35,867 bases of DNA, from contig JAJXUB010000012.1 in the NCBI GenBank assembly GCA_021783215.1, forward strand, positions 1 through 35,867, given 5' to 3'. A program made the translations under genes and the position numbers. The notes beneath the pieces are model-generated. The model was not told the DNA's origin. It was given only the letters and a program-made list of their open reading frames with translations, and ran no database searches. Position 1 is the stretch's first letter; each line of letters starts with the position of its first letter. This DNA is from Actinomycetes bacterium. Lineage in GTDB: Bacteria > Actinomycetota > Actinomycetes > Actinomycetales > Dermatophilaceae. This document shows, in pieces, positions 1 through 35,867 of the stretch.

Positions 1-480
1 GATCTTGCCGCCCTTGATGTCGGTGACGGCTTTGGCCGTGTCCATCGTCACCGTCCCCGTCTTCGGGTTCGGCATGAGACCGCGCGGGCCGAGGATCTTG
101 CCGAGCCGACCCACCTTGCCCATCATGTCCGGGGTCGCAACGACGGCGTCGAAGTCGAGCCATCCGCCGCTGATCTTCTCGATCATGTCGTCGCTCCCGA
201 CGTAGTCGGCGCCGGCCGCCTTCGCCGCCTCGGCCTTGTCGCCGCCGGCGATGACGAGGACGCGAGCGGTCTTGCCGGTGCCGTTGGGGAGGTTGACCGT
301 GCCACGGACCATCTGGTCCGCCTTGCGGGGGTCGACGCCGAGCCGGAACGCGACCTCGACGGTCTCGTCGTACTTCGCCTTGGCGTTGTCCTTGGCGAGG
401 CGGATCGCCTCGAGGGGCGCGTAGACCTTGCCGGCCTCGATCTTGTCGGCCGCGGCGCGGTAGCTCTTGCTGCGCTTCAT
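1..480 (-). CDS. rplA: 50S ribosomal protein L1 (3' end outside window)
   Basis: This is the N-terminal 160 codons of ribosomal protein L1, which forms the L1 stalk by 23S rRNA and represses its own operon in many bacteria. The start is ATG at 480 with an AGGAGA ribosome binding site a few bases upstream. The protein opens [14 protein letters not shown] and carries the family signatures [12 protein letters not shown] and [15 protein letters not shown]. It reads through the left edge, so about a third of the usual ~235 residues is missing. It is the last gene seen of the secE-nusG-rplK-rplA unit and lies 127 bases after rplK. Identification is by recognised family motifs and gene order. Confidence 0.97.
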
Positions 481-560
481 GTGCGTTCTCCTGTGTCGTG
501 TCGTCGCGTCACGCGTGACGCGGTGGAGCTGTGGTGCGAGCCGAAGCGGGCTCTCCCACG

Positions 561-585
561 GCGGCATACGACGGTCGTATGCCGC
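561..585. repeat. Perfect inverted repeat between rplK and rplA
   Basis: GCGGCATACGAC at 561-572 and GTCGTATGCCGC at 574-585 are exact reverse complements around one base. In RNA this would form a hairpin of about 10 bp. It sits in the rplK-rplA spacer and is followed (minus strand) by no T-run, so it is not an obvious intrinsic terminator. It could be an RNA processing or attenuation element, or an L1 binding site. Both arms contain the GGCATAC heptamer that recurs in this window. Confidence 0.6.
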
Positions 586-607
586 GGGCGGGCGTGGTGC
601 CGCCAGG

Positions 608-1039
608 TCAGAGGTCGACGGTGACGCCCATCGAGCGGGCCGTGCCGGCGATGATCCGCATGGCCATCTCGATGTCGTTGGCGTTGAGGTCCTCCATCTT
701 GGTCTGGGCGATCTCCCGGACCTGGTCGGCCGTCAGGCGGGCGACCTTCGTCTTGTGGGGCTCGCCGGAGCCCTTCTGGATGCCGGCGGCCTTCTTGATG
801 AGCTCGGCGGCCGGCGGGGTCTTCGTGACGAAGGTGAAGGAACGGTCCTCGTAGACCGTGATCTCGACGGGGATGACGTTGCCACGCTGGGACTCCGTCG
901 CCGCGTTGTACGCCTTGACGAACTCCATGATGTTGACGCCGTGCTGGCCGAGGGCGGGGCCGACGGGGGGGGCGGGCGTCGCCGCGCCGGCCTGGATCTG
1001 CAGCTTGATGAAGCCGGAGACCTTCTTCTTCGGGGGCAT
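608..1039 (-). CDS. rplK: 50S ribosomal protein L11
   Basis: L11 binds the GTPase-associated region of 23S rRNA and is needed for the stringent response through RelA. The 143-residue length is typical. It starts [20 protein letters not shown] and contains the hallmark [17 protein letters not shown], then the C-terminal RNA-binding domain ending in [19 protein letters not shown] at 1039 has an AAGGA ribosome binding site about 7 bases upstream. It lies between nusG (73-base gap) and rplA, the normal bacterial order. Confidence 0.98.
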
Positions 1040-1112
1040 TGGATGTCCTTACCTCTTGTTGTGGGCCGACGCCGACGGGCGATGACCCGGTTGCGGGTGG
1101 GAGGTCGTCCGG

Positions 1113-2045
1113 TCAGAGCTTCGAGACCTGGCTGAACGACAGCTCGACCGGGGTCTCCCGGCCGAAGATGGAGACGAGCACCTTGAGCTTCTGGGTGTCG
1201 GGGTTGATCTCGGAGATGGTCGCCGGGAGGGTCTCGAACGGGCCCTCCATGACGGTGACGGACTCGCCGATCTCGAAGTCGACGAGGGTGGCCTGCTTGG
1301 CCGAGCCGCCCTGCGCCGCCGCTCCGCCCGCCCCGGCCGTGGCCGGCGCGCCGATCCCCGCGGGCTTGAGCATCGCGAAGACCTCGTCGAGGGTCAGCGG
1401 TACCGGCTGGTGGGCGTTGCCGACGAACCCGGTGACCCCGGGCGTATGCCGCACCGCCCCCCAGGACTCGTCGGTGAGGTCCATCCGGACGAGGACATAG
1501 CCGGGCATCCGGACGCGCCGGACGAGCTTCTTCTGGCCACCTTTGATCTCGGTGACCTCCTCCATGGGGACCTGCACCTCGAAGATGTAGTCCTCCATGT
1601 TCAGGCTGGTCATCCGGCTCTCGACGTTGGCCTTGACCCGGTTCTCGTAGCCGGCATAGGAGTGGATGACGTACCAGTCGCCGAACTTGCTCGCCAGGTC
1701 GTCCTTGAACGCCTGGACCGGGTCGACCTCGGGGAGGATGTCCCCGTCCTCGTCGACGGCGGGCGGCTCGTCGGCCGCCGGGGTCTCCTCGGCCGCCGGG
1801 GTCTCCTCGGCCGCCGGGGTCTCCTCGGCCGATGCGACGTCGACGGCGGCGGTGTCGTCGGCCACGGCGCCCCCGAAGGCCAGGGCGGCGTCGGACTCCC
1901 GGCGCGCGGTCAGCTCCTCGGCCGGAGTCACCTCCGCCTCCCCCACGGTGCCGCGGTCGGTGTCGAGGAGGACCTGGTCGACGACGAGCTCCTCCGGCGC
2001 GTTGTGCGGCGCCTCGGGCTCGTCGGACGTCCACTGGTCGGACAC
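1113..2045 (-). CDS. nusG: Transcription termination/antitermination protein NusG
   Basis: NusG binds RNA polymerase and couples transcription with Rho and the ribosome. The conserved part begins near residue 115 with an NGN domain ([20 protein letters not shown]) and ends with a KOW domain ([19 protein letters not shown]). I chose GTG 2045 (protein [10 protein letters not shown]) because AGGAAG lies about 8 bases upstream; the frame is open further but has no good ribosome binding site. The 310-residue product has a long acidic N-terminal extension, usual in actinobacteria, which includes three perfect copies of a six-residue unit (ETPAAE). The first three residues of the KOW-side linker are Gly/Ala-rich ([11 protein letters not shown]), an insertion in a loop. 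Confidence 0.97.
1771..1824. repeat. Three perfect 18-bp tandem repeats in nusG
   Basis: TCGGCCGCCGGGGTCTCC occurs head to tail at 1771-1788, 1789-1806 and 1807-1824 with no mismatch. It encodes the repeated acidic unit of the NusG N-terminal extension, in frame. Exact identity, including third positions, suggests recent slippage and possible length variation between strains. Confidence 0.9.
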
Positions 2046-2091
2046 GTTTGCCTGCTTCCTGCTTGCTGGTCGGTGCGTTAGGGGGCCGCCG

Positions 2092-2358
2092 TCAGGCGAA
2101 GACCCAGGAGACAAGGTGGCTGAAGAGGAAGTCGAACCCGGAGACGACCGCCATGATGATCCCGACGAAGACGATGACGACGAGGGTGTAGTTCCACAGC
2201 TCCGACCGGGTCGGCCGGACCACCTTGCGCAGCTCGTCGAGGATCTGCCTGACGAAGAGACCGACGGAGGCGAAGAGCCGCGAGACCGCGCCACCCCGCG
2301 AGGCGTCCTTGCGCCCCGTCTGGCCCGACCCGCGAGGCCTGGCACCCACGTTCGTCAC
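2092..2358 (-). CDS. secE: Preprotein translocase subunit SecE
   Basis: SecE is the small essential clamp subunit of the SecYEG translocon in the inner membrane. This product has the short actinobacterial layout: a basic N-terminal tail, the conserved amphipathic segment [20 protein letters not shown], and one membrane span ([19 protein letters not shown]). GTG 2358 (88 residues, VTNVGARP) is preferred because GAGGAGG lies 8 bases upstream. GTG 2367 would touch the ribosome binding site directly. It precedes nusG by 46 bases and follows tRNA-Trp, the conserved order. Confidence 0.95.
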
Positions 2359-2446
2359 GTCACACACCTCCTCGAGCGAATAGTCGAGCCTTCGGCCCGG
2401 CCCGTACGGTCATGGCCGGCCGCAGCTCATGCGAGCCACGGCGACG

Positions 2447-2519
2447 CAGGGCAGGAGGGACTCGAACCCCCAACCGCCGGTTTTGGAGACCGGTGCTCTA
2501 CCAATTGAGCCACTGCCCT
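2447..2519 (-). tRNA. trpT: tRNA-Trp (CCA)
   Basis: On the minus strand the sequence starts AGGGCAGTGGCTCAATTGG, with a 7-bp acceptor stem (AGGGCAG/CTGCCCT), a D-loop with GGTAGAG, anticodon loop CTCCAAA (anticodon CCA), and T-arm GGGGGTTCGAGTCCCTC. The discriminator is G and the 3' CCA is not encoded. Placement just upstream of secE matches other actinobacteria. Confidence 0.97.
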
Positions 2520-2663
2520 GTGGAACGGCCCGTTTGGTGAGGTCGTTCCTGGCGGGATGCGGGCACGCCGAAGCATGGTGCAACTCCCACCGGCCGCTCA
2601 GCATACGGGAGGTTGCCGGGTGGGCGCGAACCGCGCCTCGGGCCGGGGCGCGTTGGTGGGACC

Positions 2664-4007
2664 ATGGACCGCGTGACCGCGACGACCGTGACCCCACTGG
2701 CCAGCCGAACCGAGGATGAGCTCCGGGCCTTCCACGCCGAGCAGCTCGCCGCCTACGAGGACCTCCGTGGTCGCGGCCTGCGTCTGGACCTCACCCGGGG
2801 CAAACCGTCCGTCGCCCAGCTCGCCCTGTCCGACGACCTGCTCCGCCTGCCCACGGGGCACACGGCGGCCGACGGCATCGACGTGCGCAACTACGGGGGG
2901 CTGGAGGGGCTGCGCGAGCTCCGGCAGATCTTCGCCGAGCTCCTCGGTGTCGACACCGACCAGATCATCGCCGGCGGTAACAGCAGCCTGAGCATCATGC
3001 ACGACTGCCTCGTCCACCTTCTCCTGCACGGGGGCGTCGACGGCGCCCAGCCGTGGTCCCGCGAGAACCCGGTCCGGTTCGTCTGCCCGGTCCCCGGGTA
3101 CGACCGGCACTTCACCATGCTCGCGTCCTACGGCATCGAGATGGTCACCGTCCCCATGCGCGGGGATGGCCCAGATGCGACCGCCGTCGCCGCGCTCGTC
3201 AAGGCCGACCCCTCCATCAAAGGCATGTGGCTCGTCCCCACGTATGCCAACCCGACGGGTGCGGTCTGCACCGAGGAGGTCGCCGCCCGGCTCGCCGCGA
3301 TGCCGACGGCCGCGCCCGACTTCAAGCTCTTCTGGGACAACGCCTACTCCGTCCACCACCTCACCGACGACGAGCCGAAGAGCGCGGACATCCTCTCTTT
3401 GTGCTCGGCGGCCGGCCACGCGAACCGCGCCCTCGTCTTCGCCTCGACGAGCAAGATCACGTATGCCGGTGCCGGCGTCGCCTTCCTCGCCGCGTCCGAG
3501 GACAACATCCGGTGGTACCTGCGCCACCAGCAGTTCGCCTCGATCGGGCCGGACAAGGTCAACCAGCTCCGTCACGCCGAGTTCTTCGGCGACGCCCAGG
3601 GCGTCCGGGACCACATGGCCAGGCACCGCGAGATCCTCGCGCCGAAGTTCGCCGCCGTCCAGGACGCCCTCGCGACACTGGAGGGGCTGGGCATCGCGGC
3701 GTGGTCGAACCCCGTCGGCGGCTACTTCGTCAACCTCGACGTCATGGACGGCACGGCGGGTCGGGTCGTCGAGCTCGCCAAGGGCGCCGGGATCGCCCTG
3801 ACACCCGCCGGTGCCTCCTTCCCCCACGGGGAGGACCCGCACGACCGGAACATCCGCCTCGCACCGAGCTTCCCCGTGCTCGAGGAGGTGGTGACCGCCA
3901 TGGCCGGCGTCGCGACGTGCGTCGCCCTCGCGGCCGTGGAGCGGCTCCTCGACGGATCCGCTGCGTCGGCATACGTGCCGGCCGTCGGCAATCCCGAAGG
4001 TGCGTGA
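2664..4007 (+). CDS. PLP-dependent class I/II aminotransferase (MocR/AspB-like)
   Basis: A 447-residue fold-type I PLP enzyme likely to be an amino acid aminotransferase (aspartate- or alanine-type). The start has the family signature LDLTRGKPSVAQL. The cofactor site is visible as DNAYSVHHLTDD (Asp/Tyr) and FASTSKITYAGAG (Schiff-base Lys). The C-terminal substrate Arg lies in IRLAPSFPVLEE. ATG 2664 is preferred over the longer frame because the upstream residues are not conserved in style; GGTGGG lies just before it. It resembles the aminotransferases that neighbour tRNA-Trp/secE in other actinobacteria (PF12897-like). Exact substrate cannot be read from sequence. Confidence 0.85.
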   Translation: MDRVTATTVTPLASRTEDELRAFHAEQLAAYEDLRGRGLRLDLTRGKPSVAQLALSDDLLRLPTGHTAADGIDVRNYGGLEGLRELRQIFAELLGVDTDQIIAGGNSSLSIMHDCLVHLLLHGGVDGAQPWSRENPVRFVCPVPGYDRHFTMLASYGIEMVTVPMRGDGPDATAVAALVKADPSIKGMWLVPTYANPTGAVCTEEVAARLAAMPTAAPDFKLFWDNAYSVHHLTDDEPKSADILSLCSAAGHANRALVFASTSKITYAGAGVAFLAASEDNIRWYLRHQQFASIGPDKVNQLRHAEFFGDAQGVRDHMARHREILAPKFAAVQDALATLEGLGIAAWSNPVGGYFVNLDVMDGTAGRVVELAKGAGIALTPAGASFPHGEDPHDRNIRLAPSFPVLEEVVTAMAGVATCVALAAVERLLDGSAASAYVPAVGNPEGA

Positions 4008-4052
4008 GGCGGAACCTCCTCGATGGCGGCGGTCCGGTCATAGAGTGAGGAC

Positions 4053-4469
4053 ATGTCGGAGCGGACCGAGAACATAGACGACGAGCTCGGCAGCTACAGC
4101 GTCGACGACGAGGACCAGCTGCAGGCCGACGACACTCTGATCTCCGACGGGGTCGACGACCCGCTCGACCGCGGGTACAGCCCGCCGGACCGTCCCCCGA
4201 CCGGCTGGGTCGAGAAGCCGAACACGCTCGACCAGCGCCTCCGCGAGGAGGAGGACGACCCCTACACCCGCGTCGGCAGCGACTCCGGCGAGACCGATGA
4301 CGACGGGGACGACGACTGGGAGGACCCCGAGGTCGGAGACGAGCGCGCCGGGCGCCTCGCGTCACCGGACGGGGACGACCAGGCCGACACGTTCGGCCGT
4401 GACGTGGGCGTCGACGGCGGGGCGGCCTCGGCCGAGGAGGCCGCCGTCCACGTCATCGGGGACGAGTGA
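4053..4469 (+). CDS. DUF5709 acidic protein
   Basis: A 138-residue, strongly acidic protein of unknown function, rich in Asp and Glu, resembling the actinobacterial DUF5709 family (core TLISDGVDDPLDRGYSPPD, then PNTLDQRLREEEDDP). No signal peptide or membrane span is seen, so it is probably cytosolic and partly disordered. A TAGAGT -10-like hexamer ends 6 bases before the ATG, so the mRNA may be leaderless, although GAGTGAGGAC could also act as a ribosome binding site. Its stop overlaps the GTG start of the next gene, so the two are probably co-translated. Confidence 0.8.
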   Translation: MSERTENIDDELGSYSVDDEDQLQADDTLISDGVDDPLDRGYSPPDRPPTGWVEKPNTLDQRLREEEDDPYTRVGSDSGETDDDGDDDWEDPEVGDERAGRLASPDGDDQADTFGRDVGVDGGAASAEEAAVHVIGDE

Positions 4470-5503
4470 GCGGTCGGCGCGACCTCACGGCACTTCCGAA
4501 GGCGCATCTGCACCTTCACTTCACGGGATCCGCGCGCGTCGAGACGGTCCGCGACCTCGCGGACCGACACGGCGTCCGCCTGCCTGACGCCTTCCTCGGC
4601 GAATGGCCGCCGGTCCTCTCGGCACGGGACGAGCGCGGCTGGTTCCGGTTCCAACGGCTGTACGACGCGGCACGCGGGTGTGTCCGCACCGAGGAGGATA
4701 TGCGCCGGATCGTCCGCGAGGCGGCGCAGGACGACGCCCGCGAAGGCTCGCGCCGGCTCGAGCTCCAGGTCGACCCGACGGCCTACGCCGCGAACGTCGG
4801 GGGGATCACGCCTGCCCTCGAGATCGTCCTCGACGAGGCACGCGCCGTCTCCGCCGCCGGTGCGACGTCCGTCGCGGTCATCGTCGCGGCGAGCCGGATC
4901 CGGCACCCGCTCGAGGCCCGTGCCCTCGCCCGTCTTGCCGCGCGCCATGCCGGCGAGGGCGCGGGCGCCGTCGTCGGGTTCGGGCTGTCCAACGACGAAC
5001 GGCGAGGGTCGACGCCCGAGTTCGCCCCGGCCTTCCGCATCGCCGCGGCGGCCGGTCTCGCGCTCGTCCCTCACGCGGGGGAGCTCCTCGGGCCGGCGGC
5101 CGTCGAGGAGACCGTCGCGTCGCTCGGGCCGGACCGGATCGGTCATGGGGTGCGCTCGGTCGAGGACCCCCGGGTGCTCGAGCTCGTCGCCCACGAGGGC
5201 ATCGCCCTCGAGGTCTGTCCGGGATCCAACGTCGCCCTCGGCGTTTTCGCCGAACCCCGGGACGTCCCCCTGCGGTCCATCATCGCGGCCGGGGTCGACG
5301 TCGCGCTCGGCGCCGACGACCCCCTCCTGTTCGGCACCCGGCTCGTCGACCAGTACGCGACGGCCCGCGACGTCCACCTGCTCGACGATGCCGCGCTCGC
5401 GGGGCTGGCCCGTGCCTCGTTCAGGGCGAGCCGTATGCCGGACACCGACTCGCGCGAGGCCATCGCCGCCGTCGACGCGTGGCTCGCGAGCGAGCCGGCG
5501 TGA
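4466..5503 (+). CDS. Adenosine deaminase-family hydrolase (HLHFTGS type)
   Basis: A 345-residue TIM-barrel amidohydrolase of the adenosine/AMP deaminase family. Visible metal and catalytic elements are H16/H18 in AHLHLHFTGS, HAGE with the general-acid Glu, GHGVRSVEDP, and LGADDPLLFGT at the end of the barrel. Classical ADA has HxHLDG; here Asp is replaced by Thr (T20), which in known ADA contacts the 5'-OH of the ribose. The substrate may therefore differ, though such proteins are usually annotated as adenosine deaminase. GTG 4466 overlaps the upstream stop by 4 bases (GTGA), pointing to translational coupling. Confidence 0.82.
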   Translation: MSGRRDLTALPKAHLHLHFTGSARVETVRDLADRHGVRLPDAFLGEWPPVLSARDERGWFRFQRLYDAARGCVRTEEDMRRIVREAAQDDAREGSRRLELQVDPTAYAANVGGITPALEIVLDEARAVSAAGATSVAVIVAASRIRHPLEARALARLAARHAGEGAGAVVGFGLSNDERRGSTPEFAPAFRIAAAAGLALVPHAGELLGPAAVEETVASLGPDRIGHGVRSVEDPRVLELVAHEGIALEVCPGSNVALGVFAEPRDVPLRSIIAAGVDVALGADDPLLFGTRLVDQYATARDVHLLDDAALAGLARASFRASRMPDTDSREAIAAVDAWLASEPA

Positions 5504-5518
5504 CCGGCATACGCGGGT

Positions 5519-6574
5519 CTAGAGCGCCAGCCCGACGAGCACGGGCTCGTTGACGAGCCGCACCCCGTAGGCCCGCTCGACGCCGTCCCGGACCTCCCGG
5601 GCCAGGCCGAGGACGTCCCCCGCGGTCGCACCGCCCCGGTTCGTCACGGCGAGGGTGTGCTTCGTCGAGAGGGAGACCGGGCCGGGGAGGCCGTGACCCT
5701 TCGCGAAACCGGCATGGTCGATCAGCCACGCCGCGGAGGTCTTCACCCGGCCGTCCGGCTCCGGCCAGCGCGGCACCTCGGGGGCCTTGGCGGCGAGCGC
5801 CGCGAACTCCTCGACCGACAGGACCGGGTTGGTGAAGAACGAGCCGCAGCTCCACGTGTCGTGGTCCGCGGGGTCGAGGACCATGCCGCGCTGCCGGCGC
5901 TGGGCGATGACGGCCGCGCGGGCGTCGGCGAGCGGGACCCGGGAGCCGAGCTCGACGCCCAGCCCCGACGCGAGCGCGGCGTACACGATGGGCCGGCACA
6001 CGTCGGCGACCTCGAGCTGGAAGACGACCTCGAGGACGACATAGCGGTCGGTGCCCTTGAGCCTGCTGCCGCGGTAGGCGAAGCCGCAGTCGGTGTTGGC
6101 CCACGTGCGGACGGCCTCGTCATGCCGGTCCCACACCCGCACCTGGGCGATCGTCTGGGCCACCTCCTGCCCGTAGGCCCCGACGTTCTGGATCGGTGTC
6201 GCCCCGGCGAGCCCGGGGATGCCGGACAGGGCCTCGACGCCGGCCCAGCCCTGCTCGACGGCATGCTCGACGAAACCGTCCCACGGCTCCCCCGCGGCGA
6301 CCCGGACCGTGGCCCCGCCGCAGTAGTCGGCCGACTCGACCCGGAGGCCGCGCGTCGCGACGCGGATGACCGTCCCGGCGAACCCGTCGTCGGCGACGAC
6401 GAGGTTGGACCCGCCCGCGACGACGAGGAGCGGCTCCCCTGCGTCGTCGACCTCGCGGACCGCGTCGACGAGCTCGTCCGTCGTCGTCACCGTGACGAGC
6501 CGGGCCGCCGGGCCGCCGACGCGCATCGTCGTCAGCGGCGCGAGGGGCACGCCGGTCTGCTCGGTCGTCGTCAC
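5519..6574 (-). CDS. murB: UDP-N-acetylmuramate dehydrogenase
   Basis: MurB reduces UDP-GlcNAc-enolpyruvate to UDP-MurNAc with NADPH and FAD in peptidoglycan synthesis (EC 1.3.1.98). The 351-residue protein has the FAD-binding N-terminal half (TTMRVGGPAARLVTV, VVAGGSNLVVADDGF, GIPGLAGATPIQNVGAYGQE), the catalytic Arg loop FAYRGSRLK, the catalytic Ser in CGSFFTNPVLS, and a C-terminal Glu in LVNEPVLVG. It is convergent with the deaminase gene (15-base gap) and follows the MaoC genes by 21 bases, so it is probably their co-transcript. Confidence 0.95.
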   Translation of the reverse strand: MTTTEQTGVPLAPLTTMRVGGPAARLVTVTTTDELVDAVREVDDAGEPLLVVAGGSNLVVADDGFAGTVIRVATRGLRVESADYCGGATVRVAAGEPWDGFVEHAVEQGWAGVEALSGIPGLAGATPIQNVGAYGQEVAQTIAQVRVWDRHDEAVRTWANTDCGFAYRGSRLKGTDRYVVLEVVFQLEVADVCRPIVYAALASGLGVELGSRVPLADARAAVIAQRRQRGMVLDPADHDTWSCGSFFTNPVLSVEEFAALAAKAPEVPRWPEPDGRVKTSAAWLIDHAGFAKGHGLPGPVSLSTKHTLAVTNRGGATAGDVLGLAREVRDGVERAYGVRLVNEPVLVGLAL

Positions 6575-6595
6575 GCGGGACGCACCCCCGGGCCG

Positions 6596-7018
6596 TCAGC
6601 CGAGCCGGACGACGGCTGTGCAGCGTCCGAGGACGTCCCGGCCGCCGGCGGTCGCCGTGACGGCGACCGTCGCCGTGCCCGCACCAGGGTCCATGTCGGT
6701 GACCTCGCCGGCGACGACGATCTCGCTGCCGGTCCGGGGAACGACGACCATGTTGGTGAAGCGGGTCCCGTACGCGACGATCCGCCCCGGGTCACCCGCC
6801 CACTCGGTGACGAGGGTGCCCGTGGCCCCCATCGTCCACATCCCGTGCGCGATGACGTCGGGCAGGCCGACCTGCCTGGCGAAGTCCTCGTTCTGGTGGA
6901 TCGGGTTGTCGTCGCCGGACGCGGCGGCATACGCGCGGAGGGTGTCCCGGCGAACGGGGATCGTCTTCGGGCCGAGCTTCTCCCCGACGGTGACATCGGC
7001 GACGCGGCGGACGGTCAT
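6596..7018 (-). CDS. hadB: MaoC-like (R)-3-hydroxyacyl-ACP dehydratase subunit B
   Basis: A 140-residue hotdog-fold protein with the hydratase 2 motif (AYAAASGDDNPIHQNEDFA, catalytic Asp/His) followed by HGMWTMGATGTLV. It is the catalytic partner of the preceding gene. In mycobacteria HadAB acts in the FAS-II dehydration step; this organism probably lacks mycolic acids, so the role here is uncertain. ATG 7018 is chosen over GTG 7024 because GGAGGGG lies 7 bases upstream. It begins right after the stop of the upstream subunit. Confidence 0.85.
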   Translation of the reverse strand: MTVRRVADVTVGEKLGPKTIPVRRDTLRAYAAASGDDNPIHQNEDFARQVGLPDVIAHGMWTMGATGTLVTEWAGDPGRIVAYGTRFTNMVVVPRTGSEIVVAGEVTDMDPGAGTATVAVTATAGGRDVLGRCTAVVRLG

Positions 7019-7020
7019 GG

Positions 7021-7467
7021 TCACTCCCCTCCCCGGATGACGATGGTCGAGACGGCGGTGCAGACCGCCTTGCCCTCGGCGTCGACCAGCTCCGTGCGGA
7101 CGTCGACCATCGCGTGAGCACCCGCCTGGCGGATCCCGTCGACCGTCGTCGTCCCCGTGATGTGGTCGCCGGCGGTGATGGGCCGGTGGTGGGTGAACCG
7201 CTGCTCGCCGTGGACGACGCGGGAGTAGTCGATCCCGGCCTCCGGGTCGCCGACATAGGCCCGTGAGCAGCGCTGCTCGATCGTCACCGCCATCGTCGGC
7301 GGGGCGATGACGTCGGGGTAGCCGGCAGCCCGGGCCGCCTTGGCATCGGTGTGGACGGGGTCGGTGGCGCCCACGGCGGCGGCGAAGGCCGCGATGGCGT
7401 CCGCGTCGACGACGTAGGGGCCGCTGGGGGGGTAGGTGCGCCCCACGAAGTCCGGGTTGACAGCCAT
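7021..7467 (-). CDS. hadA: MaoC N-terminal-domain dehydratase subunit A
   Basis: A 148-residue hotdog protein starting MAVNPDFVGRTYPP, a conserved opening in actinobacterial FAS1-like dehydratase subunits (HadA/HadC type). It lacks the catalytic D-H pair in canonical form, carrying instead ATDPVHTDAKAARA and PPTMAVTIEQRC, and probably forms a heterodimer with the next gene. ATG 7467 is preferred over 7476 because no ribosome binding site is present for either. A TAGAAT hexamer ends 7 bases before ATG 7467, so a leaderless mRNA fits. Order tRNA-Met, rpmG, hadA, hadB matches mycobacteria. Confidence 0.84.
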   Translation of the reverse strand: MAVNPDFVGRTYPPSGPYVVDADAIAAFAAAVGATDPVHTDAKAARAAGYPDVIAPPTMAVTIEQRCSRAYVGDPEAGIDYSRVVHGEQRFTHHRPITAGDHITGTTTVDGIRQAGAHAMVDVRTELVDAEGKAVCTAVSTIVIRGGE

Positions 7468-7473
7468 GGCGGC

Positions 7474-7479
7474 CATTCT
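7474..7479 (-). promoter_or_regulatory. Candidate -10 element for leaderless hadA
   Basis: TAGAAT on the minus strand, 7 bases before ATG 7467, places the transcription start at the initiation codon. No strong -35 is seen. Confidence 0.45.
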
Positions 7480-7545
7480 AGGAGTGGACATGCGACGGCC
7501 GCCGACCCCATCCGGGTGCGGCGGCCGATGCGGGTGAACCGGAGG

Positions 7546-7716
7546 TCAGCGGGTCTCGCGGTGGATCGTGTGGCGACGGTCGCGCGGGCAGTACTTCTTG
7601 ATCTCGAGCCGGTCGGGGTCGTTGCGGCGGTTCTTGACCGTGATGTAGTTGCGCTCCTTGCACTCCGTGCACGCAAGAGTGATCTTGGGACGGATTTCGG
7701 AGGACTTGCTGGCCAC
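7546..7716 (-). CDS. rpmG: 50S ribosomal protein L33
   Basis: A 56-residue L33 of the cysteine-containing type. It reads from GTG 7716 as [20 protein letters not shown], then [17 protein letters not shown] and [16 protein letters not shown] to a TGA. The CxxC at residues 16 and 19 and the third Cys in KYCPRD are as in the Bacillus L33 paralogues that use zinc. GTG is the start because the residues before it are unlike L33; an AGGTTG sequence lies a few bases upstream. It follows tRNA-Thr and tRNA-Met, as in other actinobacteria. Confidence 0.95.
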
Positions 7717-7820
7717 GGGGCAACCTGCGCTTTCAACGAACGTCTGCTGTGGGAGCCGGGCGAGCCGGCCAACCTGCCTAGGGTACGCGAGGGCGGGCCG
7801 GAACCCGAAATCTCGCCGCG

Positions 7821-7894
7821 TAGCGGGAGCGGGGCTCGATCCCGCGACCTCACGATTATGAGTCGTGCGCTCTAACCAGCTGAGCTATCCCGCC
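7821..7894 (-). tRNA. tRNA-Met (CAT), elongator type
   Basis: The minus strand reads GGCGGGATAGCTCAGCTGG with anticodon arm CACGA-CTCATAA-TCGTG (anticodon CAT) and T-arm ending CGCGGGATCGAGCCCCGC. The acceptor stem is GGCGGGA/TCCCGCT with one G-T pair. The D-arm and lack of initiator features suggest elongator Met. A CAT tRNA-Ile2 cannot be excluded without identity-element scoring, but the position beside rpmG favours Met. Confidence 0.9.
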
Positions 7895-7915
7895 ATGGGC
7901 CGCCGAGGCGGCCAG

Positions 7916-7988
7916 AGCCTCCTGTCGGAATCGAACCGACGACCTTCTCCTTACCATGGAGACGCTCTGCCGACTGAGCTAAGGAGGC
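7916..7988 (-). tRNA. tRNA-Thr (GGT)
   Basis: The minus strand reads GCCTCCTTAGCTCAGTCGG, with anticodon arm TCTCC-ATGGTAA-GGAGA (anticodon GGT), T-arm GTCGGTTCGATTCCGAC and acceptor pair GCCTCCT/AGGAGGC. It lies 21 bases before tRNA-Met and is probably co-transcribed with it. Confidence 0.96.
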
Positions 7989-8058
7989 GTCGCGCCGCGG
8001 CTCAACGGGGCCGCGAGTGCGTCCGAGAGACTACACGTTGCGCCGCGCCTCGATGAAA

Positions 8059-8838
8059 TCAGCCGTCCGTGACGCCCCGGGCGGGTATGCCCGCGAGGGC
8101 CCGCACCAGCCGGGCGTGGGACTCGAGCAGGGCCGGCCCGTACCACGTCAGGTGGCGCCCGTCGACGAGCACCGTCGGAACGCGCGCGAACGCGTCGGGC
8201 CCGTCGGCCGGGGTGAAGGGGTACGGCTCGTCCGGGAGGAGAACGGCGTCGAGCGCGGACGGGTCGTCGAGCGCGGCGGGGTCGACATGGGGGTAGCGTC
8301 CCGTCGCCCCCGGCGACACGACCGTCAGGCCGAGCCGCGACAACAGGTCGGCCGTGAACGTCGGCCGGCCGACGACGAGCCACGGATCGCGCCACACGGC
8401 GACGGCGACGCGGGCCCGCGGCGGCAAGGGCCGGAAGCCCCACACGGACTCCACCTGCCCGAGCCACGCCGGCAGTCCCCAGCCGCACGCGTCGAAGAGC
8501 CGGCCCATCGACGCGACGGCCCCCGGGACGGTCTCGATGTCCGTCACCCAGACCTGGACTCCCTCGGCCCGCAGCCGACGGACGTCGATCTCGCGGTTCT
8601 CCTCCTTGTTGGCGACGACGACGTCGGGCTCCAAGGCGACGACCGCCGCCACGTCGGGGTTCTTCGTCCCCCGGACCCGAGCGACGTCGAGCCGGGCGGG
8701 ACGTACACACCAGTCCGTCGCGCCGACGAGCGCCCCGGGTCTCGTCGCGGCGACGGCCTCGGTGAGGGACGGGACGAGCGAGACGACCCGGCGTACGGGG
8801 CCCTCGAGGCGGACCCGGTGACCCAGGTCGTCACGCAC
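8059..8838 (-). CDS. Helical-backbone metal receptor / BtuF-like protein without signal peptide
   Basis: A 259-residue protein of the periplasmic-binding-protein type III fold used for cobalamin and ferric siderophores. It shows RRVVSLVPSLTEAVAA at the start, then LEPDVVVANKEENR, GRPTFTADLLSRLGL and VLVDGRHLTWYGPALLES. It has no signal peptide, lipobox or adjacent transporter, so it is not an obvious importer receptor; such cytosolic homologues are common in actinobacteria and their role is unknown. GTG 8838 overlaps the end of aroQ by 8 bases, so the two are probably coupled. Confidence 0.72.
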   Translation of the reverse strand: MRDDLGHRVRLEGPVRRVVSLVPSLTEAVAATRPGALVGATDWCVRPARLDVARVRGTKNPDVAAVVALEPDVVVANKEENREIDVRRLRAEGVQVWVTDIETVPGAVASMGRLFDACGWGLPAWLGQVESVWGFRPLPPRARVAVAVWRDPWLVVGRPTFTADLLSRLGLTVVSPGATGRYPHVDPAALDDPSALDAVLLPDEPYPFTPADGPDAFARVPTVLVDGRHLTWYGPALLESHARLVRALAGIPARGVTDG

Positions 8839-9265
8839 GGGCGGCGAGCCAGTCGACCGCTTCGACGTAGCCGGCGACCCCGCGCCCGATGATGACGTGG
8901 TCGCACACGTCGGTGAGATAGCTGTGGCTGCGGAAGGGCTCGCGCCGGTGGATGTCGCTGACGTGGACCTCCACCTTCGGGCATCGCACGGCGGCGAGCG
9001 CGTCGCGCAGGGCCACGCTCGTGTGCGTGAGCCCCCCGGCGTTGATGACGAGCCCGTATGCCGTCGCCCGCACCTCCTGGACCCAGTCGATGAGGACGCC
9101 CTCGTGGTTGGACTGGCGCGCGTCGAGCTGAAGACCGTGCGCGCCCGCCGCACGCTCGCACAGGACGACGACGTCGGCGAGGGTCTCGTGGCCGTAGATC
9201 TCCGGCTCGCGCTCGCCGAGGAGGTTGAGGTTCGGGCCGTTGAGGACGACGACGGTGCGCGGCAT
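8831..9265 (-). CDS. aroQ: Type II 3-dehydroquinate dehydratase
   Basis: AroQ dehydrates 3-dehydroquinate to 3-dehydroshikimate in the shikimate pathway (EC 4.2.1.10). The 144-residue protein has LNGPNLNLLGEREPEIYG (catalytic Tyr24 in IYG), LDARQSNHEGVLIDWVQE, INAGGLTHTSVALRDAL and EVHVSDIHRREPFR. The last normally reads HVSN; here Asp replaces Asn. The isolated location, away from other aro genes, is common. It starts 16 bases after the reductase gene ends, with no clear Shine-Dalgarno sequence. Confidence 0.94.
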   Translation of the reverse strand: MPRTVVVLNGPNLNLLGEREPEIYGHETLADVVVLCERAAGAHGLQLDARQSNHEGVLIDWVQEVRATAYGLVINAGGLTHTSVALRDALAAVRCPKVEVHVSDIHRREPFRSHSYLTDVCDHVIIGRGVAGYVEAVDWLAARA

Positions 9266-9281
9266 GTCGGGGGGACGCCGG

Positions 9282-10277
9282 TCAGTCGGGGTCGGCGATG
9301 CGGATGACCGTTCGCCCCGCGACGGACCCGGTGACGATCTCGCGGCATACCTGGGGCAGCGCGGCGAACTCGCGGGTGTGGCCGATGGCCGCCGTGTCGA
9401 TCCGCAGGTCCGTGGCCATCCGATGCCACAGCTCGCGGCGGACCTCGTCGGGGAACCAGCCGGAGTTGATCCCGAAGAGGTTGACGCCACGGAGGATGAA
9501 CGGCATGACCGTCGTCGCGACCTTGACACCGCCGGCGTTTCCGTAGGACGCGATCCCCCCGCCGCGCTTGGTCGTCGAGGCGAGCCAGGCGAGGGTCTGG
9601 CCGCCGACGGAGTCCATCGACGCGGCCCACATCTCGGAGTCGAGGGTGCGCACCTTCTCCGTGTCCGGACGGCCTTCGACGGTCGTGGCGCCGAGCCGGC
9701 GTAGCGCCTCGTGCTCGTCGGCCTTGCCGGTGAAGGCGGTGACCTCGTAGCCGCGTCCCGCGAGCATGGCGACGGCGACGGACCCGACACCGCCCGAGGC
9801 GCCGGTGACCGCCACCGGCCCCTGCCCGGGTCTGAGACCGTTGCGCTCGAGCTGGTGGATGCCGAGGGCGGCCGTGACCCCGGCGGTGCCGAGGACCATG
9901 GCGTCCCACAGGGACAGGGGCTCGGGGACCGGGACCGCCCAGGAAGCCGGCACACGGACGTACTCGGCATACCCGCCGTCGTGCTTCTCGGACATGTCGA
10001 AGCCCGTGACGACGACGTGGTCGCCGACCTGGTGCTCCCCCGCCGCCTCCACGACGACCCCGGCCGCGTCGATGCCACCGATGAGGGGCAGCCGGCGGGC
10101 GATCGGCGCCGCGCCCGTGGCGGCGAGCCCGTCCTTGTAGTTGACGCAGCTATGCGTGACCCGGACGAGGAGGTCGCCCTCGCCGATCGCGGCGACCGCC
10201 AGCGTCGTCATGACGCCGCGGACGCCGTCGGGGGTCTCCTGGAGCTGGTAGGCCGTCGCGACATCGGGAACGCTCAT
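9282..10277 (-). CDS. YhdH/AcuI-type NADPH:quinone oxidoreductase (acryloyl-CoA reductase-like)
   Basis: A 331-residue medium-chain dehydrogenase/reductase without zinc-binding cysteines. It has VNYKDGLAATG, PLIGGIDAAGVVVEA, the Rossmann motif VTGASGGVGSVAVAMLAG and GGGIASYGNAGG. These match the YhdH/AcuI subgroup, whose studied members reduce acrylyl-CoA with NADPH. ATG 10277 is chosen because upstream codons lie over the divergent gene; AAGG lies about 9 bases before it. It heads a minus-strand operon with aroQ and the BtuF-like gene. Confidence 0.85.
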   Translation of the reverse strand: MSVPDVATAYQLQETPDGVRGVMTTLAVAAIGEGDLLVRVTHSCVNYKDGLAATGAAPIARRLPLIGGIDAAGVVVEAAGEHQVGDHVVVTGFDMSEKHDGGYAEYVRVPASWAVPVPEPLSLWDAMVLGTAGVTAALGIHQLERNGLRPGQGPVAVTGASGGVGSVAVAMLAGRGYEVTAFTGKADEHEALRRLGATTVEGRPDTEKVRTLDSEMWAASMDSVGGQTLAWLASTTKRGGGIASYGNAGGVKVATTVMPFILRGVNLFGINSGWFPDEVRRELWHRMATDLRIDTAAIGHTREFAALPQVCREIVTGSVAGRTVIRIADPD

Positions 10278-10294
10278 GGTGGCAACCTTGGCAC

Positions 10295-10747
10295 ATGCCG
10301 ACCGACGCCGACAGGCACGCGCCACCGCTCGTCCGCGACTTCCCCGTCACGTGGCCGGTCCAGACGAGGTGGACCGACAACGACATGTTCGGCCATCTCA
10401 ACAACGCCGTCTACTACGCGATCTGGGACAGCGTCATCAACGCGTGGGTCGCACGCGAGGCCGGCGCCGACCCGATGACGGACGCTGCAATCCCGCTTGT
10501 CGCCGAGTCCTCGTGCCGCTACCTCGGCGAGCTGGGGTACCCGCAGGACCTCGTTGCGGGGCTCGGGGTGGACCGGCTCGGGACGGCGTCGGTCACGTTC
10601 CGGCTCTGCCTGTATGCCGCGGGGTCGGGACCTTCGGTCCCCGTGGCGGCGGCCGGGCGCTGGGTCCACGTGTACGTCGACCGGGCCACGCGGCGGCCGG
10701 TGGCGATCCCCGACGGCGCGCGGATGGCCTACGAGTCGGCCCGATGA
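10295..10747 (+). CDS. Acyl-CoA thioesterase (4HBT/YbgC-like)
   Basis: A 150-residue hotdog-fold thioesterase. The active-site motif TRWTDNDMFGHLNNAVYY (Asp28/Asp30, GH, NN) is typical of 4-hydroxybenzoyl-CoA thioesterase relatives and usually hydrolyses acyl-CoAs. The gene is divergent from the reductase with only 17 bases between start codons, so their promoters must overlap into the coding sequences. No Shine-Dalgarno sequence is seen before ATG 10295. Confidence 0.82.
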   Translation: MPTDADRHAPPLVRDFPVTWPVQTRWTDNDMFGHLNNAVYYAIWDSVINAWVAREAGADPMTDAAIPLVAESSCRYLGELGYPQDLVAGLGVDRLGTASVTFRLCLYAAGSGPSVPVAAAGRWVHVYVDRATRRPVAIPDGARMAYESAR

Positions 10748-10762
10748 CCGGACGGGCCGACG

Positions 10763-11206
10763 TCAGCTCGCGTGCGTCGTCGTCTGGGACGTCCCGGCCG
10801 ACGTCGTCGGCGACTGGGCCGCGGAGAACGACGGGGACTGGCTCGCCTGGGCCGACGCGGCCTGGGCCGACGCGGCCTGGGCTGCCGCGGCCTGGGCGGC
10901 AGCGGCCTGGGCGGCAGCGGCCTTCGCGGCAGCGGCCTTCGCGGCAGAGGTCTGCTCCTGGCGCGCCCGGAGGGCGGCGACCTGGGCCTCGGCGCTGGCG
11001 GCCTGGGCCTTGGCCTGCGACACGGCCTCCTGGTATCTGGCCAGCTGAAGCCGCTCGGACCTGACGGTGGCCCGGTAGGCGGCGATCTGGCTTCGCTGGC
11101 TCTCCGTCTGGGCGAGGTGGGCGGCGACAGCCGTGGTGCTCAGCAGGGCGGCGCTCAGCGCGGCGACCGTCCAGCGCCGGGCGCTTCTGATGGTCGGTGT
11201 GGACAT
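10763..11206 (-). CDS. Membrane-anchored Ala-rich coiled-coil protein, unknown function
   Basis: A 147-residue protein not assigned to a family. Residues 10-32 (RRWTVAALSAALLSTTAVAA) form an anchor or signal peptide without a lipobox. Residues about 33-75 (QTESQRSQIAAYRATVRSER and on) look like a coiled coil. Residues about 80-120 are Ala-rich pentad repeats from a DNA tandem repeat, and the C-terminus is a Ser/Thr/Gln-rich tail likely exposed outside the membrane. ATG 11206 has AGAGGT about 7 bases upstream. It lies downstream of the YVTN propeller gene, same strand, 143 bases away. The Ala-rich half could equally be low-complexity spacer. Confidence 0.7.
   Translation of the reverse strand: MSTPTIRSARRWTVAALSAALLSTTAVAAHLAQTESQRSQIAAYRATVRSERLQLARYQEAVSQAKAQAASAEAQVAALRARQEQTSAAKAAAAKAAAAQAAAAQAAAAQAASAQAASAQASQSPSFSAAQSPTTSAGTSQTTTHAS
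10845..10949. repeat. Seven 15-bp tandem repeats
   Basis: Seven head-to-tail copies of a 15-base unit (consensus GCCTGGGCGGCAGCG, starting at 10845, 10860, 10875, 10890, 10905, 10920 and 10935). Units 1-2 and 4-5 are identical pairs. The unit is in frame and codes for an Ala-rich pentapeptide. Confidence 0.9.
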
Positions 11207-11349
11207 CGTCGGGGACCTCTCCAGGCTGGCGGCGGTGCACGGTCGTGCGTGTTCGGTCTGGTTGACGGGGACATGATCGTGCCGAGCGTTCCTGTGCCGG
11301 AACTGGCAGGCCCGGCACAGCGTCCTGTGCGCGGACCGGGCTGGTCGGG

Positions 11350-12627
11350 TCAGCTCGCGGCGAGGCGGGAGTCGTCGAAGACGTCGATGACGCCGCTGTA
11401 GCACGAGACCCAGACGGCCCTGCGGGTCTGCTCGTACGTGATCCCGATGGGCAGCCCGTCGACGGGCACGGTCTGCGTGACGGTCAGGTCGGAGGTGCGC
11501 ACCTTGCTGACCGAGGACGAGGAGTAGTTGACGACGTAGAGCGCCGTTCCGTCGGGGCTGATCGCCATCGAGCGCGGCTGCCTGCCCATGACGGCGTCGC
11601 GCAGGACGCGCCCAGTCGCCGCGTCGACGGCGCTGACCGTGCCCGAGCCGTTGTTCGTCACGTAGAGCGTGTGCCCGTCCGGCGACAGCACGACGTGGCG
11701 CGGGCCGTCGCCGGTCCGGGCGAAGTCGGTGACCTTCCGGGTCCGCAGGTCGACGCGGACGACCTTGCCCGCCCCCATGACGGCAACGTATGCGGTCCGG
11801 CTGTCGGCCGTCACCGCGATCCCGCGCGGGTGCGGCCCCGTGACAGGGATCGTCGCGGACACCCGGTTCGACGCGGCGTCGACAACGTCCAGGTCCATGG
11901 AGCACCAGTTCGTCACGAGGACGCTCCGGCCGTCGGGAGTGACGGCCACGTACTTCGGAACGTAGCCGACCTCGACGGCTGCGGTGATGGCATACGTAGA
12001 GGTGTCGATCCGGTAGAGGAAGGACCGGCTCGTCCCCGCGGGACCCGTGCACGCGTCGCGGCCTTCGGGAAGGAAGCCGGCGCCGTACATCGAGTAGTTC
12101 GACACCCAGGCGGTGCGCCCGTCGGGGCTGTAGGCCATCTCGACGGGCGCACCCCGCGAGAGGCCCGGATGCCCAGGGATGCCGAGGGCCGCCAGGTCGA
12201 CCGTGTCGGGGATCGTCCGCAGGAGCCGTCCGTCGGCGGCGAAGACGGAGATGGAGTGCTGGTACATCATGTTCTGGGCGAAGACGAGGCCGTGCGAGGC
12301 ATCGACCGACTTCGCCGAAAGGTTCCCGGTCAGACGCATGAGACGGACGAGCCGGGTCTGCGCCGACGGAGCGGAGCGGGTGGGGACCGCCGTTGTCGAG
12401 GACGCCAGGACGGATCCCGTCGCCGGAGTAACGCTCGACGGCCCGGACGACGGCCCGACCCGGACGGCGGAGGTGGTCGACGTGGCGGTGCTCGCCGGCG
12501 CCGTCGCCGTGGGGTCGCCCTCCCCGGCCTTGGTGACCAGATAGGCCGGCACGAGCAGGACCGTCGCGGCAACGGCGACCGCAACCCACCTCCGCTGGAC
12601 GTACACCCCGTCCCCTTTCGGGACCAC
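11350..12627 (-). CDS. YVTN-family beta-propeller protein, signal-anchored
   Basis: A 425-residue exported protein. A basic start (VYVQRRW) is followed by an anchor (VAVAVAATVLLVPAYLVT), a long Thr/Ser/Ala linker to about residue 85, then about six beta-propeller blades with the recurring pattern SPDGRTAWVSNYS / TPDGRSVLVTNW / SPDGHTLYVTNNGSGTVS / SPDGTALYVVNYSSSSVS. The blades match YVTN/lactonase-like repeats seen in surface and metabolic proteins; the target is unknown. GTG 12627 is chosen because GGAGGAGG lies 6 bases upstream. Longer versions start in unrelated-looking sequence. Confidence 0.82.
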   Translation of the reverse strand: MVPKGDGVYVQRRWVAVAVAATVLLVPAYLVTKAGEGDPTATAPASTATSTTSAVRVGPSSGPSSVTPATGSVLASSTTAVPTRSAPSAQTRLVRLMRLTGNLSAKSVDASHGLVFAQNMMYQHSISVFAADGRLLRTIPDTVDLAALGIPGHPGLSRGAPVEMAYSPDGRTAWVSNYSMYGAGFLPEGRDACTGPAGTSRSFLYRIDTSTYAITAAVEVGYVPKYVAVTPDGRSVLVTNWCSMDLDVVDAASNRVSATIPVTGPHPRGIAVTADSRTAYVAVMGAGKVVRVDLRTRKVTDFARTGDGPRHVVLSPDGHTLYVTNNGSGTVSAVDAATGRVLRDAVMGRQPRSMAISPDGTALYVVNYSSSSVSKVRTSDLTVTQTVPVDGLPIGITYEQTRRAVWVSCYSGVIDVFDDSRLAAS

Positions 12628-12833
12628 GCTCGGCCTCCTCCGCACCGTCACCACTGGAAACGGTACGGCTCCGCGGCCTGGCGTCGCCGCAGGCGCACCA
12701 GGTGGAAGATGGGCCGCCCGCAGGGCGAGCATAAGTACGCACATATTGACGTTCGATTGACATAGTGGAGGGGCTGCGATTGACTCGTGGTCGGTGCTGG
12801 CAGAGGCGCGCGCCCGACTCGAGGAGGAGACTG

Positions 12834-13067
12834 ATGAGGTTCGTGCGTCCCCTCGCGGCCGCGCCATCCTCCCCGTTCCTGCCGGAGCCTGCCGTTCCAA
12901 CCCCCGCGCCGTCACGGCTCTTCAGCCCCTTCGGTGTGACCTGTCGGAGGCCCTCGAACCTCGGCCCCCCGACAGGTCACGTTCGTCCTGTCCCTTCACA
13001 TCGAAAGGACCCGGTGGGTCGATGTTCACCCCATCTCTGGCCACCCTGGGCCACCGTGGCCGCGTAG
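12834..13067 (+). CDS. Possible leader ORF upstream of sugar-binding protein
   Basis: ATG 12834 has a strong GAGGAGGAG ribosome binding site 5 bases upstream and opens a 77-codon frame (MRFVRPLAAAPSS...) rich in Pro, Arg and Ser that runs across the leader hairpins and ends 45 bases inside the downstream gene. It matches no family I know. It may be a translated leader controlling the structured region, or a chance frame in GC-rich DNA. Confidence 0.3.
   Translation: MRFVRPLAAAPSSPFLPEPAVPTPAPSRLFSPFGVTCRRPSNLGPPTGHVRPVPSHRKDPVGRCSPHLWPPWATVAA
12936..12992 (+). promoter_or_regulatory. Leader hairpin with alternative pairing
   Basis: GTGACCTGTCGG (12936-12947) and CCGACAGGTCAC (12969-12980) form a perfect 12-bp stem with a 21-base loop. 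GACAGG (12971-12976) of the right arm can instead pair with CCTGTC (12987-12992). The two pairings exclude each other, as in attenuators. It lies 42 to 86 bases before the binding-protein start. No T-run follows, so the effect could be on RNA stability or translation, or the DNA could be an operator. Confidence 0.55.
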
Positions 13068-14101
13068 GCCTTTCGGCGGCGGCGCTCCTCCTCCTCCTCG
13101 CGGCCTGCAGCTCGGGCCCCAGCCCGTCCAGCAGCTCGGCGGCGGCGGGAGGCTCCGGTGGCTGCCCGTACAAGTTCGCGGTGATCACCCACGGCGACAA
13201 CGGCAACTTCTGGAGCGTCGTCTACAAGGGGGCCAAGGACGCCGCCGCGAAGACCGGCTGCACCCTGACCCAGGTCTGGGGATCGCAGCAGCAGGGCCAG
13301 GCAAACCCCGACGACAACGCGGAGAACGCCCAGATCCAGAACGCGATCAACGCCAAGGTCGACGGGATCGCCGTCTCCGACCATGACCCCGCGCTCATGA
13401 ACGGGACCCTGGCGAAGGCCGTCGCGGCCGGGATTCCCGTCGTGCTCCTCAACGCCGGCTGCGACGACGCAGACATCGCGGCATCCGGGGCCATCACATG
13501 TGTCGGGCAGCCCGAGACGCTTGCGGGCCAGAAGATCGGTGCCCGCCTGCTCACCGAGAAGGCGACCAACGCACTGTGCGTCGTGCACCAGAGCGGGCAG
13601 AACCAGCTCGACCGATGCAACGGCGTCGCCCAGGGTCTCGGCGTCGGCCAGACATGCACGACCACCGGCACGGCCCCGGCGAACGGTCCGGCCTGCACCG
13701 AGCTCATCCTGTCGACTCCCAACGCGGCGTCGAACCCGACGCAGGCGATCGGGCAGGTCTCGGCCTACCTTCAGGCGCACCCGCAGGTCAACGCCGTCAT
13801 CACGCTGAACACGGCGATCGGCAACGCGCTGGTGTCGGCGAAGCCGGCCAACAACCCGAAGATCGTGACCTTCGACCTCGACGCGACCGTGGAGAGCGAG
13901 ATCAAGGCTGGCACCATCGAGTTCGCCGTCGACCAGCAGCAGTACCTCCAGGGCTACCTGCCGATCCTCTTCCTCCAGGTGTTCAAGGCGGCCCACGGCA
14001 ACGCCGTCGGTGGCGGCACGACGGTGCCCTCCGGGCCGAAGCTCGTCGACAAGACGAACATCGACACCGTCTCCGCGGCCATCGCCGCGGGCGAGGACTG
14101 A
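13022..14101 (+). CDS. Sugar ABC transporter substrate-binding lipoprotein
   Basis: A 359-residue lipoprotein of the periplasmic-binding-protein type I fold (ribose/fructose class, Peripla_BP_4). A signal peptide ends in lipobox LAAC with lipid-modified Cys29, then a Ser/Gly linker. The mature domain begins YKFAVITHGDNGNFWSVVYK, with IQNAINAKVDGIAVSDHDP and, in the second lobe, VITLNTAIGNALVSAK and VTFDLDATVESEIKAGTIEFAVDQQ. ATG 13022 is preferred because the codons just after it form a normal signal peptide. It is followed by permease and ATPase genes. The exact sugar is not known. Confidence 0.9.
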   Translation: MFTPSLATLGHRGRVGLSAAALLLLLAACSSGPSPSSSSAAAGGSGGCPYKFAVITHGDNGNFWSVVYKGAKDAAAKTGCTLTQVWGSQQQGQANPDDNAENAQIQNAINAKVDGIAVSDHDPALMNGTLAKAVAAGIPVVLLNAGCDDADIAASGAITCVGQPETLAGQKIGARLLTEKATNALCVVHQSGQNQLDRCNGVAQGLGVGQTCTTTGTAPANGPACTELILSTPNAASNPTQAIGQVSAYLQAHPQVNAVITLNTAIGNALVSAKPANNPKIVTFDLDATVESEIKAGTIEFAVDQQQYLQGYLPILFLQVFKAAHGNAVGGGTTVPSGPKLVDKTNIDTVSAAIAAGED

Positions 14102-14108
14102 CGACGCC

Positions 14109-14152
14109 GCTCGCCGGGGTGTCGGCAGGCAGCCGCCGACACCCCGGCGAGC
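14109..14152 (+). terminator. 18-bp perfect hairpin between binding protein and permease
   Basis: GCTCGCCGGGGTGTCGGC (14109-14126) pairs perfectly with 14135-14152 around an 8-base loop. It begins 8 bases after the binding-protein stop. There is no U-tract, so it is more likely a partial terminator or 3' RNA stabiliser that raises binding-protein levels over the membrane subunits, as known for other importers. Confidence 0.7.
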
Positions 14153-14173
14153 CCGACATTTCCGGGAGGAGAC

Positions 14174-15271
14174 ATGGGGTCCAGCCAGACGGCTGAACCA
14201 GGCGTCGGGGAGGGGGCCGCCCCGACGAGGGACGAACGCCTGACGACGACGAGCCGCCTCGTCTCGGCGCTGCGCCGACCCGAGCTCGGGTCTCTTCTCG
14301 GGGCCATCGTCATCTTCATCTTCTTTGCGTTCACCGACGCCTCGTCGAACCATCTCTGGCTGCACCAGACGGGTGTCGCCGCATGGAGCCAGCAGGCGGC
14401 CTTCTTCGGCATCATGTCCGTGCCCGTTGCGCTCCTGATGATCGGCGGGGAGTTCGACCTGTCCACGGGCGTCCTGACCGGGGCATCGGCGATCTTCCTC
14501 GGTCTCCTCGTGGGGAAGACGGGCATGAACGTCTGGCTCGCCATCCTCCTGACGTTCCTTGCGACGGCTGCGATCGGTGCCTTGAACGGACTCCTCGTGG
14601 TTCGCACGAGGCTGCCCAGCTTCATCGTCACCCTGGCGACCTTCTTCGTCCTCCGGGGCGTGAGCGTCGGGGGCGTCCTGCTGCTCAACAACGGCAGCAC
14701 GAGCGTGTCGCTGGCGGCCGGCCCCCACCCCGGTCTGAGCAGCGCCAAGGACATCTTCGGTGGGAGCCTCCTCGCCAGCGCATCGCTGCCGAACGGCTAC
14801 CAGACCGCGATCCTGTGGTTTCTCGGCGCCACCATGATCGGCGCCTGGGTGCTCGCCCGCACCCAGTTCGGCAACTGGGTCTATGCCGTCGGCGGGGACC
14901 CCGATGCGGCGCGCAACTCCGGCGTCCCAGTCGCCCGGACCAAGGTCTCGCTCTTCATCGCGACGTCCATGGCCGCCGGTCTTGTCGGCGTCATCTCGTT
15001 CACCCAGGCTTCGTCCGCGGTCTCCGAGCAGGGCGTCGGGTACGAGTTCTACTACATCATCGCGGCGGTCGTCGGTGGCTGCCTGCTCAACGGGGGGTAT
15101 GGCTCGGTCATCGGCGCCGCGCTCGGCGCCTGCGTCATCGGGATGGCGTTCGAGGGCGTCATCTACTCGGGCTGGGACAGCGCGTGGAACTTCGCCTTCC
15201 TCGGCGGGATCCTGTTCGTTGCCGTTGGCCTGAACACCCTGATCTACCGACGTGCCATGCGGGCGCGCTGA
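14174..15271 (+). CDS. Sugar ABC transporter permease (RbsC/FrcC-like)
   Basis: A 365-residue inner-membrane permease of the BPD_transp_2 family for simple sugars, with about 8-10 hydrophobic spans. Typical elements are [17 protein letters not shown], the conserved [16 protein letters not shown], and [19 protein letters not shown], the cytosolic loop that contacts the ATPase. Near the end come [19 protein letters not shown] and [20 protein letters not shown] 14174 has GGGAGGAGA just upstream. It follows the lipoprotein gene after a hairpin. Confidence 0.92.
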
Positions 15272-15287
15272 GCGGAAGGATCGGACC

Positions 15288-16448
15288 ATGCCCGAGCCCG
15301 ACTTCACCGACGCGCCCCCTCTGCTTGAGCTCCGGGAGGTGACCAAGCGCTTCGGCAGCGTCCTGGCGCTGGACCGCGTGTCCACTGTCGTCCACCGCGG
15401 CGAGGTCACCTGCGTGCTCGGCGACAACGGCGCCGGCAAGTCGACCCTCATCAAGATCCTCTCCGGGGCGTACCAGGCCGACGCGGGCGAGCTCATGGTC
15501 GACGGCCACCCGACCCGGTTCACGAGCCCACGGGAGGCACGGGCCGCGGGGATCGCCACCGTCTACCAGGACCTGGCGTTGGCCCCGCTCATGTCCGTGT
15601 GGCGTAACTTCTTCCTCGGCGCGGAGCCGAGGAAGGGCTTCGGCCCGGTCAGGTGGCTCAATGTCGCCGACGCGAAGGGGGAGACCCGCAAGGGTCTCGC
15701 GGCGATGGGGATCGACATCCGCGACGCGGACCAGTCGGTCGGCACGCTGTCCGGCGGAGAACGCCAGTCCGTGGCGATCGCGCGCGCCGTGTACTTCGGG
15801 GCCCGGGTGCTCATCCTCGACGAGCCGACCTCGGCGCTCGGGGTCCGACAGGCTGGCGTCGTCCTGCGGTACATCGTGCAGGCGAGGGACCAGGGCATCG
15901 GGATCATCTTCATCACGCACAACCCCCATCACGCCTTCCCGGTCGGGGACCGCTTCCTCATCCTCAACCGCGGTCGGAGCCTCGGCCACTTCCTCAAGCC
16001 CGAGGTGTCCCTGCCCGAGCTGACCGCCCTGATGTCCGGAGGCGCCGAGCTCGAGGCGCTCGCCCACGAGCTGGAGCGTGGCGCCGTCTCCCTCCCCGCG
16101 AACAAGCCGGGCCCGCCGACACCGCCCGGGCATGAAGGGGCTGCCACCGTCGTCGACGTCGGCGCCTCAGTGCTGGTGGACGGTGAGGTCGAAGGCGTAC
16201 TGGTCCCACCGGTAGCAGTGGTCCCCGTACTCGACGGCGGCTCCCTCAGCGTCGTAGGCGCGACGCGACATCGTGAGAACCGGATCACCCGCGCGGAGAT
16301 GGAGAAGCTTCCGCTCCCGGCCGCTCGGGCGCCGGGCGCCGATCCGCTGATGGGCGATCACCGGGCGGACGCCTCGACTGCGCAGGAGACGGTAGAGGCT
16401 TCCGTTGTCCAGGTCGCCGGCCGCCAGCCCGTCGACGCGCGGCGGTAG
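15288..16448 (+). CDS. Sugar ABC transporter ATP-binding protein (FrcA-like), extended C-terminus
   Basis: A single-domain importer ATPase like FrcA. It has Walker [11 protein letters not shown]-loop [14 protein letters not shown], signature [15 protein letters not shown], Walker [13 protein letters not shown] and H-loop [13 protein letters not shown] 15288 follows GGAAGGATC and comes 16 bases after the permease stop. The recognisable domain ends near residue 265 ([16 protein letters not shown]), a normal length, but no stop occurs until 16446-16448. The last ~93 codons are therefore antisense to gntR and look like shadow sequence. A lost stop codon or an upstream frameshift is likely. Confidence 0.88.
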
Positions 16449-16904
16449 CCAGTTGTGCATGAGGGCGACCGGCTGGTCACCGGCGAGGCGGAGCCGCTCG
16501 ACGCTGATGAACCTGCTGTCGGACGGCACGTCGAGGGCCTTGGCGACGACGGGGTTGACGACCCCCGACTCGAAGGAGAGCACCCTCGTCGCCGGTCGCT
16601 GGCCCCGGACCTCCATGTCCTCGTAGAGGCTCGTGAGCTCGTCGCGACGGTGGATCGCCTGGTTGGCCACTGACGTCCCGACACCTCGGCGCCTCACGAG
16701 CAACCCGCGGCTGACGAGCTCGGCGATCGCCCTCCGAACGGTGGGGCGTGAGAGGGAGAGCCTCTCGGCCAGAGCCAGCTCGTTCTCGAAGGGATCACCG
16801 GACTTGAGGGTGCCGTTCTCGATGGCGGCGGTGAGCTGTTCGGCCAGCTGGTGGTACAGCGGGACCGGGCTGCTCCGGTCGACGCTCAGCGGAATGACCT
16901 TCAC
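16167..16904 (-). CDS. GntR/UTRA (HutC-type) transcriptional regulator
   Basis: A 245-residue repressor. An N-terminal winged HTH covers about residues 10-80 ([50 protein letters not shown]). A UTRA ligand domain follows (about 95-240, with [19 protein letters not shown] and [22 protein letters not shown]). UTRA domains commonly bind sugar phosphates or related effectors. It converges on the sugar importer and is its probable regulator. GTG 16904 has no ribosome binding site, but TACCCT ends 7 bases upstream, so the mRNA may be leaderless. Confidence 0.88.
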
Positions 16905-16911
16905 AACCGAC

Positions 16912-16917
16912 AGGGTA
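16912..16917 (-). promoter_or_regulatory. Candidate -10 element for leaderless gntR
   Basis: TACCCT on the minus strand lies 7 bases before GTG 16904. Two TGACA words (TGTGACA and CTGACATA) lie just upstream and could be regulator half-sites. The rest of the 16905-17167 gap holds no gene I can support. Confidence 0.35.
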
Positions 16918-17167
16918 TGTCAGATCGTTTGTCACATCGGGAACATAGGAACTTCGAATGTCCTGACAACTGGGACGGCCGGGGGTTCGCGTCCACCTCG
17001 AAGACTCAGGCATGGATCAGCCGCGACATGACGGGTGCAGCGACCCCGAAGCGGACCGTTCGGGCCATGTTCGGGCTCCGGTCGCGAACGCGGGACCCGC
17101 CATACCGGCCAAGCCTGTTGTGGCCGCGGCCACGACGGCCGGTGGTCTACGCCTCCACATCTCGACG

Positions 17168-18373
17168 TCAGCCGACGTACGGCGGCTTGCGCCGAAGCTC
17201 CTCGCGCGCGATCGACCGACGGTGCACGGCGTCGGGCCCGTCGGCGATCCGTAGCGCCCGCGCCCACGCGTAGAAGTAGGCCAGGGGCGTGTCCTCGGAG
17301 ACACCGGCGCCGCCGAAGACCTCGATGGCTCGGTCGACCACCGCGGTGGCCATCGCCGGTGCGGCGACCTTGATCCCGGCAATCTCGGTGCGCGCACCCT
17401 GGGCGCCGAACTGGTCGATCAGCCACGCCGTCTTGTAGACATAGAGGCGGGCCTGGTCGATCTCGATGCGTGACTGGGCGATCAGCTCACGCACGACGCC
17501 CTGGTCGGACAGGTGCCGGCCGAATGCGACGCGAGACTTTGCCCGGTCGACCATCAGCGCGAGCGCCCGCTCGGCCATCCCGATCGCCCTCATGGCGTGG
17601 TGGATGCGCCCGGGTCCGAGCCGAGCCTGGGCGATCATGAAGCCGTCGCCCTCGCCGGCGATGAGGTTCGACGCCGGGACCCGCACGTCGCGGAACACGA
17701 CCTCGGCGTGGCCATGCTGGTCGTGGTAGCCGAAAATCGGCAGATCCCGCTCGACCGTCAGACCCGCGGCGTCCCGCGGTACCAGGATCATCGACTGCTG
17801 CCGATGGGTCTGCGCCGTCGGGTCGGTCTTGCCCATAACGATGAACACCTGGCACCGCTCGTCCATCGCGCCGCTGCTCCACCACTTGCGCCCGTTGATG
17901 ACGTACTCGTCTCCCTCGCGGCGCATGAGCGTCGTGATGTTCGTGGCGTCGGAGGAGGCGACATCCGGCTCCGTCATCGAGAACGCGGAACGGATCTCGC
18001 CGGCCAGCAACGGCTCGAGCCATCGTTGCTTCTGCTCCGGAGTGCCGAACATGTGCAACACCTCCATGTTCCCGGTGTCCGGCGCCTGACAGTTGATCGC
18101 CTCGGGCGCGAGCACCGGGGACCATCCCGAGATCTCCGCGACGGCGGCATACTCCAGGGTGGTCAGGCCGGACTCGGCGGGCAGGAACAGGTTCCACAGC
18201 CCTCGCTTCCGGGCGGACTCCTTGAGCTTCTCCACCACCGGCGGGTGCTCGTGCTGGCCGAGCTCGGCGAGCTGGCGGTAGTACACCGGCTCGGCCCTGA
18301 AGACCTCCTCCCGCATGAAGTCCCACATGCGGCCGCACATCTCCTCGGCCTTGGGCGAGAGCGCGAAGTCCAT
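17168..18373 (-). CDS. Acyl-CoA dehydrogenase (ACAD10/11-like)
   Basis: A 401-residue FAD-dependent dehydrogenase that would introduce an alpha,beta double bond in an acyl-CoA. Features are the start MDFALSPKAEEMCGRMWDFM, the FAD segment FSMTEPDVASSDATNITT, GRKWWSSGAMDERCQVFIVMG and the C-terminal VFGGAGVSEDTPLAYFYAWA with RIADGPDAVHRRSIARE. These match the subgroup that in animals is fused to an APH-type kinase (ACAD10/11). Here that kinase is the preceding gene, and the ATG overlaps its stop by one base. It is the last gene of the operon. Confidence 0.9.
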   Translation of the reverse strand: MDFALSPKAEEMCGRMWDFMREEVFRAEPVYYRQLAELGQHEHPPVVEKLKESARKRGLWNLFLPAESGLTTLEYAAVAEISGWSPVLAPEAINCQAPDTGNMEVLHMFGTPEQKQRWLEPLLAGEIRSAFSMTEPDVASSDATNITTLMRREGDEYVINGRKWWSSGAMDERCQVFIVMGKTDPTAQTHRQQSMILVPRDAAGLTVERDLPIFGYHDQHGHAEVVFRDVRVPASNLIAGEGDGFMIAQARLGPGRIHHAMRAIGMAERALALMVDRAKSRVAFGRHLSDQGVVRELIAQSRIEIDQARLYVYKTAWLIDQFGAQGARTEIAGIKVAAPAMATAVVDRAIEVFGGAGVSEDTPLAYFYAWARALRIADGPDAVHRRSIAREELRRKPPYVG

Positions 18374-19440
18374 CAGCTTCCTTCCTGATCCAGTCGGGTA
18401 AGGCCCTCCGCCGCGATCCGGGCGACCTCGGCGTCGAGGTCGCCGAACTGCTGACCCGCCATGGCGCCTGCCGCGACCCGCGCCGCGATGCCCTGCGCGA
18501 TGACAGCGAACTTATAGTGTGCGAGCGCTTCGTAGAAGGCCAGGTCCTCCACGTGAGCCCCGGTCGCCGCGGCGTAGCGCTCTGCGAGGTGCGCGCGTCC
18601 GGGGAAGCCGTCGGTTGTCGTCACGGCGGGCGTCAGGAGCAGTGCAGGCTCCCCCGGCTCTCGCCAGTAGAACTGCAGGAGGCCCAAATCCGTCATCGGG
18701 TCGCCGAGTGTGGACAGCTCCCAGTCGAGCACAGCGGCCACCCGCCCGGGATCGGCCAGCTCCATGAGACAGTTGTCGAGCCGGTAGTCGCCGTGCACGA
18801 TCGACGACCGCCCAGGCGGCAGCGTCTCCACCAGCGCACGAAGCCGACTACCGAGCGCGGTGACGCCCGGCACGTCGTGTGTCTTCGACCGCTCCCACTG
18901 GCCGGTCCACCGACGGACCTGCCGCTCCAAGAACCCTTCCGGCCGACCGAAGTCGCCCAGGCCGACCGCGGTCGCGTCGACCGAGTGAAGGGCGACGAGC
19001 ACGTCGACCAAGGCGTCGGCGAGCGCGACCTTGTCGTCCACCGACTCCGCGTAGCCGGTCGGGAGCGCGGCGCGGATAACGTGCCCGGGCACCTTCTCCA
19101 TCACGTAGAACGGGGCGCCGATCACCTCTCCAGTGTTGTCCTCCAGCAGCACCTCAGGCACGGGGACCGCTGTGCCCCGGAGCGCCTTCTGGACCCGTGC
19201 CTCGCGGCCCATGTCGTGTGCGCTCGGCAGCAACGCGCCCGAAGGGGGCCGACGCAGGATGACCGCGCCCGCCTCGGGGTGGGCGCGAGCCGTCACCTCG
19301 AAGGTCAGGTTGGACTTGCCCCCGGATACGAGTGTGGCGGACGCAAGGCACCATCTGTCGTCGTCAAGCGCCCTCGCGAGGGCCGGGCCGAGAACCTCGA
19401 GCCGCACCAGGTCGGCAGCTGCCGCCTGGGCCTCGTTCAT
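18373..19440 (-). CDS. APH-family phosphotransferase (ACAD10/11 kinase-like)
   Basis: A 355-residue kinase-fold protein. Visible are the nucleotide loop LVSGGKSNLTFEV, the Lys/Arg strand AVILRRPPSG, the catalytic loop VHGDYRLDNCLME and the metal site VLDWELSTLGDPMTDLG. In animal ACAD10/11 the equivalent domain phosphorylates 4-hydroxyacyl-CoAs before dehydrogenation. I infer a similar job here, since the dehydrogenase is encoded next to it. The gene overlaps the upstream ligase stop by four bases (ATGA). Confidence 0.86.
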   Translation of the reverse strand: MNEAQAAAADLVRLEVLGPALARALDDDRWCLASATLVSGGKSNLTFEVTARAHPEAGAVILRRPPSGALLPSAHDMGREARVQKALRGTAVPVPEVLLEDNTGEVIGAPFYVMEKVPGHVIRAALPTGYAESVDDKVALADALVDVLVALHSVDATAVGLGDFGRPEGFLERQVRRWTGQWERSKTHDVPGVTALGSRLRALVETLPPGRSSIVHGDYRLDNCLMELADPGRVAAVLDWELSTLGDPMTDLGLLQFYWREPGEPALLLTPAVTTTDGFPGRAHLAERYAAATGAHVEDLAFYEALAHYKFAVIAQGIAARVAAGAMAGQQFGDLDAEVARIAAEGLTRLDQEGS

Positions 19441-21101
19441 GTCGAACGGCTCCGGAGCTCGCGCCGGAGAATCTTCCCCGTCGTGGTCTTGGGCAGTTCG
19501 TCGAGGAACTCGATGGACCGCGGGTACTTGTACGCCGCCATCTGCCCCTTCGCGTAGTCGATGAGCTCCTCCTCGCCGATCGTGACGCCCGGCTTGAGCG
19601 ACACGTAGGCCTTGACCGTCTCCCCCCGGTACTCATCCGGGACCCCCACGACCGCCACTTCGCGCACGGCCGGGTGGCCGTACATGACGTCCTCGACCTC
19701 ACGCGGCCAAACCTTGTAACCTGCCGCGTTGATCATGTCCTTCTTGCGGTCGACAATGAAGAACCAGCCGTTCCTGTCCATGAAGCCGACATCTCCCGTG
19801 CGCAACTCGCCGCCGGGCAGCGACTGCTCGGTGGCCTCGGGCTTGTTCCAGTATCGGGGCACGACCTGTGGCCCTGCGATGGCAATCTCGCCCACCTCAC
19901 CGACGGACGCTTCGTTTCCCTCCTCGTCGAGGATCCGCACGACCGTGTTGAACGTCGGGACACCGACGGACAGCGCACCGGAGCCCGGGTCGACCGGTGC
20001 TCTCACTCCGAGCGGTACGGCGTGCGAGGGGCTGTTGGTCTCCGTCAGCCCATAGATGTTGTGTATGTACAGACCCGTCTTCTCCTCGAACTGTTCAGTC
20101 ACAGCCGGCGCGATCGGCGCCCCGCCGGAATAGATCATCCGGAACGATGACCAGTCGTCCTTGGTCGCGCCCTGGACGCCGGACAGGCTGATAAACACGG
20201 TGATCGAACCCACGGTAAACGTGGGCCGGTGCTCGCGGATCGCATCCATCACGACGTGGGGCTCGAACCGGTGAGCGAGCACAAGCGGGCAACCGGCCAA
20301 GAGCGCGAGGCCGACATGGCCGACCAGACCGGTGATATGGAACAGGGGGGCCACCCCGAGCACGGCGTCGTCGGACCCAAGACCCATCCAGTCTCGGTAG
20401 GTCTGCGCGTTGAACGCTATGTTGCCGTGGGTGTTCATCGCACCCTTCGGCACCCCGGTCGTCCCAGAGGTGTAGGTGAGTATCGCAACGTCCTCGGCGC
20501 TGGGGGTGACCGGCTCCGGCCTACGTTCGGCGTACTGCTCGAAGAGCGACTGTAGGTCCAGAGTGCCTTGAGGGCGCGCCTTCTGCACCCCGGAGAACAG
20601 CCGCTCGTCATCGCGGCTCTGGTCGTCGAGCGCTGAGCAGGTCACCACCGTCGCAACGCGCGTATCACCGCTCGCGATCACTTCGCGGGCCACCGTTTGG
20701 TAGAGCTCTTCAAGGCACAGGAGCGCGGTCGCCCCGGAGTCGGCAAGGAGGTAGGTGAGCTCTCGCTGCTTGTTCATGGGGTTGACCGCAACCGCGCTGC
20801 CGCCTGCCTTCCACGCGGCGATCAGCCCGACCACGAATGCAGGGTTGTTCTGCACATAGATCGCGAGCCGGTCGCCCGCTCCGAACCCGTGTTCCGCCAG
20901 TGCCACGGCCAGTGCGTCGGAGCGCTCGTCGAGATCGGCGAAGGTCAGCGCCCCATCGAAGTACTTCACCGCCACTGCGTCGGGCCGCCCGGCTACCGAC
21001 GCGCGGAAAAGGTCCAGCATCGTGGTGAACTCCGGCGTGATGTCGGCCGGTGTGCCTTCGCGATAGAGGGAGAGCCAGGGCCTGTCGCTGTAGGTCGTCA
21101 C
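19437..21101 (-). CDS. Acyl-CoA synthetase (long-chain fatty-acid-CoA ligase family)
   Basis: A 554-residue ANL-superfamily ligase. Motifs are ILTYTSGTTGVPKGAMN (P-loop), IYGLTETNSPSHAVP, ELRTGDVGFMDRNGWFFIVD, the hinge RKKDMINAAGYKVWPREVED and the C-terminal catalytic Lys in TTTGKILRREL. It would activate a free acid with ATP and CoA as the entry step of the operon pathway. Chain length cannot be read from sequence. It starts 10 bases downstream of the cyclase stop and overlaps the next gene. Confidence 0.92.
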   Translation of the reverse strand: MTTYSDRPWLSLYREGTPADITPEFTTMLDLFRASVAGRPDAVAVKYFDGALTFADLDERSDALAVALAEHGFGAGDRLAIYVQNNPAFVVGLIAAWKAGGSAVAVNPMNKQRELTYLLADSGATALLCLEELYQTVAREVIASGDTRVATVVTCSALDDQSRDDERLFSGVQKARPQGTLDLQSLFEQYAERRPEPVTPSAEDVAILTYTSGTTGVPKGAMNTHGNIAFNAQTYRDWMGLGSDDAVLGVAPLFHITGLVGHVGLALLAGCPLVLAHRFEPHVVMDAIREHRPTFTVGSITVFISLSGVQGATKDDWSSFRMIYSGGAPIAPAVTEQFEEKTGLYIHNIYGLTETNSPSHAVPLGVRAPVDPGSGALSVGVPTFNTVVRILDEEGNEASVGEVGEIAIAGPQVVPRYWNKPEATEQSLPGGELRTGDVGFMDRNGWFFIVDRKKDMINAAGYKVWPREVEDVMYGHPAVREVAVVGVPDEYRGETVKAYVSLKPGVTIGEEELIDYAKGQMAAYKYPRSIEFLDELPKTTTGKILRRELRSRST

Positions 21102-21111
21102 GACGTCCTCC

Positions 21112-22065
21112 TCACTTGATGGCGAGCGGGTTTACCGGGGAGCCGCTGGCCTGGCTCACCTTTAGAGGCGCTGCGGCGTATAGGAACGTGTACTGCCCGT
21201 CCGCGGCGCAGGACTCCGCGAGCTTCTCGAGGTCGCAGATCTCGGTCAGCGTCACACCGAGATTCCGCATCAGGGCGCAATGCAGCGGCAGCGCGACGCC
21301 GTTGTTCGGGTCGGTGGTGACCTCGTTGGCGATCGTGTCCGTGACCAGATTGGGGATTTCCATGTCCTGGAACCACGCCAACAGCGCAGGGCTGTAGACG
21401 AGACCGGGCTCACAGAAGCCGTCGTAGAACGCATCGCCTTGCTCGAAGAACAGTCGCAGGAAGTTGGTGCGGATCACGAGGATGTCGTGCTTCTCGATCT
21501 TGGTTCCCTGCGCCTCAGCGCAGGCCATGAGGTCCTCGTGGGTGAAGGTCTCGGCCTTGTCCAGGTTGTCCTTGCCACGGAAGCGGGCCATGTCGAGGAG
21601 CACTCCGCGGCCGACCACGCCACGCTCCGCAATCGGTGCGACGCTCGCCTTGTCCAGACCCCCGACGGTGCTACGGGCGTCATAGCCGTTCCAGAGCTGG
21701 CCGCTGTACCAGACGTGTCCCAGAGCGTCGTACTGGGTTGAGCCCTGGAGGAAGGCGTTGATCTTGTCGTCGGCGTAATGCAGGCCGCCGGGGAACTGCG
21801 GCGCGTCCGCACCGTCCCAGGAGGACTCGTCGAGGATCATCGTCCGCTCAGCGGGAGCGCGACCGGGCCAGACTGGGTCACCTTTCGGATCGCCGATGAG
21901 CCGCTGCAGGGTGAAGACCTGCCCCGACTTGACGTGCTGGACGCCGCGAAAGACCTCCTCGACGGTGAGGTAGTTCAGGGCACCGACCTCGTCGTCGGGG
22001 CCCCACTTGCCCCAGTTCTTGGGGGCGTCCTTGAGAAGCTCATCCATCGTCGGAACGGCAGTCAT
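21112..22065 (-). CDS. Cyclase-family hydrolase (kynurenine formamidase fold)
   Basis: A 317-residue member of the cyclase/kynurenine formamidase family. These enzymes hydrolyse amides, lactones or cyclic intermediates with a metal. The usual HxGTHxDxPxH motif is present in the variant form QGSTQYDALGHVWY, so the first ligands differ; GVLLDMARFRGKDNL and ILVIRTNFLRLF follow. ATG 22065 has GGAGG 6 bases upstream. It is the first gene of the operon and lies behind a clear promoter and two candidate operators. Substrate is unknown; ring opening or hydrolysis of a cyclic compound is a guess. Confidence 0.82.
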   Translation of the reverse strand: MTAVPTMDELLKDAPKNWGKWGPDDEVGALNYLTVEEVFRGVQHVKSGQVFTLQRLIGDPKGDPVWPGRAPAERTMILDESSWDGADAPQFPGGLHYADDKINAFLQGSTQYDALGHVWYSGQLWNGYDARSTVGGLDKASVAPIAERGVVGRGVLLDMARFRGKDNLDKAETFTHEDLMACAEAQGTKIEKHDILVIRTNFLRLFFEQGDAFYDGFCEPGLVYSPALLAWFQDMEIPNLVTDTIANEVTTDPNNGVALPLHCALMRNLGVTLTEICDLEKLAESCAADGQYTFLYAAAPLKVSQASGSPVNPLAIK

Positions 22066-22081
22066 CGAAACCTCCAGGCAA

Positions 22082-22099
22082 ACTGAGCGATCGCTCGGT
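22082..22099. promoter_or_regulatory. TetR-type palindromic operator
   Basis: ACTGAGCGATCGCTCGGT is an 18-bp palindrome with one mismatched pair (12 bp perfect in the core). It lies in the 5' untranslated region of the cyclase gene, just upstream of its ribosome binding site. Size and symmetry match TetR-family operators. It probably binds the TetR half of the divergent regulator. Confidence 0.6.
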
Positions 22100-22119
22100 G
22101 AACTGAACAGGGTGAAGCG

Positions 22120-22148
22120 AGCATCACAACTCCGCGGCCGTTTGTCAA
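22120..22148 (-). promoter_or_regulatory. Promoter of the catabolic operon
   Basis: On the minus strand TTGACA (22148-22143) is separated by exactly 17 bases from GATGCT (22125-22120), with a TG one base before it. Start would be near 22113, so the operator at 22082-22099 lies in the transcript leader and CTGAACA (22103-22109) lies near +5. Confidence 0.6.
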
Positions 22149-22186
22149 CCTTTTCCGGCACGGCTGGTCGACAACCGCACCGAAGT

Positions 22187-22203
22187 GTTCAGCTATGCTG
22201 AAC
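22187..22203. promoter_or_regulatory. GTTCAGC-TAT-GCTGAAC palindrome at regulator promoter
   Basis: Perfect 7-bp arms around TAT. The palindrome contains TATGCT (22194-22199), which ends 7 bases before GTG 22207 and can be its -10 element. The half-site TGTTCAG recurs at 22446-22452 inside the gene (as part of the 11-mer AAGTGTTCAGC) and inverted at 22103-22109. It is a candidate site for the XRE half of the regulator and would give autoregulation. Confidence 0.55.
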
Positions 22204-22206
22204 TTC

Positions 22207-23067
22207 GTGACCATCGACGGAGCCCAGGCGGCCACGGGCCCCTCCATTCGCGAGCAACGCCAGCTGCGGAACCTGAGCCTCCGGGAGCTCGCCAGGCGGC
22301 TCGGAGTCAGCGCCGCCACATTGAGTGCCATCGAAAATGGCAAGACGGGCTTGTCGGTGCATCGGCTGTACGAGATCGCTGAGGCGCTCGGCGTCCCACC
22401 GGCCACGCTCGTCGGCGCTTCGACCGTGCCAACGTGGGTGCCAAGTGTTCAGCCAGTCGCCCCGTCCAGCGGGTGGCGCAGCTTCGAGCCGCTTCCCATC
22501 GATGTCGTGCTGGCCGGTGCCATCAGCGCTTTCGTCGCCACTGGGTACCACGGGGCCAGCATGCGCTCAATCGCCAAGCTCGCCGACATGAGCGTTCCAG
22601 GTGTCTACCACCACTACCCCAGCAAACAGGACCTGTTGGTCAGGATCCTCGACATCACCATGACCGATCTGCTCTGGCGACTGGAGGAAGCCCGGACCGA
22701 ACGATCCAACCCTGTTGAGCGCGTGGCCCTGGTGGTGGAGGCGCTGGCCCTTTTTCACGTCCGGCGCAGTGACCTGGCGTTCATCGGCGCGAGCGAGATG
22801 CGCAGTCTGGAGCCGGCGAACTACCAGCGCATCGCAAAGCAGCGAGACGAGGTCCAACGTCTGCTCGATGACCAGATCGCCGACACGATCGACCATGCCG
22901 GCGTCTTGATGGGCCACTATCGAGACGCCGGGAAGGCGATTGCGACCATGTGCACATCCCTGCCGCAGTGGTTCCGCGCAGGTGGGCCGACGACGCCCGA
23001 GGAGATCGCTGCCGAGTACGCGCAGTTCGCCCTACGCCTGATCGGCTGCCCGGATGAACCCCTCTGA
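22207..23067 (+). CDS. XRE-TetR fusion transcriptional regulator
   Basis: A ~286-residue protein with two DNA-binding domains. The first is a Cro/CI-type HTH (REQRQLRNLSLRELARRLGV, SAATLSAIENGKTGLSVHRL). After a ~25-residue linker comes a TetR N-terminal domain (AISAFVATGYHGASMRSIAK, MSVPGVYHHYPSKQDLLVRI) and then a helical ligand/dimer domain of normal TetR size. GTG 22207 fits a leaderless mRNA from TATGCT; ATG 22195 would lie within the -10 element, but is open in frame and adds four residues. It is divergent from the catabolic operon, so it is the likely regulator, with an acyl-CoA or pathway intermediate as a plausible ligand. Confidence 0.88.
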   Translation: MTIDGAQAATGPSIREQRQLRNLSLRELARRLGVSAATLSAIENGKTGLSVHRLYEIAEALGVPPATLVGASTVPTWVPSVQPVAPSSGWRSFEPLPIDVVLAGAISAFVATGYHGASMRSIAKLADMSVPGVYHHYPSKQDLLVRILDITMTDLLWRLEEARTERSNPVERVALVVEALALFHVRRSDLAFIGASEMRSLEPANYQRIAKQRDEVQRLLDDQIADTIDHAGVLMGHYRDAGKAIATMCTSLPQWFRAGGPTTPEEIAAEYAQFALRLIGCPDEPL

Positions 23068-23193
23068 TGGCAGCCGGAGGCGCTGGTGGGGGGTTCTGGC
23101 AAGGAAGCCGCGACGTCGAGGCGCCCCCATATGCGCCGGGGGGGAAGCCCGGCGTTCTCAGTGCCTCTCGGTGCTGCCCGCCGGTGCTTCTGC

Positions 23194-23757
23194 CTAGTAC
23201 CCGTACTTCGAGGTCCCGGTGCTTGTTGTCCCGGGGCTGACGCCGGATGTCTGCGCCGGGATGGAACCGGTGAGCGCCGTGCCCGCGGGGGTGACAAGCC
23301 ACCACTTGGACCCGAAGCCGTTGCTGCCTTGGCCGTTGGTCTGGCCCGGCGCCGTGTCCCCCGAGTAGTAGTACAGCGGGTGGCCGGCATACGTGACCTG
23401 GACCGTGCTGTCGGCACGGGTGAGCGTTCCCAGGTCCGCCATGCGCGCAGCGCCTTGTGCCGTTGGGGCTGCGTGGGTGATGACCGGCGGCCACGCCGCC
23501 GCGCAGCCACCGCTGCACGCCGACCGGCTCTTGCTGTCGCCCTCCCACAGGTAGACGGTGCGCCCGGCTCCGTCGGTCAAGTACGCGCCGGCCGAGCCGG
23601 CCCCGCTCCTGACTACCGTTCCGCCGGAGCCCGCGCTCGTGCCCGTCCCAGCGGGGGCACCGGCGCTGCCGCACGCGGCGACACCCAGAACTCCCGCGAG
23701 CACGGCCAGCATCAATGCCGCCCACCGGGACGGTCGCATCCGGTCGATTCTCGCCAT
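23194..23757 (-). CDS. Secreted lipoprotein with PF03640-type repeats
   Basis: A 187-residue lipoprotein. The signal peptide ends in lipobox VAAC with Cys29. After a Gly/Ser/Thr-rich linker come two copies of the 'secreted repeat of unknown function': YLTDGAGRTVYLWEGD...SGGCAAAWPPV and VTYAGHPLYYYSGDTAPGQTN, ending in WWLVTPAGTAL. Such proteins are surface-exposed and poorly understood; the family is often next to ECF sigma genes. A promoter upstream shares the GAACC-N16-CGT signature with the sigma gene. ATG 23757 has GAGGAGA 6 bases upstream. Confidence 0.86.
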   Translation of the reverse strand: MARIDRMRPSRWAALMLAVLAGVLGVAACGSAGAPAGTGTSAGSGGTVVRSGAGSAGAYLTDGAGRTVYLWEGDSKSRSACSGGCAAAWPPVITHAAPTAQGAARMADLGTLTRADSTVQVTYAGHPLYYYSGDTAPGQTNGQGSNGFGSKWWLVTPAGTALTGSIPAQTSGVSPGTTSTGTSKYGY

Positions 23758-23790
23758 CGTCGTCTCCTCACGGTTGCCGCTCTCCCCCTC

Positions 23791-23818
23791 ATCACGGCTC
23801 GGACGACCGTACGGTTCG
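23791..23818 (-). promoter_or_regulatory. ECF promoter for lipoprotein gene
   Basis: CGAACC (23818-23813), 16-base spacer, CGTGAT (23796-23791) on the minus strand. It matches the two promoters at the sigma gene in the -35 core and spacing. Start would be near 23785. Confidence 0.5.
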
Positions 23819-23840
23819 ATGCGGCAGCCGCTGGTCGTTG

Positions 23841-24533
23841 TCAGACCTTCACGTCGACAAGGACGCGACCCCGGCCGTCAAGCAACACGAAGTGCCGAAG
23901 GCTGCCGACCGGCACCTCGGTCGAGCCGGTGACCTGGGCGTTGCCGTCATACGTAGCCACCCACTGGCTGACCCGATGGCGCGTACCGTCGCCCGCGATC
24001 GCCACCAACGTGCACCGCTCGTTCCTCGGCAGCCCGTCGACGGTGGCCGCGAACGTGGTGCCGGTTCTCGCCGCGGTTAGGTCGATGCCCATGTGGACCC
24101 CGGCTGAGGTCGCCGAGAACGACGCGGTCGTGGGGCCCGCCCCCCGCACCGACCGGATCCCCACGCCAACCGCGGCGCCGAGCAGCAAGGCCGCTGCGGA
24201 AGCGGCGAGCACGGCACGGCGGCCTGGTCGGGCACCCTCGCGCCGGCGAGCGCCCCCCTCCCGCACCGGCACGGCACCCTCGGCGGCCGACCGGGTCCGG
24301 ACATAGAGGTCCTCGAAGTCGCCCCGACCGGGCGCCTCGCGCGGGGCCAGGAGTCCTTCGACGTCGGCCGCGGTGAGCTGCGCCAACATTCCCGCGACCC
24401 CATGCAGCTCCTCGTGCTCCGTCGCGCAGACCGTGCACCGGGCGAGGTGCTGCTCGACACGGGTGACGTCCGCGGGTTCGAGGGCGCTCAGAACGTATGC
24501 CCCCAAGAGGAGCTGGACATGTTCCTCGCTCAT
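23841..24533 (-). CDS. Anti-sigma factor, RskA-like with zinc motif
   Basis: A 230-residue membrane anti-sigma factor. The N-terminal ZAS/zf-HC2 helix has the HxxxCxxC motif (H29, C33, C36 in EQHLARCTVCATE). A single span follows at about residues 107-125 (AVLAASAAALLLGAAVGVG). The C-terminal ~100 residues are an RskA-type extracytoplasmic domain (GIDLTAARTGTTFAATVDGL, ending HFVLLDGRGRVLVDVKV). It would hold the sigma factor at the membrane until proteolysis or a redox signal releases it. Start ATG 24533 overlaps the sigma stop by 4 bases. Confidence 0.88.
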   Translation of the reverse strand: MSEEHVQLLLGAYVLSALEPADVTRVEQHLARCTVCATEHEELHGVAGMLAQLTAADVEGLLAPREAPGRGDFEDLYVRTRSAAEGAVPVREGGARRREGARPGRRAVLAASAAALLLGAAVGVGIRSVRGAGPTTASFSATSAGVHMGIDLTAARTGTTFAATVDGLPRNERCTLVAIAGDGTRHRVSQWVATYDGNAQVTGSTEVPVGSLRHFVLLDGRGRVLVDVKV

Positions 24534-25054
24534 GTGACGACCCCCCGCTCGGTCAGGGCCAGCTTCAAGGCGCGCAGGGCGTAGAAGGCGCGCGACTTCA
24601 CCGTTCCCTCCGGGATCCCGAGCGCGGCGGCAGCATCGGCGACGCTGCGACCGCGGTAGTAGGTCTCGATGAGGACCGCACGGTGGTTCGCGGACAAGGA
24701 CGCCATGGCATCGGTGACGACGATCCGGTTCAGGGTCTCCTCGATGTCGGCCACCGCCGGCATCACCGCGAGCGGACCATCCCCCACCTCAAGCGGGCGC
24801 GCGCTTCGAGACCGGTGGGCGTCGATGGCGAGGCGACGGGCGACGGTGAAGAGCCACGGCCTGAGGGAGCCACGACCCCCGTCCAGGACCTCCGTGTGAC
24901 GCCACGCGCGGATCAGGGTCTCTTGGACGATGTCCTCGGCACGACCCCGGTCACCGCCGGTCAGGCGGCTCGCGTACTCGAGCAACGCAGCGGAGTGCTC
25001 ATCGAACAAGGTTCGAAGCACCGCCTCGCGTTCCCGGTCCATCCGAGCGCCCAC
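24530..25054 (-). CDS. ECF RNA polymerase sigma factor (SigL/SigK-like)
   Basis: A ~174-residue two-domain sigma factor. Region 2 is LFDEHSAALLEYASRLTGGD with DIVQETLIRAWRH and RPWLFTVARRLAIDAHRS. Region 4 is LSANHRAVLIETYYRGRSVA then IPEGTVKSRAFYALRAL. It lacks C-terminal extensions. GTG 25054 lies 6 bases after the CGTACC -10 element, so the mRNA could be leaderless and start at GTG. ATG 25042 is a shorter alternative. The preferred promoter, TGAACC-N16-CGTACC, agrees with what is known of Mycobacterium SigL promoters, but family assignment needs a tree. Confidence 0.88.
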   Translation of the reverse strand: MGARMDREREAVLRTLFDEHSAALLEYASRLTGGDRGRAEDIVQETLIRAWRHTEVLDGGRGSLRPWLFTVARRLAIDAHRSRSARPLEVGDGPLAVMPAVADIEETLNRIVVTDAMASLSANHRAVLIETYYRGRSVADAAAALGIPEGTVKSRAFYALRALKLALTERGVVT

Positions 25055-25060
25055 ATCCTC

Positions 25061-25088
25061 GGTACGGTTCTAGGACATCCAGGGTTCA
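25061..25088 (-). promoter_or_regulatory. Autoregulatory ECF promoter of sigma operon
   Basis: On the minus strand TGAACC (25088-25083), a 16-base spacer and CGTACC (25066-25061). The transcription start would fall at or near GTG 25054. Its -35 and -10 hexamers are identical to those of the divergent promoter at 25156. Confidence 0.65.
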
Positions 25089-25155
25089 AAGATCTCACGG
25101 TTATGTCGTCCCGGCGCCGCAGCAGGTCGCTTCCCTCGCGCCCGGACCCGCGTTG

Positions 25156-25183
25156 TGAACCTCCCGTCAGAACGGCACGTACC
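25156..25183 (+). promoter_or_regulatory. Divergent ECF promoter of membrane protein
   Basis: TGAACC (25156-25161), 16-base spacer, CGTACC (25178-25183). Start would be near 25190, giving a ~57-base leader with GGAGGAGGT before the TTG start. Confidence 0.65.
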
Positions 25184-25246
25184 ACGTGGCAACACGGCAA
25201 CGCCCCGGCCGATGCTCACCGGGCCGGCCGACGGAGGAGGTGCGCC

Positions 25247-25714
25247 TTGACGAGTGCGTGGAGCAGGAGCGGCTCTCGAACCGCTCTGATCGTCGTCACC
25301 GTCGCGGGACTTGCCGAGGACGCGTACGTCCATGTCCACCTGGCAACGAGCTATGACGCGGTGAGGTCCGCCGTGCTCACCGAAGGGGACCTGTTCCGGC
25401 TCGAAGCGGCGCTGGCCGTCATGGCCGCCGTCGCGCTGCTCGCCCTGCCCCGGGCCTCCACCGCGTTCGCCGCCTTCCTCGTTGCGAGCGGCGGCGTGGG
25501 AGCGGTCCTGCTCTACACCTACGTGCGCGTCGGCGCGATCGGGCCGCTGCCCGCCATGTACGAGCCCTTCTGGTATCCCGACAAGGCCCGCAGCCTGTGG
25601 GCCGAGGCAGCGGCCGCCCTCGCCGCGCTAGCCCTTGTGGCGTCCCACGCCTATGGGCGACGTGGGGGCAGCCGGTCAACACGCGGCGACCGCACGGCCG
25701 AGGAGGTCCGTTGA
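25247..25714 (+). CDS. Four-span membrane protein, unknown function
   Basis: A 155-residue protein with about four hydrophobic spans (TALIVVTVAGLAEDAYVHVH, LEAALAVMAAVALLALPRA, AFAAFLVASGGVGAVLLYTY, AAAALAALALVASHAYG) and a basic C-terminal tail. I know no family. TTG 25247 is chosen since GGAGGAGGT lies 6 bases upstream; the longer frame covers the promoter region. The ECF promoter in front makes it a probable target of the adjacent sigma factor, so it likely acts in the envelope stress response. Confidence 0.7.
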   Translation: MTSAWSRSGSRTALIVVTVAGLAEDAYVHVHLATSYDAVRSAVLTEGDLFRLEAALAVMAAVALLALPRASTAFAAFLVASGGVGAVLLYTYVRVGAIGPLPAMYEPFWYPDKARSLWAEAAAALAALALVASHAYGRRGGSRSTRGDRTAEEVR

Positions 25715-25889
25715 CTCGGTTCAACTCACCCCCTCGTTCCGGGCGTGACGGTGCCGTCCCCGCACGGTCCCGCCGCACGCATCGTCTTCTCGCCGCGGGC
25801 CCGGCGCACGCCGGCGGTCACCTTCGGGGCGACCAACGGCGCGGTCCTCGAGGTTCAGCGCGTGGGTCGGCGGCCGTCCCGCGGTGAGG

Positions 25890-28217
25890 TCATTGCCTGG
25901 TGGCCGCGCGTGCGTCGGGCGACGCGGCGCCCGCGGGGATGAGGGAGAAGGCGCTCTCCTCCTCTTGGGCGTTGTGCAGCCGCAGCACGGCATACAGGCC
26001 GTACAGCAGCCGGCGGAGCTCGACGACGTCTTCGGGCTGGACGTTCTCGTTGTCGAGGTCGGTGAGCAGCCGCCGGGCCCGCCCGATCTGGTGGTCGATC
26101 TCCGCATGGGTCCGGCTGATCGCGGCGGTGGCGTCCGAGCCTCCCAGGACCCTGGACACCAGCGGGACGAGGAGCTCCTCGTCGGCCCGCTCGTGGGGCA
26201 GCAGCTCCCGCTCGAGACGGTCGAGCAGGGCGTGAGCGGGGGCGAGGTCGCTGCGATGTGAGGAGAGCGCGTCCGCGACGGCCCGGATCTGTTCGACGTC
26301 CGGTAGGACCGCGTCGTGCTCGGCCTGCAGCCTTCGGGCGAGGGCGATGTCGCCGGGGGACATGGAGATCGTGTGGGCCTTGCCGGGGAGCACCGCCCGC
26401 AGCGCGATCCCGATGGCCAGAACGTCGATGACCTCCTGGAGGATGGCACCGGCCGCCGGCGGGAGCGCCCCAGCCGCCGCCGCGACCATTGCCAGAAGCG
26501 AAAGGCCCATGCCTATCGCGACGGCCTGCACAGCGATGCCCTTGGACCGGCGCGCGATGAGGATGGCATCCGCAAGTGTGCCGACCCGGTCGACCGTCAG
26601 GACGACGTCCGCGGCCTCCGATGACGCCGTCGCCCCGCGCGCGGCGAGCGCAACCCCGACGCCGGCGGCCGCGAGCGCCGGCGCGTCGTTCACGCCGTCC
26701 CCGACCATGATGGTGGCGCCGCCGGCCGCCTCGGCCGTGATGGCGGCGAGCTTGTCGGCGGGGTCGCAGTCTGCGAGCACGGTATCGACCCCGACGATGC
26801 GCCCGACCGTGTCGGCGATGTCGGCACGGTCTCCCGTGACGAGAACCACGCGGCTGATGCCCGCGTCGCGCAGGGCCCGGATCATGCGGGGGGCGTCGGA
26901 GCGGATCGGGTCCTCCAGGAGGAAGGCACCCGATGGCTGTCCATCGACGGCGACGAAGACGGTGAGTGAGCCGTCGAGGTCGGCACGCCGACGGACCTGC
27001 CGCACCCACGCGGGCTTGGAACCCGGAACGATCCAGTCCACCTTGCCCAGGCGCACCTCGCGCCCCCCGACCATGCCGCGCAAGCCGTAGCCGTGCTCCT
27101 CCACGACATCTGAGGGCATCTGCAGGCTGAGGTCGCGGCGGCTCGCTCCGGTGACGATGGCGCTGGCCAGCACGTGCGGCGAGACCTGGTCGAGAGAGGC
27201 GGCGAGGCGCAGGACCTCGTCGGCGTCGACCCCTTCGGACTCGGTGACCACCGAGGCCAGGGCCGGCCGCCCCTGGGTGAGGGTTCCCGTCTTGTCGAAC
27301 AGCATGACGCGCCCGGCGGCGAGCCGCTCCAGCGCCCCACCCCCCTTGATGATGACGCCGATGTGCGCCGCCCTCGACAGGCCCGACATGATGGCGATCG
27401 GGGCCGCCAGGAGGAGCGGGCACGGGGTCGCGACCACGAGGACGGCAACGGCGCGCACCGGATCGGCGCCGATCGCCCAGGCGGCCCCGGCCAGAGCCAG
27501 CGTGAGCGGGACGAACAGGACGGCGAAGCGGTCGGCCGCACGCACGAATGGCGCCGACGAAGCCTGGGCCTGCTTCACGAGTCGGACAACTCCGGCATAC
27601 GTGGACTCCGCCGCAACCGCGGTGGCGATGAGCTCCAGAGGCGGGCCCGCGTTGACCACGCCGCTGCGGACCTCGTCGCCAGCGGGTCGCTCCACCGGGA
27701 GCGGCTCCCCGGTCAAGGCCGCCTCGTCGAGGGTTGCGCCCGACACGAGCCGTCCGTCGACGGGGACGACCTCGCCGGTGCCGACGACGATCCGGTCACC
27801 TCGGGCGACCTCGTCGATCGAGACCTCGACGATGTCCGCCCCGAGGTGGCGGCGAGCCGTGCGCGGTGCGCGCTCGACGAGCAGGCTCAGCTCGCGCCGG
27901 GCGCGCGCGGCGGCCCTCGCCTCAAGGAGCTGGCCGGAGGCCAGCATGACGGTGATCATGGCTCCGGCGAAGGGCTCGCCGACCGCCAGCGCTCCGGCGA
28001 GGGCGAGCACCGCGATAACGTCGACGCTCGGCTGACGTCGCCGAACCGCGCCCACGGTCCAGGCGAGTGACGCCGCCAGACCGAGGACCGCGCCGGCCAC
28101 CCAGCATCCGCTCGCCACGCCCAGGGCGCCCGACAGCCAGGCCGCCCCGCCCGCGAGCAGCAGGGCACCGGAGGAGACGAACAGCAGCAGCTCCTTGCGC
28201 TCCCGCATCCACGTCAC
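25890..28217 (-). CDS. P1B-type metal ATPase with C-terminal hemerythrin domain (P1B-5-like)
   Basis: A 775-residue heavy-metal exporter. It has no N-terminal HMA domain. The actuator domain has TGEPLPVERP (169-178), the transmembrane metal motif is TPCPL (264-268) in place of CPC, the phosphorylation site is DKTGTLTQG (Asp308), and the hinge is GDGVNDAPAL (506-515). Residues about 625-765 form a hemerythrin-like bundle with likely di-iron ligands His634, His675, His704, His709, His748 and Glu752/753. TPC plus hemerythrin defines P1B-5 ATPases, whose studied members (such as Sinorhizobium Nia) export nickel and iron. No metal-responsive regulator is adjacent. Confidence 0.93.
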   Translation of the reverse strand: MTWMRERKELLLFVSSGALLLAGGAAWLSGALGVASGCWVAGAVLGLAASLAWTVGAVRRRQPSVDVIAVLALAGALAVGEPFAGAMITVMLASGQLLEARAAARARRELSLLVERAPRTARRHLGADIVEVSIDEVARGDRIVVGTGEVVPVDGRLVSGATLDEAALTGEPLPVERPAGDEVRSGVVNAGPPLELIATAVAAESTYAGVVRLVKQAQASSAPFVRAADRFAVLFVPLTLALAGAAWAIGADPVRAVAVLVVATPCPLLLAAPIAIMSGLSRAAHIGVIIKGGGALERLAAGRVMLFDKTGTLTQGRPALASVVTESEGVDADEVLRLAASLDQVSPHVLASAIVTGASRRDLSLQMPSDVVEEHGYGLRGMVGGREVRLGKVDWIVPGSKPAWVRQVRRRADLDGSLTVFVAVDGQPSGAFLLEDPIRSDAPRMIRALRDAGISRVVLVTGDRADIADTVGRIVGVDTVLADCDPADKLAAITAEAAGGATIMVGDGVNDAPALAAAGVGVALAARGATASSEAADVVLTVDRVGTLADAILIARRSKGIAVQAVAIGMGLSLLAMVAAAAGALPPAAGAILQEVIDVLAIGIALRAVLPGKAHTISMSPGDIALARRLQAEHDAVLPDVEQIRAVADALSSHRSDLAPAHALLDRLERELLPHERADEELLVPLVSRVLGGSDATAAISRTHAEIDHQIGRARRLLTDLDNENVQPEDVVELRRLLYGLYAVLRLHNAQEEESAFSLIPAGAASPDARAATRQ

Positions 28218-28599
28218 CGTCCCATCCTTGCAGCCGATGGCCGTGGCCCGTCGGCCCGGTTACCGGGGTCACCGCCCGATGCCCGGCCGTGTCTTCGGTC
28301 GCGGCCGCGGGCCGCACAGCCGGGTGCCCAGCGCTGACGGTCGGATACCAGGGCCACCATGAAGCACGTCGTGCGCTCCCCGACCGTCGGCGGCCGCGCT
28401 GCAGACCTGGCTTCGGTATATCCGCGACACAGGGCATACGTGGACTCGTTCGAGCCCGCGAGCGACACCCAACCGTTGGGCTGGAACGGGCAGGCCGGTG
28501 CGCGGTGTCCTCGCGCCGGCGCCGCCACGGCGCGCCGCCTGCTGCTCCGGGTCTCGGGCCGCCGGGTCGGCAGGTCCGGTTGCGCTCAGGGCACCCTCG
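28218..28599. other. 382-bp intergenic region without a supportable gene
   Basis: Frames crossing it have unconvincing composition. It holds one GGCATAC word and a small AT-richer patch around 28410-28440. I see no hairpin with a T-run. Confidence 0.5.
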
Positions 28600-28986
28600 T
28601 CATGACACGCCCTCGGGTGGTGCGTCGGACTGGAACCGCACGCGATGCGGGAAGCGGTGCACCTCCTGCGGCCAGCCGACGGCGACCGCGATCCGGCCGG
28701 CCCAGTAGCGCGCCTGTGCATCGTCGGGTACGTCTATGACCGCGAAGCCGCCCAGGTGCTCCTTGGTCTCCGCGTACGGTCCGTCGGTGAAGACGGGCGA
28801 ACCGCTGCCCGGGTCGACGCTGCCGATGACGCTCGAGGCGTCCAGCCCGCCGTCGCTGAAGACGAAGACGCCGGCGCTCGTCATCTCGTCGATGACGGCC
28901 CTGGCGGCGCCACCCCTGTCGCGCACCTCGTCCATCGTGAGGTCGGGCACCCACTCGTCGTTGAACGCAACCAGATACAAGGCCAT
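28600..28986 (-). CDS. YCII/DGPF-domain protein
   Basis: A 128-residue protein of the YCII-related family (DGPF group). The diagnostic run FTDGPYAETKEHLGGFAVID is complete, followed by AQARYWAGRIAVAVGWP. The function of these proteins is unknown; they are repeatedly encoded with ECF42 sigma factors. ATG 28986 has AGAGGAGCC upstream. A promoter at 29038-29065 and a hairpin leader are shared with the second YCII gene. It lies downstream of the sigma gene. Confidence 0.88.
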   Translation of the reverse strand: MALYLVAFNDEWVPDLTMDEVRDRGGAARAVIDEMTSAGVFVFSDGGLDASSVIGSVDPGSGSPVFTDGPYAETKEHLGGFAVIDVPDDAQARYWAGRIAVAVGWPQEVHRFPHRVRFQSDAPPEGVS

Positions 28987-29009
28987 CTCAGGCTCCTCTC
29001 TGCTGTCGA

Positions 29010-29025
29010 GCGGCCCGGGGGCCGC
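29010..29025 (-). promoter_or_regulatory. Leader hairpin of YCII gene 1
   Basis: GCGGCCC-GG-GGGCCGC (two-base centre) lies between the promoter and the ribosome binding site. A similarly placed GGCGGCC...GGCCGTC hairpin precedes the second YCII gene. Confidence 0.5.
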
Positions 29026-29037
29026 CTCTCACCCTCT

Positions 29038-29065
29038 CTACGAGGACACTCGTGCCGATACGACA
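29038..29065 (-). promoter_or_regulatory. ECF42-type promoter of YCII gene 1
   Basis: On the minus strand TGTCGT (29065-29060), 16 bases, TCGTAG (29043-29038). It is nearly the same as the promoter of YCII gene 2 in sequence and spacing. Start would be near 29031. Confidence 0.55.
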
Positions 29066-29205
29066 CATGCGCGAGGGTCGCTTTCGATCCGGTCTCGCTC
29101 GGTACAAGCTCCCGCGTCTGTCACTGTTCGCCTCACGGCGGCCACGCCACTCGAGGAAGGTCTGTCCGAGTTGCCCGGACGGCTGTCCGCGGCCGGGCCG
29201 GGTCC

Positions 29206-30417
29206 TCAGGCCAGGTCGGCGCGTCTCCTCCTGAGGTAGGCACGCTCGGCGGTGTTCGCGGTGGCGGCGATCGCGGCTTCGTACGCCAGGGCTGCCTCCG
29301 CCGTGCGACCCAGCCGGCGGAGCAGGTCGGCGCGGGTGGCATGCCATGCGTGATATCCCGTGAGCGGAAGTCCGTCGACGAGGGCGAGGGCGAGGTCCGG
29401 GCCGTCCAGCTCCGCCACCGCGACCGCGCGGTTGAGGGCCACGATCGGTGACGGGTCGAGCCGGACCAGGAGATCGTAGAGCGAGACGACCTGCGACCAG
29501 TCGGTGTCCTGCGCCCTCGCGGCGTCTGTATGCACGGCGTTGAGGGCGGCGAGGACCTGGTAGCGGCCGGGCCGGTTGATCGCGAGACACCAGCGGACCA
29601 GGTCTCGGCCTTCGGCGACCAACGCGCGGTCCCAGTCGGAGCGATCCTGCTCACCGAGTGGGACCAGCTCCCCGTTCCGCACCCGCGCCCGGCGCCGAGC
29701 CTCGGTCAGCAGCTGAAGGCCGAGCAGCCCGGCCACCTCCGGCTCCTTCGGAAGCAGCCGGTGGAGGATCCGTGTCAGCCGGATCGCCTCACCGGTCAGC
29801 TCGGCGCGGATCGGGTCACGATCTCCCGTCGCGAGGTAACCCTCGTTGAAGACGAGGTACAGCACAGCCAGGACGGCATCGAGCCGCGCAGGGAGGTCCG
29901 CGGCCTCCGGAACGCGGTAGGGCACCCGTGCCGCCGCAATCTTCTTCTTCGCCCGAGTGATCCGTTGAGCCATGGTGCTCTCCGGCACGAGGAACGCCCG
30001 CGCGATCTCGGCGACGGTCAACCCACCGAGAAGCCGAAGCGTCAACGCCAGCCGCGCTTCCGGCGAAAGGGCAGGGTGGCAGCAGGTGAAGATCAGCCGG
30101 AGCCGGTCGTCCTCAACCGGCCCGGTGGGCTCGCGGGGCGTACCGTCGTACATCATCAGGGCCGCCTGGTGCTTGGCGTCGCGGTGCCCTTCGCGGCGGA
30201 TCCGGTCGATCGCCCGGTTGGTAGCCGTGGTGGTGAGCCACCCACCCGGGTTGGGGGGCATGCCGGACGTCGGCCACCTCTCCAAGGCCACCACCAACGC
30301 GTCGTTCGCCGCGTCCTCGGCGATGTCCATGTCACCGAAGCGGCGAACGAGCGAGGCGACCACCCGGCCGTACTCCTCGCGGAAGGCCGTTTCGAGCGCC
30401 GCCATTGCGTCCGGCAT
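29206..30417 (-). CDS. ECF42-type RNA polymerase sigma factor with C-terminal helical extension
   Basis: A 403-residue sigma factor. Region 2 covers about residues 5-80 (AFREEYGRVVASLVRRFGDM, DALVVALERWP, GWLTTTATNRAIDRIRR) and region 4 about 110-165 (LSPEARLALTLRLLGGLTVA, VPESTMAQRITRAKKKI). A long C-terminal extension holds DUF6596 (YLVFNEGYLATGDRDPIRAE) and TPR-like repeats (EAALAYEAAIAATANTAERA). This layout and the YCII neighbours on both sides are typical of the ECF42 group, which has no anti-sigma factor and may be controlled by the extension. It starts 23 bases after the upstream YCII stop, so the two are probably one operon. Confidence 0.92.
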   Translation of the reverse strand: MPDAMAALETAFREEYGRVVASLVRRFGDMDIAEDAANDALVVALERWPTSGMPPNPGGWLTTTATNRAIDRIRREGHRDAKHQAALMMYDGTPREPTGPVEDDRLRLIFTCCHPALSPEARLALTLRLLGGLTVAEIARAFLVPESTMAQRITRAKKKIAAARVPYRVPEAADLPARLDAVLAVLYLVFNEGYLATGDRDPIRAELTGEAIRLTRILHRLLPKEPEVAGLLGLQLLTEARRRARVRNGELVPLGEQDRSDWDRALVAEGRDLVRWCLAINRPGRYQVLAALNAVHTDAARAQDTDWSQVVSLYDLLVRLDPSPIVALNRAVAVAELDGPDLALALVDGLPLTGYHAWHATRADLLRRLGRTAEAALAYEAAIAATANTAERAYLRRRRADLA

Positions 30418-30440
30418 CGATCAGTCGTCCGTCGCCCGGC

Positions 30441-30803
30441 TCAGCCGAGGCCCTCGAACGGCCGGACCTCCACCTTGCCCCGGCAAGCCTTGGACCCCTC
30501 CGCGGCGATCTTCAGCGCCACGTCGAGGTCGGGCGCGTCGATGACCCAGAAGCCACCCAGGCTCTCCTTGGTCTCCAGGTAGGGACCGTCGGTCACCACG
30601 GGAGTCTCGCCCTGGCCATCGACAACGGTCGCCGTCGATGCCGGCTCGAGGCCGCCCGCGAAGACCCAGTATCCATCCGCCCGCAGCGTGTCGTTGAAGG
30701 CACCGGTGGCGGCGAAGGCCTCCTCCATCTCCTGCCTGGAGCCGTAGTTGCCGAACTCATTCCTCTCGGCCGGGCCGTGCACGGCCAGCAGGTAGTGCGT
30801 CAT
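30441..30803 (-). CDS. YCII/DGPF-domain protein
   Basis: A 120-residue relative of the YCII gene at 28600, with VVTDGPYLETKESLGGFWVI as the core run and LKIAAEGSKACRGKVEVRPF at the end. ATG 30803 has GAGGAGCG upstream. The leader hairpin (30825-30843) and promoter (30854-30881) match those of the other copy. It is first in a probable operon with the sigma factor, the gene order expected for an ECF42 locus. Confidence 0.9.
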   Translation of the reverse strand: MTHYLLAVHGPAERNEFGNYGSRQEMEEAFAATGAFNDTLRADGYWVFAGGLEPASTATVVDGQGETPVVTDGPYLETKESLGGFWVIDAPDLDVALKIAAEGSKACRGKVEVRPFEGLG

Positions 30804-30824
30804 CGCGCTCCTCTTTCACTTTCG

Positions 30825-30843
30825 GACGGCCCCTGTGGCCGCC
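30825..30843 (-). promoter_or_regulatory. Leader hairpin of YCII gene 2
   Basis: GGCGGCC (30843-30837) and GGCCGTC (30831-30825) pair (one G-U) around a 5-base loop. Flanking GAGG upstream and GAGGAGCG downstream also match the leader of YCII gene 1. Confidence 0.5.
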
Positions 30844-30853
30844 TCCACCATCA

Positions 30854-30881
30854 CCACGAACGAGACCGCGTCGGGACGACA
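30854..30881 (-). promoter_or_regulatory. ECF42-type promoter of YCII gene 2 / sigma operon
   Basis: On the minus strand TGTCGT (30881-30876), 16 bases, TCGTGG (30859-30854). The rest of the gap to 31099 holds no gene I can support. Confidence 0.55.
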
Positions 30882-31099
30882 GGGCGCCACAAGATCGTCT
30901 CAACGACTTCTCGTCGGCGGAACCCATCGCGAGAAGCCACGCGAGCGGTTGCGGCAGACGACGCGTGGCAGACGGAGGACCGGTGCCCGGGTCACACCCG
31001 CGAGGTCCGCTCGGACGGTCCTGGGGTCGCGGGCCATGTGGGGCGCCATCGGACGGCGACGCGCGAGCGCCCCCGTCCCGGCAACGACACCACCGACGC

Positions 31100-32548
31100 C
31101 TACGGCAGCATGTGCTGCGCGGCAGCGGCCTCGAGCTCCTTGCGCTCGGCCAACGCCACCTTGCTCTCCGCCTCGATGTCGAGCGACCTGGCGAACAGCA
31201 GGTAGAGCACCCCCGCCACCGGCAGCCCGATGAAGAACGAGATGTCCGCACCGCCCATCGCCTTCGCCACAAAGCCGGTGAAGAGGGTTCCGACCGAGAA
31301 GAACGGGACCATCGCCACGAACCCGATGAGGTAGGCGGTGATGCCGCGCCAACCCCAGCGGCCGTACATCCCGTGTGGGTGGAAGATCTCCGCAACCGCG
31401 TAATGGCCGCGGCGCACGAAGTAGTAGTCCACCAGGTTGACGGCCGTCCAGGGGATGAACAGGTAGAGGATCAGCAGCAGGAAGTCGTTGAAGTTCGCCA
31501 GGAAGTCGCTCGTCGCCAGGAGTGCGCCAACCAGCGACAGTGCGGCGGTGACGCCGACCGTGATGACACGCATCGACGTCCGCGGGACGATCTTGATGAA
31601 CGAGTCGATCGCACTGATCAGGGTGAGCGAGCCGCCGTACATGTTGAGGGCCGTCACCGACACCAGTCCCAGGGTGGCAGCCAGCAGCACCACGTTCCCG
31701 TAGCCGTGGAAGATGTGGTCGCCGGCGGACTGGATCTCGGCGATGCCGGTGCCGCTGAAGTTCTTACCCGCCCAGGCGGCGAGAACGCATCCCATGATCA
31801 TCATCCACGCGCCGCCGAAGGCTGATCCCCAGTAGGTCCACAGGAACGTCTTGCGAACGGTGACGTCGCGCGGCAGGTAACGAGAGTAGTCCGACACGTA
31901 GATCGCCCAGCTGATCTGGTAGCCGGCGACGACACCGAACTGCCCTAAGAAGGGGGTGGCGTGGAAGGTACCGACGGCGAAGGTGCCCGCCGGATAAGGG
32001 ATCAGGAACAGCGCGATCGTGAGGATGCCGAAGACGACCAGCATGATGTACGTCAGTATCCGCTCGGCGCGGTGGATGATGTCATAGCCGATCAGCGCGA
32101 TGACGAACGCCACCGCGGTCACGACGACGATCCACAAGGTGGCCGACCCGTGCACCGGGCGCTCGATGGCGTCGGCGGCGAGGATGGTGTTGAAGACGTT
32201 GAACCCGGCGTACTGCAGGTAGGCGAAAAGCCAGACCAGCAAAGCCCCCACGTAACCGAACTGGGGCCGTGACTGGATCATCTGCGGCAGGCCCAGCTGG
32301 GGGCCTTGGGCGGAGTGGAAGGCCATGAACAAGGTTCCGACGAGGACGCCGAGGACGATGGCGATGACCGACCAGAACACCGAGCCGCCCTCGCTGATGC
32401 TGATGAGGCCTACAGCAAGTGTGGCGATCTGCGCGTTCGACATGAACCAGAGCGGGCCGAGGTGCCACAGCTTCCCATGGCGCTCGTTGAGCGGGACGTA
32501 GTCGATGGATCGCACCTCGATGCCGGCAATCCGGGTTTCATCAGCCAT
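31100..32548 (-). CDS. NCS1-family permease (cytosine/purine/allantoin type)
   Basis: A 482-residue permease with about 12 spans. Typical NCS1 elements are the cytosolic start IDYVPLNERHGKLWHLGPLW, the PQ(L)GLPQMIQSRPQFGYVGA segment, ISWAIYVSDYSRYLPRD, and NPxxxNL-like FIPWTAVNLVDYYFVRRGHY with the downstream HPHGMYGRWGWRG loop. It would import a nucleobase or related compound by cation symport, but the substrate is not resolved and no metabolic gene sits beside it. ATG 32548 is chosen; upstream codons look unrelated and the best ribosome binding site is weak. Confidence 0.9.
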   Translation of the reverse strand: MADETRIAGIEVRSIDYVPLNERHGKLWHLGPLWFMSNAQIATLAVGLISISEGGSVFWSVIAIVLGVLVGTLFMAFHSAQGPQLGLPQMIQSRPQFGYVGALLVWLFAYLQYAGFNVFNTILAADAIERPVHGSATLWIVVVTAVAFVIALIGYDIIHRAERILTYIMLVVFGILTIALFLIPYPAGTFAVGTFHATPFLGQFGVVAGYQISWAIYVSDYSRYLPRDVTVRKTFLWTYWGSAFGGAWMMIMGCVLAAWAGKNFSGTGIAEIQSAGDHIFHGYGNVVLLAATLGLVSVTALNMYGGSLTLISAIDSFIKIVPRTSMRVITVGVTAALSLVGALLATSDFLANFNDFLLLILYLFIPWTAVNLVDYYFVRRGHYAVAEIFHPHGMYGRWGWRGITAYLIGFVAMVPFFSVGTLFTGFVAKAMGGADISFFIGLPVAGVLYLLFARSLDIEAESKVALAERKELEAAAAQHMLP

Positions 32549-32943
32549 GTCCAACCAGCCTCTTCTCGCACGGTCACAGGGGGAGCTCACGTCGTCACGC
32601 CGGCCGACCTTGCATTGGCCGCGAGCAACCTATGCCCACCCCGACGCGGCCACAAGGTGACACGCCCCTCACGTATGGCAAGTGCGGCGGAAGCGTTCGA
32701 TCTTGGCTTTGGCATCGTCGACCTGGACGAACCGTCTCGCGCCCGTGCCAGGCCGCCCTGCGCGCCTCTCGCCGCAGGTGGCTCGACGCGAGCCTCCTGA
32801 CCCCTGCTTGGGCCAAGCTCCTGCAGGCACTCCGCACAGCCTGCCGCGAACGGTGCTCCGGGGCCGGCGACATTTGGACAGCGCCGGACAACGGCAGAAG
32901 GGCGCCGGACCGGCGTTTCCGCAGGTCGGGTGCGGTTGGCGCG
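32549..32943. other. 395-bp gap with a degenerate repeat
   Basis: No gene is supportable on either strand. The right part (about 32876-32925) resembles sequence beside the integrase remnant at 35717-35766, in the same orientation, so this gap may hold the decayed edge of a mobile element. Confidence 0.5.
32876..32925 (+). repeat. Copy A of ~50-bp repeat
   Basis: GGACAGCGCCGGACAACGGC followed by AGAAGGGCGCCGGACCGGCG and TTTCCGCAGG. It matches the copy at 35717 at roughly four of five positions by eye. Confidence 0.6.
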
Positions 32944-33534
32944 TCACCTGTCCCGCAATGCTGCGCTGATGAAGTCGACGGTCGCAGTCGTGACCTCCGG
33001 CAGAGACGCTCCGTGCTCGACGAGTACCGCAGCACCGTTGAGTGCTCCGGATGCCAGCCCGGCGAGGACCTGACCGTCGGCGTCCGGGAGCTCGGCGGCA
33101 TACGCCTCGATGATCGTGACGAAGGGCGCGGCAAGGGCGCCGTGCAGCTCGCGCAGCCGGGCGAGGCACTCGTCGGGCAGGCCCGACATCCCCATCGTCC
33201 GGCCGGGGCTGTGCCCTTGGGCGGCGAGCTCGAGGGTCGTGGCGACGTATGCCGTCAGGCGCGCCCTCATGTTCTCGCCGGCTGCCCCGACGGCTGAGTC
33301 CAGACGCTCCTGGGCGACGGCGAAGGCGTCCTCGATCGCAGCGGCGACGAGGGCCCCGGTGGTGGGGAAGTACTGGTAGACGCTCGATCGGGCCAGACCG
33401 CTCGCCTTCGCCACCGTGGCGGGCGTGATCCCGGCGGCACCGTCATGCATAAGCACCTCGCGCGCGTTCGCGACGATCTCACGCCGCCGCATCTCGCGGT
33501 GCTCGGCAACCGTCGGTGCCTCGATCCTCGGCAC
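32944..33534 (-). CDS. TetR-family repressor of the adjacent MFS gene
   Basis: A 196-residue TetR regulator. The HTH is in residues about 15-60 (EIVANAREVLMHDGAAGITP, VAKASGLARSSVYQYFPTTG). The C-terminal ligand domain is helical and Ala-rich. GTG 33534 has AGGAGGT 8 bases upstream. Its promoter has TAGACT (33556-33561) next to two tandem operators, so it should repress both itself and the divergent efflux pump. Confidence 0.9.
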   Translation of the reverse strand: MPRIEAPTVAEHREMRRREIVANAREVLMHDGAAGITPATVAKASGLARSSVYQYFPTTGALVAAAIEDAFAVAQERLDSAVGAAGENMRARLTAYVATTLELAAQGHSPGRTMGMSGLPDECLARLRELHGALAAPFVTIIEAYAAELPDADGQVLAGLASGALNGAAVLVEHGASLPEVTTATVDFISAALRDR

Positions 33535-33555
33535 GGGTGACCACCTCCTGACACG

Positions 33556-33561
33556 AGTCTA
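33556..33561 (-). promoter_or_regulatory. -10 element of the tetR gene
   Basis: TAGACT on the minus strand lies 3 bases from the first operator, which would cover the -35 region. Confidence 0.45.
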
Positions 33562-33564
33562 CGT

Positions 33565-33607
33565 TGCCGACACATCTGTCGGCATCTTGCTGACAGATGT
33601 GTCGGCA
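33565..33607. promoter_or_regulatory. Two tandem TetR operators
   Basis: Site 1 is TGCCGACA-CATC-TGTCGGCA (33565-33584), a palindrome with 8-bp perfect arms. Site 2 is TGCTGACA-GATG-TGTCGGCA (33588-33607), the reverse complement of site 1 with one mismatch. Centres are 23 bp apart, about two helical turns. Confidence 0.8.
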
Positions 33608-33616
33608 TGTTAGCGT
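33587..33616 (+). promoter_or_regulatory. Promoter of the MFS gene
   Basis: TTGCTG (33587-33592), 18 bases, TAGCGT (33611-33616). It overlaps operator site 2. Start near 33623 lies downstream of ATG 33607, which supports the TTG start at 33655. Confidence 0.45.
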
Positions 33617-33654
33617 CGCCGGCGTCGAAACCCTCGGACGACGCAGGAGCACCC

Positions 33655-35268
33655 TTGTCAGCCTTACAGCCTTCCGTCAGCACCGTCTCCGGACCCAGCC
33701 AGAGCAAGCGCAGGTGGCTTGCCCTGGCCGCCATGGCGGTCGCCGTCTCGCTGGTCATCATGGACGCGACGATCGCGAACGTCGCGCTGCCGGTCGTCAT
33801 CGAGGACATCCACCTCAGCGCTACCCAGGCGCAGTGGATGAACGCGATCTATGCCCTCGTCCTCGCCGGCCTCATCCTCACCTCAGGCCGTCTCGGCGAC
33901 CTGTACGGGCGTCGGCGGCTGCTCCTGGTCGGCCTCGCCGTCTTCGGCCTCGCCTCGCTCGCCGCCGGGGCCGCCGGAAGCGGCACCATCCTCGTCGCGG
34001 CTCGTTTCGTCCAGGGGATCGGGGCCGCCGCGATCTTCCCCTCGACGCTATCGACGATCAATGCGATGTTCACCGGCCGTGACCGGGGCATCGCCTTTGC
34101 CGTCTACGGCTCGACCATCGGGGGCATGGCCGCGCTCGGGCCGCTCGTCGGCGGTTGGCTCGCGACCGACGTGACGTGGCGCTGGGCGTTCTGGCTCAAC
34201 CTGCCCTTCGTCGTCGTCGCCGGCGTCGGTGCGCTCCTGCACGTGCCGGAGACCCGTGACGCCCTGGCCCGCCGCGGTCTCGACATGACCGGGGTCGTCC
34301 TGGCCTCCGTCGGCATGGCGGGCATCGTCTTCGGGCTCATCGAGTCCTCCACGTACGGCTGGGTCCGACAGGAGGACGGGTCGCTCTCCCCGGTGGTCGT
34401 CACGCTCGTCGCGGGCCTGCTCCTCATGGCTACCTTCGTCCTCGTCGAGCAGCGGCGCGCGGCCGCCGGGAGGGTCGTGCTCATCGACCTCGGTCTCTTC
34501 CGGTTCGAAACCCTCCGTTACGGCGCCATCGCCGCCCTCGTCGTCGCGCTCGGCGAGTTCGGGCTGCTCTTCGCGTTGCCGCTCCTTCTCCAAGGTGCGA
34601 TGGGGTACGACGCGTTCGGGACGGGCTGGCTCATGGTGGCCCTCGCGGCGGGCACCTTCTCCATCAGCGGCATGACACCGCGGCTCACCGAGCGGCTCGG
34701 CCAGCGCGCCGTCGTGCGGATTGGACTGCTCCTCGAGGCCGTCGCCGTCGCCGGGATCGCCCTCGCGCTGCCCACGGGCGGCTGGGCCATCGCCGCGCTG
34801 CTCTTCGTCTACGGAACGGGGGTCGGCCTCGCCACCGCCCAGCTGACGAGCGTCATGCTGGCTGAGGTCCCCGTCGCCCAGTCCGGCGAGGCCTCCGGTC
34901 TCCAGTCGATGGTGCGCCAGCTCGGTTCGGCGCTCGGGGTGGCGCTCCTCGGCGGCCTGCTCATCGGCAACCTCGGGACCCGACTCGCCGACTCGCTCTC
35001 CACCACGTCGATGCCGCCGGCCCAGCAGCAGCAGGTCGTCCGCGTCGTCAAGCAGTCCGCGGGCGCCGCCATCCCCGGGCTCGAGCAGCAGCCGGCGTTC
35101 GCCGCTGCCGCGCCGCTCGCGAAGGACGCGATGATCACGACCGCCAAGCAGACAACCGGCCTCGCGTCGGGAGTGCTCGTCATCGGACTCCTCGCGACAC
35201 TCGCGTTGCCGCGCGATCGCCGCGACGAGCGGGACACCGCTGCAACCGCGGGCCAGGCGAGCGCGTAG
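33655..35268 (+). CDS. MFS drug transporter, DHA2 (EmrB/QacA) family
   Basis: A 537-residue, 14-span proton-coupled efflux pump. Span 1 has the DHA2 signature VIMDATIANVALPVVIEDIH with the conserved Asp, and the loop after span 2 is GRLGDLYGRRRLLLVG. Span 5 has the antiporter motif (AVYGSTIGGMAALGPLVGGWL). TTG 33655 is chosen because AGGAG lies 5 bases upstream and the promoter -10 lies between it and ATG 33607. It is divergent from its probable TetR repressor, with tandem operators between. Substrate cannot be deduced. Confidence 0.9.
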   Translation: MSALQPSVSTVSGPSQSKRRWLALAAMAVAVSLVIMDATIANVALPVVIEDIHLSATQAQWMNAIYALVLAGLILTSGRLGDLYGRRRLLLVGLAVFGLASLAAGAAGSGTILVAARFVQGIGAAAIFPSTLSTINAMFTGRDRGIAFAVYGSTIGGMAALGPLVGGWLATDVTWRWAFWLNLPFVVVAGVGALLHVPETRDALARRGLDMTGVVLASVGMAGIVFGLIESSTYGWVRQEDGSLSPVVVTLVAGLLLMATFVLVEQRRAAAGRVVLIDLGLFRFETLRYGAIAALVVALGEFGLLFALPLLLQGAMGYDAFGTGWLMVALAAGTFSISGMTPRLTERLGQRAVVRIGLLLEAVAVAGIALALPTGGWAIAALLFVYGTGVGLATAQLTSVMLAEVPVAQSGEASGLQSMVRQLGSALGVALLGGLLIGNLGTRLADSLSTTSMPPAQQQQVVRVVKQSAGAAIPGLEQQPAFAAAAPLAKDAMITTAKQTTGLASGVLVIGLLATLALPRDRRDERDTAATAGQASA

Positions 35269-35400
35269 GGCATTCACCGGTTGCATTTCGGATCCACCGC
35301 ACGGATGAGGTCGCGCTCCGACTGCTTGGCGCCGAACTCGTCCCCCGGGCGGGAGAGGTGAGTCACTCGAGCCGGCCGAGCGGGCATCCCCGTCGCTGGA

Positions 35401-35650
35401 CCCTTCGCGAGCCCACAGTCGATGGGAGTCGTCTACCGGATCTGGGACCGGGCCCGCCAACGCACCTCGACCGATCCCAAGTACCGTTCGCCGTTGACGA
35501 AACGTCCCTACGATCTGCGCCATGCCGCGGTCTCACTGTGGCTCAACGCCGGTATCCCTGCCACACAGGTCGCCGAGTGGGCAGGCCACAGCGTGAACGT
35601 GCGATTGCGCGCCTCCTGCATCGTCGGCCAGGACGAGGCCTCCGATTGGG
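35401..35650 (+). pseudogene. Tyrosine recombinase (integrase) C-terminal remnant
   Basis: The translated fragment MGVVYRIWDRARQRTSTD, then SPLTKRPYDLRHAAVSLWLN and VAEWAGHSVNVRLRAS, is the end of a phage-type tyrosine integrase. The Arg-His-x-x pair (RPYDLRHA) and the GHS His are present, but the LLRVYAKCIDGQ region reads RLRASCIVGQ, with a short deletion that removes the Tyr nucleophile. There is no N-terminus or core domain; the ORF is cut off by unrelated DNA before 35401. It is a dead relic ending beside the tRNA-Tyr. Confidence 0.8.
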
Positions 35651-35716
35651 GCCGCAAACCTCCCCAGCAGTTCCCCACTGACACCCGCAGACGGCCATCT
35701 GGAGCCGGTTCCAGCC

Positions 35717-35766
35717 GGACAGCGACAGACAGCGCCAGAAGGGCCCCAGACCGGCGTTTCCGGAGT
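35717..35766 (+). repeat. Copy B of ~50-bp repeat
   Basis: Begins GGACAGCGACAGACAGCGCC, then AGAAGGGCCCCAGACCGGCG and TTTCCGGAG. It lies between the integrase relic and tRNA-Tyr and resembles the copy at 32876. Confidence 0.6.
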
Positions 35767-35790
35767 TCAGGGGCCCTTCTGAGCACTGTG

Positions 35791-35867
35791 TGGCAGGTCA
35801 AGGATTCGAACCTTGGTAGCTTTCGCGACGGATTTACAGTCCGCTCCCATTGGCCGCTCGGGCAACC
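35791..35867 (-). tRNA. tRNA-Tyr (GTA), 5' end outside window
   Basis: The minus strand shows TGCCCGAGCGGCCAATGGG, anticodon arm ACGG(A)-type GCGGA-CTGTAAA-TCCGT (anticodon GTA), a long variable arm typical of class II (CGCGAAAGCTACC), T-arm AAGGTTCGAATCCTTG and 3' acceptor ACCTGCC with discriminator A. The first ~5 bases are beyond 35867. No CCA is encoded. tRNA 3' ends are frequent integrase targets, in keeping with the relic beside it. Confidence 0.93.

Follow-up and report, generated by a model that had tools for sequence, protein, structure and literature searches.

A probable SigL/RslA-type regulon joining an uncatalogued membrane protein family and a PF03640 lipoprotein in an actinomycete

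The stretch of actinomycete DNA analyzed here (the window, 35,867 nt in full) appears to harbor a compact SigL/RslA-type regulon in which four gene products are brought together by promoters of one kind: an ECF sigma factor, its membrane-bound zinc anti-sigma factor, a small membrane protein (TM4) whose family is not catalogued, and a PF03640 lipoprotein. Taken as a whole, with TM4 and the lipoprotein as a redox/copper pair, this is the best explanation of the data, with a probability of roughly 0.7. The safest statement is that the sigma factor and TM4, and with slightly less certainty the lipoprotein, would belong to one SigL-type regulon, while the assignment of TM4 and the lipoprotein to a redox or copper unit, considered by itself, is tentative. 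The promoter motifs, the gene families, and their conserved linkage are established at the level of sequence. SigL/RslA systems are known mainly from mycobacteria, where regulons are larger and signals poorly defined. Since the likely regulon comprises three transcription units, sigma factor, inhibitor, and effectors could be transferred as one set to a laboratory strain. For the unnamed four-span membrane family and for PF03640 lipoproteins, the comparison with relatives supplies a lead that can be tested.

Promoters and genes of the predicted regulon

A first-pass annotation of this DNA had placed three GAACC-N16-CGT sites in the region, and direct reading of the sequence finds them all. The promoter of the sigma/anti-sigma operon (25061-25088, minus strand) reads TGAACC-CTGGATGTCCTAGAAC-CGTACC and is separated by 6 nt from the GTG start of the sigma gene (25054). 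The TM4 promoter (25156-25183, plus strand) reads TGAACC-TCCCGTCAGAACGGCA-CGTACC, with a gap of 63 nt to the TTG start of TM4 (25247), before which stands GGAGGAGG. These two form a divergent pair with identical hexamers, as had been annotated. The third site, the promoter of the PF03640 lipoprotein gene (23791-23818, minus strand), reads CGAACC-GTACGGTCGTCCGAGC-CGTGAT, lies within the gap after the anti-sigma gene, and stands 33 nt from the lipoprotein ATG (23757). It is the weakest of the three, departing from the majority first base T, and would not be convincing if taken alone; because CGAACC-N16-CGT has 78 copies in the genome, its support comes mainly from its position and from relatives. 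A search for sigma-70-type promoters in 23000-25900 returned none, which is uninformative since merely 0.1 is expected in shuffled sequence.

The sigL-like ECF sigma factor gene (24530..25054, minus strand, GTG start) encodes 174 residues with Pfam sigma r2/r4 matches. The protein scores 233.6 bits against NF007227 (PRK09645.1), above the cut-off of 202, and PRK09645 is a model that we take to be SigL. Among solved structures M. tuberculosis SigL comes closest (6dv9, E 3.9e-42), and the top chain that is not a SigL reaches 1.4e-13, so that the SigL-type label of the first-pass annotation fits on both counts. Autoregulation is predicted, as the motif before the sigma gene is present in the window and conserved. 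The first in-frame start codon falls 6 nt past the -10 hexamer at 16 of 39 measured sigma promoters, the window among them, and because of this short distance the sigma transcript is predicted to be leaderless in the window and in the other 6-nt cases.

The -10 consensus published for M. tuberculosis SigL, T-G-N-C/A-A-G, is preferably preceded by CG, and the G is read by Asp60 (PMC6372665). The window sigma factor has a histidine at SigL position 54 and a glycine at position 60 instead of Asp60. T at -12 is kept; the sigma and TM4 sites (two of three) carry A at -11, where the consensus has G, and the lipoprotein site reads CGTGAT. When the reading of T -12 and G -11 by His54 and Asp60 is used as a test of membership, the window thus differs at residue 60 and at two of its three sites. 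We treat this mismatch as a difference and not as an exclusion from the SigL type, because the feature belongs to the specificity of the M. tuberculosis protein and varies widely in the subfamily. A covariation of residue 60 with base -11, suggested by the first eight loci, was dropped after more loci were added: the base after CGT is G in two and A in one of the loci with Asp60, A in three and G in one with Gln60, and G in one and A in one with Pro60. The annotation had also called it established that Mycobacterium SigL-type promoters look like TGAACC...CGT. The CGT at -10 is indeed shared, but the string TGAACC does not occur in the partial texts of the SigL literature searched.

The anti-sigma gene (23841..24533, minus strand) encodes a 230-residue, RslA-like membrane-bound zinc anti-sigma factor with a zf-HC2 domain (26.7 bits, cut-off 22.2), an H-x3-C-x2-C zinc motif that can be read in the sequence, and a match to the RslA anti-sigma domain (3hug_B, E 8e-5). 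A single membrane span (residues 108-126) lies behind the cytoplasmic domain, and the C-terminal domain beyond it is presumably exported. The protein falls below the cut-off of all three anti-sigma models that it matches (40 vs 100 bits for NF052375), and the claim is limited to homology with the RslA anti-sigma domain only. RslA senses oxidation via its zinc site (PMC2877774). Two frames of the window's genome match M50 proteases; their presence lends no specific support, because all 14 of 14 control genomes have M50 proteases.

The lipoprotein gene (23194..23757, minus strand) encodes 187 residues that match PF03640 (Lipoprotein_15) in two stretches with 93.2 bits (cut-off 24.4). In five aligned sequences the lipobox Cys29 is conserved and a Cys-x3-Cys motif (residues 81 and 85) is invariant, while no histidine or methionine is. 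Only this Cys-x3-Cys motif suggests metal or thiol chemistry. A structural model built from the five sequences has a pLDDT of 61 and no PDB match at E <= 0.001.

TM4 (25247..25714, plus strand, TTG start) is a 155-residue protein divergent from the sigma gene. Neither Pfam nor NCBIfam yields a match to it, matches among the relatives scanned are weak throughout, and related proteins are found in 13 of 146 other genomes. Its invariant positions in 15 aligned sequences include His29, Phe50, Pro102, Trp109, and Glu120, with the invariant histidine near the end of the first span and the invariant glutamate in the last. The annotated four spans are borne out as four hydrophobic segments in relatives (L197, L198, L200-L203, and L213); in the window protein the hydropathy cut-off gives three, since the first, histidine-bearing segment falls below it. 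TM4 modelled alone reaches a pLDDT of 48, and the model was not used. A second TM4-related group occurs in the same regulon, with a profile comparison of 98.9% that is favored by the presence of L061 and L062 in both alignments. In another locus, a small hydrophobic protein with a histidine in its first segment follows the motif beside a sigma gene and has no Pfam match (L063, 7222-7707, plus strand).

Three further features of the window lie around these genes. A P-type metal ATPase (P1B by our reading) with a C-terminal hemerythrin domain is encoded in one 775-aa frame (25890-28217, minus strand; PF00122, PF00702, PF01814). Such a fusion beside the regulon looks unusual; the gene is convergent with TM4 and was left out of the regulon. 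At 28600-28986 and 29944-30336 (minus strand), a YCII-type protein gene (PF03795) is separated by about 1 kb from another ECF sigma match, a distant one, and the pair at 28600-30336 presumably resembles the ECF42/DGPF pair. On the other side, one protein joins a Cro/C1-type HTH to a TetR-type regulator (22195-23067, plus strand; HTH_3, TetR_N, TetR_C_24).

The motif in the window's genome

The genome scan for GAACC-N16-CGT that the annotation had put forward was run on the 2.28-Mb assembly (196 contigs, 98% complete). This loose pattern says little alone because it is common, with 6 sites in the window (1.9 expected) and 185 in the genome. The stricter TGAACC-N16-CGT has 18 sites and its reversed-pattern control 0. 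Two of the 18 are the divergent sigma/TM4 pair, and this is the only pair of sites with a convincing gene behind it: a mechanical frame reading finds no convincing gene start behind any of the other 16. Fourteen of these 16 lie inside frames of coding-like composition; by our reading, L150 lies within a 560-aa frame and L029 between convergent genes. The first frame reading sought frames opening after the site and overlooked TM4 itself, whose frame is open across its promoter. In a relaxed repeat, which accepted frames of at least 80 aa opening at most 250 bases behind each site, such frames occur at 8 of the 16 (L029, L150, L152, L155, L156, L157, L159, and L160); judged by composition, none of the eight has the codon-position pattern GC3 > GC1 > GC2 seen in the sigma gene. 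Frame reading is not decisive for gene starts, and the sequence of L148 stops about 30 bases behind its site.

At the observed density (18 sites, both strands, 2.28 Mb), the chance of a TGAACC-N16-CGT site in a given 150-base upstream region is about 6e-4. Each partner is represented once in the genome: a single SigL-type sigma factor matches strongly (280 bits, the runner-up 58), and there is a single PF03640 gene and a single TM4 gene. That the regulon is self-contained, as first annotated, is likely and falls short of proof with the 185 weaker GAACC-N16-CGT sites partly examined.

Conservation in relatives

Comparison with relatives shows the putative promoter motifs to be real. A total of 116 loci was fetched, comprising 16 TM4 stretches, 80 named sigma loci (from Streptomyces, Actinomadura, Nonomuraea, Blastococcus, Frankiaceae, and others), and 20 further sigma stretches. 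The motif count used 58 of the 116 and the window: all 16 TM4 stretches, all 20 further sigma stretches, and 22 of the 80 named loci. The 58 omitted loci are all from Streptomyces or other Streptomycetaceae and have no TGAACC-N15-17-CGT within 1.2 kb upstream of the sigma gene. Matches were counted up to 300 bases upstream of a profile match, with identical stretches taken once and the window excluded. By this rule TGAACC-N16-CGT precedes 37 of 49 sigma genes (41 with C allowed as the first base), a fraction raised by the omission of the Streptomyces-type loci, with which it would be about 37/107. It also precedes 7 of 8 PF03640 lipoprotein genes, 11 of 24 TM4 genes, and none of 51 anti-sigma genes. 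The maxima reached by 1,074 permuted motifs are 3 before sigma, 1 before lipoprotein, 1 before TM4, and 19 before anti-sigma genes, the last perhaps reflecting a conserved coding word in the sigma gene. As related genomes are not independent, the counts in relatives measure conservation and not probability.

Spacers other than 16 give 0 or 1 matches before sigma genes except for N12. TGAACC-N12-CGT stands before 9 of 49 sigma genes, either as a second element or as a by-product of close relatedness. In a class-level set of 27 TM4 loci, taken from 39 matches spread over 32 of 394 genomes (30 loci were returned, of which 3 were already known), the motif occurs with N16 in nine and with N19 in one, against a permuted maximum of 3.

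The layout of the window recurs as well. Divergent TGAACC pairs are found in 11 of the 58 other loci, and the site lies between the anti-sigma and lipoprotein genes, as in the window, in L053, L057, L213, and L214. L213, which comes from another family within the same taxonomic order, repeats the full arrangement: TM4 divergent from sigma/anti-sigma, followed by a separate lipoprotein promoter. A first base C, matching the lipoprotein site of the window, precedes the sigma gene in L123, L208, L210, and L211.

Streptomyces-type SigL-like genes lack TGAACC-N15-17-CGT in the 1.2 kb upstream. Within 300 bases, 40 of 59 such loci carry TGAACA- or TGAACG-N16-CGT (32 and 8 loci), and permuted versions reach at most 0 and 2. 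We regard this motif as a variant promoter and not as a counter-example. In three loci of this type (L071, L072, and L125), a PF03640 gene stands directly before the sigma gene.

TM4 and the sigma type also co-occur. A SigL-type sigma factor (E 1e-40 or better) is present in 12 of 13 TM4-bearing genomes and 34 of 133 others (p 3e-6), a result favored by the sigma alignment, which was built from sigma factors near TM4. The annotated claim that one sigma factor drives its own operon, TM4, and the lipoprotein is thus supported, as a prediction, by the genome counts and by the conservation of motif, exact spacer, and targets.

Partners of TM4 and competing explanations

A cupredoxin and/or PF03640 lipoprotein lies within 1 kb of TM4 in 11 of 16 family-level loci, the set that also supplied most of the cupredoxin profile, and in 12 of 27 class-level loci. 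At the class level, 20 of 27 TM4 loci are accompanied by a cupredoxin, PF03640, the motif, a sigma factor, or several of these, and 7 by none, two of the latter being contigs cut close to the TM4 gene. The background loci, 1.09 Mb in all, contain a single match to the cupredoxin profile, in L143, which itself holds a TM4-like gene. The PF03640 profile has seven matches there, which fall on the gene of the window itself (L008, L009) and on neighbors of SigL-like sigma genes. Pfam cupredoxin-type domains score above cut-off in L056, L059, L196, L234, and L237, whereas those of L061 and L062 fall slightly short of it; the remaining cupredoxin assignments rest on our own profile. Lipoprotein, cupredoxin, and TM4 stand in a row in L237. 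Eight family-level loci have TM4 beside a cupredoxin, with the N16 motif in front only in L061 and L062; L049 has an N17 version. In the window the cupredoxin profile has no match.

The redox/copper reading of TM4 and the lipoprotein, tentative as it is, is advanced because cupredoxins hold the place of the lipoprotein elsewhere, because RslA responds to oxidation, and because of the SigL-linked genes and the iron/zinc role of SigL. SigL matters in low iron and zinc and affects iron/zinc homeostasis (PMC10449499), and Mpt53 and a cytochrome c biogenesis protein are among the products of SigL-linked genes in Mycobacterium (PMC2806251). The first-pass annotation had spoken of an envelope response, which fits; comparison with relatives points to something narrower, extracytoplasmic redox/copper chemistry. 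A wider proposal, held with more doubt than confidence, is that TM4 and an exported lipoprotein constitute an undescribed extracytoplasmic redox/copper unit of Actinomycetes, often SigL-controlled, in which TM4 would provide the membrane component and the outer one would be, interchangeably, a cupredoxin, a PF03640 lipoprotein, or perhaps a Rieske lipoprotein. If true, the PF03640 "secreted repeat of unknown function" would gain a functional assignment. No paper joining PF03640 or cupredoxin lipoproteins to a SigL-type regulon was found in the open literature searched, which covered titles and the starts of abstracts, with most subscription papers outside it; absence from print is not claimed.

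Other genes behind the motif bear on an alternative that we consider rather unlikely, in which the regulon is real and its effectors serve general envelope or cell-wall maintenance with no redox or copper chemistry. LPG_synthase_TM and CDP-alcohol phosphatidyltransferase genes (Pfam) follow the motif in L048, and M. tuberculosis SigL also drives polyketide synthase genes (PMC13002591), both of which speak for such a role; yet the genes that recur next to TM4 encode cupredoxins and PF03640 lipoproteins, and the promoter motif is shared by Rieske lipoproteins, which stand directly behind it in two relatives (L201 and L206), as cupredoxin lipoproteins do in L061, L062, and L196. A zinc-dehydrogenase-like gene, below the Pfam cut-off, follows the motif in L197, and by our reading of the translations proteins similar to one or another of these three kinds stand behind it in L197, L198, L200, L203, and L205. 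Because such genes, LPG_synthase_TM, and CDP-alcohol phosphatidyltransferase follow the motif too, these regulons are not purely redox, and a second, lipid-related gene set may perhaps be under the same sigma type.

Gene order bears on a further alternative, an unlikely one, that TM4 and the lipoprotein belong to the signaling circuit of a real regulon, sensing envelope state or metal load and feeding back on the anti-sigma factor. In L061, L062, and L246, TM4 immediately precedes the sigma/anti-sigma genes in the same direction, and L246 has an additional motif ahead of its sigma gene; in L067, L071, L072, and L125 it is a PF03640 lipoprotein gene that comes before the sigma gene. Both arrangements count in favor of this alternative. 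Elsewhere, however, TM4 stands behind a motif of its own, 3.5 kb away from the sigma gene in L048 and with no SigL-type gene in the available stretch in L052, L058, and L060, and in L049, L051, L054-L056, and L059 it stands beside a cupredoxin with no N16 motif or SigL-type gene near. These positions suit an effector better than a signaling part. That the motif matches arose by chance and the genes are not co-regulated is very improbable, since, common as GAACC-N16-CGT is in genome and window, its sequence, exact spacer, and target genes are conserved far above permuted motifs, and a convincing gene follows just two of the 18 stricter genomic sites, the pair in the window.

Proposed mechanism

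In the favored reading, a SigL/RslA-type regulon with a redox/copper pair, the membrane-bound zinc anti-sigma factor would hold the sigma factor until an extracytoplasmic or redox signal frees it, by oxidation of the zinc site and/or regulated proteolysis as described for RslA. The freed sigma factor would read TGAACC/CGAACC-N16-CGT at three sites. Transcription from the promoter of its own operon would yield positive feedback together with renewed inhibitor, and the other two promoters would yield TM4 and the PF03640 lipoprotein. TM4 and the lipoprotein may then act jointly, perhaps as a physical pair, at the outer face of the membrane. Their preferred function is that of a putative electron-transfer or copper-handling pair against oxidative or metal stress of the envelope, in which the PF03640 lipoprotein would take the place held by the cupredoxin lipoprotein beside TM4 in relatives.

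Comparison with known systems

PF03640 repeats are shared with the SCO0930-family lipoproteins of Streptomyces, but the window lipoprotein falls below the NF040526 cut-off (85.6 vs 275 bits) and is not a member of that family. SCO0930 is listed among the secreted proteins of the SigU sigma regulon (PMC6295645). The cupredoxin lipoproteins beside TM4 in relatives occupy the same genomic place as the window lipoprotein, and three of them follow the same motif; the window lipoprotein nevertheless belongs to a different family and has no Pfam cupredoxin match.

With M. tuberculosis SigL/RslA the window shares the sigma subfamily, a membrane-bound zinc anti-sigma factor, and CGT at -10. The M. tuberculosis sigma factor raises its own expression, and its anti-sigma factor is cut by Rip1 (PMC10449499); the autoregulation described there is predicted here. 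The window differs in lacking Asp60, in having two of three -10 elements without G at -11, and in its predicted targets, which are TM4 and a PF03640 lipoprotein, whereas those reported for M. tuberculosis SigL are Mpt53, polyketide synthase, and Rv1139c-Rv1138c genes.
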